Below are positions 1-64,000 of a DNA stretch of 64,000 nt, piece by piece. The position numbers and the translations under genes were made by a program. The stretch is from Gongronella butleri. Lineage: Eukaryota > Mucoromycota > Mucoromycetes > Mucorales > Cunninghamellaceae. The notes beneath the pieces were generated by a model. That model worked only from the letters and a program-made list of their open reading frames with translations, did no database searches and was not told where the DNA came from. The stretch is taken from NCBI GenBank assembly GCA_025201375.1, contig JAIWZP010000044.1:62001-126000 (forward strand), in the 5' to 3' direction. Within the stretch, counting starts at the first letter, position 1. Every line of letters starts with the position of its first letter.

Positions 1-811
1 ACCTGATGACATAAAAGAAAAGAAAGTGAGCAAAAAAAGAACTCGAATTCGCTTTTTTTTTATTACCTTCTTGGCCTCCTCACGCTGAGTGGGCTCCTTG
101 AAGGTGTCAGCAGAGATGGTGCCCTTGATTTGCTCCAAATCCAAAGCGTAGCTAATGCAAGAAAGAGAATGAGTAAATGTGCTCATTGCGCGGCGATGAA
201 TTGACGCCAATTGTGCCTTACCGGGTGGGCATCATGTGGTTGTAGTTGACAATCTTGACAAAGGGCTTGACGCGCGAGCGCTTGGCGACCTTCTTCTTGC
301 CCATGGAGCCGGTGACCTTCAAGGGAGCACGCTCAACACCGGCAACAACGGCATAGCCGTAGGGACGGTCCTTGGTGCCTTCGTCGTGGTCTAAGATTGG
401 AAAAAGAAAAGAAAAAAAATCGTGAGCCTGCTGATCGTGTTCGGAGAGTCGCTATTGAGGTGCCGGGAATGGGCGTGCACACGGCACGATCGTGGTGTGC
501 CTCGAAATTGCGATAAAAATGGGAATCGACGGGGGAAAAGCTACGTACTGCGAACGACGACGGCCTTCTTGCCAGCGTAACGGCCTTGCAGAATGACGAC
601 AACCTAGTGGCGGGTGGGAAGAAGGGGAAAAAAAGGTGAATCTCGCTTGCTCATCTATCGATGTATCCATCCATCCATCCGTCAAATGGAGGCATCCGCC
701 TCTTTTTTGAGTTTTCTGCATCTCGTAGCGTCTCGTTCTCTATGTCGACGCAAAGGATCGTGTCTCATGGATGATGATACTTACTTTACCAGCCTTGATG
801 AACTTGACCAT
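1..811 (-). CDS. RPL27: 60S ribosomal protein eL27 (3' end outside window)
   Basis: Cytosolic large-subunit ribosomal protein eL27. Exons read on the minus strand: 811-785, 603-549, 390-222, 151-67, and a last exon that begins at base 2 and leaves the window. Spliced, they give a protein starting [20 protein letters not shown], followed by the family's [21 protein letters not shown] and [10 protein letters not shown] blocks and an acidic KGTISADTF stretch. The order and spacing match eL27 along its whole length up to about residue 110, so only the C-terminal ~25 residues are missing. All junctions are GT-AG. The start is fixed by the conserved N-terminus; exon 1 codes for just nine residues. 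An intron this close to the start codon is common in fungal ribosomal-protein genes. The next gene upstream is a GST, also on the minus strand. Confidence 0.95.
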
Positions 812-1137
812 GGTAATAATGTATAGAAAGAGGAAGAAAAAAGAAAATTTGAGATCAGGACGCCCGGTCTCGCCTTATTTTTTTTGGCGGCCCATTCCCC
901 CGGCAAGCTGTCCGGCACACCGCCTTCCTTTTTAAGCCACACATTTTGATTGGCTTGCCTCGCCTTTTGTCCCTTTTTTACGCACACCTGGTGTCATGCA
1001 AGACACCCAAGTTGCCTGAGCTCAGTGTTAGCACAGGACAAGGACCCCATCCAATTATTCAAACATAAAGAGTGGACAAAAAATATGTTTGTCACACTTT
1101 TTTTTAATTCATTTTGTTTCAATTGCAGGCAAAATTC
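812..1137. other. Intergenic: eL27 upstream region
   Basis: This 326-bp interval lies between the eL27 start and the 3' end of GST-1. It probably holds the eL27 promoter and the GST-1 3' UTR. I see T-rich tracts but no clear TATA box and no additional gene. Confidence 0.6.
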
Positions 1138-2075
1138 CTAAGCACTGAAGGAGGACGGCATCTGCTCGTTTTTGACTGACTTGAAATGTTTGACCAGGTT
1201 GGGGCGCTGCTCAATAGCCTCGACAAGGCGAGCAAGATGAGCGTAATCCTATGAAATTCGAACAATTGCGCAATTGCGCGTGTAAGACCCTTTTTTTTAG
1301 GAGATTGTTAATTTGGCTGGCTCACCTTGAGTGCATCCACACCCTTGCCGTCATCAATATTGTGGTACACGAGAAAATCGACGTATGTGATCTGCGCGAG
1401 GCGGAAAAATAAAGAGTGAGGATGCGAATTTCATGTATTTTTTGTGTTTACCTTGTCTCCCAGCAAATATGGCCCCTCATTCTTGGCGTATGCCTTGTCA
1501 AACATGGCCATCTTGGCAGGCAGCGTGACGGTCAAGTATTTATTTGTTCTGGCCGCGTCCTTGACCCAAGGGAGCTCTTCAAATGCCTTATTCCAGTCGA
1601 TGGCGGCATCTGCAGCCGCGTCCAGGTGGTGCCACATCGCATCGTCTACCTCACCGCCGTATTTGCCTATTTTTTTTCAAGTAATGAGCGCAAGAAAACA
1701 CGACAAAATGTTTGCTTTTTATCTTTTTTACGCGACTGAAACGCGATTTACCTAATTTTTTGGCTAAATAGCGCATCGATGGCACGGTCTTGTTGATCTT
1801 GAAATTGTCAACCTCGACCATGGGCAGCGACGGCGAAAAGATCTCTTGCGGCACGCTGGTCTTCTTGAATTCGTCCCAGTCGCTAATGGGAACCCGCTTG
1901 TATTGGAAATCCACCCCCGAGTCCAGAAGCATCAGATTCAGGCACTCGGCCCACACCGCGGAAGCTTGATTGCAGAGAAAAACGATGAGCTTCATTCTAG
2001 ATGAAGGCGACGAGGCTTACATTTCCAATTGGGGATGGCAAAATACGTGAGCACCACTTTTCCATGAAGAGTCAT
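1138..2075 (-). CDS. Sigma-like glutathione S-transferase, copy 1
   Basis: Cytosolic glutathione S-transferase, which conjugates or reduces substrates with glutathione. Five exons give about 219 residues. Exon 1 reads MTLHGKVVLTYFAIPNWK; the Tyr in TYFA is at the sigma/alpha-class catalytic position. The thioredoxin-like N domain ends with the glutathione-site pattern LPMVEVDNF, followed by TVPSMRYLAKKLG. The alpha-helical C domain starts KYGGEVDDAMW and includes GPYLLGDKITYVDFLVYHNID. The start at 2075 is preferred over the in-frame Met at 1995 because it is the one that supplies the catalytic Tyr strand, and it lies 46 bp below a TATA box. The gene has one more intron (in the C domain, after VDALK) than copy 2, which lies immediately upstream in the same orientation. 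The two are clearly a tandem duplication. Confidence 0.88.
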
Positions 2076-2120
2076 TTTTGATTTTTGGAATAGACCAGAA
2101 AAAAAATGACCAGAGGGTTG

Positions 2121-2128
2121 TATTTATA
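2121..2128 (-). promoter_or_regulatory. TATA box of GST copy 1
   Basis: TATAAATA on the minus strand, 46 bp upstream of the GST-1 start codon. The same octamer lies about 60 bp above GST copy 2. Confidence 0.6.
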
Positions 2129-2468
2129 ACCGCAAATGACAGCCGTGCACCCTCGTCGCGCTCCAAGGTCATACGACGGGAATTCACACGGGCACCAACC
2201 CGCAGCAGGCACTGAAAGCGCGTCCATCACACAAACACGAGTAATCTGTGACTCAATTGAGCGCGTTTCGATGAAACAAACATCGAATGATTTGCACACG
2301 GGTCCGCAGCATTTGCGCGGCCTCCAATCTTTGGCGCGGCTTTTGAATCTTGCATGTGCGCTTTTTACTTTTTTTTTTTTTTTTTACAAATCACTCTCCT
2401 CGTGGCCATTCTTTTTAAAGAGCACGAATCATCCGCCTCTTTCTTTATTATTTCAAGAAAAATCACGC
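2129..2468. other. Intergenic between the two GSTs
   Basis: About 340 bp holding the GST-1 upstream region and the T-rich 3' flank of GST-2, including a long T tract near 2368-2386. No coding exon is visible. Confidence 0.55.
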
Positions 2469-3356
2469 TTATTTGCCCTCCTCAGCCTTGACCTTGATGA
2501 GATACTCGGCCAGATTGGGGCGGCTCTCAAAGGCTTGCACAAACTTGGCAACGTTGGGGTAGTCCTTGACCAGGTCCCAAGCATGGTCGTCATCAATGTT
2601 GTGGTAGACCAAGAAATCGACATAGGAAATCTAAAAAAATAAAATAAAATGTGAACATCCCATTGCCCATGCTCTCGCGCCCCCTGCGTTTTTTCTTGGC
2701 TTTTACCTCTTCGCCAAGGATATAAGGACCGCCGTGCTGGCCATAGACGGCGTCAAAGATGCCAAGGTACTTCTTGGTATCCTCTTCAATGTGCTTTTTG
2801 TACGCCTCCGGCTCTCGTTCGCGGAAGAACACGCGGTACGAATGGAACCAGTCCAATGTGCAGTCCGCGAGGCTGTCGAGGTAGTGCCATTGCTCCTCGG
2901 AAGCGCCACCGTACTTGCCTAAACGGGTAATCAACAAAAAAAAAAAAAAGCTGCGTCAGCGCCTCACATTCATCCGTTTGTGCTTCGCAATGGCCCACCA
3001 CCCATTTTTCCCGCCTTCTTACCCAACTTGCGAGCCAGGTAGCGCATGGTCGGGGTGGTCTTATTGTAAAATTTGCCGTCAATCTCAACCATGGGCATAG
3101 TGGCGGCGTGGATGCCTTCCTTTTGCATCTTGGCCTTCAATTCCTTCCACTCTTCGCCTGTGTGACGCAAATACTCGTATTTCTCGCCCGAGTCCTTGAG
3201 CATCAAGTTGACATTTTCGCCAAGAGCGCGCGACGCTACAGATGTCAGAAAGAAAAAAATGAGTTTGTGGGTCATTGGCCACAGCAGCAAAGACTTACAT
3301 TTCATGCCATTGATCACAAAGTAGTGGAGAGTCACAGTTTGGCCGGAGAGAGTCAT
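2469..3356 (-). CDS. Sigma-like glutathione S-transferase, copy 2
   Basis: Paralogue of the neighbouring downstream GST. Four exons give about 219 residues. It begins MTLSGQTVTLHYFVINGMK, with the catalytic-position Tyr in LHYF, then SSRALGENVNLMLKDSG and the glutathione-binding TMPMVEIDGKFYNKT. The C domain runs from KYGGASEEQW through GPYILGEEISYVDFLVYHNID. Introns 1-3 fall at the same places as in copy 1, including the unusual phase-1 intron right after the first strand (MK|SS), so the duplication copied a spliced-gene structure. Copy 2 lacks the intron that copy 1 has in the C domain. The protein ends KVKAEEGK. Sequence divergence between the copies is substantial, so the duplication is not recent. 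Exact substrate class cannot be assigned. Confidence 0.9.
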
Positions 3357-3416
3357 TTTTGATAATTGTTTGATTAAGTTAAGATACTGACGCCATGGTT
3401 GACGCAATACGACGCG

Positions 3417-3424
3417 TATTTATA
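3417..3424 (-). promoter_or_regulatory. TATA box of GST copy 2
   Basis: TATAAATA on the minus strand about 60 bp above the GST-2 ATG; same octamer as copy 1. Confidence 0.6.
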
Positions 3425-4980
3425 TGAAATGCCGCGATGTGTGACGTTTGGCGGATTATTAATCACCCCCATTTTTTTTTTTTCATGCGGCGACAGCTAC
3501 AATAGGGAGTAAGGAGGCACAAGATTCACCTTGCTAGAAAAATCATTGAATTTGTCATCAACCCCTCGCTGGTCACCTCTCTTTTATTTTGGTGCATGGA
3601 AACCCATGGAACCCTGAGGCAGCCACGGCATTGGGAGAGGAGACGACCCCGATTTTCACACAATGGATGCATAAAAAATGCTTGGATCAAAAAGCTTTGC
3701 CCTAATTTAGAAGTCAACATTGGGCTCAGCAACTTGTTCCAACAGTATACTCGTATGACGCTAAGGTTGTCGATACGTCAGACAAGGCAGAAAAATTTTT
3801 GCCTTGGCGGCAGCATCAATTCTTCCGTTCTTGTGCACCGTGAGCGAGCAACAACATTATTTCATGAAATTGCAATTTCGTGCTTGTTTGCGGCCCCACC
3901 TCGGCACGCAACGTGGGTGTGTAGCCGTCAAGGTGCGCCGAGAAAAACGCGCTCTGCGTCAGTGTGCTAGCATTGGACATCGCATCGTCGGGACGCGTGT
4001 GAATTGGCGAAAACACGCGACAAACGCGCATTTCGAGGCACGCATCGCCGTGAACGACGATTGATGCAACCAATTGGCATTTTCTACGACCCTAACGAGG
4101 CCAGCGACATGGAAAAAAGGCACTCTGGTGCCCATTCCGTATAAGCACCTCATTGCCGGGCTGAAATGAGTATCCAGAACCACACGGTCGCGATACCCAC
4201 GACCCTCAGGGCAATTACGAGGAGAACCAACGCATTGGGAAGGACGCGCGTTCATTTTTTACTCCTTTTTCGTTGGCTGTCGTCACCCCCCCCTTGAATC
4301 TGTTTGGAGAAACAACACGTCGCCTGATCTTGATGACGTCTCACGACAAGCCTTAAAATATTACTTTGATGCCTGCAGCTTGTGTGCTCACAATTGTGAG
4401 TTTGAGCAAGGCAACACAAAAATGAGCTCATACATGCCGTTGGGTTGTATTTGTTAAGGATCTAGGCATGCTTGATTTGATTTTGATGACCTCTTGAACT
4501 AGCCGTTTTTTTTTTTTTTTTTTTTTTGCTGTGTTTGGATATCCTTTGCCGCTTGCATGGATGAAATATGCAACAATAAGACATGACATGCAAAGATGGT
4601 GGCACGCAAGCATTGTGGCGCGCGCGATGAACGATAAACCATTGACCGCAAACAGATTCGCTTGATCACAGCCTAGCGCCTCCACTTGAAAGAAGCAGAT
4701 GTGCCAAAAACCTGTGTGACAATGCCCCTGGACGCGCAGCAGCGCGCCAAATACGGCAATTGTCATATACAGGTCGAAAAAATTGATCATAGCACGTTTA
4801 CGCAACTGTTTCGCTACCAGAATATGCTCTCAATTGTCGGCCTATAGACAGAGCACATTCTGCACGTGAATTTGGATGTTTGAGTGGACAGCCGCAGACC
4901 AGCGAGATCAAGGAAACCACTTAAATACGTGTAAAATACCGGCTACCCCTTTTCCGACATCTCATTTCGTCAAAGTACTG
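3425..4980. other. Gene-free interval
   Basis: About 1.55 kb with no exon I can support. Open frames here (for example 3596-3970 and 4428-4805) lack family similarity, splice context and codon bias. The interval contains scattered A/T runs, including a T tract near 4506-4527. Confidence 0.55.
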
Positions 4981-5290
4981 TACGTGCGCCTGTTCCTAAT
5001 CAAATCCATACACCTGGAGTGAGTCTCTTATTACCAGTGGACGCGTCAGTGTGGAGCTACGAGTATGTTTTCCCTACAATTATGATAACCCGTAAAGTTA
5101 AAATTAAAATCGCTCGTTGCTCGTCGACGAGCAGATGGATCCCCCACTTTTTTGGCGTGTTTCTTACTTGTGCTAAGAGGTTCATCTTGTGTGCAATTTT
5201 GGTCAAGTTTTGGAGACCCATTTTTTTCGACTTTTGGTTTGGGTGCTTGTCATGGCGCTCTGGCATCCAGGCATCCGACGTCAAGCAATC
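4981..5290 (+). repeat. Repeat family R1, partial copy a
   Basis: This segment shares an ordered series of landmarks with 15480-15800, 29780-30030, 33690-33990 and 56040-56230. These are CGCCTGTTCCTAATCA, then GTGGACGCGTC, then CGCTC(A/G)TTGCTCG.CGACGAG, then TTTTGGAGACCCATTTTT and CGA.TTTTGGTTTG. Copies are collinear but well diverged, as expected for an old dispersed element. No transposase or reverse-transcriptase coding is recognisable. Confidence 0.6.
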
Positions 5291-5599
5291 GCCTTGAGAG
5301 TGGCTACATTTGATGCATGGACCCCAAGCTAATTAGGTTGAGTGCGTCAAAAATCGAGGGTTCATCGAGTAATTTCCGGGGAAATCACGATTGTGTGATT
5401 CTTTTTTTTTTATTTTTTCGCGCATTGCATGAAAGGCGATGAAGCGATGATGCCTGGTGCTTGAGAAAGGATGCAGATCCCGTTCGCATTGTGCGGATCA
5501 GTGGTGTTTTGCCCAAAATAGGAAGCAAAAGTTGGCGCATGTTTTTTGTCGTTCTTTTTCTTTTTCTTTTTCGTTTGTTGGCCATTGGTCGTGATTCCT

Positions 5600-7100
5600 A
5601 TGGCGATCCTTTATGCGTCAGAGCAGGTGGACATAATTGACTGCGCAGCGGCTTTGGCGTTGCCGCCACTGTACACGCTACCGGCGCGCGATTTTGACGT
5701 GCCCAAGCCTTACTACAGTGCGTCCAGTCGTTCTGCGCCGCCCCGAAAGCGACACAAGCCAAGTCGCACTGACCACGAGACCGACGAGCGCCACGTCAAC
5801 GTCTTGGCGCCGCTCGTCGCATCCAGTCTCGACGAGACGCGTGTATATTGGCAAAAGCGCCTGTCAAACACGGACCCCAAGGCACCAAAGGACGAGGCCA
5901 ATGATAACGAGGTCGCTGGTGATACCAATGGCGAGGGCGAGGCCAAGAATGGCAAGTCCGAGAGCACGTTGCTCTCGTTTCCTGACTGGCTCCCCATGGC
6001 CAAGGCTGCGCAGCGCTTCCAAAGCGACACGGGCACGATACCCACAATTGAGCTTGATCAAGGTAAGGCGAGAGGAACCGATGTAGCGGGACAAACGCGT
6101 GTTCATCTCATCTTTTTTTTTTTAAAAAAAAAAAAAAAAAAGGAAAAGAAGCCCTGGAATTGCCTCTTTTAGATCTTTTTGGCAGCCTTGTTGTCAATGG
6201 CAGCGATGCATGTTGCAGGATCAAGATTGCGTCTCACGACGGCCATTATGTGATACCCCCTCGGAGTCGATTTTTCATGGGCGACTTGGATGATGTTGCA
6301 GATCTGGGCCATGCGCGTAAGTATGAGGCCTCAAGGCAGCAAAAGAACAACTTACTTATCTCTTCCCCCCCCATCGTCTCTGCTTTTTTATTGTCGTGCA
6401 CGCTAGTGGAGGATGACAAGAGCGCGTTTGATTTGATTGTGATGGACCCACCCTGGCCCAACAAGAGTGGTGAGACACTTTTTTTCGTTTTTATTTGATT
6501 GTTGACGAGCCAATTTGTAGTGCATCGGTCGGCCGGGTACGAGACGCAGGATATTTACGACCTTTTCAAGATCCCCATGGCGTCGCTATTGGAGCCGGGC
6601 GGGTTGGTGGCCGTGTGGGTGACGAACAAGCCCAAATTCCGGCGATTCATCCAGGACAAGCTCTTTCCGGCGTGGGGTGTGGCCTGTGTCGGCGAATGGG
6701 TGTGGGTGAAGGTAACGAACGACGGCTCGCCCGTGTTTCCACTTGATTCGCCCCACCGTAAGCCGTACGAGCAGCTGATTCTGGGCCGGCGCGCTGACAG
6801 CAGCAATAGCCATGGTGACGCCGTGACGCCTCCCTATCATCACATCCTCATGAGCATCCCGTCCACCCAGCACTCGCGCAAACCTCCACTACAGGGTAAA
6901 AGAAATGAGAAAAAAATGGAAAAACGAGGTATTTATTGCCTTTTTTTTGCGATTTAGATATCTTATCGCGGTACATCCAAAAAGACGCGCGGTGTTTGGA
7001 GATGTTTGCGCGGTGTCTGATGCCTGGGTGGACAAGTTGGGGGAATGAATGCATAAAATTCCAGCACGAGACGTTCTTTGAGCGCGTGCAAGACAAATAA
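5600..7100 (+). CDS. METTL4: METTL4-type MT-A70 adenine methyltransferase
   Basis: S-adenosylmethionine-dependent N6-adenine methyltransferase of the METTL4 branch of the MT-A70 family. Known members act on U2 snRNA (N6-methylation of Am) and have been proposed to methylate DNA. Five exons. The N-terminal part has a basic stretch (RKRHKPSR) and an acidic linker. The catalytic motif DPPW is at about 6445-6456 (VMDPPWPNKS, split by an intron right after). Downstream are YDLFKIP, PGGLVAVWVTNKPKF, the KPYEQLILGRR block, PSTQHSRKPPL and the METTL4-specific end CLEMFARCLMPGWTSWGNE. The last two blocks separate METTL4 from METTL3 and METTL14. I chose ATG 5600 because the upstream frame is only pyrimidine-rich leader. 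Introns are GT-AG; one contains a T run followed directly by an 18-A run (about 6110-6141). Confidence 0.9.
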
Positions 7101-7304
7101 AAGAAATCTTGCATGATTCCAACGCGAAGGCGACACAAAAAAGGGGAATGCACGCCGACGGAGCTTGAAAAGCAGTAGGCACATAATGGAAGCAAACGAC
7201 AGCGGACGCCCATTCTTTGCTCTTCTTTTTTGCTTTCCTTTTTTCTTTTTTTTCTCCCCTTTTCGAGTACCTTTTCTTTTTCCTCTCCATCTTTTATTGC
7301 TACC

Positions 7305-10155
7305 ATGGACTCGAGTCTTATCAAAACCGGTGAGTGGCTATTTGTTGCTGTAGATGGAGCCAGAGTGGCTATCAAAACGGCGGATGGCAGATGAGAGTGT
7401 GCCTTGTTTTTGCCGATTTTGGCGTTTCTTGGCGCGGGGTGGGCTCATCTCTTGGTTTTTTTTTCTGCTTGTAGTCAACAAATTGCAAGACGCGTTTGCG
7501 ACTGTAGGCGTGCATAATCCCGTGGATCTTCCGCAAATCACAGTGATTGGCTCGCAATCCAGTGGCAAGAGTTCTGTGCTCGAGAACATTGTCGGGCGCG
7601 ACTTTCTTCCGCGTGGTAGTGGCATCGTCACCCGCCGCCCCTTGGTAAAAGCCGGATGGTGCAAGCCGGATGGGATGGGACACGGAGCTCATTTTTTTTT
7701 CATTTTAGGTGCTACAATTGATCAATCGCCCTGCTGCGTCCAAGGGCGACAAGGAAGAGGGCGATGCGACGGTGCCTTCGACTGGCGGCGGCAGCAAGGA
7801 AGAGAACCCCGATGAATGGGGTGAATTCTTGCATTTGCCTGGCCAAAAGTTCTTTGACTTTGACAAGATTCGTGACGAAATTGTCCGCGACACGGAATTG
7901 AAGACGGGCAAGAATCTCGGCATCTCGCCGCAGCCCATCAACCTGCGCATCTTTTCGCCAAAGGTGCTCACGCTCACCATGGTCGATCTGCCCGGCTTGA
8001 CAAAGGTATGAAAAGTGAAAAAAAAAGAAGAAATGCGGGCCAATTGATCAAAATTGACCACATTCATATTTTTTTTTCAGGTGCCTGTTGGCGACCAGCC
8101 CAAGGACATTGAGAAACAGATCCGCGAGATGATCCTAAAGTACATCACCAAGCCCAATGCGATCATTCTTGCCGTGACAGCGGCCAATACGGATCTTGCC
8201 AACTCGGACGGTCTGAAATTGGCTCGTGAGGTGGATCCCGAGGGCCTGCGCACCATTGGTGTTTTGACAAAGATTGACCTCATGGACGAGGGCACCGATG
8301 TCATTGACATTTTGGCCGGCCGCGTCATCCCTCTTCGACTGGGTAAAGAAAAGGAAAAAAAGGGAGGGGGGAGGGGGGAATGATAAGAATCAGAGTGACT
8401 GACACATTTGCTTCTTGCCCCATTGCGTTTTACTAGGCTACGTGCCTGTGGTGAATCGCGGTCAGCGCGACATTGACACCAAGAAATCGATTACCAAGGC
8501 GCTTGATTCGGAACACGCGTTCTTTGAGGGCCATGCGTCGTACAAGAGCAAGGCGCAGTATTGCGGCACGCCGTTCCTTGCGCGCAAGCTGAACATGATC
8601 CTGATGCACCACATTCGCAACACGTTGCCCGAGATCAAGGCCAAGATTCAGGCGGCATTGATCAAATACCAGCAAGAGCTGATGCAATTGGGCGACACCA
8701 TGGGCGACGGCAAGAGCAACCAAGCCAACATGGTCCTCAACATCATCACCGAGTTTTGCACCGAGTTCCGCACCATCATCGATGGCAATTCAAACGATCT
8801 CTCCAGCTTTGAGCTGTCCGGTGGCGCGCGTATCAGCTTTGTTTTCCACGAACTCTATGCCAATGGCATCAAGACCATCGATCCTCTCGAGCAGACAAAG
8901 GACGCCGACATCCGCACCATCCTCTACAATTCCTCCGGATCGTCGCCTGCCCTCTTTGTCGCGACAACGGCCTTTGAGGTCATCATCAAGCAACAAATCA
9001 AGCGCTTCGAGGACCCCAGCGTCAAATGTGTCAACATGGTCTATGACGAATTGGTCCGTATCCTCGGCCAATTGTTGACCAAGCAGGTAAAAAAGGGATA
9101 CACACGCAAAAAAAAAAAAAAGAGCATCAAATTCATCTTTTATTTTTTTTTTCAGTTCTTTAAGCGTTTCCCTGCCATGAAGGACAAGTTTTACACGGTC
9201 GTGATTGCATTTTTGAAAAAGGCCATGACGCCCACGACCAAGCTGGTGTCGGACCTTGTCAAGTAAGACAGGCAATGGGAAGAGCAAAAGGAGCAAAAGG
9301 AGCAAATCGCGCCTAAACGCGTTGTTTTATATTTTAGCATGGAAGCGTGCTACATCAACACGGCGCACGACGACTTTTTGAATGGGCACCAAGCGATTGC
9401 GATTGTCAATGAGAAGCTGCACCCCAAGGCTCAGACCAATGGCGCCAATGGCACCGACAAGCCTGCGAGCCGCGGCGGCCCTGGCCAGTCCACGCTCTCC
9501 ACCAGCAACAGCCATCTCAGCCTCGATAGCAATTCAGACGGCTCCTTCTTTGGCAGCTTCTTTAGCGGCAACAAGAAGCCCAAAAAGTCGGGCAGCGCAC
9601 TCATGGATGCCGCCATCATGGACTCGGTAAGCCCTTTTTCTTTTTTTTCGTGTTTTTTTTTTTTGTGAAGAAACACGCATCAGCGTGTCGCGTCGCGTCG
9701 TATTTCTCACACAGACATCACTCAATTCCTTTTTTTTCATTTCTATGCAGCCTCCTGCCACGCTCAAGGCGACGGGCGCCTTGTCAGAGCGCGAACACAT
9801 GGAGACCGAAGTCATCAGTAAGTGGTGCATTGAGTCCGTTGGGCATTGTGCTCCCTCGTTGTGCTCATTCTTTTTTTCTCTCTTTTTTTTTTGCATTTTT
9901 ACAGAGCTGTTGATCCAATCGTACTACAACATTGTCAAGCGCACCATGATCGACATGGTGCCCAAGGCGATCATGCTCAATCTTGTGTCGCGAGCAAAGG
10001 AAGAGCTGCAACGCGAGCTGCTGACCGAGCTGTACAAGAATGAAGTCTTAGACGAGTTGCTACAAGAGTCGGAATTCACGCAGCAGCGACGAAAGGAGTG
10101 CAAAAAGATGATTGAGGCACTGCAAAAGGCCGACGAAATCGTCGCGTCCGTGTAA
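7305..10155 (+). CDS. VPS1: Dynamin-like GTPase Vps1
   Basis: Large dynamin-family GTPase that assembles on membranes for fission in vacuolar sorting, endocytosis and peroxisome division. Exon 1 (MDSSLIKT) is joined through a GT-AG intron to [12 protein letters not shown]. GTPase motifs are present and intact: G1 [10 protein letters not shown]2 in GIVTRRPL, G3 DLPG and G4 [30 protein letters not shown] and [19 protein letters not shown] match Vps1 rather than Dnm1/Drp1, as does [12 protein letters not shown]. The middle/stalk region follows, then an insert-B-like linker rich in Ser/Gly ([18 protein letters not shown]), then the GTPase effector domain ending ADEIVASV. There is no PH or proline-rich domain, as expected for Vps1. 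About nine exons and ~700 residues. An AATAAA signal lies near 10264. The second intron's downstream part and others are T-rich. Confidence 0.94.
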
Positions 10156-10977
10156 AATCTATCCGTTTTCTTGCTCTCTTTTCATTGTCTTGTGCCCCTC
10201 CCCCTCCTCCCTTTTTTTATGCTATTGTCGTTGATTCCCTGCCCCTCCACCTCTTTTACACTTGAAATAAAGTATATTTTTGCTATTTTCAATGTCTTTT
10301 GCCATCTTCACGGCGCCAAGGAGTGTTTTTTTTTTTGCCACGAGCCAATGCCGATCGGCTTTGTGAGCGGCATGTCAATAAAAAAAAAAGGGAGTCAGTG
10401 CCCAACAAACATACCCAAAAATGGATTAAAATGAGCATTTGACTGCTCAATGGCAGAAAAAAACAATGAATACACGTCCCTTTCATCGCCAACGGGCCTT
10501 GCACTGCGACCAACGCGACGCAAAAAAAAAATTACAGCACCTGGTATTCCCGCGTGATCTCTCACCGCAGTACTAACCAGGCCGTATTCTGGATCGCTGC
10601 AGAGATCGGACGGGATCTGGCGCTTTCAGAATCGTATGGCCGTAACATGAAAAGTAAATCTTTAACGACATCGCGTCGCAATGATTTTTGTCCGGCTTTT
10701 CGGCCGCCGTTTAGCCGGTCAAAGGCGGACCAATAAGAGACTGTGCTTTATTTCCACCGTACGACCCTCTGAATGGACCTCCGACCAGCCAATGAAAAGT
10801 AGCTGGGCTTGAATTGCCACAGGGGCTCGGTGGCTTTTTTTTTCTTTTCATTGTCCAAATGCGACTATGCGGTGCGCTCGTCTTTTTCTTTCTTTTTCTC
10901 TCTTTTTTTTTTTTTTTCTCTCTTTCTTTTTTCCCTTGTTCCTTTGCACCCCTTCCCACTCCGCTCCCTTTTTCCAA
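10156..10977. other. Intergenic, VPS1 3' flank and USP promoter region
   Basis: About 820 bp. It holds the VPS1 3' UTR with AATAAA near 10264, then a presumed promoter with a CCAAT pentamer (GACCAATAAGAG, near 10728) and a long pyrimidine tract (10878-10975) just before the USP start. Small open frames here have no support. Confidence 0.55.
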
Positions 10978-13078
10978 ATGGCCAGGCACCACCACCATAA
11001 GCATCGCTCTCATCACCACCGGCCCGGCTCTTGGGGCAAGAGTAACAAAGGTGTGCGCGTCAACAAGAACCGTCCTTTGCCGCCACACAAGGCCGTGAGC
11101 GCTGCTCCCAAAGGCAAAAACTTGCCTGTGCCTCCGGGTCCTTTGTTCAACAAGAAGCTACTGGTTCAGGAGTGGAAGACCATGCATCGTTCCATTGGCC
11201 CTGGCCTTGTCAATGTCGGAAATACGTGTTTCCTTAATAGTGTCCTCCAATGCTTGACCTACACACCGACGCTCGCCGAGGCATTGTTGAGCCCGACGAT
11301 CAAAACCCACGATTGTAAGAAAAAAAAAAAGCATAAATCATGCAAACATGTGCCCTATAGCTGACACTTTTTTTTTTTCCTCTTTTTAGGCCCGAACAAC
11401 TTTTTTTGCGCCATGTGTGCGATGAAGGGTCTTGTGAAGCGCTGTCTACAAGAACCCAAGAGCTTCAAGCCCCATGCCGCCATCTTGCCACGGGCATTCA
11501 CGGGCAACTTGCGTGGTAAGTGGGCCACTTTTGTGTCCGGATTGGGTGCTTTGCGTTTGATCCTGACCAATCTTTTCTTTTTTTGTAGCCATCTCGTCCG
11601 GGTTGAACTTGGGGACGCAAGAGGATGCGCACGAATTCATGCTTGCTCTGCTGTCCGCCATGCACAAGGCGACGGTGCGCGATTTCAAGCAATCGGAAGT
11701 GACAAACGAGAAAGAGAGCACCTCGTTCATCTACTCGATCTTTGGTGGCGAAATGCAGTCCAACGTCACGTGCCCGCATTGCAAGGACGTGTCGGTGACG
11801 CCGCAAAACTTCCTCGATCTCGGCATTGATATCTCCTCGTCGCAAAAAGGCTATTCTACGCATCCATCGGTCATTGGCGCGCTCCACAGCTATATCCAGC
11901 CTGAACCAGTCGAAGGTTACACGTGCCCCTCGTAAGATTTGCTCGAGCGTCTATTGCTTGGAGGATTGGGCGGCTTACCTTTGTTTCCTTTACCTTTTAG
12001 ATGCAAGCGACAGGGCACTGTGAGCAAAAAGATGACGGTCAACGCGCTTCCACCGATGCTGATATTGCAAGTCAAGCGATTCGGCTACAGCTACTATGGC
12101 TTGCATAAGAAACGCGACTTTGTCGCGTTCCAAGAGACCTTGGACATGGCGCCTTTTGTCACACACCCTTCAAAACTCACAAAGTCGTCGAAATACCAGC
12201 TGTACGCCGTGCTGGTTCACATGGGCAGCGATTGTCATTCTGGGCACTATTATGCCTTTGTCAAGGCACCCAATGGCCAGTGGTATTGCATGGATGATGA
12301 ATCGGTAAGCATGAAAAAATCAAGACTTTTGTCATTTCAGACGCTCATTTTTTTCTTTTTTCTTGTTTTTAATCAGGTTTCGCCCGTCTCGTTTTCCGAG
12401 GTGCAAAGAGCGCAGGCTTACATGCTGTTTTATTCGAGCGATGGCTCGCCAGTCGTTCCCAGCAAGGCTGTTTCGCCTGTCAAGACCAAATCACAGGCGC
12501 CTGCCGCGGTCACCAAGAACAATATCACTCCTCCCACCAAAAACTCCACGACGCCATCGCCATTGGCTGCCGCCACGACTACCTCGGCCCCGTCAGCACT
12601 TGTTTCGTCCGTTTCTGCGCCTGCAGTGGTCATGAATGGCATTGTGCCCAAGCGCAAGGCCCTCGTCGAGGAAGAAGACGACAGCGACAGCTCCGACGAT
12701 GAGGACTTTGTGCCCGAGACCAAGCGTGCTAGGACGTCGGACGCGTCAGATACGTCGGAATCGTCAGAAGAGTCATCGGACAGCGAATTGGACGATGAAG
12801 TGGCGGAAACGAGTTCCGATGACGACGACGCGATTAGCCAGGCACGCTCGACGCGTGCACGCATCGCCGCGTTTCGGCTCAATGCGTGGGTGGAGAGCCC
12901 ACTTCGCCAGCCGTTTCGTTCCCTTCGTGGCGACCTCTCTCCTCCGACTTTTGCTGCAGCCCTCAGCGACGATTCTCGATGGAACGTTCAGGAACTTGAG
13001 GCCTGGTCTCACGTGGCTAAAGAGCACGCAAAGAGGCACAAGCGAGCCATGAAGCGCTGGAAAATCAGTGCGCAGTAG
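10978..13078 (+). CDS. Ubiquitin-specific protease, USP36/USP42 (Ubp10-like) type
   Basis: Cysteine deubiquitinase of the USP family. Five exons, ~600 residues. A His-rich, basic N-terminus (HHHHKHRSHHH) precedes the catalytic domain. The Cys box is GLVNVGNTCFLNSVLQCL with the nucleophile in NTCFLN. QEDAHEFM follows, then a zinc-finger pair CPHC and, across an intron, CPSCKRQG. The strand LPPMLILQVKRF leads to the His box VHMGSDCHSGHYYAFVK, and WYCMDDESV completes the triad. Gene order, box spacing and GTQEDAHEF-type context resemble the nucleolar/chromatin USP36, USP42 and yeast Ubp10 group. The C-terminal third is low-complexity Ser/Thr/Ala, followed by a strongly acidic serine tract (EEEDDSDSSDDEDFV) and a basic tail, consistent with nuclear localisation. 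The ATG follows a long T/C leader. Intron 1 splits a Cys codon (HD|CPNN). Confidence 0.9.
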
Positions 13079-13772
13079 ACAAACAATTCCCCCTCTTTCC
13101 CCTTTTTTTCCCCCCCCCCTTTTTCTCCCAACATTTTACACTTTTTTTTTTCTCTTGTACCATACATAATGCATTGTGCGATGACTCACATCATCTCGCG
13201 CCTCACCATCTCTTTCTTTGCTTTCTCAATTGATTTTTTTTTTCAGCGGCATTTGCTTCATGATATTCCCCCTTTTACTGGTTTTTACATCTTTTTCTAC
13301 GCACAACCTGTAAACGTAGTGAAATTAAACCCTTGATCCATGCACACTGCAAAGTGCCGTATATCAAGTTGAAAAAAAAAAAAAAAAAAGAATCACTAGG
13401 GTGCGTTCATTTTGGCGTCTGTGCCTTGAATACAACGTAAACGCGTGATTTGGCCGCGTTTTGATGAACCAACACTTAACTTTAAACGTCTTTGCACGAC
13501 GCGATGGCAGAATTGGAACGCGCCTCACCGGTGTTTGCTTTTCTACCTGCAGATTTCCGACGCGCCAGGATGTGTCAGCTGTTTTAGGCTTTTTACGGCT
13601 GCAAAGAGGCATGACCAATTGGGCCTTTTTGCGCAACGCGACGTTTTGCTTCCCGCCGCCCGCTGGTGAGAAATTGGGCTGACAAGTTAAAAATGCCAGA
13701 CAAATCCCAACGAATCCAGACATTTCTTTCGCACCATTTTCCCTTTTTCTCTCTCTTTTTTTTTTTCTCGTT
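13079..13772. other. Intergenic
   Basis: About 690 bp of T-rich 3' flank and presumed promoter. Includes a run of about 19 A at 13371-13389. No gene seen. Confidence 0.5.
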
Positions 13773-15002
13773 ATGACGACGCGCAGCTCTATTCTCAATA
13801 TTGGCTCCGGGGCTGTGGGCGGCTTGTACAGCTGGCGCCTTGCGCAGAACAGTAGTGTGTCCGTCGTGTGCCGATCGAGCTACGATATTGTCAGCTCAGA
13901 GGGGTTTACTCTCACCACGCCGAAATTTGGCAATGGCACCTTCCACCCCGATTTTGGTAATACAAAAAGCACAGGGGGAAAAAGACAATGTACACATTTC
14001 TCAATCATTTTCAAATAGTGGCCAAGACGGTGCAAGAGGCCGTGGAGCAAAAAGATGGCAATCCCTTTGATTTCATCGTCGTCACGTTAAAGGTGGGGGA
14101 AAAGGATACAATTGGAAGCGGCCTGTTCTTATCTTTTTATGCATTGTAGGTGCTACCCGAGGTGTATGATATTGCTGACATGATCGCGCCCGCCGTGACG
14201 CCTGGCAAGACCACAATTGTGCTGATTCAAAATGGTTTGGGCATTGAGGCGCCCTTCGTCGAGCGCTTCCCTGAGAACCCGATTGTGTCGTGTGCAGCGT
14301 ACGTGGGCGTATCGCAGCTGGCGCCTGGCCATATCAAGATGATTGTGGAAAATGAGCACCTGGTGGTTGGACTGTACAAACCGTGCAAAGTCGATTGCAC
14401 CGCGCAGCGCGCCCAATTTGTCGATCTTTTGGAAAAGGGCGGCGTGGATGTCAACCTCGCCGATGACATTGAACAGCTGCGCTGGCAAAAATTGTTTTGG
14501 TGAGGATGAAAATACGAAATGTAGCAAAAAGTGCTGATTTTTCGTTTGTTTTCTTTTTACTTTCCATTGTCCAGGAACGCGAGCTTCTCGAGCGTGTGTG
14601 CGATCTTGCAGACGGACACGACGGGCGTGCAGCGCGCCAAAGAGACCGTGGCCAATGTGATCCGGGACGTCGTGCGTGCAGCCAATGCCAATGGGTACGA
14701 GTTTGACGAGCAAGAACAGGTGGATCTCATGATTGGCATGACCGCAAATGTGGCGCCATACAAACCATCAATGTAAGCGACGATTTCTTTTTTTTTTATT
14801 ACATGCTCTGACCTCGCTGCACTTTTGCTGTTTATAATGTAGGCTTTTGGATTATGAGCGAAAGCAGCCAATGGAGGTCGAAGCCATCTTGGGCAACGCC
14901 CTGCGAAAGGCTCGGGAGAAGGACGTCGATGTGCCCTACCTGCAGACTGTCTATGACCTCTGCAAGGCACTCAATTCGGAAAATCTCAAGCCCAAATTGT
15001 AA
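13773..15002 (+). CDS. Ketopantoate reductase family (ApbA/PanE) oxidoreductase
   Basis: NAD(P)H-dependent 2-dehydropantoate 2-reductase-like protein; classical members reduce ketopantoate to pantoate for CoA synthesis. Five to six exons, about 330 residues. The Rossmann start is SILNIGSGAVGGLYSWRLA (GxGxxG). Next come FDFIVVTLK and TTIVLIQNGLGIE, the family's QNG motif. The C-terminal helical domain has the catalytic-site block LRWQKLFWNASFSSVCAI (Lys in WQKLFWN) and the family-typical ending region PYKPSMLLDYERKQPMEVEAILGNA, then VPYLQTVYDLCKALN. All canonical parts are present, so it should be active. Fungi often carry several paralogues of this family, so assignment to Pan5 and pantothenate synthesis is tentative. 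Start ATG 13773 follows a T/C-rich leader and precedes the nucleotide-binding motif directly. Confidence 0.88.
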
Positions 15003-15059
15003 ATTGTACTTTTCTTTAAAACTATTAAAAACCCTACCTACTTTATGTTGTAAAATACA

Positions 15060-15830
15060 GGGTTTTACTGAAAGAAAATAGGATGCTCGTTCGAATGAGC
15101 CCACCTACGAGGCACTGCGACAAGTACGTGCCGCGCAATGGCCATTTTCAAAAATGACAGATTTTCCTAGGGGTAGAGTCGACGAGTTGAAAATGGAGAC
15201 GTTTGGGTTCTCGGATTGCCAAGCCATTCACACACATGGTACATTTGCTTCATTCACCGGTAAAAAGGAAATAAAAATCAATGGTTCATCGACTGGCTTC
15301 GGCGCAAAATGCATTTTGGATCTTATTTTCGTCTCAAGGTGATCTCAGCGAAAAGTGTCTCTATCTCGATGAGATAAACACCACCAAAACGAGCATGATT
15401 CGCTGCGTACGTGGACATTGGAGATCAATGAAAAAGGTGATTTCTGGGCATTTTTGAAGCGGTTTCAACATTATAGATATTTTCCGACGCGTAATAAACC
15501 GCGTCAGACGCCAATTTACACGCGTCTGTTCCTAAACAAATACACGCATCTGGCGTCAGACATGGTAGTGGACGCGTCAGCGAGGCACTATGGACGTATT
15601 TTTCGCCCGTCATTCGCGCGCAGAACTTAAATTAAAATTCTCAATTGCTCATCAACGAGCCATTGAACGTCTCTCATTTTTGGTGTATTCCCTGGTTTTA
15701 CCATGCCGTCTCTCTTGCGTGCAAGTTTGGTCTAATTCTGGAGACCTAAATTTTCAATTTTGGTTTTGAGAGCACGCCATGACGAAATTGTGATTTGCGC
15801 GTTGTGCGCCCAATGACTTGTGACCATGCG
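15060..15830 (+). repeat. Repeat family R1, long copy b
   Basis: Collinear with copy d (33260-34130). The 5' half shares TCGTTCGAATGAGCCCAC, CATTTGCTTCATTCACCGGTAA-like and GACATTGGAGATC landmarks. The 3' half shares ACACGCGTCTGTTCCTAA, GGTAGTGGACGCGTC, TTGCTCATCAACGAG and TTCTGGAGACCTAAATTTTC. Many stops in all frames. Confidence 0.6.
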
Positions 15831-16585
15831 CAAAACGCGACCTGCTATGGGTTTCTAGCCGGCCTATTAATGTAATGATGCTCTTCGGGGCATTGTCGCG
15901 CGTGGGTGGCAACTTGCGTATTGAATCACTCTTAAAACCGATTTTCCATAAAATATTTCATGAGAATCTTGTTGAAAGAGGTATAAATTCAAAAGTGTTG
16001 AGTGGAAACAAGCACCGCGCCAACACCGTCAAAAAATCAGCGATCGCTGGGCGCGTTCTTGTGACAAACCTGCCTACTGTAATTAGCAAAATCACCCCAT
16101 TTTCTTCAGACATCGGTTGACAAATCGATCTTACAATTCATGTTTTTTCTTGTGGTTGATGGCCGCTTAGCGTTTACTCTCATTTTTTTTTTAAAAAAAA
16201 TGAGGATCAATGAGGTAGTGATCGAGAAATTCGCGATTCGCGCTTTTTCATGGTTATTTGAGCGTGAGTTGCACTGTGGTGGCGACAGATGCGCAAGGAT
16301 CCATCCAATGGAAGAATTGAGATTGCTGCGCACCTTTTTGTGTTACAAGGAGACGTCTATGGTGTCTTTTTAAATGGCATTTGGTGGTCATTAGAACAAG
16401 ACGCGTCGCGTAGGGCGTTATTTTTTCATGCGTCCTAATTTTTTAGTACTCAGAGATTAAAACACCGTAGCTAGCAAGGATGAACGGAGACAAATGAGAT
16501 GCAAAAAAGTATAAATGATGCGAGATGAAAAAAAAGACAATAAAAAAGCATAGTACATAATATCAGAGAAAGAGAGAGGGGAAAA
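15831..16585. other. Gene-free interval with A/T palindrome
   Basis: About 750 bp without a gene. A perfect AT-rich hairpin (CTCATTTTTTTT followed by its complement AAAAAAAATGAG) lies near 16179-16204. The end is the 3' flank of the RhoGEF gene. Confidence 0.5.
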
Positions 16586-16783
16586 TCAAGCCATGACGCG
16601 CGACTGACTTCTCTTGGCAATCAATTGCAATTGAAAAATGACTGGGTGCTGTCGTTCGTCGGCCATGACGCCAAATATCAGAGGCATGTCGGTTTTGTAC
16701 CCATTATTCAGGCACCGGATGTGTGACCCGCGGATCACCTGCTCCAATTCGCCCTGCAAATCGCAAAACGTAAGCACAGAACG

Positions 16784-16814
<31 letters not shown>

Positions 16815-19800
16815 GTGATGATATGGCGGATCTCGATAAACGAAGGATCAAAGGCAATGATGTATGGGTATTGACACGCAAATGACTCTGGATTGCCTTC
16901 CCACTCAATGAGAAACTTGGGATACAGCCGATTGCCCTTGCTGTCAATGTAAAAACCGTATTCTGACAGAAAAAGAGAGCATAAGCACGGGCGCAACGCT
17001 TCTATTTTCTGTTTTTTACCATCGTAGCAGACGAAATGATCACCACGCGGCGTACGAAAGATGGCAATGTGCTTGAGACGCTGACCAATTTGCGACAAAT
17101 CCTCGCGCTCGCGCTCCGTGACAAAGGTCAGATGACGGTCGGCAGGGTCCAGCAGCTCTAATGATGTGCAAAAATAAAAAAAGAAGAAATTAGCCAAGAA
17201 ATTGTGCAAAGTCGATCTTTTAACGCGTTTTTACGTTGAGGTTTGTCGCTCTTCATGTCGACGAGGATCATGCCGCGTGGCGAGGTGATGAGCATCTTTG
17301 TGGGCGACAGCTCAATGGCCCAGACCTCGCTTGGAATGTACAATTCCTTGAGGCGCTTAAGGTGCAAGTCCGAATGGGCACTAGTGTGCCTGTTGATGAG
17401 CGGCATGCGATTGAGCAGTGACTTTTTGCGCTCGATTGGCGGGCGATCGGGTCGGAAGGCGCGTGTTTTTTGCAGGGACGCGGTTTTTGACGCGTTTCGC
17501 GCGGATGAGGGCATCGTGACAGCCATTGGCTGCGCGGAAGCGGCATTATTAGTCGATGTGGTTGTGCCTGGTGCCGTGGCGGGCGGCGCGGCCGGCTGTG
17601 GGGCGGTAGTAGTGTCGGGTTCATAGATGGTGATAGTGGATTTGAGGGTGGACACCTTTGGCACGCAAACAAGCGTGCGCTGCAGCGATTGGCCAACATA
17701 GAAAAAGGGCACATGCGTTTGTACGCGTTTTCCTTGCGGTTGCAATGCTGGTTTGTTGTTCACAGCGTCCAATGGATACTCCCAAAGCGTGCGTTCCGAC
17801 AAGACGAGCAAAAGCTGCATGGACTCGATCACTTGCACCTGCGTCACCTTGGGCAGCGCCAGAATCTTGTGTGGCGTCTTTTTGCCACTCGTGTGTCCGA
17901 CGTACACACCATGATCTGTACCCAGGATGTATTGTTGTCCGTGATCTACGCAAGAAAAAATAAAAAATAAAAAAGTCCAAACGCGTGTAAAAACGAGAGA
18001 AAAAAACGCGTCAAAATGAGCCTGAGGGTCTTACTAAAAGAGATGATGTGATTGATTGATTGACACGACGTGTCGAATCGGCCGGGTTCGACGGCAGAAA
18101 GGACGCGGAAGATGGGTTTTGTGCGTTGATGGCGTTCCTGCTGCTGTTTTATGATTTTGTCGATCCATGGCTTACGCGTTGCCTCGGATGGCGCGTAAAG
18201 GACCAGGAAATTGTTCTTGGAACGGCGACCGAGGTAGTCAAAGACAATTGGGTAGCCAGGTTTACGGTCAAAAGGCAGACTGCTTGAGGACGCGGACGCA
18301 TGCTCCATGGCGCTCATGTCACTGGTCGAATTGTAAGTCCGCAGCAGCATAGGCGAGGCTGCACTGTTGACATTGACATAGGGAAGGATGGAGCTTGACG
18401 ATGAGCGCTTTTCCTGGGTATCGAGTAGCGGTGTGTGCGGAAAGGATGGTCGTAGTGGTGGAGGTGGCGGGCCAATGGCGGCTGAATGTGGTTGGAATGG
18501 ATGATGTGGATGCTGCGGTATGGACATGAGTGGTGGAGGTGGCGATAGCAGCGGCGACAGGGGCAATTCGTCGCGTGACTCCTTGGGCGCCATGACAGTC
18601 AGCAGGTCAAGCGCCATGGGTGGGTATTGGACGACGTAGCGCACCGTCCCGCCGCGACTCAGCTTGGTCTTGGTGATCAGCACATAGTGGTCAAGCAGAA
18701 TCACATGATATTCCGTCGAATCCGTGCTTGCGCTCTTGCGCAAGATCCCTTCCTTTAAAAGCACTCGTCCCTCTTTTAAAAGATCCAAATTCTAGGGCAA
18801 AAAATGAGCGAATCGAGCGAATCGAGCAAAATGGCCATCACCCGCGGCTTTCTTTCCCATTTTTTTCTCTTTTGTTCCTGTTTTTTCCTGTTTTTTTCCA
18901 AATATATTTTTGGCTTACGATGACGTCTGATTTTGATTTAAAGGTGAGGTGTTGGTGTAATTGCTCGAGGTCAAAGCGATTTTTCATACGGCCAGCCTGT
19001 GCGTTGACGCGGATAAGGAATTGCTTGATGGTATCGATTGTTTTTGAAATATTATCGTGGTCCGGGTGATTTGGGGGTGTGCGCTTGAGGATTTCGCCGA
19101 GCAAGAGGCTGTAGCGGCCGAGGCGCGTGGTGGGCTTTGTCAGGTAGCCATTGAGTTCGAGTTTCTTGGACCGCGGGTGCCGCTCGGTTTGGTTGGTGAA
19201 GCGGTCGAAATCCGGGTTGATGGCGCGCTCCTGCTCGAGCGCGTGCTTGGCCTCATGCTGCCGCGCCCCATAATAGACATAAGGTTCGAAATCCACCACA
19301 AAATCCAGCATGATGTCGCCAATGGCATGAACAATGGTGCTTTCCTTTTGCCGATTGAGCAACGCGGAAATCAGGCGCGAATTGACCGCGTAAATGTCGA
19401 GCACATTGGCAAACACGCGCTCTAGGAAGAGTGGACACCTCGACTCTGGGATGACTTGGTTGTACGACAATGGTTCTATCCACATCTGGAAAAAAAAAAA
19501 AAAAAGAAACACACAAAAAAATAAACACGTGTCATGTGGTCTGTTTGCCCTGTTTCTTTTTTTATACGCCTCGACTCTTACCTCATTTAGGTATTCGAGG
19601 TCCTTGACATAGTTGTTCTCGGTGTAGATCAATTCAAAGATGTGTTCTTGGCGCTTCCGCTCGTTTCGGGAGATGGCATTGTATTCGGCTGCTGAAACAT
19701 GATCTGCCCACAGCGGGTGGTGTTGCTGCTGCTGAGATCGAAGCGGCGCATGGTAAGTCACATGACGCTGCATGCCAACGGATAAAAAAAAAAAAAAAAA

Positions 19801-21005
19801 AAAAAAAAAAGATGGTTCAGCACATTGTCGGGCCAATTGGAATGAATGGACGTTTTGTTGTTACCTTTGTGTGTGCGGGTCGCTTTGGACAGGTGGCGCT
19901 GTAGCATGGCAAGGCGCCATAACAGGTGGGGGAATAACAATGGGCCAATTCAGTCATGACACCATTGGGAAAAGGCCGCTCCATCATATCAATGTCAGCA
20001 ATGCTTCCCGCGCTGCTCTCGGTGACGGTCGGCGACAGCAACATCGTCGGGCTGTCAGGAAAATCTTGCTTTGCATTGATGATCATCACGTCCAATTGGT
20101 ACAACTCGCCGTCGGCGTCCATCAATCGCTGCTCGTAATGCACATCGTGGAAAAAACGCTGAGCACCAAGCGCACGGCCCACCATCATGGCAAGAAACCG
20201 ATCCCCGGTCGCAAGAATCATTGCCAAGCAATCCTAGAAACACATTACATGTCATCATGATAGAAAAAAAAAAAGGGGGGGGTCGAGTGAGCAAAAAAGT
20301 AAAAAAAAAATAGAGTCAAATGGAAAAAGCCGTTGTTTGCATTTGCATTTCAACCAAGAAATCAAGAAAAGAGGGGGGGGCAGCAGATCTGCCTGGGGAA
20401 AAAAAGGGGGAAAAGGGCAACTTTACCACGGCTTCTTTGCCAGTAAATGTGTTTTTATACTCAATGCCGTCCTTGCAGCGATCCATGACGGTGATCTGGC
20501 GCTGGAATTCAATGGCGACGCGTGACAGCATGGCTGCGTACACGAGCGACGCGCCGGATGATCCGCGTCGTGACTCCATTGGCTGGATCGTTGTCCCGTA
20601 CGCAAAACTTTGCGATCGCTTGATGTCATTGGCGTCTTTGTGTATCAATTGGGTGGAAGACGATGTCTTGGAGAGCTCTGCCAAAAGTGAGCCACAAAAA
20701 AAGGTGGGGGCGTCAGATGCCTTTCTTTTTTTTTTCTCTCTCTGTCTAGATTTTTTCTCTTTTTTTTCGGTGATACCGGCGTAGGTGGTGGTGTGGATGG
20801 GTAAAAGCGGGGGTCCCAGGTTGTCAGCGCGTGCCCTTGCAAATGCCGGCTGGACGGCGTTTGGTGTGGTGTTGCACGCCGTGTTGTTGGCGCGTTTCGA
20901 GTGCATACGCAGTGGAAAGAACCATTTCTCGGACGGCTTTCGCACCAGGCGCTGTAGCGGCGACGTGGTGTGGTGTGGGGGCGTAGGAGGAGAAAAGAGT
21001 GCCAT
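16586..21005 (-). CDS. Rom2-like Rho GDP/GTP exchange factor (DEP-RhoGEF-PH-CNH)
   Basis: Guanine-nucleotide exchange factor for Rho1, expected to sit in the cell-wall-integrity pathway at the plasma membrane. Ten exons, about 1,170 residues. Order: a basic/Pro-rich N-terminus; a DEP domain (about residues 75-230) with GRALGAQRFFHDVHYE; a RhoGEF domain (about 305-510) starting RNERKRQEHIFELIYTENNY and containing PLFLERVFANV and KTIDTIKQFL; a PH domain (about 535-735) with KEGILRKS and a long Pro/Ser insert; and a citron-homology CNH domain (about 775-1150) with QQYILGTDHGVYVG, VPKVSTLKSTITIYEP and PLIFGVMADERQHP. The domain order is that of fungal Rom1/Rom2. The start (MALFSPPTPP) is chosen as the first Met that is not in a T/A-rich leader; an in-frame upstream Met at 21185 cannot be excluded. 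One intron carries ~30 A directly after its donor GT (16783-16812 on the plus strand). Confidence 0.9.
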
Positions 21006-21539
21006 GTAAAAGCAAGAGAGGGCAAAGAAAACTCCAAAATAGAAAAAAAGGAAAACAAGAAGGAAAAGAAAGCGTAAGCAAAAAAACCCCAAGCAATGAC
21101 AGGGCCCTTTTTTTTTTTCTGCGCGCCGCGGCAGGCGCCCTTTTTCCATCTCCGCAGAAAAAAAGCGGGTAACCTGCTCAAACATGGCCCTTTGTTGGTC
21201 GAATTTGCCATTTTGCCAATGAAAGGCCCAGCATCCTATCCACCACCCACTCCTATTTTTTTGTCATTCGAACTGTGGCATTGCCTCGTCCGCGCTTCTC
21301 ATTCGATCGCTCCCATGAGCCGTCGCCCAAGTCGAACCCAATCTGCACAATCTCCCATATCCTGGGCCATTTGAAGCAAAAGCCGCGTCCATCCCGAGCC
21401 AGCCAACAACCTTTTTTTTCTTTAAAACGAATTCCCCCTCTTTCCCCCTGATTGACATGAGATCATTGCGTAGAAAAATGCCCTCCCTGTCTCTCCCACA
21501 CAAACTAGAATGGACATCATGTGATATTTTAAAAGTGAT
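21006..21539. other. Intergenic, shared RhoGEF promoter and GNAT 3' flank
   Basis: About 530 bp. A/T-rich with poly-purine tracts on the plus strand and CCAAT-like sequences. No gene seen. Confidence 0.5.
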
Positions 21540-22493
21540 TTAGTTTGTATTTTCCGCGCGTACTAGAAAGGCCAGGCGGCCGCAAAGCTGGTAGCCAATG
21601 TCGTGGTATATGCAATTCGCCTTTGGGTCACGTTGGCCATTCATGAGAAGCGTCACGTACTGGAAATCCTCGTTTTCAAGCATGTCACGCGTCATTGTCG
21701 CGACCATCGCTGCACCATAGCCCTTCCGCCTGTGTGCACGGTCGGTGAATACGTAGCCGAGGCTCAGGCCCTGGCGCAGCACACGCCGCTTGTACACAGT
21801 GCCCACGGGCACGTCATCGACATGAAAAATGTACGCTGCGCGCGCTTTGATTTCCTTTGTACAAAAGGCAATTGCTTCTGCGTCCGACATCGGGCCAAAG
21901 TACCCGTCGTCGATCATAAAGTGTTGGATCCACGTCTTGAGCAATGGCAAATCGCGCTCAGTCGCAATTTCCATGCGTCCCGCCATCGCGCGCATCGCAT
22001 CTGTCCAATTCACGTTGTGCGCACCCTCACGCTTCTCTAGCACATAGCTCCACACCGACTCGTATTTCCATTCATGGCAATTGGTCGTCCAGCGCGCCGC
22101 CACCTGGTCAAGGAACGGCCGGTAGCCATGGAAACGCTTGATCTCGTGCAAATTCGTCGGACATCCGCGAATCAACTCGTCCAGGGCATCGCCGAGTGCG
22201 CCGTCCAGCACCATGGGCTGCTCGTGCATGCCGCCGCCCGAGATATACATGAATCCGTCGTAAAACACCGCCGCCAGCACGACCACGGCATCGTCGTTGT
22301 TGCTTTCGACTGTGTGATCCAATTTGGTGATCGCACTGTAGCTCTGCGCCTTGGCTTGGCCAGTCGCTGCGTCCGCAAGTGCCAAATCACTCACCCATAA
22401 CGGGAACGTGTGTACCAGCTCGTGTTTTTCCAGGGACGCTTTTGTTTTGTTTAAAAACTCGCTCGCGTCTGCGTATTGATGCACCTTGTACAT
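21540..22493 (-). CDS. GNAT-family N-acetyltransferase-like protein
   Basis: Intronless gene of 317 residues. The C-terminal ~120 residues form a GNAT acetyl-CoA fold: VDDVPVGTVYKRRVL (strand 4), LGYVFTDRAHRRKGYGAAMVA with the acetyl-CoA pyrophosphate loop RRKGYGAA, VTLLMNGQRDPKANCIYHDIGYQ (the N.IY..IGY motif) and the final RLAFLV strand. The first ~190 residues (with WVSDLALADAATGQAK and HEIKRFHGYRPFLDQVAARW) look like a degenerate second GNAT-like domain, as in other fungal GNAT-like proteins of this size. The substrate cannot be told. It lies 534 bp downstream of the RhoGEF start in the same orientation. Start at 22493 is the first Met and opens directly with coding-like sequence. Confidence 0.85.
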   Translation of the reverse strand: MYKVHQYADASEFLNKTKASLEKHELVHTFPLWVSDLALADAATGQAKAQSYSAITKLDHTVESNNDDAVVVLAAVFYDGFMYISGGGMHEQPMVLDGALGDALDELIRGCPTNLHEIKRFHGYRPFLDQVAARWTTNCHEWKYESVWSYVLEKREGAHNVNWTDAMRAMAGRMEIATERDLPLLKTWIQHFMIDDGYFGPMSDAEAIAFCTKEIKARAAYIFHVDDVPVGTVYKRRVLRQGLSLGYVFTDRAHRRKGYGAAMVATMTRDMLENEDFQYVTLLMNGQRDPKANCIYHDIGYQLCGRLAFLVRAENTN

Positions 22494-22912
22494 GATAGGA
22501 ATGAAAAAATGAAGAGAGAAAAAAAAAAAAAAGATGGGAAACTTGTTGCCAATTTAAACGGGGCGCATTTCATCATGACTCACGTAATGTCGAAAATAAT
22601 CAAAAATGGGTGTTGTTTTTGGGGGGATCACAAATGCTCACTGGCCATTTCAAACCTAAACACCACCCCCCATTGGCCACGAGGCGAGGCTGCGGCAGGT
22701 AAATCGGCTTCACCTGTGTGGAGTGCAGCGCCTCAATTTCTTGTTTCTTTTCAAAAAATCGATGATTCAAGAGCAAAGTGCGCGACGCGTCAAACCTGCA
22801 CATGACTTTATCGTCAATAATGGCCAACTCGAGAGAGTGATGCGCAAAATAAATTAGATGCCGTGCAAACAAAAAAAAAAAAAAAAAAAAAAAATTGAAA
22901 AAAGAAAAAATA
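22494..22912. other. Intergenic between GNAT gene and tRNA
   Basis: About 420 bp, mostly GNAT upstream sequence. An open stretch on the minus strand (about 22620-22860) has coding-like composition but no family match and no clear splice partners, so I do not call it. A ~33-A run (22871-22904) lies next to the tRNA 3' end. Confidence 0.45.
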
Positions 22913-22984
22913 TTCCCACACGGGGAATCGAACCCCGGCCACGTCGGTGAAAGCGACGGATCCTTACCACTGGACCATGTAGGA
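22913..22984 (-). tRNA. trnE(UUC): tRNA-Glu (anticodon UUC)
   Basis: A 72-nt cloverleaf on the minus strand. The 7-bp acceptor stem TCCTACA pairs with TGTGGGA, with one G-T pair. The D arm matches the A box (TGGTCCAGTGG). The anticodon loop is CTTTCAC between GTCG and CGAC. The T arm matches the B box (GGGGTTCGATTCCCC). There is no intron, and the discriminator base is A. Right after the 3' end the minus strand reads a T run (ATATTTTTT), a normal RNA polymerase III terminator. Confidence 0.96.
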
Positions 22985-24050
22985 CGATACGAACCACTGT
23001 ACCCATGATACATCAGGTACAAATTGCAATTTTTCAAAAAAAAGAGAAAAATGGCCTAAAAACGCGCATTTTTAGCTCTAATATAATTTTACTTGCATTT
23101 TACGCGTTGCACGTGATTCTCCTTGCGATTAGACGCGTACGGACGCGTCCGTGCGTTCATTTGGATTCCGGGGACGCGTGAAAGCGCGCATTTCCTTATT
23201 TGGACGCGTCGCGCACCTTCGACGATCTTTGTACCATCCCCCGCCCCTTGCTGTTCATGTAAACGCAAGAATCATTTCTGTGGCCTTCATTTGTGTCGCA
23301 CCAGAGGCGTCTGCAACAAAGTAAAGGCATGTAACGGCCACCTTGTTGGAGTTCTTGACACACTCGGCTAGACCTGCGTGATGTAAAGGGACAATCTGCA
23401 AGCCCATGTGCTCAGTTGCGTGGGTTGGGCGAAAAAAAAATGAGAGAATTGGGGCCATAGCCAGTCGGGCGCAACCCCTTTTCTTAAAAAGTTGGCCACG
23501 AGGACGTATGAGCAGCAAGCAGCATGGATAAAAAGCGAAAAAAAAAAGATAGCTTGGTGGTGACAATCCCGCCACCCCCTTTTGTGACCACAAAAATCTA
23601 AAATGGTGAAAAAGAGCCAATATTTCATTGTTGTCAGGCGCCGGGAATCAAAAAAAAAAAAGAATCAAGGGGCGTGCCATTTTGGGAGCGATGCTTGGTA
23701 TTGTTGCCAATCTTACAACACCAACAGCTTTGAGATTGCTGGACGCGAGCTGCTGGCATGTGTCGACACGCGATAGAGGCCACGATCAAGATATTTGAAG
23801 ATGGCGCGTCGTTCATGGCTTGCTTTTTTTTTTTTTGCGAGTTGCTATTTGCAATTATCCGCATTCTAGCTCTGTTATCCTTAATTGACGACAAGCTGAA
23901 AATCATGTTTCAAACAACATCATGAAATCGGCCATTGAAAAGTAGAGACAATGAGACAATGAAAATCTTAGCTACAAGAAACTCTTTCCTTCCCCCACCC
24001 CTTTTTTTTTCTTTTTTCATCTCTTTACCTATCTTTACACTCTATCAAAT
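22985..24050. other. Intergenic with ACGCGT cluster
   Basis: About 1.07 kb without a supported gene. Five ACGCGT hexamers occur at 23102, 23133, 23143, 23174 and 23204. The last 60 bases are the pyrimidine-rich leader of the next gene. Confidence 0.5.
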
Positions 24051-25429
24051 ATGAACACTGAAACGCAATTGACTGTGTTGAACAAGGTCGTGGAGCGCAT
24101 GACTGACTGCTACTTGCCGACTGGCGACGTCGATCCGCAAAGCTTGGCTCCCCTTTTGACCAATGCAAATGCCACTGCGCAGGATCATGAAGATCTAATG
24201 GCTGACCACTATCTCGTCAATGATCAGGAAATGGTTCGCATTTTGGGTTTGCAAGAAGTGCACGAGAATCAAGTGGTGCTCCTGGGTGTGGTGCACATTT
24301 ACATATTATTACATTCGAAGCTGGACCGTTCACATCGACCGTATGCAAGTGATTGCCGGCAATCTGAGTGCCAAGGCAGAAATTAAGGAGGTCGAGGACT
24401 GGGTCGACCATTTGGTCATGACCCGAAATGGCCACGAAGTCGAGAATCTCCACGTTAGGTACAGCATACACTTTTTTTTGAATGTGCTATTGTTGCTCAC
24501 GCTTAATTTGATTTTTTTGCAAATGTAGATACGTGGTGGGCATGTGCACTGGCCCCAACACCCCTTGGGGTCGTGTTGAGCAAGACGCCGGTCAGGCCGG
24601 TGGTCTGATGGGTCACTTTTTGGACGCCCTCCAAGCCATTGAAGATGATGACCACGTCCAATTCGCGGTGTACGTCTTGCCGATCACCATACATCGTGCT
24701 CAAGCCAATCAGCGCCAGCTCGACAAGATGGAGCAGATCTTGATTGACTATTTCGATCTGAACAAGCTGCTCAATCAACAGTCTGGTGGCTTCCGTCAAT
24801 ATTACAGCCCCTCGCAAGAAGAAATTGACGCGCACAACGACCAGTACCCGACGATTCTGCAGACACTCATCCGTCGCTATCGCCATCCCGTCAATGATGA
24901 CCATGTGCACAATGCTCTGGCTGCCTGGCACCAAGACCTGAGCACTCAGATGCAACAAGATCATGGCATTGCGCAAGTCATGGCTGAATTGACAGCACAG
25001 AACCAAGACAACGACTATATGATCATGGTTCTGGAACAAGCAACGCCATCTTGGAGTGTTTATAATCGCACCCTCTTTTGCACCACCCTTGGCGATGCTT
25101 GTCCCTATGAAGGCGTCGAAAATCGCGGCGCCATTTTTTCGGGTCAATCGCGCGCTGGGCACGTGGCCTTGCTCTCCTTTGCACGTGCGTACAATCTCAC
25201 TGCTGTCGACGATGACTTTGCCGACGATGATAAAACCGAACTGGACATCCATTCTCGTGATGTCGTCCCCATGGTGAATCTGTATCCCTGGCCACCCACG
25301 ATAATGCGTCCTGATCTGGCGCTCAACCAGCTCACGAGTCACGACGTACCTGCAGTGTCACGGCCCAGCTCGTGTCGAGTGGCAAACGTGCGCAAAAAGC
25401 GCGTGAGCCGACGCGCTCGGAGCCATTGA
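24051..25429 (+). CDS. Unrecognised protein, reading frame interrupted by an apparent +1 shift
   Basis: I do not recognise the family. The frame opens at ATG 24051 (MNTETQLTVLNKVVERMTD) after a typical T/C-rich leader and reads well to about 24290 (ENQVVLLGVVH). From about 24300 the coding-like sequence continues one base later (YYYIRSWTVHIDRMQV, then AKAEIKEVEDWVDHLVMTRN). It then splices through a clean GT-AG intron (about 24461-24527, T-rich, TAG acceptor) into RYVVGMCTGPNTPWGRVEQD and a long open exon ending at 25429. The C-terminus is basic (VRKKRVSRRARSH). No micro-intron I tried restores the frame. Options are a sequencing indel in this region, a young disabling mutation, or programmed +1 frameshifting. 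The C-terminal ~300 residues are rich in Asp, Gln and His with no visible motif or membrane span. Confidence 0.6.
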
Positions 25430-25451
25430 CGCGTTGACGCGTCAATGGCGC

Positions 25452-25492
<41 letters not shown>
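25422..25492 (+). repeat. Hairpin over the stop codon followed by A39 tract
   Basis: A perfect 12-bp stem (GCCATTGACGCG / CGCGTCAATGGC) with a 4-nt loop spans the stop codon of the preceding gene at 25422-25449. An uninterrupted run of 39 A follows at 25454-25492, then GAAA repeats. Confidence 0.75.
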
Positions 25493-25494
<2 letters not shown>

Positions 25495-26390
25495 AAGAAA
25501 GAAAAAATTGACACACGACCAGATCATCCTCATTTACGTTTAACAAGAATCGTGTGCATCTGTACTCGTGCCTGGCCAAGATGCGCATGGCGTGGCAAGG
25601 CAAACATTTGAATCAATCAAGAAAAAGGAAAAGGAAACAAGTCTTACAAACAATCAAAATACGAGTCAAGATCAAGCACTAGCCCACTTAGTCAAAGGGC
25701 ACGTGTACCCCGACCTGGGTCTAGCCAATGGCGTGCAAGGCGCGACATTGGCGGCAAAAAAAAAAAGAAATGGAAAGAAAAGCAACGAAATGTGCAAGTG
25801 AAGCAAATGCAGCGACCCCCGCACACGCGCACCTGACCCGCCTGGCTGGCCCACCTTGAAGTCCCGGATACACCAATTATGGACATCAGCCGATTTTGCA
25901 GATGATCCTCGGATCGATGGAAAATCCCGCTGTCAAAAGCTTATTTATTTATTTATTTATTTTTTGACAAACGCATGGTGACCAGCATGATTCAATTGGG
26001 ACACTCGATTATTTCCTTCTTTTATTACGCCCAGGTCACATTGTGTGATGGGAATGTACCTATGGGTTCTCGCCTCATCCTCTCACAAGTGATGAATGGT
26101 CCATTTGTCTAATCTTTGAAAAAAAAATACTCAAACAAGCGCCGGAGCACCTCGCAGCATCACCAATTAGGCACCACCATGTCAATCTTGTGACAATACG
26201 GACGTGTGCCAAGATGTCCAGATCAAGACTCATCCGAAGGGCTGTAAAGAAAAAGGAAATGGACAAGTATAAAAGAGTCCAATGACAAGATATTTCTTAT
26301 TTCTTTTTCTTTACACCAAACATCTTTTTCCATCCCTTTGCCTTTTATTTTTCTTCATACTTCAATTGTCACATCTTTTTATTTAATTAA
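25493..26390. other. Intergenic with TATA box and leader of the next region
   Basis: About 900 bp. It contains a short ATTT repeat near 25940-25963. TATAAAAG lies at 26268-26275, followed by a T/C-rich leader up to ATG 26391, so a promoter for the next region is likely or was once present. No exon supported. Confidence 0.5.
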
Positions 26391-27163
26391 ATGTTCTTTC
26401 ACAATTCGAACAATCTTTCGTCTTCTTTGTATGCGCTTCATGCGCTAATGGTGTCGCCCATGGTTGTGGCGACGCAACCCGCCGCGCCGGGACCTGACAT
26501 GCAGGCGGTGCATCCGGTGGTCACCATCGTGTGCTTAAGCGGTTGACGTGGTGGCAATGGCGAACTTTTTGCACACGACCACCGACATGCCCATCAACGA
26601 CACGATGCTTGATGCCGCCGGTTTGCCCTTCATCGCGCATTATCCCGGCGAGACGTGGCTCAACAACAGCGCGCTACATGCAAGAGATGCCCGCTGACTA
26701 CAGTACGTCACGATTGTCATCCCTTTTATTCATCCTGGCTACGCGAAACACGGCTTCTTCACGGACGCATTTTATCTCATCTTCGATCTACAATGGAAGA
26801 TCGCGTTCCTTGTTGCCGAAGCCTCCATCAGTATCTTGCTTGCTTGCATCAACATGACGAGGCTGTCACAGCCATCACTCATGCGACGACATTGTGCACC
26901 ACCATCATGACTACGGCCGCCGTAGACCACGACAACCCGCCAACGGATTTTCGCCTGCAGAGCAAGGTTTACAGCAATTATTGGCCTACCAACCTCAAAA
27001 CACACCCCATTACAAAACATACAACGACTGGCACCACCCGCTGTGTCGATCCTGGGTGCCATCCATGATTCAGATCGATTCCCGCATTCTTGTCTCCAAC
27101 ATCATTCCAAACACAGTGTGGCATGATGTCGTTGAAATTTATAAAAAACAGAAGGATGGATGA
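26391..27163 (+). pseudogene. Decayed or frameshifted coding region, family unknown
   Basis: A promoter-like TATAAAAG (26268) and T-rich leader precede ATG 26391, which opens a 51-codon frame ending ...VCLSG-TGA. The +1 frame then continues as VDVVAMANFLHTTTDMPIND and GLPFIAHYPGETWLNN, hits an in-frame TGA near 26697, and goes on in the same frame with YVTIVIPFIHPGYAKHGFF. Further coding-like stretches follow in the other two frames (LHQYLACLHQHDEAVTAITH; TPHYKTYNDWHHPLC to 27163). Base composition is GC-richer than the flanking repeats, as in genes. The run VVAMANFLHTTTDM weakly resembles VVERMTDCYLPTGDV of the gene at 24051, so it may be a dead paralogue. I see no set of introns that joins it cleanly. 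Confidence 0.4.
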
Positions 27164-27589
27164 TGGCGTACGACAAAGCAGCGTGGAGGATTACAAATTC
27201 GAGATCTGGAGCCAAGCGGCAAACTCTTCCCCTTTTCTTCTCATACAGTAGATCAGTAGTAGTATAGTACTGTTGTATGTTGTTGTACTTTACTTTACTC
27301 GCAGGCCATCTCTTATGTCCCTCTTTCAATGAATAAAACTTATTTGAATCATGCAATACGCAACAATAGAACGTACCGGTAGAGCCGCACTAAATAATGT
27401 GCTCACTGTGCATGATGACATATCATACATACAGTACCTACGGTACATACCGTACCCTAGGTTGTTCACGAATTGAAGGCGTTCTAAAAATGGCTAGTTC
27501 CACGAAGTTATTGCTATTTCTTACGCATCTTATCCCATGAGCCCGTATCGATTCAGCAGGATTTCCTGTTTTTCAGCTGGCCCTGCATC
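27164..27589. other. Gene-free interval rich in TACTGTA-like motifs
   Basis: About 425 bp, AT-rich, with clustered GTAGTATAGTACTGT and TACAGTACCTACGGTACA sequences near 27256-27275 and 27431-27455. No gene. Confidence 0.5.
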
Positions 27590-28195
27590 ACGGCGTAAAC
27601 TACCGGTATACTGTAACCCAATGCTCAAGACGGACGCGCGCGTCCGATTTTTTTGGAGTCGGAAATGCCAAAAACATCCTACCGGTATTTGTACTATTTT
27701 TCATTCATCCGTCCATCTGTATGTTTGACTCCGCTCAAAATTAGCCGCATCGCATTCAACGCAAAATTTGCCACAAAAAAGCTTAAAACCCCAAAGCGCT
27801 ACGACACTTTTGAAAAGTTCAGGGGTCACTCAGGGGTCACACCTTTCAATCTCAGATAATTCCAAATTTGGGAATTTCGAACTCCGAGTGATCAATGCAT
27901 ACCTAACAGGTAACTCCGACAATTTGCTATTGGCGGACAAAATGGCAGGTCGCCCGACCTTAAGAAAAAAGCTCAAAGAATGACGCATGAACGGCGATCG
28001 ACTGAGAAAATTGCCTACTTTGGACAAGATTTTTTTGCAAAAATTTAAGGTTTGACACTTCCAAATTAAGGTGCGTAAATTGCATTTTTTTTATGTTGCA
28101 TTATACTGTATTTTTTTAAATTTTGCACATATTTTTTTGTGCGTTGAGTGGTGGTGCGTGGTGGGCAGTGGGCTGCAACCCTGCAAAATACTGTA
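27590..28195 (+). repeat. Repeat family R2, copy 1
   Basis: Collinear, roughly 80 percent identical by eye, with 44195-44760. Shared blocks include TTCAGGGGTCACTCAGGGGT, GTGATCAATGCAT, AACAGGTAACTCCG, GACGCATGAACG.CGATCGA, CTGAGAAAATTGC, and TTTAAGGTTTGACACTTCCA followed by AATTAAGGTG. Both copies end near GAGTGGGCTGCA-like sequence. No long frame. Confidence 0.85.
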
Positions 28196-28720
28196 CTTTA
28201 GGGATGTATTTCTAACAAATTCCAGCTCACTCTACACGACGTATACTGTACAGTAAGCATGTAAGCTGTTTGGTGAGCTTGTTTGAAAAAAAAAGCTGTA
28301 CTTTGAGCTCGTTGAAATTGGATTTTTCGAGCTTGATTGAAAAGCTTGAAAAAGCTTGAAATTATTTTTGCACGTAATCACTCATGCTGAACATCTCTGA
28401 TCTCCTTGTGAAATTCCTCATAAAGAACATGAAATCAAGCTTCAAGCTCAAGCTTCAAGCCGAGTTTGATTAAAAAACATGTCCGAAAGTTTGGAAATGC
28501 AAAAAAGTCTCAAGAAAAAATTGAAGAAACGCGCAAACGCCACCAAAATGATGAAAATTCAGAGCATACAGTAGGTACCTTTTTCATTACGGTATTTTTT
28601 TCAAGCTCTCAAGCTTTTTCAAACACCAAAAAAAAGCTTGAGCTTGATTGAAAATTTAAAATAAAATTTTGCATGTTTGAGCTTGAATGAATCCAAGCTT
28701 TCAATGTTTCAAACACATGT
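28196..28720. repeat. AAGCTTGA-rich low-complexity tract
   Basis: Many copies of AAGCTTGA / TCAAGCTT and variants, for example GCTTGAAAAAGCTTGAAA near 28340 and clusters at 28436-28470 and 28600-28695, in AT-rich sequence. No gene. Confidence 0.6.
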
Positions 28721-29770
28721 TTGGAAGAATACATCTCTACGGGTGAAGTGCCAGTTTCATGGGCGTCAAGCCGTCAACAAGGAGGTAAAATCAGCACCAT
28801 TTGTTTTCGCTCGTACGAACCGTATCAACAACGGCTGAGCGCCCCAATACGAGAGTCATCTCAAATGAATCAGCAGTCAAATGCGGTAAAAGAGCTTGTG
28901 GTTTGGGCATATCGCGTCGAGTTTTTGGCGAGTTAGCCTTTAGTAGGAGTCGTTTTGATCTTGATTTGGCCCTGATTTTATGAAATATGAACTTTCTCAG
29001 GACTGAATGATCCGATTTGCGAAAAAACTTGGAATCATCCAAGGTTCGAGTCGAGTATCCACTGGTATGAATTTGGAGGAAGATGGTAAAGCACCTCATC
29101 GGGAGGCACGCGTAAAATATTGTTTGGCGCTGAGGTTTCACTAGCAAACACGAATCTCGCAATTTCTCGAGACTGTGCGATCCGATTCGCGAAAAAAATT
29201 AACACCGTTGGAGAATTGGGTCTATCCTCAACTGGTCCAAATTTGGGATCAGATGAGTGAGTTTCTGAGGGAACGCCAGTTTCATGGGCGTAAAGGGGGT
29301 AAAATCAGCACCATTTGTTCTCGTACATCGGCAACAGCTGATAGCCCCGATGCGCGAACACCTCAAACGAATCAGTGGCCAAACGCGGTGAAAGCGCTTG
29401 TGGTTTGGGGACATCGCGTCAAGTTCTCGGTGAGTTAGCCTTCAGGAATCGTTTTGACCCTGATTTGGCACTGGGTTTATGAAAATGCATGTTTTCAGGA
29501 CCGAGTGATCCGATCTCTGAAAAAACTTGCCAGCGTCGGATTTTTGTGTTCATCATCCTCTAGCTTAAATATAGGACCCAATGAACAAGATCCAGAAGAT
29601 GCGCCCAGCAAAATGGGGTTAAGGTTTTGTCCATTCTGGTAGCGTAGGTGACAACAGCTCAACGTATCCGCGCGTGAGTCATCACAAATGAATCAGCGGC
29701 CAAACGCGGTAAAAGCGCTTGTGTTTTGGAGACATCGCGTCGAGATCTCAGTGAGTTAGACAACAGGGAC
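28721..29770 (+). repeat. Repeat family R4: diverged tandem units of about 300 bp
   Basis: Three to four head-to-tail units. GTAAAATCAGCACCATTTGT recurs near 28785 and 29297. AATCAG(C/T)GGCCAAACGCGG recurs near 29371 and 29692, with a variant at 28868. A TGATCCGAT...GAAAAAACTT block recurs near 29008, 29178 and 29505. CGGTGAGTTAGCC-like ends recur near 28930, 29430 and 29750. The unit at 28985-29160 is internally deleted. No long open frame spans units. Confidence 0.75.
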
Positions 29771-29779
29771 TGATTTAGC

Positions 29780-30130
29780 CCATTAAATTGACAATTGCTC
29801 ATTACTCATTACTGGCAACATGGATCACGTTATTTTTTGGCATTTTCGCTGGTTTCTCCACGCAAGATTTCTTGTGTGCAAGTTTGGCGCAATTCTGGAG
29901 ACCTGTTTTTTCGATTTTTGATTTGGTGGCCTGGCACGACCAAGTTTTCATTTGCGCATGGCGCGCCCCAATGGCATGGGAGCAGCGGCAAATCGAGACC
30001 TACTTGATTTTCTCGCTTGCCGTTTCACAAAAAGACGCGTCTTGAGGCGCTGCAAGCTCAATTGGCAAATTACAACGCCTCATAAGCTTCCTTTTGGCCA
30101 AATCGCGCCTCGCTCGCTCTTTGATATATT
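29780..30130 (+). repeat. Repeat family R1, partial copy c
   Basis: Shares ATTGCTCATTACTC, TTGTGTGCAAGTTTGG and TTCTGGAGACCTGTTTTTTC with copies a, b and d, in the same order. An open frame here (29788-30045) resembles that in copy a (FLCA.L..FWRP.F), which may only reflect DNA similarity. Confidence 0.6.
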
Positions 30131-30374
30131 TGGGCAAGATGGATGCTTCCGGTGCATGACTCTGATCGTGTACGTCCTCTTCTCTGCCTCATCACGCGCT
30201 CAACTCGTGTCCAAAAGTCCAATTATGTACTTGTACAGCTCTTTTTTTTTTTTTTAAGGTTGCGCGTGCCCAGGCATCGACCGCGTGTCGCGTCGTACCT
30301 GAATTCGCCCTGGGTTCTGAGGGCGCTTTTATTCGCAAATGGCATTGAAATGGGTATCTAAAGGCGAGAAAAGC
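30131..30374. other. Intergenic
   Basis: About 240 bp of KXD1 3' flank with no feature beyond a short T tract near 30242-30256. Confidence 0.5.
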
Positions 30375-30824
30375 TCAATCATCTTCAACGACGACGGGCG
30401 GGTGCTTTTCCAATGCGCGCTTTGCCTCCTCGGGGTACATTTGCTGCATGAGTGCCTTGATTTTCCTGCAAGAAGGGGGGATCAATTCATCGCTGCGGGC
30501 TTGTCTCGAAGCGGCCGTACCTTAGTTTGACAAAGACACTGTCGAGATCAGTCTTGACCTGGCGCAAAACCTTGGTGTGTGCCTCGAATTGCTTGTGCAC
30601 CTGCTGGTACCGGACCTTGCTAAAGTTGTTAAAAGTGGCTAGCTGTTGCCGCGTCTCTTGAAACTGCGCGAGTCTACGAAAAAGAATGGTCATGAGTGGC
30701 GATTCTGGCGTTTTTGCGTCTTTTTCTTTTTTTACGCTGCATCTTGTGTTTTGACAATGGCAGCGACTTGCTCCGGATTGTGTATCTGGTTGAATTGCTG
30801 AGCAATTGACTTTGGCAGCGACAT
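30375..30824 (-). CDS. KXD1: KxDL-domain protein (BORC/BLOC-type subunit KXD1)
   Basis: Small coiled-coil protein of the KxDL family, a subunit of BLOC-1-related complexes that position lysosomes or endosomes. Three exons, about 110 residues. It starts MSLPKSIAQQFNQIHNPEQV and continues AALAQFQETRQQLATFNNFS, then RYQQVHKQFEAHTKVLRQVK and TDLDSVFVKLRKIK. The last contains the KTDLD signature (KxDL-type) followed by the conserved IF/VF..IR/LR region. The C-terminus is KALMQQMYPEEAKRALEKHP ending VVVEDD. Junctions are GT-AG with short introns. It is divergent from the F-box/LRR gene at 31351, with a 526-bp shared upstream region. Confidence 0.85.
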
Positions 30825-31350
30825 TTGAGGGGAAGGAGAGCCAAAATTCGCTGAGAAGAATCGAAAATATTGTTGATAAGGACAGCCTAAAAAGGCAATT
30901 TCCCCACTCTGTCGATCTGATCATGAATGAGCGACGGGGCGAATTGCTTTGAGGTGGGGGAGTGGTGGGGCGTGACCCCTTGAAAAAGGGCCCACTGGGC
31001 TCATGAAAGGGCGTGTTTGCTGCATGAATGACCGCGAGGCGGAGCTAAAGGGTGACTTTTTTTTTTGTTCATCGCGAAGCACATGCAATGCTAGAAGCAT
31101 ATGATCGTTGCGAAAAAAAAGTCGCACAACAAGGGCCGGCGTCCTCCACGGGCGGCGGGCCGGGTCCCCTTTTTTGATATTTTGATGGGCAAAAAAAGAA
31201 AAAATTTGATGCATCGTGGCACAAGACATGAGATGAAAAAAAAAAAAAATGAGGGGGGCCAGTGCCTTTTTCGGCTCGGTGCTTTCCCTTTTTCTTTCTC
31301 TTATTTTTTTCTTCCTTTCTTTTCGATACCCTCTTTCTTTTTGCTCAACT
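30825..31350. other. Divergent promoter region between KXD1 and F-box/LRR gene
   Basis: 526 bp between two divergent start codons. The right end is a T/C-rich leader (31270-31348). No obvious TATA box. Confidence 0.55.
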
Positions 31351-33051
31351 ATGCCTGCTACCAAGGAAAATATAGAGACGACAAAGTTATATTCGTTTAT
31401 TTCGTTCCTTGTGGTGTGGATAGATACAATTGTCAAGAACTACATCCGCGTCAAGGCGACGTTGGACGCTATTGTGTTTGTCGCGCAAGAAAAACAAGCG
31501 CAGACAACAACGAGTACGTCCAGCCGCCCTGTTTCCCCGACGTCGTCATCACGCAGTGTTCGTCGGCGCGCGTCGTCGATGATGTTTTCCATGGCATTGA
31601 TTGATCAGTTGCCGTCGTCGTTGCTGCAGGTGATCTTTTCGCACGTGGCACGGCCGGGGCAATTGTACCAGTGTACACTTGTGTCGCACCGGTGGCATCG
31701 GCTGGTGACCCCGATCCTTTGGCGGGACCCGGCCCTTGACACGTTTGTGTTGGCGGCCAGTCGGAGCAGCAGCAGCATCAGCAGCAGCAACACAAACAGG
31801 AAGGAATGGCGCCGCAGACGATGTGTTTCGACGATTTCGCCCTCGTCTTCCACGACGACGCCGTTATTCCAGCAGCAACAACAACATCAGCAACAACAAC
31901 CATCTCCACATGCGACGGCAAGCTCACCGCTTCATCCGCGTCAGCAGCAGCAGCAGCATCGGCGCCAATTGAGCAACAATTTGGGCGGCGATCGGCCTTT
32001 TATCTCGGCAAAAGACGCGCACGCGTCGTCGGCGACATCCAATTTGCTGGCCACGCTCTCAAAAAGCATGTACGGACAATCGGTACGTCGTCTGTCGTTG
32101 CAGGCTGTGGCGGCACACGTGACGGATGATCTGCTACTGTTTGTCTTACAACAATGTCCAAATATTACGATTTTGGACCTTTCGCACTGCCGGCGGCTCA
32201 CGGCCATGGGGTATCATCATCTTGCGCGGTCGGCGTGTGCGCCATTGTTGACACAACTCGTTTTGTCTGGGTGTGCGACGCTTTCGGACCGTGATTGCCA
32301 CATTTTGGCGACAACATGCCGCCGACTGGAGAAATTGAACATGGCCGCGTGTCCGCGTGTGACGGACGATGGCGTGCGCGCATTGATTGGGGCGTCGCGG
32401 CAATCGCTGCGATATATCAATGTGCGCGATTGTCTGCGTCTTAGCGGACACATTTTACAAGATATGGCTTCGCAGTGCGGGCCACGACTCTTGGGGGTGG
32501 ATGCGACGCGTATTTGCTCGATTGTACACGCCGACATCCACGCGCTTGTGCACCACTGCCCACAATTGGAACAACTGTACGTAGGCCGCAATCGATCGCC
32601 GCTCGTGTGCCAATTGCAGCAGCGGATGCGGCACGAAAAGGACGACGTCGACAAAAACGACAATAGCGACAGAAATGCGTCGGTTGCCGGCCAACGGACT
32701 CATCGGCCCGTGGCCACGTCCATGATCAACCGCCCTGCCGCCCTCACTTCCCTCGTTCAAGTCATCCAACAACGCGAGCGCAAAGAACGCCTGCGCCATC
32801 TCAGCCAGCCCACCGCCTCACCCTTTGCCCCGCTATCCCCATCATCCTCTTCATCGACAAACAGCGATCAGGACGTGTCCCAGGCGACCGTCGACCTAAT
32901 CATCCGCCGCTTGACGCGCCTCAAGGCCATTGACCTCTCGCACTGGTCCTGTCTGACCGACAAACACGTCCGCAACCTCTGGCAGCACGGACGCATGGAG
33001 CACGTTGGCTTGGATGGCGTCGAGCCGAGCTCCGTGACCCTTCATCCCTAA
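31351..33051 (+). CDS. F-box / leucine-rich-repeat protein
   Basis: Likely substrate receptor of an SCF ubiquitin ligase. Intronless, 566 residues. A short N-terminal region with one hydrophobic segment (YSFISFLVVWI) is followed by the F-box (about residues 90-130): IDQLPSSLLQVIFSHVARPG and LVSHRWHRLVTPILWRDPAL. A Ser/Gln-rich low-complexity linker follows (HQQQQQ-type and SSSS runs). Then come Amn1/Grr1-type LRRs: VRRLSLQAVAAHVTDDLLLF, ITILDLSHCRRLTAMGYHHL, LTQLVLSGCATLSDRDCHIL, LEKLNMAACPRVTDDGVRAL and LRYINVRDCLRLSGHI. A last LRR (LKAIDLSHWSCLTDKHVRNL) is separated by a ~150-residue disordered insert. The Met at 31351 ends a T/C leader. A later start inside the Ser-rich region is possible but would not affect the F-box. 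Confidence 0.88.
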   Translation: MPATKENIETTKLYSFISFLVVWIDTIVKNYIRVKATLDAIVFVAQEKQAQTTTSTSSRPVSPTSSSRSVRRRASSMMFSMALIDQLPSSLLQVIFSHVARPGQLYQCTLVSHRWHRLVTPILWRDPALDTFVLAASRSSSSISSSNTNRKEWRRRRCVSTISPSSSTTTPLFQQQQQHQQQQPSPHATASSPLHPRQQQQQHRRQLSNNLGGDRPFISAKDAHASSATSNLLATLSKSMYGQSVRRLSLQAVAAHVTDDLLLFVLQQCPNITILDLSHCRRLTAMGYHHLARSACAPLLTQLVLSGCATLSDRDCHILATTCRRLEKLNMAACPRVTDDGVRALIGASRQSLRYINVRDCLRLSGHILQDMASQCGPRLLGVDATRICSIVHADIHALVHHCPQLEQLYVGRNRSPLVCQLQQRMRHEKDDVDKNDNSDRNASVAGQRTHRPVATSMINRPAALTSLVQVIQQRERKERLRHLSQPTASPFAPLSPSSSSSTNSDQDVSQATVDLIIRRLTRLKAIDLSHWSCLTDKHVRNLWQHGRMEHVGLDGVEPSSVTLHP

Positions 33052-33255
33052 TAATAAAAACTAATCATGTAATAAAATGCTATTTTGAATTTTTTTTTGA
33101 ATCGTCAGGCTTTGTATGAATCCATTTGCCCACAATGGGTCGCACCTTGTATGAAATTCGCCGGTTGAGCGAAAATTTGCAAATTGAGTCGTTTTTTGTT
33201 TTATTTGTTATTTCTCAACGAAAATGATACCATACAATGTACACATGTACATTGA
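33052..33255. other. 3' flank of F-box/LRR gene
   Basis: About 200 bp, AT-rich, with AATAAAA-like signals near 33051-33075. Confidence 0.4.
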
Positions 33256-34130
33256 GCGATAAATCCAAACTTTCTCGTTCAAACGAACCCACTCTTGCAG
33301 CATTGCGACATCTAGTTGGCTCGCTAGCACGATTTCAAAAAGGACGAATTTGCCAAGGGGAGCAGTCGAGAACTTGAAAACGGCTAAATTCAAGTCCTCT
33401 GATTGCCGCGCCGTTCCATCATATGGTAGATCGTCCCTTTTCACCGACAAACAGACAATAAAAACCAGGGATCCATTGGCTAGTTGTCGCGTAAAATGCA
33501 ATCAGATCTCTAATTTTGCCACAAGGCTAACTTTACGAGGATTGGCCACAGCGCCTTGAACATTGTCTCATCTGAAAGAGCGCAACATGGAGTGCAAGTA
33601 GACATCAGTGATCTCTGAAAAAAGTCAAGTTTCAGCAGAATTAACGCGACAACAAAGTTAGGCGTACGATAGCGACGCTTGAAAACCGCGTCAAGCTTCA
33701 AGTTACACGCGCCTGTTCCTAATCAGACCCATGCACCTGGACTGACTTTTGCTAGTGGACGCGTCGGCGGAGTTCTATGAGCGCGTTTTTTTTCGTGCAA
33801 ATCGCGCTTGAAAATTAATCTCAAATCGCTCATTGCTCGACAACGAGAAATGGACCGCGCTCCTTTTTGACATTTTCCACCGTTTCTCCCCTTGGGCTTT
33901 TCATGTATACAGGTTTGGTGGAATTCTGAAGACCTGCTTTTTCGATTTTGGTTTTGAGGGCGCACCGCGACGAAAATTTGATTTGTGCGTGACGCGCCCC
34001 CAACCACTTTTGACCGAGTACAGAACGGGATTCACTATGGGTTTCCATTGTGCTTTTTCACGTGGTGACGCGTTTCGGGCTTGCAGATCACCTCGTTGTT
34101 GAGTAGCTCACAATTTGAGACTTTTTTGAT
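33256..34130 (+). repeat. Repeat family R1, long copy d
   Basis: The most complete copy. The 5' part shares TCGTTCAAACGAACCCAC, TCTGATTGCCGCGCCGTTCC and TGACATTGG/GACATCAGTGATC landmarks with copy b (15060-15480) and with 46610-46900. The 3' part shares ACACGCGCCTGTTCCTAATC, TAGTGGACGCGTCGG, TTGCTCGACAACGAG and GAAGACCTGCTTTTTCGA with copies a, c and e. Confidence 0.65.
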
Positions 34131-34771
34131 GTATTTTGGATTCTTTATTCGTGCACTCCATTTCAATTGCTGAATTGCTGACGGGGTTGTGTGATTTTTG
34201 TTACAATGTTCACAAGCATCGTCTGTGTTAATTTTGAAGCGAATTGCTCCAGCTTGACGTGAACTGGCTTCAAAATCAATGTTTCAAGCCAAACACTTTC
34301 TTTTGTTGCATGCAATAAATAGAAAAGAGACTCTGTTCTTCATTCGTCAGTAGAAATGGGGTTGATTTCTCATCAAAAACGGCTTTAGGGCTGAGCTTGG
34401 CCTGATCAATGGCAACGCAAAATCAATGCATTTTAGAATAACCGCTATTTGATCCAATCCGGGTCACCCATGCGGTCCACGTTGATTCTTGTTCATCTTT
34501 TTTTATTGATTTGACGGATAACCATGTAATATAGCAAATGGATCACGGTAGAAATAAAAAAAAAAAGGGACAAAGAGAGAGAGAAGAAAACATGTACACG
34601 CGACAAAAAAAATCTACTTGTAAAAAGCGAGGGGCGAGAGAAAGAGAAAGGTAAGAGGGAGGGAGGGGGGGAGAGCCAGCAAGAGGGAATACACTGATGC
34701 CTTTGAAAGGGGAATCACAGAGAAAGAAAATAGAAAGAGAGACAACGAGAAGGGAGGGATGGGATTAAAAT
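34131..34771. other. Gene-free interval
   Basis: About 640 bp. The right part (34555-34770) is GA-rich on the plus strand, that is a T/C-rich 3' UTR for the minus-strand gene. Nothing else seen. Confidence 0.5.
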
Positions 34772-36052
34772 TCACGATGCCATGGACGAGATGATCTGTT
34801 CTTCCCAAAAGAGCTGCATTTGCCTGATTTTTGTGGACGAGTCGTTGTCCAAGTCGTCGAGTCCCCACATGATTTCGTGGACCTGCTTTTGGACCTCGCC
34901 CTTTTCGAGGACAATGGCATCGTCGTCGTCCTTTTCCTCGAGGAATTTGTTGATTCTGCGGATATCCTTGCGGACCTCGTGGACGGTCTTTGCGATGGAG
35001 CGCAGGCGCTGGTTCAGCTCTGTGACCTGGCGCTTGCTGACATACATGAGCTCCTTTAGCTCCTCGAGCGAGTCCGCCATGCCGGATGTATCCATGGACA
35101 GGTGGCGAAGCAAGGGCACGGGGTTCTCGTACGAATAGGCTTGGTCGTAGAGGGTGACTTTGACTTGGCCGACCAGATGCTCCAATTCGCGCAAGCAATC
35201 CAAGGGCATGGTGCTTGCCTCCTTGCGCAGTGCATTCTCCAGATTGCGCAAAATCACGGTTTGCCGCTCCCTGTCACGCGATTTGCTCTCGACAAGTCCA
35301 GCCACGGATGTAATGACGAATTCCAGCGGTTGCTTTTTTTTCACGGTGGTTGATGCGTTTGTTGCCGTGTGTGGATCGTCAATGGTGGCGGCCAAAGTGT
35401 GTGTCAGGCGCTTGTGCAGCGTCTTGGACTCCCACACCACGGAATTCAGATCCTCCAGCTGCCGCTTCAGCACCTCGAATGGATCGTCATCGATTTCAGG
35501 CTCCAACGACGACCACGTCGACGAAAATGACGATCGGCGGCTGCGTCCAAACGTCGACCATTGCAACGGCGACATCACGGGGCTGGTCTGGTCAGACACG
35601 CTTTCGGGGAGCTCATTAATTGCGTTATCCAGCATATAAGGTGCCGATGGAGACGCGTGGACGAGATGGCCATTTTGTTGTTGTTGCTGCTGTTGTTGCG
35701 TGGCGGTAGTGCTGCTGCTACTGGTGCTACTGCTTGGTCGCTGGTGCATCTGTTGTTGGTGCGGATGATCATAATGGCTCGCGGTGCTCGTGGATGTTTG
35801 CATAGCCGGGCTCTCTGGGTGAAGCGGGCTGGACAAACTGCGGTCCATGGCAAGGCTCGCAAGCTTGCTGCTGGGCGTCGGCGACAATGGCTCCAGCGGC
35901 TGCGTAGCCGAGTGTAATTCGGCTGCAAGCGACGACCCAAGAGGCGCCGCCATCGCGTATCCCTTGCCCATGAGCTCATCTTCCAGGGATAAGCTCGCCG
36001 CAAAAGCGTCATCTTCATATAACTCGTCGTGCATATGTGTCTCCGTAGCCAT
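34772..36052 (-). CDS. Unrecognised acidic coiled-coil protein
   Basis: Intronless, 426 residues, no family I recognise. The first ~190 residues are low complexity: an acidic start (MHDELYEDDAFAASLSLEDE), Pro/Ser/Thr-rich sequence, and a poly-Gln run (Q8) after SSSTTAT. From about residue 195 the composition becomes helical and charged: DDDPFEVLKRQLEDLNSVVW, RDRERQTVILRNLENALRKE, LDCLRELEHLVGQVK, SLEELKELMYVSKRQVTELN, then a second coiled coil ending HEIMWGLDDLDND. Serines flanked by basic residues (GRSRRSSFSS) are possible kinase sites. No membrane span. The start is the first Met after a stop-rich leader. It could be a cytoskeletal or polarity scaffold, but that is only a guess from composition. 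Confidence 0.75.
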   Translation of the reverse strand: MATETHMHDELYEDDAFAASLSLEDELMGKGYAMAAPLGSSLAAELHSATQPLEPLSPTPSSKLASLAMDRSLSSPLHPESPAMQTSTSTASHYDHPHQQQMHQRPSSSTSSSSTTATQQQQQQQQNGHLVHASPSAPYMLDNAINELPESVSDQTSPVMSPLQWSTFGRSRRSSFSSTWSSLEPEIDDDPFEVLKRQLEDLNSVVWESKTLHKRLTHTLAATIDDPHTATNASTTVKKKQPLEFVITSVAGLVESKSRDRERQTVILRNLENALRKEASTMPLDCLRELEHLVGQVKVTLYDQAYSYENPVPLLRHLSMDTSGMADSLEELKELMYVSKRQVTELNQRLRSIAKTVHEVRKDIRRINKFLEEKDDDDAIVLEKGEVQKQVHEIMWGLDDLDNDSSTKIRQMQLFWEEQIISSMAS

Positions 36053-37343
36053 AACGAATGAAAAAATAAATAAAAAGGCGGGCTTGAGGACAAGAACGAA
36101 TAAAATATGAAAAAAAAAGAAGAGAGGGGAAAGAGCTCAAACAAAAAAGAAAAAAAAAAAAAGGTTCAATCGCTGACGCCGGTTGCTACTGTGACCAAAG
36201 TGGATGGCCTGGCTCATGGTGACACACGAACACATGGAAAAAAAGGCCCAAAATCCCCCCCTTGGCAAGCGTTTCATCCATCAAAGCAAATTCATGGCCC
36301 ACTTTTGCAACCCGTGCACACATTGGCCGTCCTCCATCGCCTTGTGTGTGTGTGTGTGCCTGGAAAAAAAAAGAGCAAACGCGCCGTGCCTGAGGGCAGA
36401 GAAAGCTCAGCCAACCAATAAACACCCGTCGTTTCACGTTTCACGCCAAATAGTAAAAAATGCAAGCTTGTTGCCCTGTTGTCATCATGCAATGCATGCC
36501 AAAAAGTCATACCCAGGGCAGTGCCCAGAGCATGCAAATCAGCTCAGCAGTCAATTTGTTGCATCTTGTTATCAAATGGATTGATTCTGACAATTTGATC
36601 TTTTCTTCTTTTTCTGACCAAGAGCATTGAACTCTTACTGTCGTGAAATCCTTGTGAAATAGCGGTAGCTGGGCAATTGGACAGACAGGCGTGATCAACG
36701 ACGAGCAAGATATATAAAAAAAAACAAATGCGAGGAAATCTCTTTGCTTTTGCACTTTTTTTTAAGCCGATATTTACGGCATGAAACGAGTGCAATAGCT
36801 GTCAAAGGAACAAATTGGATGCACAATTCAATGATGTGAAGCCAAAAAGGTCAAAAAGGGGGCGATTGCTACGAAAAATTGCAACAGCTGCGTCATCTCA
36901 ATTTTTATCGCTTCGAAACAAGTTTAATTGCCTATTTCGTGCCTTGTTTCTTGCAAATGTGTTGGTGGGCAAGACGCTGTCATGCCGCTGTGGAGCACAA
37001 TGGCTCAAAAAATTAGAAATGAGAATGCTTGCTGTCTCCAAAGGTACACGTGACGCCGCAGTGGGACATGGAATGTCAGAGAGCTTGGGGTGCATCCAAT
37101 TGGCATGGATTCAGTGGCGCAGTCCAGCCATTGACGCTTGTCAAGCTGGCCATTTCACTCATTTTGTCAAATTAAGCGACGCGCTGTTCTTGGGTTCCAG
37201 GCGGTTCTGGTCCATTGTCAAACTTTCGTGAGCGTCGGGTGTCCAATTGTCGTGCTCCCCGTTTTCTGTGGCACTGGCTCCGAACTCCTGCCATTCTCCC
37301 CTTTTTTCGTTCTTTTTTCTACTTTTTTTTTCTTCCACCTCTT
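36053..37343. other. Gene-free interval between divergent genes
   Basis: About 1.29 kb. Contains a short TG repeat near 36343-36358 and scattered CCAAT-like sites. An open frame at 36815-37231 has no support. The right end is the T-rich leader of the Bax-inhibitor gene. Confidence 0.5.
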
Positions 37344-37665
37344 ATGTCTGACCACCCGTACAACCAAGGCAAGTCCTGGGCAAACAACACAAGCAACGAG
37401 CAGCAGCTATCGCGGCCGGTGCGGCGGCACCTGGTCAACGTGTATCTGACTATTGCGGCTATGTTGGCCGTCGCGGCCGTCGGCGCACAATACGGCGGGC
37501 CATACTCGCCGCTACACGCCGTCTCGGGCGGCGTCATCGAGGTTGGTGCCGTCATCGGCAGCGTCTTTGGTATCCGAAACATGCGTCAGGGCGATCCGCT
37601 GCGCTGGGGTCTCCTCCTGGTAAAGAAAAAAAAATTAAAAAACGACGCGAAATGGCTAAAAGTTG

Positions 37666-37698
<33 letters not shown>

Positions 37699-38261
37699 GT
37701 AGGTGTATTCGTTGTTCAGCGGCATCTCACTGAGTAACCTGGTGGGGATGTACATGTATTGGGATCCGTCGGGGCGTCTGCTGCTTGGGGCGCTGACAGG
37801 CGCCATTTTCATCTTTTTGGGCTTTTCGATGAGCGCGGTGCTGGCGAATCGGCGCAGCATGCTGTACGTGGGTGGCATGGCAGGCAGCCTGCTTGGTTTG
37901 ATGATGTGGGCGTCGCTTGCCAATATCTTTTTCATCCGGTCGTCGTCCATGTTCTCGGCCGAGCTGTACATTGGCCTCATTGCCTTTGCAGGCTTTGGTA
38001 AGAAACACTGGCATTGACAAAAAAGGGACTTGTCATGACGCCATTTTTTTTTATTTGCTTTTAGTTCTTTACGATACACAAATGATCGTCGAACAGGCAA
38101 GTGCTGGGTTCACAGACATCCCGCGCCATGCATTGGAGCTGTTCATGGATCTGTTTGCCTTGTTTGTGCGCCTGGCAATGATTGTGCTACGACGCGACCA
38201 AGAGCGCGACGAGGATAATCGCCGCCGACGCGAGCGACGACGCGAACAGCGGCGGTTTTAA
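37344..38261 (+). CDS. Bax inhibitor-1 (TMBIM) family membrane protein
   Basis: Multi-spanning ER/Golgi membrane protein of the BI-1/TMBIM family, linked to calcium leak and cell-death or unfolded-protein responses. Three exons, about 260 residues. Hydrophobic segments in order: VNVYLTIAAMLAVAAVGAQ, GGVIEVGAVIGSVFGI, WGLLLVYSLFSGISLSNLVG, LLLGALTGAIFIFLGFSMSA, YVGGMAGSLLGLMMWASLA and LYIGLIAFAGFVLYDTQMIV. The last contains the family YDTQ motif. ALELFMDLFALFVRLAMIVL follows, the typical seventh half-helix, and the tail is Arg-rich (RRRRERRREQRRF). A run of about 32 T lies in intron 1 before the TAG acceptor. The start lies just after a T/C leader and precedes PVRRHLVNVY, a usual BI-1 N-terminus. 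Fungal homologues are known as Bxi1/Ybh3. Confidence 0.9.
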
Positions 38262-38323
38262 ATAAAAAAAAAGACGCGTTCATTTTTCCTTTTTTTTTTA
38301 ATTCATTTTATTTACAAATGGGT

Positions 38324-39073
38324 CTATTTTGAAAGCAAACAAAGCATGGATGTGCCGTGCAACACGGTGGATGGATGCACCTTTGTATGTGCGCGCTGCT
38401 CGAGCAATGCCATGGGGAGATTGGCCATGCTGGTGGCGCGCGGCACGACCATGTCTGCAGATGCAGCAGATGCATTGGTGTTGGTGGGCTGCAGAGGAGG
38501 AGGAGGAGGAAGAGGACCAGATGATGGCGAGGTCAATCTTGGTGCCACCGTCGTAGAAGTAGAAATGCCGGCACGCTGATTTCTCGCCTGGTCTTTGGGT
38601 AACGCGGGTGTCCAGTCCTTGAGTCGCGTCAATTGGTCGATTTCGTGCTGAAGATGAGTGAAAGCGCGGTCCATGCCAATGACGTGCGCCGCGTGGGTGT
38701 GTATTTCCTGCGAAAGAAGCAACAAGCGATTCTGGTACTCGTGTAATTTCTCGCGGATGTGGCACAATTTCTGGATCCATTGATGGCGGCTGTCATGGAT
38801 CATGGCATGCTGCTCCGCAGTCACCCACTGCTCCTGCTCGACCATCCGCTGGATCATTTGCGTCTCCTGGTGCAAATGGTGCCGGATGTGCCGCCAATGC
38901 CGCTTGGCTCGCGCGTACTTTGCCGCATAATGCTGCTGCGCATGATACACCTGCTCGTATCGCGTCCACCGCTGCTGCCGCTGCTGTACCAACAACTCGT
39001 ACTGCGCCATCAGGGCTTCGCGCTGCTTCTCCGTGCCCCACTGGTCGCCTTTGGCTTTTTTCAAAAACAACAT
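38324..39073 (-). CDS. Unrecognised basic coiled-coil protein
   Basis: Single exon, 249 residues from Met 39073 (MLFLKKAKGDQWG). An in-frame upstream Met exists at 39319, but the intervening sequence is K/F-rich leader-like. Residues ~10-150 form an unusually Gln/His/Arg-rich helix (QQRQQRWTRYEQVYHAQQHY, KRHWRHIRHHLHQETQMIQR, REKLHEYQNRLLLLSQEIHT), predicted as coiled coil. The C-terminal part is disordered with a poly-Pro stretch (GPLPPPPPLQPTN). No family recognised. Its 3' end lies only 62 bp from the convergent Bax-inhibitor gene, so their 3' UTRs probably overlap. Confidence 0.7.
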   Translation of the reverse strand: MLFLKKAKGDQWGTEKQREALMAQYELLVQQRQQRWTRYEQVYHAQQHYAAKYARAKRHWRHIRHHLHQETQMIQRMVEQEQWVTAEQHAMIHDSRHQWIQKLCHIREKLHEYQNRLLLLSQEIHTHAAHVIGMDRAFTHLQHEIDQLTRLKDWTPALPKDQARNQRAGISTSTTVAPRLTSPSSGPLPPPPPLQPTNTNASAASADMVVPRATSMANLPMALLEQRAHTKVHPSTVLHGTSMLCLLSK

Positions 39074-39556
39074 TTTAAGAGCTGACCCCCACCAAAAAAA
39101 TTTAAAAAAAAAGAGGGAAAAAACGACACCTGGGAATCCACCACACACACTTTCTTCCTCTTGATCTTTCGGTAATTTTTCTTTTCTTTTTGTTTTGTTT
39201 GCACGCTCTTTTGGCGTAAAATCAAGACATTTTTGGGGTTTCTTTATTGAGGGAGAGAGGGGTGTTTTGAGAGACGTGCGAGTGGGGTATTGGTAGAAAA
39301 AAAAAAGGACGCGAGGCATCCATTGGGTAGAAAAAAAATTGATTCTATTTACAAGAGCAATTGGGATCCATCAAGATTGATCCGTGAGCGTATAAAAAGG
39401 AGGCGAATCCAAGCGATTTCATGCGATTTCACAAGACCTTGAGCCACCGCCAATCACTGCGACTATCAAGAAAAGAGAAAAAGAGAAAAAGAGAAAAGAG
39501 AGAGTGTCAGCCACGTGTATAAACATGTAAAGAAAAAAAAAAAAGGAGGACAGGTC
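39074..39556. other. Intergenic, possible last exon of the kinase gene
   Basis: About 480 bp. On the minus strand a good donor (AC|GTAAGA at 39557 and below) and a T/C-rich tract ending CTTGATAG (near 39465) could splice the kinase gene into a short extra exon with a TGA at 39429-39431. Confidence 0.45.
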
Positions 39557-41157
39557 TTACGTGTCGTCGTCGTCATTGGGGTCCGAGTCCTGGTCATTGT
39601 CGTCGTGATTGGTTTCACTATCTGCGCCGTCGGTATCCATGAGTAGGGCCATCAATGGCAGCACATTGGCCGGTCCATCGTCGGTATCGTCACGCCGGCG
39701 CACCTTGACGTCGTCGTCATCAATGCCATCGATGCTGAGTTGCCGTCGCTTGCCAATGGTCGTGGTGCTAAAGTGCGGTGGTGCTGCATCCAGGTGCTTG
39801 GGATCCTGGTCCGTCTCGATGGATGAGAACGATGGTGACGTTGGCGACGTCGACAGGGTCGAATTGATCAGGCTGGGCACGGGCATGTCGACGTCGGCGA
39901 TGATTTCCGCGTGTGGTTGCGCAAAGAACGCGTGCTTGAGCGCGTCGTCCGCCTTTAGCCGCTGCGACGGGTTGAAAAACAGGAATTGCCGCAAGAGATC
40001 TAGCATGACTGGCGTTGCTTCCGGAATCACGGTCGCCAGCGGCTGAGGCGACATGTGTGGGAATTCAAATCCGATGCGGTGCGCGAGCTTGACGCCCTCG
40101 CGCCACTCGCCCCCGCCATCCAGCGCAGAAATCGTCGACACCGTATTGACGGGCGGCTTTTTTTCTTCAATGGTCTTGCGTCGTGCAAACCCGGGGCTCG
40201 CGCGCGGCCGATCGGCAACGCTCTTTTTACGCGCCGCAGCAACGTACCGGTTGCCAGGGCTGCCAAGCACCTTGCAGATGCAAAACAGCTGGTCAATCTC
40301 GGACTCGCCAGGAAACAGCGGCTGCCCGCAAATCAATTCAGCAAAAATCGCGCCAATGGCCCACAAATCCACAGCACTCGAATAATTGCTCGAACGCAGC
40401 AGCACTTCCGGTGCGCGATACCTACAAAAATAGAAAAAAAAGAGGGTCAGAAACCTTTTTTTTTTTTTCTTGCTTCGCGCGTTCCGCGTCGTTCCCGTGC
40501 CATCCTTTTTTTTTTTTTCATGCTCACCATCGCGTGCTGACGTATTCCGTGTAAGGTGGGTGGCTACTGGTCTCCTTGGCCAGGCCAAAGTCGGCGAGTT
40601 TGATGACGGGTGTGCCGCTGGTATAGGTGATGAGGAGGTTTTCTGGCTTGAGATCGCGGTGGAAGATGTTATTGGCGTGAATGTGGGCGACGGCTTGCAG
40701 TGTCTGGCGCATGATGATGCCCAGCTCGCTGGCAGAGAAGCGCGTGTGGTTGTCGCGCTTTTGCTTAATCCATTGGTACAGGTTGCCGCCGTCCATATGC
40801 TCCATCACAAAGCACAACTCGTGTGAAGGCGAAAACAAGATATCAAACGTTTGCACAATATGAACGTGCGTGGGTATCAGGTTGAGGATCTTGCACTCAA
40901 GCAAGCGGTCGCACTCTTCTGCAGAGTCAAACTTGCGTTTCATAATCTTGATGGCCACCTTGAAAACGTTGCATAAACGAAAGGGTCCTTGGGCGTGAGT
41001 ACTTTCGCACATGACTCCCCTTTTTTATTTTTTTGCCCTCGTCGCTTACATGTTTGCCCGTCTTTTTTTGCACTGCCTGATGCACGGAGCCAAAGGACCC
41101 CGCACCAATCACAGAAAGAAAGTTATACTCGTCGTGGGGGCATGCGTTCCGTATCAT
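39557..41157 (-). CDS. Ime2/MAK-type CMGC protein kinase
   Basis: Serine/threonine kinase of the RCK branch (MAK/ICK/MOK; fungal Ime2, Mde3, Crk1), usually linked to meiosis, morphogenesis or cilia. Three exons, ~470 residues. All catalytic motifs are intact: GAGSFGSV glycine loop, Lys in [22 protein letters not shown] in LADFGLAK, the dual-phosphorylation TEY in [32 protein letters not shown] and [20 protein letters not shown]. The [13 protein letters not shown] loop is what separates this branch from CDKs and MAPKs. A ~60-residue insert rich in Arg/Lys/Pro ([12 protein letters not shown]) interrupts the C-lobe. The C-terminus is a long acidic tail ([15 protein letters not shown]). The stop TAA overlaps a perfect GTAAGA donor, so the true end may lie in a further exon at about 39429-39464 (adding RSDWRWLKVL). 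Confidence 0.88.
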
Positions 41158-41313
41158 TGAACAAAAACGAAGAAAAAAAAAGGCAAAAAGGGAACAGGGA
41201 AGAAAAGGACAGAAAAACTGAACGAACAGGAAAAAGGAGGGAAACTTTATTTAGCGGGCTGCCATGACAAACAGCCAATCAAATCAATCCCCGCCTGCAT
41301 TTTTTTTTTTTTT

Positions 41314-41586
41314 TCAATAAGCGGTGCGATGCTTCACAATGTCGGGATCGGTCATCAGCTTGTGCGAGCCTGTTGACACGCCAACTATAAATGGATGTCG
41401 TCCAGTCACCAATGGCAACAAATGCAACCGTCAGTCTCATGAAAACAAGAATAAAAAATGGCATAATCATTGTTTACCTGTGAGCGCACCGGCCACAAAG
41501 GCCGTCAGCATCTTTGCTTCGCTAGGATAGTTGTTTTTGACAAGGCGAAGGCAATGCCTCGCACTGGTTACAAGAGAGCCCATCAT
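41314..41586 (-). CDS. Small unrecognised protein, two exons
   Basis: About 59 residues. Exon 1: MMGSLVTSARHCLRLVKNNY, then PSEAKMLTAFVAGALT. A GT-AG intron (about 41387-41477, ending TTATAG) leads to VGVSTGSHKLMTDPDIVKHR followed by TAY and stop. It is basic and amphipathic at the N-terminus, with a short hydrophobic centre (MLTAFVAGALT), so a mitochondrial inner-membrane micro-protein is plausible, but I do not recognise the family. A TATA box (TTTATAAA) lies 71 bp upstream at 41657-41664, which supports a real gene. Confidence 0.6.
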
Positions 41587-41656
41587 TTTTTGAATAGAAT
41601 TGTTTGGTAAAAAAGAAGATTGGTATGAAAATAAAAGACAAACAAAACTCGCTTGG

Positions 41657-41664
41657 TTTATAAA
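41657..41664 (-). promoter_or_regulatory. TATA box of the small gene
   Basis: TTTATAAA on the minus strand, 71 bp above ATG 41586. Confidence 0.5.
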
Positions 41665-41676
41665 GACCTTGCCAGC

Positions 41677-41952
41677 TTATTTTTTCTTGACGTGGGTTTC
41701 ATCCCATTCATGCGAAAAATAGCGAATCACAATCACGCCTTTCATGGGAAAGTGCTGGACAACTTGCCGTTTCAAGCAACACCACACGATGAACAGGTGA
41801 CCGAGCCATGAGATCGCAGACGAACGGGGTGCATCGGCAACCAGTACAATCGCCAAATCACCCGCGCTCTTTTCGCCTGGCCTGCCCAGCTCGTAAAAAA
41901 AGGGGGGGGGCGGGGACACACTGCCTCGCGAAGAAAAAAAAAAAAGGCACAA
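41677..41952 (-). CDS. Possible small protein or terminal exon
   Basis: An open stretch on the minus strand ends SWLGHLFIVWCCLKRQVVQH, then FPMKGVIVIRYFSHEWDETH and VKKK before a stop at about 41677. The last ~70 codons look coding-like, with a single hydrophobic segment. A TACGAG acceptor-like site near 41892 could start an exon there, with an upstream ATG near 42005. I cannot build a complete model or name a family. Confidence 0.25.
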   Translation of the reverse strand: MCLFFFSSRGSVSPPPPFFYELGRPGEKSAGDLAIVLVADAPRSSAISWLGHLFIVWCCLKRQVVQHFPMKGVIVIRYFSHEWDETHVKKK

Positions 41953-42979
41953 CTTGTTTTCTCAGATCCACCCAATGTCAAGTTGCTATCGCATTGAACA
42001 CTCATTTATGGGCTACCTTTTCGTTTTAGAGCACCGGCATCGACAAGCTATAGACTAACATGGTTTCGCTTTTTTTTTTTTTTTTTTTTTTTGCGCCAGG
42101 CATGTCTCTTCGCTGCACGACCGTTTTTCAATGCAGCCCACAAAGCAAATATCCTCACGAATTGTAATTTTGCTGCATTTTGTGAGGACTGCAAGATCTC
42201 TCGGGCGCAGAAAAAAAGTGATTACGCGCAAGACACCATTTTCCAACGAAATAATAATAATACTAATAATGACTCTTCGTGTCCATTGGTGGCCAAGACT
42301 GGGCGTGGCACTCATGGATTGGGATCATCTACACTTCTGCAGGATACATATTTCACAGCACATTTCATGCCATCCAAGCGGTCAAATCGCGCTTTGTAAA
42401 AACGCGACTGTTTGAGAATGGCGTTTAAGCGGGGGCATACAGTATTTAAAATCATTGATCTGTCGGTATGCCTGTGTGTACACGTATCCGTGCTCTGATC
42501 TGTTTCGTCTGAGAGGCGTATCTCAGAGGCAAGTGCACGAGTTTTTATCGCACCGTCGTGTTTTCTGGTAAAATCGCTTGCTGTCGCCAAGCTGCCATCC
42601 AATCTGCTTGAAAATTTGAGCGGCACAGAACCGCTAGTCTTCGACCTTTGCCGCTTGTCACAAGGTATTCTAAAGGCAGTAAAATGCGATATCAAAAACG
42701 AAGAAAAAATGGGCCAATTTCACCGTTTCGCGTTTTGAGCGTCATTTGCAGTCGTCGACTCAATCAAAAGTTCAAAACTGGTTCAGTGTTTGAAATGCAT
42801 CACTATTCTTCAGCTTGAAAGCATGTAACGAAGCGCTGTGATGCTGCTGCTGTGAATGGCAATCAGCCAAATTAAAAAAGCAAAATCGAATTTGCCTCTC
42901 TACACCAGAATCATTGCTCAGGGCATGTAATCTCACTGCAATTTTTCATATTGAAAACGGCACGATACTGTATCATACT
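41953..42979. other. Gene-free interval
   Basis: About 1 kb without a supported gene. A T tract of about 24 lies near 42069-42092. From about 42430 the sequence becomes repeat-like, with TACAGTATTT and CATACTGTA-type motifs. Confidence 0.5.
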
Positions 42980-43992
42980 GTACAGTGCCCTAGCAAAAAA
43001 AACTTCACAACTCCCTATTGCCCTGCAGTGCGAGGTATCAAGTTTATCGCTTTAATCTGTTCTGAATTGATCAATAATGACTCCAATGACATGAAATTTC
43101 GTAGGAACAGTGGTTTAAAAGTATAAAAATGATTCTAAAATTATGAAGTGGATATAGTAAGTGGAATTTGAAATAGACTAAAAAAGGGGTACCTGACGCG
43201 TCACGCGACGCGACGCGTACCTACACACATAAAATGGCCTGTGGGGATGAATTGACATTATGAATCACTATCTCCAAATTTTACAAGACAAACATGTTGT
43301 TGCTTGATTATATTCTGTGAATCCATTACATGGTACATGTATCAGAGCTGAGCTGAGCTCGACAAAAGAAAAACACCACCGTGGCGCGTCACGTGCCAGA
43401 CGCGTCTGGAATAGCGATTTTCACCTCTGGCAACTAGTTTTAATCAATTTTTTGGCTTGAAATTTCCGTAATTATTTAATATTAAAGGGCCGGAACAGGA
43501 TATTATTGATTAGTTGTGATTATGTCAGCCAGTTAGAGGACAACGACTATATTAAGGAAATTGCGGCTTATGACGCGTCTGACGCGCCACAGTGGTTATT
43601 TTACGTTTGCCGAGCTCAGCTCAGCTCTGATACATGTACCATGTAATGGATTCACAGAATATAATCAAGCAACAACATGTTTGTCTTGTAAAATTTGGAG
43701 ATAGTGATTCATAATGTCAATTCATCCCCACAGGCCATTTTATGTGTGTAGGTACGCGTCGCGTCGCGTGACGCGTCAGGTACCCCTTTTTTAGTCTATT
43801 TCAAATTCCACTTACTATATCCACTTCATAATTTTAGAATCATTTTTATACTTTTAAACCACTGTTCCTACGAAATTTCATGTCATTGGAGTCATTATTG
43901 ATCAATTCAGAACAGATTAAAGCGATAAACTTGATACCTCGCACTGCAGGGCAATAGGGAGTTGTGAAGTTTTTTTTGCTAGGGCACTGTAC
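42980..43992. repeat. Perfect inverted repeat: two 382-bp arms, 249-bp spacer
   Basis: Left arm 42980-43361 and right arm 43611-43992 read as exact reverse complements along their whole length by eye. Outer ends are GTACAGTGCCCTAGC and GCTAGGGCACTGTAC; inner ends are GAGCTGAGCTGAGCTCG and its complement. The arms include an ACGCGTCACGCGACGCG cluster. Beyond the perfect blocks, both inward (GTGGCGCGTCA on each side) and outward, the two sides are still similar but diverged. No open frame for a transposase lies in the spacer, so a foldback or MITE-like element, or a conversion-homogenised older inverted repeat, fits best. Confidence 0.9.
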
Positions 43993-44194
43993 TGTTTACT
44001 GTATGAATAATACTACAGTACAATTTCAATTCCTGAAAAAGACATCGCACTACACTGCTCAAAAACGTACACATTATTTATCATATGTTTCATACCGGTA
44101 TCTTTTAAAATCTAAAGAGTGTGTTTTTCAGACTTTGCTGACCTGCTGCTGTGCCTCCAGAAATTTTTTTACAGCCTACTTGCCCGCAAATGAA
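43993..44194. other. Right flank of the inverted repeat
   Basis: About 200 bp with several TACTGTA/TACAGTA motifs (43991-44025) before the R2 copy starts. Confidence 0.5.
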
Positions 44195-44760
44195 AAACGC
44201 GTCATGGCATTAACTATCGCCCAGTGCTCAGCACGGGACCGCCCGATTTTTTTTGAACTACTCGAAAATTCCAAAAGCGTCAGATTTGTACTATTTTGCA
44301 TTCAACTCGCCATCTGCATGATCGACCCGGCTCAAAAACAGCCGCATCACATTCAGCGCAAAATTTGCACCAAAAAAGCTTAAACCCCCAGAGCGCCACG
44401 ACCACTTTTGAAAAATTCAGGGGTCACTCAGGGGTCACACATTTCAATCTCAGAAAATACCTAATTTGGGAAATTTCGAACTCAGAATGATCAATGCATC
44501 CCAAACAGGTAACTCCGCCAACTTGCGATTGGCAGACAACATGGCAGATCGCCCAACTTTAAGAAAAATGCCCCCAGAGTGACGCATGAACGCCGATCGA
44601 CTGAGAAAATTGCTTACTTTGGGCAAGATTTTTTTTGCAAAAATTTAAGGTTTGACACTTCCAAATTAAGGTGGTGGATTGCATGGAATTTTTATTTTTT
44701 TATTTTTTTATGATACTTCGCACACTTTGTGCGCTGAGTGGGCTGCAGCCTGCTGGTGAA
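44195..44760 (+). repeat. Repeat family R2, copy 2
   Basis: Same orientation and block order as 27590-28195, including TTCAGGGGTCACTCAGGGGT, AACAGGTAACTCCGCC, GACGCATGAACGCCGATCGA and TTTAAGGTTTGACACTTCCA. It differs by scattered substitutions and 1-2 nt indels, so the copies are old. Confidence 0.85.
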
Positions 44761-44799
44761 TAATGACTGATGCAAAAAGTTCAAACACAAGCTAGCGCG

Positions 44800-46560
44800 C
44801 CGCAGGTCATCCCATTAGGTGTTTTGCCCTCCATTTGCTAGTAAAAATTCAATAAAAATCACAGGCTTATTAGACAGTTGTCGAGCAATGTGCGACCAAA
44901 AATTTTGATGAAGAAGTGGATTTTCTCTGCGAGTTTTAGCCATCATCCTAGCATCGATGAAACTGGTCTCATTCGATAGAGATTTAACAGATTCTTTCAA
45001 CATGTTAAAAGCTCCATGTGTCGTGCAATCAGTTGCCAAGAACTTCGAGGTTGAAAATTTTTGAAATGTTTGAACGGCTTTGACAAGCGTACAACGTTAC
45101 ACATCGGGAAGCAAACATTCTGGAAATGACTTCTTCCGAGCGTGTCTCTTTCGAACGGTGTCACTTTCATGGCGATCGAAGAAGAATTTGATCAAGACAT
45201 CGTTATACTGTAATTGTGAAAATCTCGATGTTTTGGATTCATTTGCAGAACGACTCAATGGACCTCTGGTTTTCAAGTCCATGTTGAAAAAAAGGCGCGA
45301 CAAAATTGTCTAATGAAAGGGTTTGGAGGCGATCCAGCCATGGTTATTGTGGTGTATAAGATCATCGCATTTTTGAAGATCTGAATTTTTTGAGATTTCA
45401 CTAGATAATTCTGATTGACCTCTAATTTTCAATGCTATTTTAAAACGAGATGTGCCGAAATAGTTCAGTGGCAAAGCTTTGGGGGCGACCTATTTATGAT
45501 TTGCAGTGGTCAGTACTGTAACAGGATTTGTGCAAATTCGTGAAACCAGTGCATCCCTCGACAACGGCCAGACCAATCTCTGTTTTTAATTTTTTTCTGA
45601 AAAGAGGAACGTTAAAAAATACATGACGTTAAGTTTGGTGGTGATTGAAGCACAATTTTAAGGCGAAATGATTTTTGAAAATGCGTTACAGGCTTGCTGA
45701 CAGCCAAATTTTCAGCAATGTCAAGTTTCTAGAAAAGTCACTCGATAAACCTCGGGGTTTTATTTTTTTTATGAAAAGAGAGGAGCTAAATCCTACGTGT
45801 GGCGAAGTTTCGTGGCTCTGCGATGAGTCCTGATGATGAAATGATTTTTTTAAAATTCGCGAAAAAAAAAATTAGCTGGCCAGGTCAAAATGCATCTTGA
45901 GGGTCCTCCGCTTGAGTGGTGCAAGCCCAGCCAGGAAATGCAAATCAGTTTGGCGACCTACGCGCTGCTGGTGATCTGAGAGCCATGTCATTAGGTGCAG
46001 TGACCCCCTCTTTCTAAGCACATCTGCAATAAATATCGGGGGTCGACTTGACGGTTCTCGAGAAAAAAGCAATCAACTCCAAATTTTAGAAACTTGCATT
46101 TCTCAATCAGTTTTGGTTGCACGCCGATGAAACTGGGTTCATCCGATAGAGAGTCGAATGGCGCGTCTTTTGCCACTGCAGCGCGCATCGTTTTTATATG
46201 TGTATTGCCGAGAAATTCGATGTTGAAATATTTGATCACGCGTTGCAGCAAGTGTACAAAGTTCACGCGTCAATTTTGTAAAGCAGGAACAAATGACGAC
46301 AAGACGTGTATCTTTCCATAGGTGCAAGATTGAGCCCGATCAAAGCATTATTTTGCGCGTGGCGGTCCGAAACGTGAATTTATCGATAAATGTCGATTTT
46401 CTCGTCAGCAGCCCGATTGACCCCCGGATTTTACGCTTGTTCTGAAAAGAGAGTGGCCAAAATATTCTAATGACAAAGTTGCAAGTGTTAGAAGTCACTT
46501 GGTGGTGTGCTACTGTATGTGGATTTGGAAAATCGTGACGTTTCGCAATTTTTCCAAGAG
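44800..46560 (+). repeat. Repeat family R3: diverged repeated blocks
   Basis: The segments 44930-45400 and 46110-46520 share order and wording. Examples are CGATGAAACTGG(T/G)(C/T)TCAT(C/T)CGATAGAGA, GAGG/GATTTTG-type TGTTGAAAA/TATTTGA, and GACC(C/T)C.GGATTTT with AAATATT(C/G)TAATGACAAAG. Shorter related blocks (ctcgataaacctc..tttttttctgaaaagag type) recur near 45410, 45555 and 45740. Frames are full of stops. Possibly part of the same ancient long element as R1, because R3 is followed by an R1-like segment here and again at 55680-56240. Confidence 0.5.
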
Positions 46561-46990
46561 AGTCAGTCGACCATTTTCATGTGGTAAAATTTCGGTCGCT
46601 GAATCGCCACGTTTTTCGCACCACAGATAAACGCGCACTGTTTAGCAACGAAAATGACACAAAAATCATGATTCAACCATCTGGGTTTGGCGGAAAACGC
46701 GATTTCATGTATTTTTAATTCAGTTTTCAACTCAAGGTTACCGGTATCTCGACGAAAATTGGTCGCAGCGCCCTGAAAATTAATCATTAAAAAGAGCGCG
46801 GTGTGTTGCGCACTTGACATTGGTGATCGACGAAAAAGGCTAGGATTCAGAGGAATGAGCGCGTAGTACCAGCCAGAATTTTGCAGCAATAATATTATTA
46901 CGGTACGTATTGTAATAATTGTCGAAGCGTCGTGTTTCGCGCTACGTCTGTGGGGTCAAACAATCACCCTGGAAATGGAACCATCTGATG
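46561..46990 (+). repeat. R1-like segment
   Basis: GCGCCCTGAAAATTAATCATTA..AAAGAGCGC and CTTGACATTGGTGATCGACGAAAAAG correspond to GCGCCTTGAACATTG...AAAGAGCGCAAC and GTAGACATCAGTGATCTCTGAAAAA of copy d. The match is weaker than between the other copies. Confidence 0.4.
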
Positions 46991-47259
46991 GTTTGACTTT
47001 CTGTTAGTCAGGTGAACTGGCCTCAAAACCAGGGATTAAGGATGCAGTTGTCGTCAAAGCGCAATTGGTGGGTCATTTTTAAAAAATGTTCTATCAAATC
47101 AATTTACGCGACGCGATCGCATAATGGCTCTTTTCCATTACGATGAGTTTTTGGTGCTAACTTTCAGATATTTTTCATGTCGAATTGATTGATTTTTATT
47201 AAATGGTCATTGAGAAATATAAAAAAAAACAACGACCAGAGCGTGATTTGATGATCGGC
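46991..47259. other. 3' flank of the next gene
   Basis: About 270 bp, AT-rich, no gene. Confidence 0.4.
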
Positions 47260-49230
47260 CTAAGTGAATGCAACAAAAGAATTGCTGGAGGGACGAAGAC
47301 GAGCAGCGCAAAGGATCGTATCGTTGCGAGTGCTGATGATGACATCATTGTTGTCGAGATGAATAATGTCGTTGATCTGAACCTTGTAGAGTAGGTCTGA
47401 TTCCATGTCAATGTCTGGCACGAAATACTTGCCATTTTCAAGGTACAGTGCATCCCAAAAATAGTCTTGATTGAGAAAAATCATTGCTGAATGCACGATG
47501 CTGTATGGATTGGTCAAGTAATATGTGTTCTCATTTAGAGGGCCAGGAATGTCGTACCCTCTCAGACTGGTCGTGGGCACGCGATTAACAATGATCAATG
47601 CCGGCGCAAACGACGGGAGCTCCAGATCTAGAGTCAGAGGCAGTGACAGTGCGTGTATGCCCTCTAACAAGCACGTCAGATCCCAGACATTGTAGTACAT
47701 GTGCGTGTTCTCCATGGAGTGGTCAAAATAGCCATCGTCATCTTCTTCGTCTTCGCAGCAGCTGACGGCAATCAAACGGAGGCCGTGGTGAACCAAGTCA
47801 AACGCCGAGCCTTCGTCATTTTTCTTGTCTTTGGCCGGGATCACGTAAGCAACGGCAAGATGCTGCACAAACGGGCTGTAGTAGTGGCTTTCAAGGTATT
47901 GGGTATCATCGTCGCTGAAAGAGAGTGAGTCATCTTCTTGAGGAAGGGTGCAAAGGATGTCGCCAGTCAGCCAATCGTATATAGCAATCTCCCATTGGTC
48001 ATGGGCGACGCACAGGAGATGACACAGGCCAAGAGGGGCGTCAAAGAGGGCAATGCTGTCTACGTGTTGCGTGAATGATGTGACGCGGCAGAATTTTGGC
48101 CAGGCGGGGCCGGATGCGGATGATGGAGGCAGCGAAGATGGGTTCAAGGAGAGCGGAAGACGCAATGGAGTCACAGAGGGATCAATGACGTGATGATGCG
48201 GGCGGAGATCGAGTCGAATGAGCTTGCAATGCGCGGCGCGACGCATCTTTTCAGTGCCGGCCATCAACATGAAGATGGTGTGCTTGGTGTCAAAGGTGGC
48301 CGCGTCGCTTTCGTGTTCAAGCAACCAATTGGCCAGGCGCGAGGGGGCCCACGACGGCTTTTTGTGGAAAAGGGAAGCAGCCGAGAAAAATTGCACTTTT
48401 TTGCCAAAGAAGCCATCGCGCGGGTCCAAATTGGCAATGCAGTGCGTCGTGCCGTCGTCATCCACGCGATAGACGAACACTTGCAGCCAGCCGGTGCCAA
48501 CGGAGGTCGTGTTTTGCTGAAATGAATGTTCTCGTATGGCTGCCAAGGCCAAGAGGCGCACACCTTGCAATTGGCCGTCTTGATCGCGCACGAAGATTGT
48601 TTGCAGGCTAGCGATGGCGACATTTTCCACTTGACTGTCAAGTTGGAGCTCCAGCTCGCGGATCTTGCGCCGCGATGGGTACGACCAAAGCGTCACTCGG
48701 TGAGGGCAAAAGTCAGCACCATCCGTGTTGTCGTCAGCGCGTCTGCAACTTGCAATGACACCGGTGCCATTCGCATCAATGTCGGCCATCACGGGAAAAG
48801 GGATCTTTGTGAGATAGCGGTCCTTGGGGTTGATGAACACCTGCTCGTCAAATGTATGCAGCTGATAGTGTGTCATAGGCAGATTGTAGCTTGCAAACCA
48901 CAGGAAGCGCCAATCGAATGGCTTGCCGTTGACAGAGAAAGGCACATTGGTACTCCATTTTGGGTATTCGGCTTTGTACATATGGAACCAAGTCTTTTGG
49001 CATTGGGTGATGACGCTGATCGAAAACAGGGAGGGAGAGAGAGAAGATGAGCGTGTGAGTGATGTATCCCCCATGTTTCCCCATTTTTCCATCTTTCCAC
49101 GTAAAATTGCCAGTATCTTTCTTTACTTTTTCCACTTTTTGTTCACTTTCATCAACTCCTTGGTCAGAGACACGTCGTCAACGCAGTGTTCCGCAATGCG
49201 ATGAAGGATTTCAAGTGAGAGGCGGTCCAT
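47260..49230 (-). CDS. F-box-like protein with predicted beta-propeller C-terminus
   Basis: Two exons, about 620 residues. Exon 1 (MDRLSLEILHRIAEHCVDDV, then SLTKELMKVNKKWK) joins by a GT-AG intron (about 49126-49021) to NVITQCQKTWFHMYKAEYPK. Together they form an F-box-like domain at the very N-terminus, so this is probably an SCF substrate receptor. The rest is beta-rich, with repeated units such as VTLWSYPSRRKIRELELQLD, WLQVFVYRVDDD, WEIAIYDWLTGDILCTLPQE and YYNVWDLTCLLEG. These resemble propeller blades, but I cannot count them reliably. An acidic insert (CCEDEEDDDGYFD) lies at about residue 490. The family beyond the F-box is not recognised. The hidden first exon is needed for the F-box; an intronless reading of the large exon would miss it. 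Confidence 0.75.
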
Positions 49231-49772
49231 GGTGCGTGTCAAAAAGAGAAAAAGGATGAAAAGAGAGACGAAAAAAAAAGAAAATTGAGCGACCGCATGC
49301 CAAAAGTACATAAATCCTTGATTCTTCCCATTGATCTTATCATCATTGATCGCATTGTCCTTTTTTTTTTTTTTGTGGTGTTGCAACTTTCAAGTGAGCC
49401 CTCCCCCCCCCCTTTTTTTTTTTTTTTTTTGTGGAAGTTGACGATTCACTCCAATGGTTGCAAGAATTGATGGAATGGGTGGATGTTCAAGTAAATGATC
49501 TCGTCCACGGATACGAAACTTCACTGCGCCGTGGCCTTGAGAATCAATAGGGCGTCAAAAAAGCAAAAGAAAAAAAAATGCACGTCCACGCGTCGCTTTG
49601 TCCGCAATGGCCGCAACTGTCACACCATTTTGGGGAATTTTGTCCGGCGACGCATCTCGTCGGACAAAAGCCACCCTGTCAGAGTTAGGCAGCAGGCATA
49701 AAAAAAAGGAAAAGGCACCCTTTCTCCGCCCTTTTCTTGTTTTTCTTTCATTTTTTTTGTCTTTTTTACACC
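49231..49772. other. Divergent promoter region
   Basis: 542 bp between the F-box gene and the divergent uL11m gene. Poly-T tracts near 49361-49375 and 49410-49430. No gene. Confidence 0.55.
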
Positions 49773-50216
49773 ATGTCGAAGAAGCAGCAAGCCGCTGAAG
49801 TCCTTGTGCGTCTCCTTGTTGGCGCGGGCAAGGCGTCGCCTCAGCCGCCCGTTGGCCCCGCGCTCGGTGCGCGCGGTGTCAAGTCAATGGATTTTTGCAA
49901 GGCGTTTAACGACAAGACAAAGCACCTTGCTGTTGACACACCTGTCCCGACGGTGATCACGATCAAGCCGGACCGCACGTTTACGTTTGTGACCAAGACA
50001 CCGCCCACGACGTATCTGCTCAAGCGCGCAGCAGGCATTGACAAGGGCGCGTCAAAGCCCGGCACCGAGATTGTCGGCAAGGTCAGCCTTAAGCACGTGT
50101 ACGAAATCGCCAAGCTGAAGCAGCAAGATACCAACCTCAAGCATCTGTCTCTTGAAAGCATCTGCGGAAGCATCATTGGCGTCGCTCGCAGTGTCGGCAT
50201 CCAGGTCATCCACTAA
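49773..50216 (+). CDS. MRPL11: Mitochondrial ribosomal protein uL11m
   Basis: Bacterial-type ribosomal protein L11 of the mitochondrial large subunit (yeast Mrpl19), part of the GTPase-associated centre. Intronless, 147 residues. VRLLVGAGKASPQPPVGPAL is the L11 signature with the conserved proline-rich switch. MDFCKAFNDKT, PVPTVITIKPDRTFTF, KTPPTTYLLKRAAGIDKGAS and the C-terminal SLESICGSIIGVARSVGIQV all align with L11. It is not the cytosolic uL11 (Rpl12), which lacks these bacterial features. There is no long cleavable presequence, as usual for mitochondrial L11. The ATG directly follows a T-rich leader ending CTTTTTTACACC. Confidence 0.93.
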   Translation: MSKKQQAAEVLVRLLVGAGKASPQPPVGPALGARGVKSMDFCKAFNDKTKHLAVDTPVPTVITIKPDRTFTFVTKTPPTTYLLKRAAGIDKGASKPGTEIVGKVSLKHVYEIAKLKQQDTNLKHLSLESICGSIIGVARSVGIQVIH

Positions 50217-50581
50217 AAAGAAAAAAACACACATCAAAAATCGCGATCCTTCGACATCCAATGCCCTTTCCTTCATCCCCTCTCCCTCTCTCTCTCTCTC
50301 TCTCTCTTTCACGCCTTTGTAGTATAGCTCCTTTTCGCTCTTTTCTTTCAAATCATCTCTGTATAGACCCTCTTCATCGAATAAAAAGCAATTTGCATTA
50401 CCATGGTGCTGCTTGATCACGTCAATGGACCCAGGAGAGCGAGCCAACGTGTCATTTGCGTTTTTTTTTTTTTTTTTTTTTTAGGGTTTGAAGAAAAATA
50501 ATGGGCTTTAAAGGTGCCCGGCAAACTCCGGCTGATTTCCTTTCCTTCCTTTTCCCTTCTTTTCCCTTTTTTCATATCGCT
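50217..50581. other. Intergenic
   Basis: 365 bp with a CT repeat (50280-50308) in the uL11m 3' UTR, AATAAA near 50381 and a T22-type tract at 50461-50482 upstream of the PP2C leader. Confidence 0.5.
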
Positions 50582-50718
50582 ATGGCTACACTTCATCGTC
50601 TTTTGAAGAAGCCTCCACGCGCCGTGCACGTTGTACGCGCCTTCTCGTCGGCGGCGGTGCGGCGCTCCCTGGATTATTATCTTGCCAAGTCATATCACGG
50701 TAAGAAAAGCCGTGTTGG

Positions 50719-50762
<44 letters not shown>

Positions 50763-52258
50763 AGCCGCCCAGACTCAATTTGATATTATTTTTTCACGAC
50801 TTAGGGGATCAGCTGCTACGCCTTAACCTGTCGAAAGCCAAGGAACTTCTCGGTAAGCGCGTCGGCTGGCAAAACGGGTGCGAAAAAGGCGCCAAATTCA
50901 CTGTTTTTCCTGTTTCTTTATACGCGATAGGGGTCCGTAGCTCGCGAGGCACGCGGGTAGAAAACGAGGACCAGTGTCGAGCCGTGACCTTAGAACTCCC
51001 ACACGGCAGCCATTTACCCACCATGAAACGAGAAGCCAATCGAGCCTATTTTGGCATTTTTGATGGGTAAATTGCGTTTTGTGCGTTTTGGGCGGCGTGA
51101 TCTTGTGCTGCCATGGCCAGTGGCCACACGGAGCCAAATGACTGACACGCCTTTTTTTTTTTTTGGTACCTAGGCACGGGGGCCCGCTTGTATCAGCGTG
51201 GCTGGCGTCCAAGCTGCACGAAAGGATTGAAACGATCACGCTTTCCGAATTGCCTGATATCCTGTCGACGCTGCGGACGTATCGCGGGTACTTTCGGCGG
51301 TTTCGGATTCCTGCGGTGCTGCGCGACCTTGTAGACGAGAATGGGCATCCGCTTCCCGGGATCGATCCGACGGATTTGACGATTGAGCAGCGATTGACGC
51401 TTGCATTTCTGCAGGCGGACATTGACTGCTTGCAGCCGCTGCGCAAAGAAAAGAATGATGCACACCATGCGGATGAGGGTTCGACGGGCAGCATTGCCAT
51501 CCTGGAACCCCACGACGAAAAGCCATTCTGGGACAGCGATGTGTATGACATTGTCATTGGCCACGTGGGCGACACACGCATCCTGCTTTGTGATGCCAAT
51601 TCGGGCGAGGCGATCACGCTGACCACAGGCGATCATCATCCAGGCAATCCCGTCGAGCATGAGCGGTTACAGCGCTACGCAGGCTTTGTCACCACCGATT
51701 CATGGGGCGACGATCGCATCCTCGGCATGCTCGCCACCAGCCGCGCCTTTGGCGACGCGCGACTCAAGAGCTATGGCGTGTCGGCAGAGCCGGATGTCGT
51801 CCGTCACACAATCACAAAGGACAATCCCGCCGCATTCATGGTAAAATCGCGAATTGTGCCTTTTTTTCCATCTTTTTATTTTCTAATTCCTTTTTTTTTT
51901 CTCCATTTCCAAAGGTTCTCGTGACAGATGGCGTCACGTCCATCATGTCGGACCAGGAAATCATCGATTTTGTACGTAAAAAAAAAAAAAAGAACAGCCA
52001 TTAAGAGCAAATTGAGCAAAAGATGGCATGCAAGCTCACCTGCTATCTTTTCGTTTGAAAAAGGTAAAAGAAAAGAAGGATCCCACGTCGTCGGTGATGC
52101 GCGTGGTCGATGCCGCGGATCAGCTCCATTCCGAGGACAATGTGACGGCGATGGTGGTGCGCTTAAAGGCCTGGGGCTCGCGCATGCACGATTATACCAA
52201 TGACCTGCGCAAATATAGATTAGCAAATTCCAGCATGAGCAATAGACAATCTTGGTGA
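50582..52258 (+). CDS. Mitochondrial PP2C-type protein phosphatase (Ptc6-like)
   Basis: Metal-dependent Ser/Thr phosphatase, PPM family. Six exons, about 425 residues. The N-terminus is basic and amphipathic (MATLHRLLKKPPRAVHVVRA, then FSSAAVRR), a mitochondrial presequence. PP2C motifs: SSRGTRVENEDQCRAV, FGIFDGHGG (metal-binding Asp/Gly; split by an intron after FDG), GSTGSIAIL, IGHVGDTRILLCDA, LGMLATSRAFGDARLK, VLVTDGVTSIMSDQEII and the last metal-site DNVTAMVVRL. The order and the mitochondrial leader fit yeast Ptc6/Aup1, which is linked to mitophagy and pyruvate dehydrogenase regulation. Intron 1 contains 41 consecutive T (50720-50760) followed by a GCAG that cannot be used in frame; the acceptor that keeps the frame is CACGACTTAG near 50803 (SYHG|DQLLRL). 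Confidence 0.88.
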
Positions 52259-52558
52259 ATACCCTGCTCCTCCTCTGCCCTCTTTATTTATCTCTTTCAA
52301 GACGCTCTTGTACTATATTGCTGCAAAAACACATTATTTTAAAAAAGATTCCATTCTCAACCACCTCATGACCTGGATGCTTCCAAACAAAACTGCCGAC
52401 CTTTGTCCTGTTGGTGCACGAGGCAGCGGATGAGCCCATTGCGTTCCTGAAAAATGTTTTTTTATTTTTCCTGGCATCTTTATTTGTCTTTGTTTTTTTT
52501 TTTTTTGTCGCCTTGTCCCTTTTTTTTTTTTATTCGTGGATTTTTCTTTTTTTTTTCA
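52259..52558. other. Intergenic
   Basis: 300 bp with long T tracts just ahead of the GH81 start. No other feature. Confidence 0.45.
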
Positions 52559-55447
52559 ATGTTTTTCGTATGGATTATCATCATTTGGATGACGAGTCCA
52601 TTGTGTTTTGCCGCTAGTAGGAGAGAGGCCGCGAATGAGCGTGTGCGGGCGATGCAGAAGACAATGATTCCGTCGGTGTTTCCGACGATTGAGCACCCAT
52701 TTCCTTCGCAGTATTACAATGGGACACGTACAAGGCCAGTGCCGACAAATGCGTGGCTGTCGAATCTTTTTTACGCGAGCACGAACCACCAGGCACCGAC
52801 AATCACGGATCCGTATATTCTCCGCTTCATGGACGCGCTTGGCGACGGTCCGCCGGGCTTGTCCATTGCGCACGCACAGAAAAAGGTGTACGGTGGCTAC
52901 CCACCCATGAACAATGTGCCTGCAACTGATGTGGGATACATGATCAATCCCGTCGTCGCCGACATCCGTTTTTCCGCAAAAGAGTGGGAAAACGCATTGC
53001 CCGCGTCCTCATCGTCGTCACCCGCGCCAATGGCGCGTCAGCAGCAACAGCAAAAAGAGCAACAGCGCGTCATTTTGCGCCAACAGGTCCTTGATTGGGA
53101 TTTTTTGTGCGCCACCGTGCGATTGACCACGGCCAATGGCACGACTACGGCCACGAATGAGCTACACGTCGATTTCCCACTGTGCAAAGGCATGCCCTAC
53201 GTGACGGCATCGTATCGCAGCTTGACACCCGTCTTTTACACGCAACATGCTTTCATTTCCAAGCCGCCACCTTTGGGTTCGCCTGCACGCCACTTCACCA
53301 TCAGCCTTAATGACGACACACACTATCGCATTTATGCTGTCGATAAACCAATCGCGTGGACACTCGTGTCGCCTAATCTTCTCCAGGCAGATCGTGCGTA
53401 TACAGGCACATTGCGTATCGCCAAGGTGCCAAACCCGAAATTCGAGTCGCTGCTCGATGACCACGCGGCCAATTGGCCTGTTCGAAGCTCGATCAAGTAC
53501 TCGCCAAGGTGAGATGCTTGGTTTTCTGGATGTTTTGAGATGTTGCTTGTCACTTATTCTTTTTTTTCGCTTTTTTTTGCAGCTCTTACACGTTTGATTG
53601 GGAGACAGAGGGCGATCAGGACGAGACATTGCTTATGTATGCTCATGCGCATCACATGACATCGATGATCAACGCGTCAACGACAAGTTTGCGTTTAAGC
53701 TCAGCATCAAAAGGGATGATGCACGGCGTGGTGGGCACGTCGTGGACAATGCACGAACCCACATCCGCGATCAACCAATTGACGTGGTTTCCGACCAGGG
53801 CACGGCCCGACAAGGCCGCACGTTTCGACATTTTGGCCGCTCTTGCCCAGGATATTGATGAGGCCGATTATGACCACGAGACAAACAAGGGCGACAATTA
53901 CTTTTCGGGCAAAGGACTGCAGAAATACGCGCTTCTAGCGCTGCTGCTCAATCGGCCCGATGACACGGACATCAGAAATCCAGAGCTTGCCCTCACCAGC
54001 CTTGAAAAGCTAAAATCGGCGTTCAGCCTCTTTCTCGACAATCGTCAGCAGGATCGCTTTGCGTACGATTCGCTGTATCGCGGCGTCGTCGCTGTCAGCG
54101 GGTTGCCAGAGTCCATGGGCGGCACAGGCAACCCCAATGCCGCGTTCGGACACGCTTACTATAATGACCATCATTATCATCAAGGCTATTTTGTCGTCAC
54201 AGGTGAAAATGCGACTTTTCGTTTTTTATGCGAGTCTGACGCGTCTTTTTTTTTATTTTTGTTAGCTGCCATCATCCATTTGCTTGATCCCGAGTGGCGC
54301 GCTGACGATTTAAAACTGTGGACCGACGCGCTCGTGCGCGATGTTAATGCAAAAGACGGCGATCCTTTGTATGCACCATTCCGTCATTGGGACTGGTTCG
54401 CTGGGCACACGTGGGCAGGTACGACGCGTGTCCAAAGGCGACAAAAACCTACTGAAATGACTCATTTTGTTGGTTTTTAGGCGGCATCAAGCAAAATGGC
54501 GCTTTGGACGGCCGCGATCAAGAGTCTGTGCCCGAATCCATCAATTTTTATTGGGGTGCCAAGCTGTGGGGCATGGTCACGGGCGATCACGCCATGGAGG
54601 AGCTCGCGACACTGCAATTGAACATCATGCGCCGCACCACCTATGATTATTTCTGGCTTCTCGACCGCAATCCCAATTACCCCGTGGGCATGCGTCGCAA
54701 CAAGGTCATGGGCATCTACTTTGAACACCGGACCGACTATGTAAGACGGCAAAGGGCGGCAAAAATAACGTGACGTGTCCATTTTTGACCATTTTTTGGC
54801 TCTTTTTTTTATTAGACCACCTATTTTGGCCGGCGTTTGGAATTCATCCATGGCATCCAGCAGCTGCCCATGACGCCCATGCTGGCGGATGGCTTCAAAA
54901 CACGCGAATTTGTAAGATCGGGGGCCATTGAAAAAGAGATAAATTCGCTCATTGATATTATTTATGCGTGTAGGTGCAGCAAGAGTGGGATCAAAAGCTT
55001 GGAAAGGTGGCGCCATCCATCACGACCGGATGGGCTGGTGTTACGTACATGAATTATGCATTAATCAATCCGACAGATGCATACCACAAGCTCCGCAAGG
55101 TGCCTATGGACGATGGTCAGACGCGCGCGTACTCGCTGTATCTTGCAGCCACGCGGCCAGGCTTTGAGCATCGTGGTAAGGAAACAAAAAGCTAAAGCAA
55201 AAGCAAAAGCAACAAAAAAAAAATAGACGATGGTGGTGAGCTGAATTTTTTTTTTTTTTTTGCAGCCCTGTCGACGTTGCTTTCAGGCCACATCCGCACT
55301 CAACCTAGAGAAGGCAAATCGTATCGTGCCATGGGCGACGGCCGCCGAGGAAGCCAGCCCTTCCAGCCCGCTGACAAAAAGGTCGAGCAGAATCGCATCA
55401 TTGACATTTCGCATAATCATCACGATGACAGATACAATGGCTATTAA
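52559..55447 (+). CDS. Secreted GH81 endo-beta-1,3-glucanase
   Basis: Glycoside hydrolase family 81 endo-1,3-beta-glucanase (Eng1/Acf2 type), which cuts cell-wall glucan, for example in cell separation or growth. Eight or so exons, ~800 residues. ATG 52559 gives a clean signal peptide, [19 protein letters not shown]; upstream in-frame Mets lie in T-rich leader. The N domain has [20 protein letters not shown], the family's opening. The (alpha/alpha)6 catalytic part has [33 protein letters not shown] (catalytic Asp in YNDHHYH), the glutamate motif [20 protein letters not shown] and [10 protein letters not shown]. Later blocks are [12 protein letters not shown] and [14 protein letters not shown]. 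The last exon reads [20 protein letters not shown] and ends NGY. The N-domain carries a Ser/Gln-rich insert ([16 protein letters not shown]). No GPI or transmembrane tail is seen. Confidence 0.92.
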
Positions 55448-55680
55448 AAACGCGCCAACCTCACATTTTGCATTGATTTCATCTTTTTCATCCCTGTATC
55501 ATGGAATTAAAAGCTTGGTTTATCTTTTATTTTGCAATTGGCCATGAGAAAACAGCATTTATACATCAATTTGCTGCTATCAATTGAGCGCGAGAGCAAG
55601 CCTAGGCAGAGATGAAAGGATATTCGGATGTGTCTCTTGTCACCTGTGCAAGTTCATACCGCTCGATTAACAATTTGATG
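55448..55680. other. 3' flank of GH81 gene
   Basis: About 230 bp, AT-rich, no feature. Confidence 0.4.
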
Positions 55681-56240
55681 CGCTAGGGTCGAATTTGCGA
55701 AAATCAAAAAAAATGCTGATTTTCTCGACAACGAACTGAACAACGCGTGGTTTTCAATTACTTTTTGTAACGCGTGTTGCTAAAAACACCTTTTTAATCC
55801 ACCTCTGGGTCACAGAGGCCATCAGGTGCTGTGCAAAGATGTTTGTCGCAAGTCGCGATTTTTCCTAGAGGTGCCAGCGCCACACCATTCAAATACATCA
55901 TGAAACGCACACCATCAGATATAGCATCGATCGCTGCGTACGTTGACATTGGTCGTCAATGAAAAAAAATGATTTTTTTAATATCCTACTTTTAAAATCA
56001 TCGATATTTTTCGACGCGCGATTAAAACCGCGTCAAACATCGCGTTACACGCGCCTGTTCCAAATCAAATGCATGCTCCTGGTGTCTGTCTTTCCAGTAG
56101 ATGCGCCGCCGCATGTCTGTGGCGCGTTGCTCTCGTGCCAAGACATAAAATTGCCCATTGCTCGTGATTGACCATATCAATCGTCCTCAGTTTTGGCATT
56201 TTTCGTAGTTTCTCTATGCTCTTTTTCTTCTGTTGGAATT
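55681..56240 (+). repeat. R3 end joined to repeat family R1, copy e
   Basis: 55700-55840 (GCTGATTTTCTCGACAACGA onward) resembles the R3 block at 46390-46510. 55850-56240 matches R1 copies b and d: GATCGCTGCGTACGTTGACA, TTGGTCGTCAATGAAAAA, GTTACACGCGCCTGTTCC and TTGCCCATTGCTCGTGA. Confidence 0.55.
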
Positions 56241-56614
56241 GGTGTCATTCAATATCTCCCTTTTTAGGATCTTGAACCCTACAATAAAATGAGCTCGATG
56301 AACAGCAATAAAAAAAAAGGCGTGAGCAAGGAGAATTTTGAATAGGCCCTGGCTTCACGCCCAATCGATGGGATGGGATAATGAAATGCACTTGATTTGG
56401 GTGGTCATCATCTTTGTTGGTTACAATTAGGCACTGTAGGGGCGCCGGGCTGATACAAGTGTCGGAGAGGTGCCGACAATTCCCATTTTCAGGTATCGTC
56501 GTCAGCACCCTTGGAATTTTAGATCGACTGGCGGCAGTCGGGCAACCTATAAAAGGCTCCGCTGGTCGTGCTCATTTCATTTTTCTCATTTTTTTTTTTT
56601 ACTCACTTTTCGCC
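56241..56614. other. Promoter region of SDR gene
   Basis: About 370 bp with no gene; holds the TATA box at 56548. Confidence 0.5.
56548..56555 (+). promoter_or_regulatory. TATA box of SDR gene
   Basis: TATAAAAG, 67 bp above ATG 56615. Confidence 0.6.
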
Positions 56615-58002
56615 ATGTTTTTTTTCAGCGGGCCCAATTTCGAAGCCAAAGACATTCCTGACTTGACGAGCAAGATAGCTATCATCACTGGTGCTTCCAA
56701 TGGCGTAAGTTGGCCCGTGTCAAATGCGGCACACACGGCACATAGGGTCATGTGGCTGACAAATCTTGTTTTTTTTATCGTTGCGCAGATCGGCAAGGAG
56801 TGTGCGTTTGAAATGGCGCGCAAAGGGTGCCATTGTGTGCTTGCGTGCCGCTCGGAAGAGCGCACACGTGTGGTCATTGACGAGATTGTCAAGGTCACCG
56901 GCAATACCAAGGTCGAGTTCATGCCATTGGATCTCGCGTCATTTAAATCCGTCACCGCATTTGCAGAGGCGTACCAGGCGCGCTTTGACAAGTTGGACAT
57001 TCTGCTCAACAATGCAGGCTACCTGTGCACTGAGGGGTGGACGGTGACCGAGGATGGTACGGCCAAAATGGCGCAAAAAAGATGGTGAAATCGCCGTTTA
57101 TGCCTCAATTTCTTTTTTTTCTTTTTTTTTTTTCTCGACACGACGCAGGTCTCGAAACCACGTTCCAGATCAATTACGCCGGCAATGTGCTTCTGACATT
57201 ACTGTTGCTGCCGGTTCTGCAAAAAAGTGCCCCCAGCCGCGTCGTCAATGTCAGCTCCGACGCGCATCGCTTCATCTTTAGCTTGAACACCAAGGATTAC
57301 AATGACAAGGCCAAATACAGCAAGATGATGAGCTATGGTCGCTCAAAGGTAAAAGAAAACACGCGTCAACGCGGTGTTTTCCCGTGCTCGCGTATCGTAT
57401 TTAGGTCAATTGCTCATTTTTATGTTCATATTAGTTTGCTCTGACCATGTTCACAACTGAATTGGCTAGACGCCTCAAAAAGCATGACATCAAGGTAAGG
57501 CAGGCGCGGATTTGACTCACGCGGGCAAAGGATTTCAAATCACTCACGAAAAGCAATAAAAACAACCAAAAAAAAAAAAAACCTAGGGTGTCTACGTGAA
57601 CAGCCTCCATCCAGGCTCAGTGCAGACAGACATGCTTGACAAGGTCAGTGGTTATGAATTTCTTCAAGGGATCGTGCGGTTCCTCTCGGGCTCGATCAAG
57701 CCCGACCAGGGTGCATTGACTCAACTATATGTGGCCGTGAGTCCCGAAATCGAGCAAAAAGAGCTCACTGGTGAATACTTTGTAAGCATTGTTGGAAAAA
57801 AAAAAAAAGTGAGAGACAGAGAGAGAGAGCGAGTTCCCAATTGACGCGCTCAATTCTCTTTTTCTAGGTGCCAATTGCGAAATTGAGCTCTTCCAATAGC
57901 GGCAGTCGCAATGAGGCCCATGCTACCGAGCTCTGGAACTACACACAGGATATTTTGAGCGAAAAAGTGCCTGGATTCATGCGTTCGTCTCTGAAAAAAT
58001 AA
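56615..58002 (+). CDS. Short-chain dehydrogenase (retinol-dehydrogenase/WWOX-like)
   Basis: NAD(P)-dependent oxidoreductase of the classical SDR family, nearest by motif to RDH/WWOX-like or light-induced SDRs. Six exons, about 310 residues. TSKIAIITGASNGIGKECAF holds the TGxxxGIG cofactor motif, split by an intron after SNG. Then come VLACRSEERT (the Arg suggests NADPH), MPLDLASFKSV, DILLNNAGYL, INYAGNVLLTLLLLPVL, VVNVSSDAH with the catalytic Ser, and MMSYGRSKFALTMF with YGRSK (YxxxK). VYVNSLHPGSVQTDM is the conserved PG motif. The C-terminus is VPGFMRSSLKK. All catalytic residues are present. The N-terminus (MFFFSGPNFEAKDIPDL) is short with no membrane anchor. Substrate unknown. The gene is convergent with the receptor kinase, 342 bp apart. 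Confidence 0.9.
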
Positions 58003-58344
58003 AAAGCTGTAGTTGTACCATTGATCCCTCGCCGAAAATATAATTTATTATTTTGTATCGACATTGCATTTTGGTGTGCAGTTGGCTTGAATGGGTAAAA
58101 ATAGGCGTTTCTGAGATAAATCTCGTCGACGATTTTTGATCGATTACCAACTTTTTTAATTTTTTTCTGAGACGAGAAGATGAGAAACATTTAAAACTAG
58201 GCATGAGCGTGACATTGTGGTCATTGGATAGAGTGCAACGACAATTTTTTTGAAACCCCCCTTTTTTTCGACATTATCGGCCGCCATGATCATGTTGAAT
58301 TCATTTTTTATTGTTTTATCACACAAATTGAAAAGTCTATGAGT
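58003..58344. other. Convergent 3' flanks
   Basis: 342 bp between the SDR and receptor stops. 58100-58240 contains TTTAATTTTTTTCTGAGACG and a following ACATT..ACTAGGCATGA stretch that resembles R3 blocks near 45585. This is weak evidence for a repeat remnant. Confidence 0.35.
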
Positions 58345-61300
58345 CTAATTTCGCAAGTCGGGCGGGATATGATCTTCGTTTGGGGCGGATTTGGCGCGCG
58401 GGCGTGTGGCGGTGAATGTGGGGCACGTCTGTGTGAATGTGTGCAGGGCGGCTTCCAGCTCCTCTTTGCGCACGGGCTTGCTGACGTAGCCGTTCATGCC
58501 TGCGATGCACACAAAAAAAAATCAAGTTGTCCTGTCAGTATGTCTAATTCCCGTTTTGCGTCCTTTTGCGATTTTGTTCTTTTTTTTTTTACCGGCATTG
58601 ATACATTTCTCCTTATCGCCTGCCATGACACACGCCGTCATGGCAATGATGTACGGCTGTATGGCGTCGGATGCTTGTTCCTGGCGGATCTTTGCAGTGG
58701 CCTCGAGGCCGTCCATTTCGGGCATGAAGACGTCCATGAAGATGAGCTGGATGGGCCGGCCCTCGTTTTGGGATTCCGTGTACGCGTTCCAAGCCTCGCG
58801 GCCATTTTGGGCCATTTGGCACGTCAGACCCATGCGTTTGAGCATCATTTGCAGCACTTTTTGATTGACCGGGTTGTCATCGACAAGCAGTGCGCGAACG
58901 GACGACATATCATTGTCGCACGACAGATTGTCGTCGTCATCGGCCGATTGGGCGCCATTGGAGACGACCGCTGCAGTAGTACTGGACGTGATTGGCGCAC
59001 CAGGCGTCGCATTGAGGAGACTCGCCGGGCTTGTTGGCGAAAATGAGGATGCTGATGGTGCCGAGATCAAATTGAGCGACGCGAGCGACGAATTGCTGAG
59101 GACGGTGGTATTGGCCACGGACGGCGTGGTGGTCACAGTCCCTGATGCGGTGGAAGTGTGGAAGAACGTCGGAATGGATGAATTGGCGCGACGATGGCGC
59201 GGACACATGGTAGAAGCAGATGCCGCCAGCGTATTTCCGGTCTGGCTACGCACCCAAATGTCGTAGCTGTGATTCAATGTTGGTGGATGATGCCAATTGG
59301 CAGCTGTGGACGCGCAATTTGAACCTGTAGACGTGGAAAAGGGCGTGAATGGCGATGTTGAAGGGCCCGATGGCGACGGCATGGGCACCGTGGACGAAAT
59401 CGCGTGCAGGCATTGAATCAAATTGGAATTTTTAAATGGTTTGACCAACTGCTGGTGATTTGCCACGGACAAGGCGTGCGCGTTGCTATTTTGAAGTTCC
59501 GCCGCGTCGCTATTGGCTGTTGTCTTTGCTGCGGCAGCGCATGCGGTTGTGCCGCCTGTGCACGGCAACGTGCTATTGGACCCTGGCGTGGAGCCTGGTT
59601 GGGTATGGGTATTGTGATTATGGTGATGTAATGCATAGGCATGGTGCTGGTGGGCATTTGCCATAAAGGCACGACTTGCGCGGTACGAATGGCGCGATCT
59701 GAGGCGCACGTCGGTCACGCACAACGTGGGGATCCAGGAAAACACGCTGGCGTGCTGGTGCAATGCCTCGAGGACCATCTGGCTTGTCATTGTGTGCGAC
59801 GTCTTGCTGTCATGGCCGTTTTCGCCATTTATGTGCGATTGTGTCTGCTGTGTCTGCTCCTCTGGCGCCTCTGGCCCATGGAAAGACGCGTGATCCACGA
59901 TTTCAAGGTCCATGTCGACAATCAGGCTTGTCGGGCTTGCATCCTCGCCGGACATCGCTTTCTCGTTGCCAGACGTCAGCTTTTCAAATGCTTCCTCATA
60001 TGTCAGCGTCGTTGGCGTCATTCCAAGATTCGTCAGCAGCGTCTGCCATTGCTGCCGCACGTCGTCGCGCCCAGCAATCACCCACGGCCGCCCATTCGCC
60101 TGCACTAGCTCGTCCAATTGATTGTGCTCCCCAAACGTAGGGCTTGATTCATCGATCGGCAGCTTGACACAAAACCAAAACGTCGAGCCTTGATTCTCCT
60201 CGGATTCTACCCACTGCAGCATGTGATAAAAAAAAAAAAAAGAATGAGATCTGCAAAAGGTGCGCCTTTTTTCTTTTTTCTTTTCTTTTTTTCCTCTCCT
60301 CTTGCTTTTTTTTTACCATGTCGCCACCCATCTTTCTGCACAATTGCCTGCTAATGGCAAGACCAAGACCTGTGCCACCGTAATTGCGCGTTGTGGACGC
60401 GTCGACTTGCGAAAATGACTTGAAAAGCTTGTTTGACTTTGATTTGGGAATCCCGATGCCTGTGTCGCTCACCGAAAAGTAAATGGGCACAGTGTCCATC
60501 GGGTTGTAATCCAGGTCCGCATTGGGCGTCGTTGTCAGCCATTGCGGCTGATATTCATCCACATCTTCGTCCATTTCTTCATTTTCTTTGCCTTGGTGCT
60601 TGGCACTGATCCGGATGACCACTGATCCGCGCTGTGTGAACTTGAAGGCATTGGACAACCTAAAGAACAAGGGAAACAATCAGAAAAACGCGATTCAGTT
60701 TTGTAAAACGCGCTTTTTCTTACAAATTGAGGATAATTTGACGCAAACGCACGAGATCGCCGTACACTTGAATGGGCGTCTCTGGATCAATGCAATAGTA
60801 CAGCACCAATCCCTTGCTCATGTAATTGGACGACATGAGCTTCATGGCACTCTCAATGACAAAGGTCTAAAGAAGAAAAAAAGAGTGAGTGCGTTTTTTC
60901 CTACGTGCTTGTATGCACGCTTACCAAGTCGAGTTTGCTCCTTTCCAATGTGAGTCGTCCCGATTCAATCTTGGAATAGTCCAGAATATCGTCAATCAGG
61001 GCAATCAGGTGGTTGCCTATGGAAGAATGCGATGAGATGCGCCTTTTTTTCGATTTTTTTTTCGATTTTTGTACCCGAGGATTCGATGGTCTCTGCGCAT
61101 TCGTACAGGTCCGTTGGTAAATCGCTCTCCATGAGCATGCGCGACATGCCAATCACGGCGTTCATGGGCGTCCTGATCTCTGTGGAGCAGAAAAACAAAG
61201 CATGAAGCAATCACCATCACACGCGCGGTGTCCATTTTTTTTTTACCATGCGACATGTTTGCAAGGAAATTCTGCTTGGATGCAGCGGCAGCTTCGGCAA

Positions 61301-63994
61301 TCTCTTTGGCGTCGGATAAATCTATGTAAATGAGCAAAACGGCGCGTCAACACTTTTTTTTTGTGTTTTTATATCTTTTCTTGCCTTTCAAGAGCTTTTG
61401 CGTGCGCGCACGCTCCGATTCCAACTCTTTGGTTCTCTGCACGAGATTTTCGGTGCGCTGACGCACCAGCTTTTCCATGTTGTTGGCGTATTTTTCAAGC
61501 TAAATTGCAAAAACAGCAAAAATGAGCGCGTAAAACACGAGGTTCGTTTTTATTACCAGAATGGCCATGTTGTCGACGACATTGTCCGAGCGGAAAAGAT
61601 TGGGATCAATGGATTTGACGCGGTTCTTCATCAAAAAAAAAAAAACATCAGAATTGCATGAGAAATGCGTCATGAGCGATTGGTGCACTTTTTTTTCTTA
61701 CGCCAATGGTGGAGAATGTTGGTCTTGAGGCTGGGTTGCGCTGTAGACATGCAAGGATGATCATATTAAAGTGCTCGGCATAGTCGTCCTTGCGCGAAAA
61801 GGCGGGATATTGGACTTTGGCCTGCAGCAGCTCAAAGATGCTCTCCGGCGACATCCCGTCGTCCAATAGCGATTGGTAGGGCAACTCCCGCGTGATGATT
61901 TCGTTCATGATGATGCCCGCGCTGAAATTTTCGCCGAAAAAAAAGGCAAAAAGATTAAAAAAAAGTTCATTCAGGGAAAATGGGCATATTTTTTGCTTTT
62001 TTTTCTTTTTTTTTTTTTTTTTTTTTTTTTTACCTGTAAACATCTCCGGCCTTGGATGGCCGCGAGACGTACATGCCCATGGGTGAGCGCGACACGGCTT
62101 CGGGCGCCATCCAGAGGAGCGAGCGCGTGTAGCGCACGACATTTATCTCGTCAAAGCCAACATCGGCAACATCCATGTCGACCGTGGGTGTGGGCGCGCC
62201 AACGCCTGCGCCGCCCAAGTAATAGTGATGATAATAGTGGTGATTGTAGTGATGGGTGCGTGTGGACGTTGGAATCAAGATGGGGTCCATCTGCGACCGT
62301 CTCACACGATTTAAACCATAGTCTGAGATCTTCAATTCCCACTTGTTGGAGATGAAGCACGAGCTTGACGTCAGACACCCGTGCACCATGAATTTGGAGC
62401 GGTGCAAGAACGCCATGCCTTGAATCAGGTCATTGATCAGCGAAAATCGGAAAATCCATGTCAAATCGATGTCTGGATCCGCAAGCACATCTGCCAGGCA
62501 CCCTTTAGCACAATATTCTTTGATAAAAAAAATAGGATCAAGCTCGGGTGTGAAAAAAAGAGAATGACGCGTGTTTTTTTCATTTTTTTACAAAACAACG
62601 CGTGTTTTTTTTTTTTACCTTCGACAATGAATGTGCGCTGTGGCTCCAAGATCATGCCCACAAACTCGACGAGATTCTGATGTCTTGTTTCTTTCATAAG
62701 CGCCGCCTCGGTGCGCATCATCTTGTCAATGCGAATGCGCCGATTGCCGATTTGCTTGACAAAAACGGGCAAATTATGCCTATAGCACTTTGTATAGATG
62801 AGATTGGCGCTCTCGCTCGGCTTGCGCGAGAAATATTGCTGATGGCTTTTTTAAAAAAGTGAAAAATGAATAAGCGCGTGAGTTGTTTTTGGAAACGCTT
62901 AAATACCTTTTTCTAATGGTCTTTGCAATTGGTACGACGGTGTGCGACAATTGCAAGTCGAGGGACCGTTTGAGCTCGGATGTGTTGCGGAACGAAAGTT
63001 TTTCGGGCGATGCGAGGTCGTTTTCGTCGCCGAACCAACTGTTTGTGGTCTTTTTCTCATCAGGGGGCATGGACACCGTGAGCGAGCCCTTTTCATAGGC
63101 ACTGAGGACCTCGAGGTCATTTTTTGTGTGGCGTCGCGACAGCGGGGGCGCGTCTGGATGCGTGGGTGTCTCATTTTCCTCATTTTTCTCATTTTCGCGA
63201 GTTTCAGCATGTCCATCGGCAGCCATTGCACCATCTTTGGTATCATTGTTGTTGCTGCCATTGTCGTCATCGTCGGTGGAAACGTGTCCGATCTTTTCCT
63301 TGATCAATTCGTCAAAGGTGAGGAGCCAATTCTCGTCTCTTAGGCGCTGGCGACGCAGCAGGTATTTTCGAACGCGCCACACAATCAAGGCGCACACGGC
63401 CATGGTGAAAAAGATACAGACGGGGACAAGGATGGCGACCATAGTCTTTCGCCTCTCTTCGTTTTGATCGAGCTCGTACGCGTGGCAATGCGTGTTTCCT
63501 GAGCCCTCGACGCATGGCGAGCACGCAGATGATCCCGGCACCGCATACGTGCCATACCCGCATGCAATGCATTGATGCTGGTCGAATTGGTCTGTGTACG
63601 TGTTGGCCGGGCATGGCAGGCACTGGATGGACAGCCGCGTTCGCTGCTGGCTGCTGTCCATGCAGAAATAATCCGAAGCAAGCTGATTGTAATAGCTGCC
63701 CGGCGTGCAAATATGATTGACAATCGGTGCAGACAGCTGCGTGTGCATCCACGGCTGGTGCGAAATCTTGTTGGCCAGCAAGACCGTCAAAAGCGATAAA
63801 AATCCCAATGAAAAGAGATTGAGGTACCTTTTTAAAGAAACCCGCAATCAATAAAAGAGTACAATGAGAAAAAGATGACTTTTTCATGCATCGCGTCGCG
63901 TCGCGTCGCGCCAGAGTTGTCGTTAAGGGCGCTGTGTCCTTTTTTTCTCCCTCTTTTTTTTTTTTTACCAAAATCGCTTGATTCTTCCATTCAT
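58345..63994 (-). CDS. Receptor hybrid histidine kinase with guanylyl-cyclase-receptor-like kinase-homology domain
   Basis: About 14 exons and ~1,530 residues. Exon 1 (63994-63969, MNGRIKRF) splices at 63828 to give [19 protein letters not shown], a strong signal peptide. The ectodomain has paired cysteines ([30 protein letters not shown], cut here into CLPCPANTY and CIACGYGTY), an ephrin/TNFR-like module. One span ([20 protein letters not shown]) and a W-containing juxtamembrane ([13 protein letters not shown]) follow. The kinase-homology domain (about 320-620) has [49 protein letters not shown] (HG replaces HRD), ISDYG and WMAPEA. The linker is [19 protein letters not shown]. The histidine kinase has [19 protein letters not shown] (His ~712), NLLSNAFKF, DTGIGIP and [13 protein letters not shown]. 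Then come a degenerate receiver, a Ser/Thr-rich linker and a canonical receiver with [10 protein letters not shown] and [18 protein letters not shown], ending [10 protein letters not shown]. Expected role: membrane sensor feeding a phosphorelay. The ligand is unknown. Confidence 0.88.
61322..61384 (-). other. GC-AG intron in the receptor kinase gene
   Basis: The junction between the coiled-coil linker and the DHp region uses donor AG|GCAAGA (61384-61379) and acceptor TACATAG. Splicing there gives [15 protein letters not shown] in frame. The other introns I resolved in this gene use GT donors. Confidence 0.75.
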
Positions 63995-64000
63995 AAAGGC

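Follow-up and report, generated by a model that had tools for sequence, protein, structure and literature searches.

A receptor-guanylyl-cyclase-type pseudokinase in a putative receptor hybrid histidine kinase of Gongronella butleri

The 64,000 nt stretch of Gongronella butleri (Mucorales) DNA analysed here (the window, contig JAIWZP010000044.1, C50:62001-126000) carries part of a minus-strand gene whose predicted product combines, in this order, two PBP-type domains, a Cys-rich stretch, one TM, a pseudokinase of the receptor-guanylyl-cyclase (RGC) type (the kinase-homology domain, KHD), a signalling helix, HisKA, HATPase, a pseudo-receiver and a receiver. We consider it probable that this protein represents a Mucoromycota family of receptor hybrid histidine kinases, with a PBP ectodomain, a dead RGC-type KHD and an in-register helix that switches the kinase. 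Two extracellular PBP-type domains on one TM helix would sense the ligand, and the dead KHD would relay their state to the signalling helix, a parallel coiled coil that is predicted to continue into the DHp helix in heptad register. Ligand binding may rearrange both the KHD dimer and the coil, and so switch autophosphorylation of His1332, from which phosphate would pass to Asp2054 of the C-terminal receiver, perhaps under regulation by the pseudo-receiver, and from there to an HPt protein and response regulators. G. butleri is a mould of soil; its cell-surface receptor and those of many related moulds look as if they rest on the internal relay of the cyclic GMP-producing hormone receptors of animals, with a bacterial-style histidine kinase as output.

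Gene model and ectodomain

A preliminary description of this DNA had proposed a single gene running from receptor to histidine kinase and starting at 63994. Splicing of minus-strand positions 63994..58345 indeed gave a single, phase-consistent open frame of 1531 aa, but the proposed start was incorrect, as the window edge falls inside exon 9 and eight further exons were read upstream on C50, with the ATG at extended window coordinate 66662 (C50:128662). The complete model has 22 exons and encodes 2151 aa, and its splice sites are GT-AG throughout, bar one GC-AG intron. The features within the window are as follows.

63969..64000, minus: in-window part of exon 9 (the exon reaches 64072), part of the second PBP-like domain; gene model, homologue P0002 colinear
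62907..63827, minus: exon 10, with the end of the second PBP-like domain, Cys-rich stretch, single TM and acidic juxtamembrane linker
63485-63709, minus: Cys-rich stretch, within exon 10
63374-63445, minus: single TM, within exon 10; hydropathy
61602..62799, minus: KHD, aa 952-1254, exons 11-13 and start of 14; Pfam, trees, PDB search
62755-62757, minus: beta3 Lys of the KHD
62375-62383, minus: HGC replacing HRD in the KHD
62315-62323, minus: DYG of the KHD
61320..61583, minus: linker and signalling helix, aa 1261-1308, with doubled Arg-Thr motif; pattern and alignment
61322..61384, minus: non-standard GC-AG intron, exons 15/16; gene model, identical splicing in public model P0121
60955..61277, minus: DHp/HisKA, aa 1323-1388, phospho-acceptor His1332 at 61248-61250; Pfam, alignment
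60166..60764, minus: HATPase_c, aa 1433-1576; Pfam, alignment
59398..60090, minus: pseudo-receiver with long low-complexity insert, aa 1602-1832; CheY-like fold in the P0124 model
58435..58896, minus: receiver, aa 2000-2122, phospho-acceptor Asp2054 at 58732-58734; Pfam, alignment
58345..58499, minus: exon 22 (last), with stop codon; gene model

In the public annotation of G. butleri, model P0121 (1106 aa) starts midway through the KHD, ends at the stop codon and represents the same gene, with letter-for-letter identical splicing; a single annotated gene thus covers the histidine kinase together with the second half of the KHD. In Cunninghamella, the protein P0002 (1988 aa) is colinear with the G. 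butleri gene for PBP, TM, KHD and kinase, as well as across the window-edge junction, and a second G. butleri copy at C65 showed an identical domain order (tblastn only). On these three grounds we dismissed a misjoining of separate receptor and histidine-kinase genes, an artefact that is also opposed by the presence of a homologous ectodomain in 99/102 family rows of at least 1600 aa (window included). Such an artefact is largely refuted and has a negligible probability, even though P0121 starts within the KHD and covers only part of the gene. Separate transcripts for the receptor and kinase exons, as far as checked, are likewise argued against by P0121, an annotated gene covering part of the KHD together with the kinase.

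The first PBP domain matched Peripla_BP_4 (E 1.7e-12), the PBP family above the Pfam cut-off in the ectodomain, and the ANF receptor family PF01094 was absent from the Pfam families listed up to E 1. The second domain is read as PBP-type from its sequence pattern, and had neither a Pfam match nor a sequence-level relative in the PDB. When the genome was searched with PF13407, a weak, below-cut-off signal came from the C65 copy and none from the window gene, whose PBP domain is split by introns. The PBP domains perhaps bind a small, sugar-like solute. The Cys-rich ectodomain and single TM described earlier are both present, the two PBP-like domains being the part that had been overlooked; the Cys-rich stretch matched Ephrin_rec_like below the Pfam cut-off only, and the TM was hydrophobic in all 116 relatives measured (116/116, hydropathy only). 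The signal peptide originally placed at 63994 was ruled out, since the frame continues into upstream exons and the stretch, which we read as the C-terminal helix of the second PBP domain, is hydrophobic in just 8/116 relatives measured. Judged by hydropathy, the real signal peptide is likely MWPIVLLIYAFVAIHVHVHA.

The kinase-homology domain

The Pfam families in the spliced protein were PK_Tyr_Ser-Thr, HisKA, HATPase_c and Response_reg. The assignment of the KHD to the receptor-guanylyl-cyclase kind, rather than to ordinary kinases, was borne out by the presence of the motifs quoted for it, by PDB searches and by phylogeny. With the KHD alone as query, the ANP receptor was the first PDB match at 125 bits, compared with 66 bits for Abl, and re-alignment of the predicted model ranked GC-A first at 30% identity, a first place which rests on this identity more than on Z, as rows with a Z difference <1 were considered tied. 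In a length-limited search the ordinary kinase P0131 scored 57 bits, against 63 bits for the best non-fungal match, a tardigrade ANP-receptor-like protein.

Residue conservation was counted in 124 fungal rows, comprising the window protein, the best 115 matches listed and eight from the length-limited search; several are partial models, P0121 is counted although it is the same gene, and P0129 and P0133 are histidine-kinase pieces included only in the KHD-residue tallies. The KHD is a pseudokinase, with HGC in place of HRD, and the combination of beta3 Lys, HRD Asp and DFG Asp was retained in 0/124 fungal rows, the window protein having K, C and D at these positions. The beta3 position is Arg in 56/119 fungal rows, and only 25 of the 124 having a residue at the DFG Asp position retain the Asp; ATP binding by the KHD can therefore not be general in the family. 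An active Ser/Thr/Tyr kinase acting on the histidine-kinase half or on another protein would fit the kinase fold and the beta3 Lys and DYG Asp retained in the window protein, but was dismissed on the lost catalytic residues and is very unlikely.

In a first tree of rows hand-picked from the searches and two kinase frames of the G. butleri genome, 23 fungal and 23 receptor-cyclase KHDs grouped apart from 10 ordinary kinases (support 99/97), and the corresponding support was 97/91 in a second tree of 23, 21 and 5 rows, from which five ordinary kinases and two GC-C rows were omitted and in which two long rows remained. Placement among ordinary kinases, previously named as an outcome that would count against the RGC assignment, was not obtained. 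Constraining the fungal KHDs with Fes, FGFR and an MLK-like kinase was rejected (p 0.0049), while constraining them with P0131 alone was not (p 0.074).

The latter result leaves some room for convergence, by which an ordinary fungal TKL-type kinase became inactive next to a histidine kinase and acquired a likeness to RGC KHDs, the helix already being that of a bacterial-type histidine kinase. Signalling helices of the LE-...-LE-LV-RT type do exist in bacterial histidine kinases, the 10 ordinary kinases compared all came from the same searches or genome, and the D-N pair preceding the helix in receptor cyclases (N in 60/70) was found in at most 27/123 fungal rows. We nevertheless consider convergence improbable, in view of the support in both trees, the rejected grouping, PDB bits for the ANP receptor that are nearly double those of any ordinary kinase, and the HRD Arg to Gly change common to fungal and receptor-cyclase KHDs.

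Signalling helix and histidine kinase output

The linker had been described as the signalling-helix pattern of cyclases, and the same LEKYANN-LV-RT kind of helix does follow the KHD, with the pattern in 118/124 fungal rows; applied equally strictly, it matched 61/102 receptor-cyclase rows. The latter set consists of the cyclase search rows down to P0252, plus P0118 and minus P0207, and contains numerous carp-like isoforms, which makes its counts non-independent. In 123/124 fungal rows, versus 0/102 receptor-cyclase rows, the first Arg-Thr is followed by an additional heptad bearing a second one. The spacing from the helix Arg-Thr to the phospho-acceptor His is 48 residues in 115/118 fungal rows, the heptad phase of bacterial signalling-helix kinases at 19/22 sites, in a biased sample of the best 80 of 591 loci by likeness to a query that itself contains the helix; one of the 19 in-phase sites, L084, does not have the look of a signalling helix. 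The distance from the KHD to the Arg-Thr varies (41, 43 or 45 residues), so that the phase of the helix on its KHD side is not constant, and the pLDDT of about 46-68 for the helix and DHp helices means that the predicted model says nothing firm on their continuity. The ligand-driven rotation through KHD and helix that was suggested earlier would have an anatomical and register basis in this arrangement.

A complete hybrid histidine kinase (HisKA, HATPase_c and Response_reg, with conserved His and Asp) stands where the cyclase would be, as was reported initially, with all three of H-box, ATPase and receiver present; what had been missed is a pseudo-receiver between the ATPase and the receiver. 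This degenerate receiver had no Pfam match, and adopts a CheY-like predicted fold in the homologue P0124. In the rows holding the respective columns, the His (123/123), N box (115/115), G1 Asp (116/116) and F box (116/116) are invariant, one Gly of the G2 box is replaced by Arg in 1/116 fungal rows, and the DD, D, T and K of the C-terminal receiver are invariant in the 106-110 rows holding them. The guanylate cyclase domain PF00211 was not among the Pfam families of the protein; the genome has two PF00211 genes, located after PP2C domains and elsewhere than this locus. In a quick tree of the histidine-kinase half (96 rows), nine family members were joined by three of the 83 bacterial rows (SH-aLRT 95, no bootstrap) and stood apart from four other histidine kinases of the genome, but as the bacterial rows were pre-selected by similarity to the family, nothing is concluded on the origin of this half.

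Known receptors and possible ancestry

Animal receptor guanylyl cyclases, such as ANP receptor 1 (GC-A) and GC-C, have one TM and the same order of PBP-type ectodomain, TM, KHD and Arg-Thr signalling helix. They differ from the G. butleri protein in having a cyclase rather than HisKA-HATPase-pseudoREC-REC as output, a PF01094 ectodomain rather than tandem domains of the Peripla_BP_4 type, and no additional heptad with a second Arg-Thr. The holozoan receptor cyclases P0118, P0152, P0154 (EukProt Opistho-2) and P0153 likewise have a KHD and all four end in PF00211, with only P0118 matching the strict helix pattern; their ectodomains differ (OpuAC, Bmp, ANF_receptor), which indicates that the chassis is modular.

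Among histidine kinases, ShkA of Caulobacter (6qrj) is not known to have an ectodomain or a KHD, and a kinase-related sensor domain belongs to group X of the fungal hybrid histidine kinases (HHKs), which are soluble and contain GAF. A Ser/Thr-kinase-related domain in the sensor part of a fungal HHK group is described in the available text of PMC6944256 and PMC4965123. The G. butleri protein shares such a sensor domain with group X, but has a TM, a PBP ectodomain and an RGC-type KHD, and neither GAF nor HAMP was found in it (Pfam, 1e-3). Sln1 and other group VI HHKs are likewise membrane receptor histidine kinases with a signalling helix, according to the accessible part of PMC1592074, but carry HAMP, and in G. 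butleri it is the KHD that precedes the helix. The same part of that source states the presence of a signalling helix after a Ser/Thr-type kinase domain only for animal receptor cyclases, to which the Mucoromycota family is an exception. The Physarum and Acanthamoeba receptors are TM proteins in which two kinase domains flank a cyclase, and the portion of PMC4758236 available mentions no histidine kinase.

These similarities raise the possibility, which we hold tentatively, that an output-neutral PBP-TM-pseudokinase-helix receptor was ancestral in opisthokonts and predates the animal/fungal split, with guanylyl cyclase as its output in Holozoa and a histidine kinase joined in register by one added heptad in Mucoromycota. 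If true, the KHD would be a general allosteric transmitter and not a cyclase-specific part. How the signal passes from the dead kinase domain to the enzyme in receptor cyclases is a long-standing question; as the enzyme differs while the dead kinase and helix are kept, features common to both receptor kinds should form the core of the switch, for which the histidine kinase may offer a different, tractable read-out.

Alternatively, a holozoan RGC KHD may have entered an ancestor of the Mucoromycota by lateral transfer or exon shuffling and joined a resident histidine kinase, without common opisthokont descent. This is unlikely, although less so than convergence: the best tree nests the fungal KHDs inside the receptor-cyclase rows, the best 115 matches listed are from Mucoromycotina or Mortierellomycotina only (assigned from genus names), and the ectodomain is related to 0/102 receptor-cyclase ectodomains (phmmer, 1e-5). 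However, no starred branch forces the nesting, receptor-cyclase monophyly was not rejected (p 0.416), all 23 fungal KHDs fall into a single clade (100/100) spanning both Mucorales and Mortierella-type rows, and an old receptor cyclase that changed its output in the fungal line would nest equally. The receptor cyclases fell on one side of a branch in 0/200 bootstrap trees in either analysis, which leans towards, but does not settle, replacement of a cyclase output in the ancestor of the fungal receptor; the exchange would then have run from cyclase to histidine kinase.

Architectures characteristic of receptor kinases were not reported from fungi in a 2019 survey (available text of PMC6733946); a PBP-type, single-pass receptor family would now be added to the fungal repertoire. 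We found no published description of the architecture in a search that did not extend to Kabbara 2019, and it may be drawn in figure 2 of PMC5285503, a paper on the HHKs of early-diverging fungi, Mortierella among them. In public records the family goes unnamed or is labelled histidine kinase or guanylate cyclase, the latter label being attached to Mucoromycota entries without a listed cyclase domain.

The receptor gene and its domain order

The protein encoded in the window belongs to a family of hybrid histidine kinases (HHKs) built on an apparent receptor-guanylyl-cyclase chassis; by its output domain it is an HHK and not a receptor guanylyl cyclase, and the receptor may work like both. Gongronella butleri is a Mucorales mould (genome 33.0 Mb, 110 contigs; window at C50:62001-126000). 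The minus strand at 63994..58345, described in the preliminary description as one gene, was spliced into 1531 aa with consistent phases, but the start at 63994 did not hold, as the frame continues upstream. Eight further exons lie upstream of the window and reach back to a start ATG at 66662 in extended coordinates (C50:128662). The complete gene model comprises 22 exons coding for 2151 aa, with GT-AG introns throughout except for one GC-AG intron. The public protein BC940DRAFT_308004 matched the gene at 100%; the public model, P0121, is truncated: it begins inside the kinase-homology domain (KHD), and its 1106 aa are identical throughout to the 22-exon splicing. A 1988-aa protein of Cunninghamella is colinear with the window protein, also across the edge of the window.

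Features of the receptor gene, its protein and its second copy
Window 61322-61384, minus strand: intron of GC-AG type where the signalling helix meets the DHp domain; the public model splices it likewise
aa 952-1254: KHD
Up to aa 1308: signalling helix
After the helix, in this order: HisKA (with His1332), HATPase, pseudo-receiver, receiver (with Asp2054)
L021:664-7904 (C65:140163-147403): second copy in the genome, with its domains in the same order by tblastn: PBP, Cys-rich stretch, TM, KHD, signalling helix, HisKA, HATPase and receiver

A signal peptide had been placed at the start of the shorter gene, where the frame runs on upstream; hydropathy suggests that it is likely to be aa 1-20 of the full model. 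The first periplasmic-binding protein (PBP) domain matched Peripla_BP_4 (Pfam, E 1.7e-12), with a CUT2 monosaccharide-binding protein as nearest PDB sequence (5.6e-9). It is followed, in our reading, by a second PBP-like domain, which had no match among PDB sequences, and by a Cys-rich stretch and a single TM at about aa 757-780 (hydrophobic in all 116 relatives measured), joined to the KHD by an acidic linker.

A pseudokinase of receptor-cyclase kind

The fungal KHD is, judged by sequence, of the receptor-cyclase kind, as first proposed. Against PDB sequences the KHD alone scored 125 bits with ANP receptor 1 (GC-C 72, Abl 66), and with the linker included 156 bits (GC-C 79, Abl 66). In a 56-row tree restricted to kinase columns, the 23 fungal KHDs formed one group (support 100/100), which was placed together with 23 receptor-cyclase KHDs and apart from 10 ordinary kinases (99/97); this grouping was recovered at 97/91 in a smaller tree of 49 rows. 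A constraint that put Fes, FGFR and an MLK-like kinase together with the fungal KHDs was rejected (p 0.0049), while one that joined them to the ordinary kinase P0131 alone was not (p 0.074). Both trees nest the fungal KHDs among receptor cyclases, and 0/200 bootstrap trees hold the receptor cyclases on one side; since no starred branch forces this nesting and receptor-cyclase monophyly was not rejected (p 0.416), the fungal KHDs may be either sister to the receptor cyclases or nested among them. Among the best non-fungal matches listed in a length-limited protein search, a tardigrade ANP-receptor-like protein (63 bits) preceded P0131 (57) and Fes (49) by a small margin.

Gly replaces the HRD Arg in 120/123 fungal rows that have a residue at this site, as it does in 102/102 receptor-cyclase rows (many carp-like isoforms, thus not independent), and the three catalytic residues are all kept in 0/124 and 1/102 rows, respectively. 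HRD Asp is kept in 46 fungal rows, in all of which the DFG Asp is replaced by Gly or Ser. The window KHD keeps the beta3 Lys and DYG and has HGC at the HRD site, matching the replaced HRD and the DYG noted originally. A His/Tyr-rich insert in its activation segment (window 62215-62275) was not seen in P0002, a Cunninghamella homologue. The fungal KHD is a predicted pseudokinase with an output half predicted to be live: wherever a fungal row holds them, the phospho-His and the N, G1 and F residues do not vary, nor do receiver DD, D, T and K in the 106-110 rows holding them, which agrees with the complete two-component kinase described; one G2 Gly is Arg in 1/116 rows.

We used an AlphaFold model of P0124, a 1013-aa homologue, in which domain packing is unreliable because of the mean pLDDT of 72 and pTM of 0.43. 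It has a helix at 384-423 followed by the DHp helices (pLDDT only about 46-68) and, at 718-850, a CheY-like fold whose pLDDT is mostly 81-91 except in a loop, although the corresponding pseudo-receiver region of the window protein had no Pfam match. By identity (30%), the predicted fold came nearest to the intracellular domain of apo GC-A; by Z, several kinases were tied.

The helix joint and its register

The joint of the window protein was compared with the linker/helix sequence of receptor cyclases such as P0155 (SIMDNMVSMLEKYAHNLEDIVADRT). The linker had been described as the cyclase signalling-helix pattern, which stands for the Arg-Thr helix but not for the preceding D-N pair: this likeness is not general, as at most 27/123 fungal rows have the pair, the others having mostly Gly or Ser. 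The Arg-Thr of the helix lies 41, 43 or 45 residues beyond the alpha-I Arg in 102/118 fungal rows; of the 61 receptor-cyclase rows matching the helix pattern, 53 have a distance of 43 or 44. A second Arg-Thr is placed seven residues further along in 123/124 fungal rows versus 0/102 receptor cyclases. The next Leu-Leu is at +21 in 92 fungal rows (+20 in one, 31 without the pattern), whereas it is at +14 in 49 receptor-cyclase rows (+4 in one, 52 without), a difference of one extra heptad.

The phospho-His lies 48 residues from the first Arg-Thr in 115/118 fungal rows and 41 from the second in 120/123. Within the best 80 of 591 bacterial kinase loci, ranked by likeness to a query that includes the helix, one lacked an in-frame H-box, 58 lacked xRTxxL within 80 residues, and the remaining 21 contained 22 sites of this pattern. 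Nineteen of these 22 are at 27, 34, 41, 48 or 62, i.e. 6 modulo 7 (chance 9e-14 if independent), a figure that is an indication, because the loci were picked by a helix-containing query and the in-phase site of one locus, L084, is unlike a helix of the signalling kind. Within this sampling limit, the fungal helix appears to enter the histidine kinase in the phase used by bacterial signalling-helix kinases, and we infer a coil switch operating through heptad register.

Spread, literature and genome surroundings

The best 115 rows of the family search carry names of Mucoromycotina or Mortierellomycotina genera (our assignment), after which E climbs from 1e-88 to 1e-41; with 8000 candidates within a length range scored, this does not show absence outside those genera. 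Record names include 'histidine kinase', 'Guanylate cyclase', 'RGC/RGC protein kinase' and 'Receptor-type guanylate cyclase gcy-13'; the family records P0013, P0019, P0113 and P0126 are titled guanylate cyclase, yet have no cyclase domain listed. The holozoan receptor cyclases P0152, P0153 and P0154 (EukProt) have OpuAC, ANF_receptor and Bmp ectodomains on a common KHD-cyclase chassis.

The receptor architecture is genuine, widespread and, within the reach of our literature search, undescribed: no paper on a receptor-cyclase KHD combined with a histidine kinase came up. In the portions available, signalling helices after a Ser/Thr-type kinase domain are confined to animal receptor cyclases and all fungal ones are of the Sln1 kind (PMC1592074), no fungal guanylate cyclases are described (PMC8778642), and none of the HHK groups treated has a receptor-cyclase KHD (PMC8510515, PMC4965123, PMC6944256). 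Early-diverging fungi have some unprecedented HHKs with TM helices, without further description in the text portions (PMC5285503). PMC3591445 and PMC4758236 served as background only.

The G. butleri genome has seven HisKA matches and one HPt. Its two cyclase genes, L022 (C70) and L023 (C57), are each located downstream of a PP2C domain, and a KHD-plus-kinase query listed nothing at these two loci; we take them to be adenylyl cyclases of the yeast kind. Three other frames were observed in the window.

39560-40804, minus strand: 415-aa frame, partial Pkinase match (profile 161-263 only)
52451-53509, plus strand: frame with a glycosyl hydrolase family 81 domain
56700-58005, plus strand: short-chain-dehydrogenase-like gene, convergent with the receptor gene 3' end (translation, by eye)
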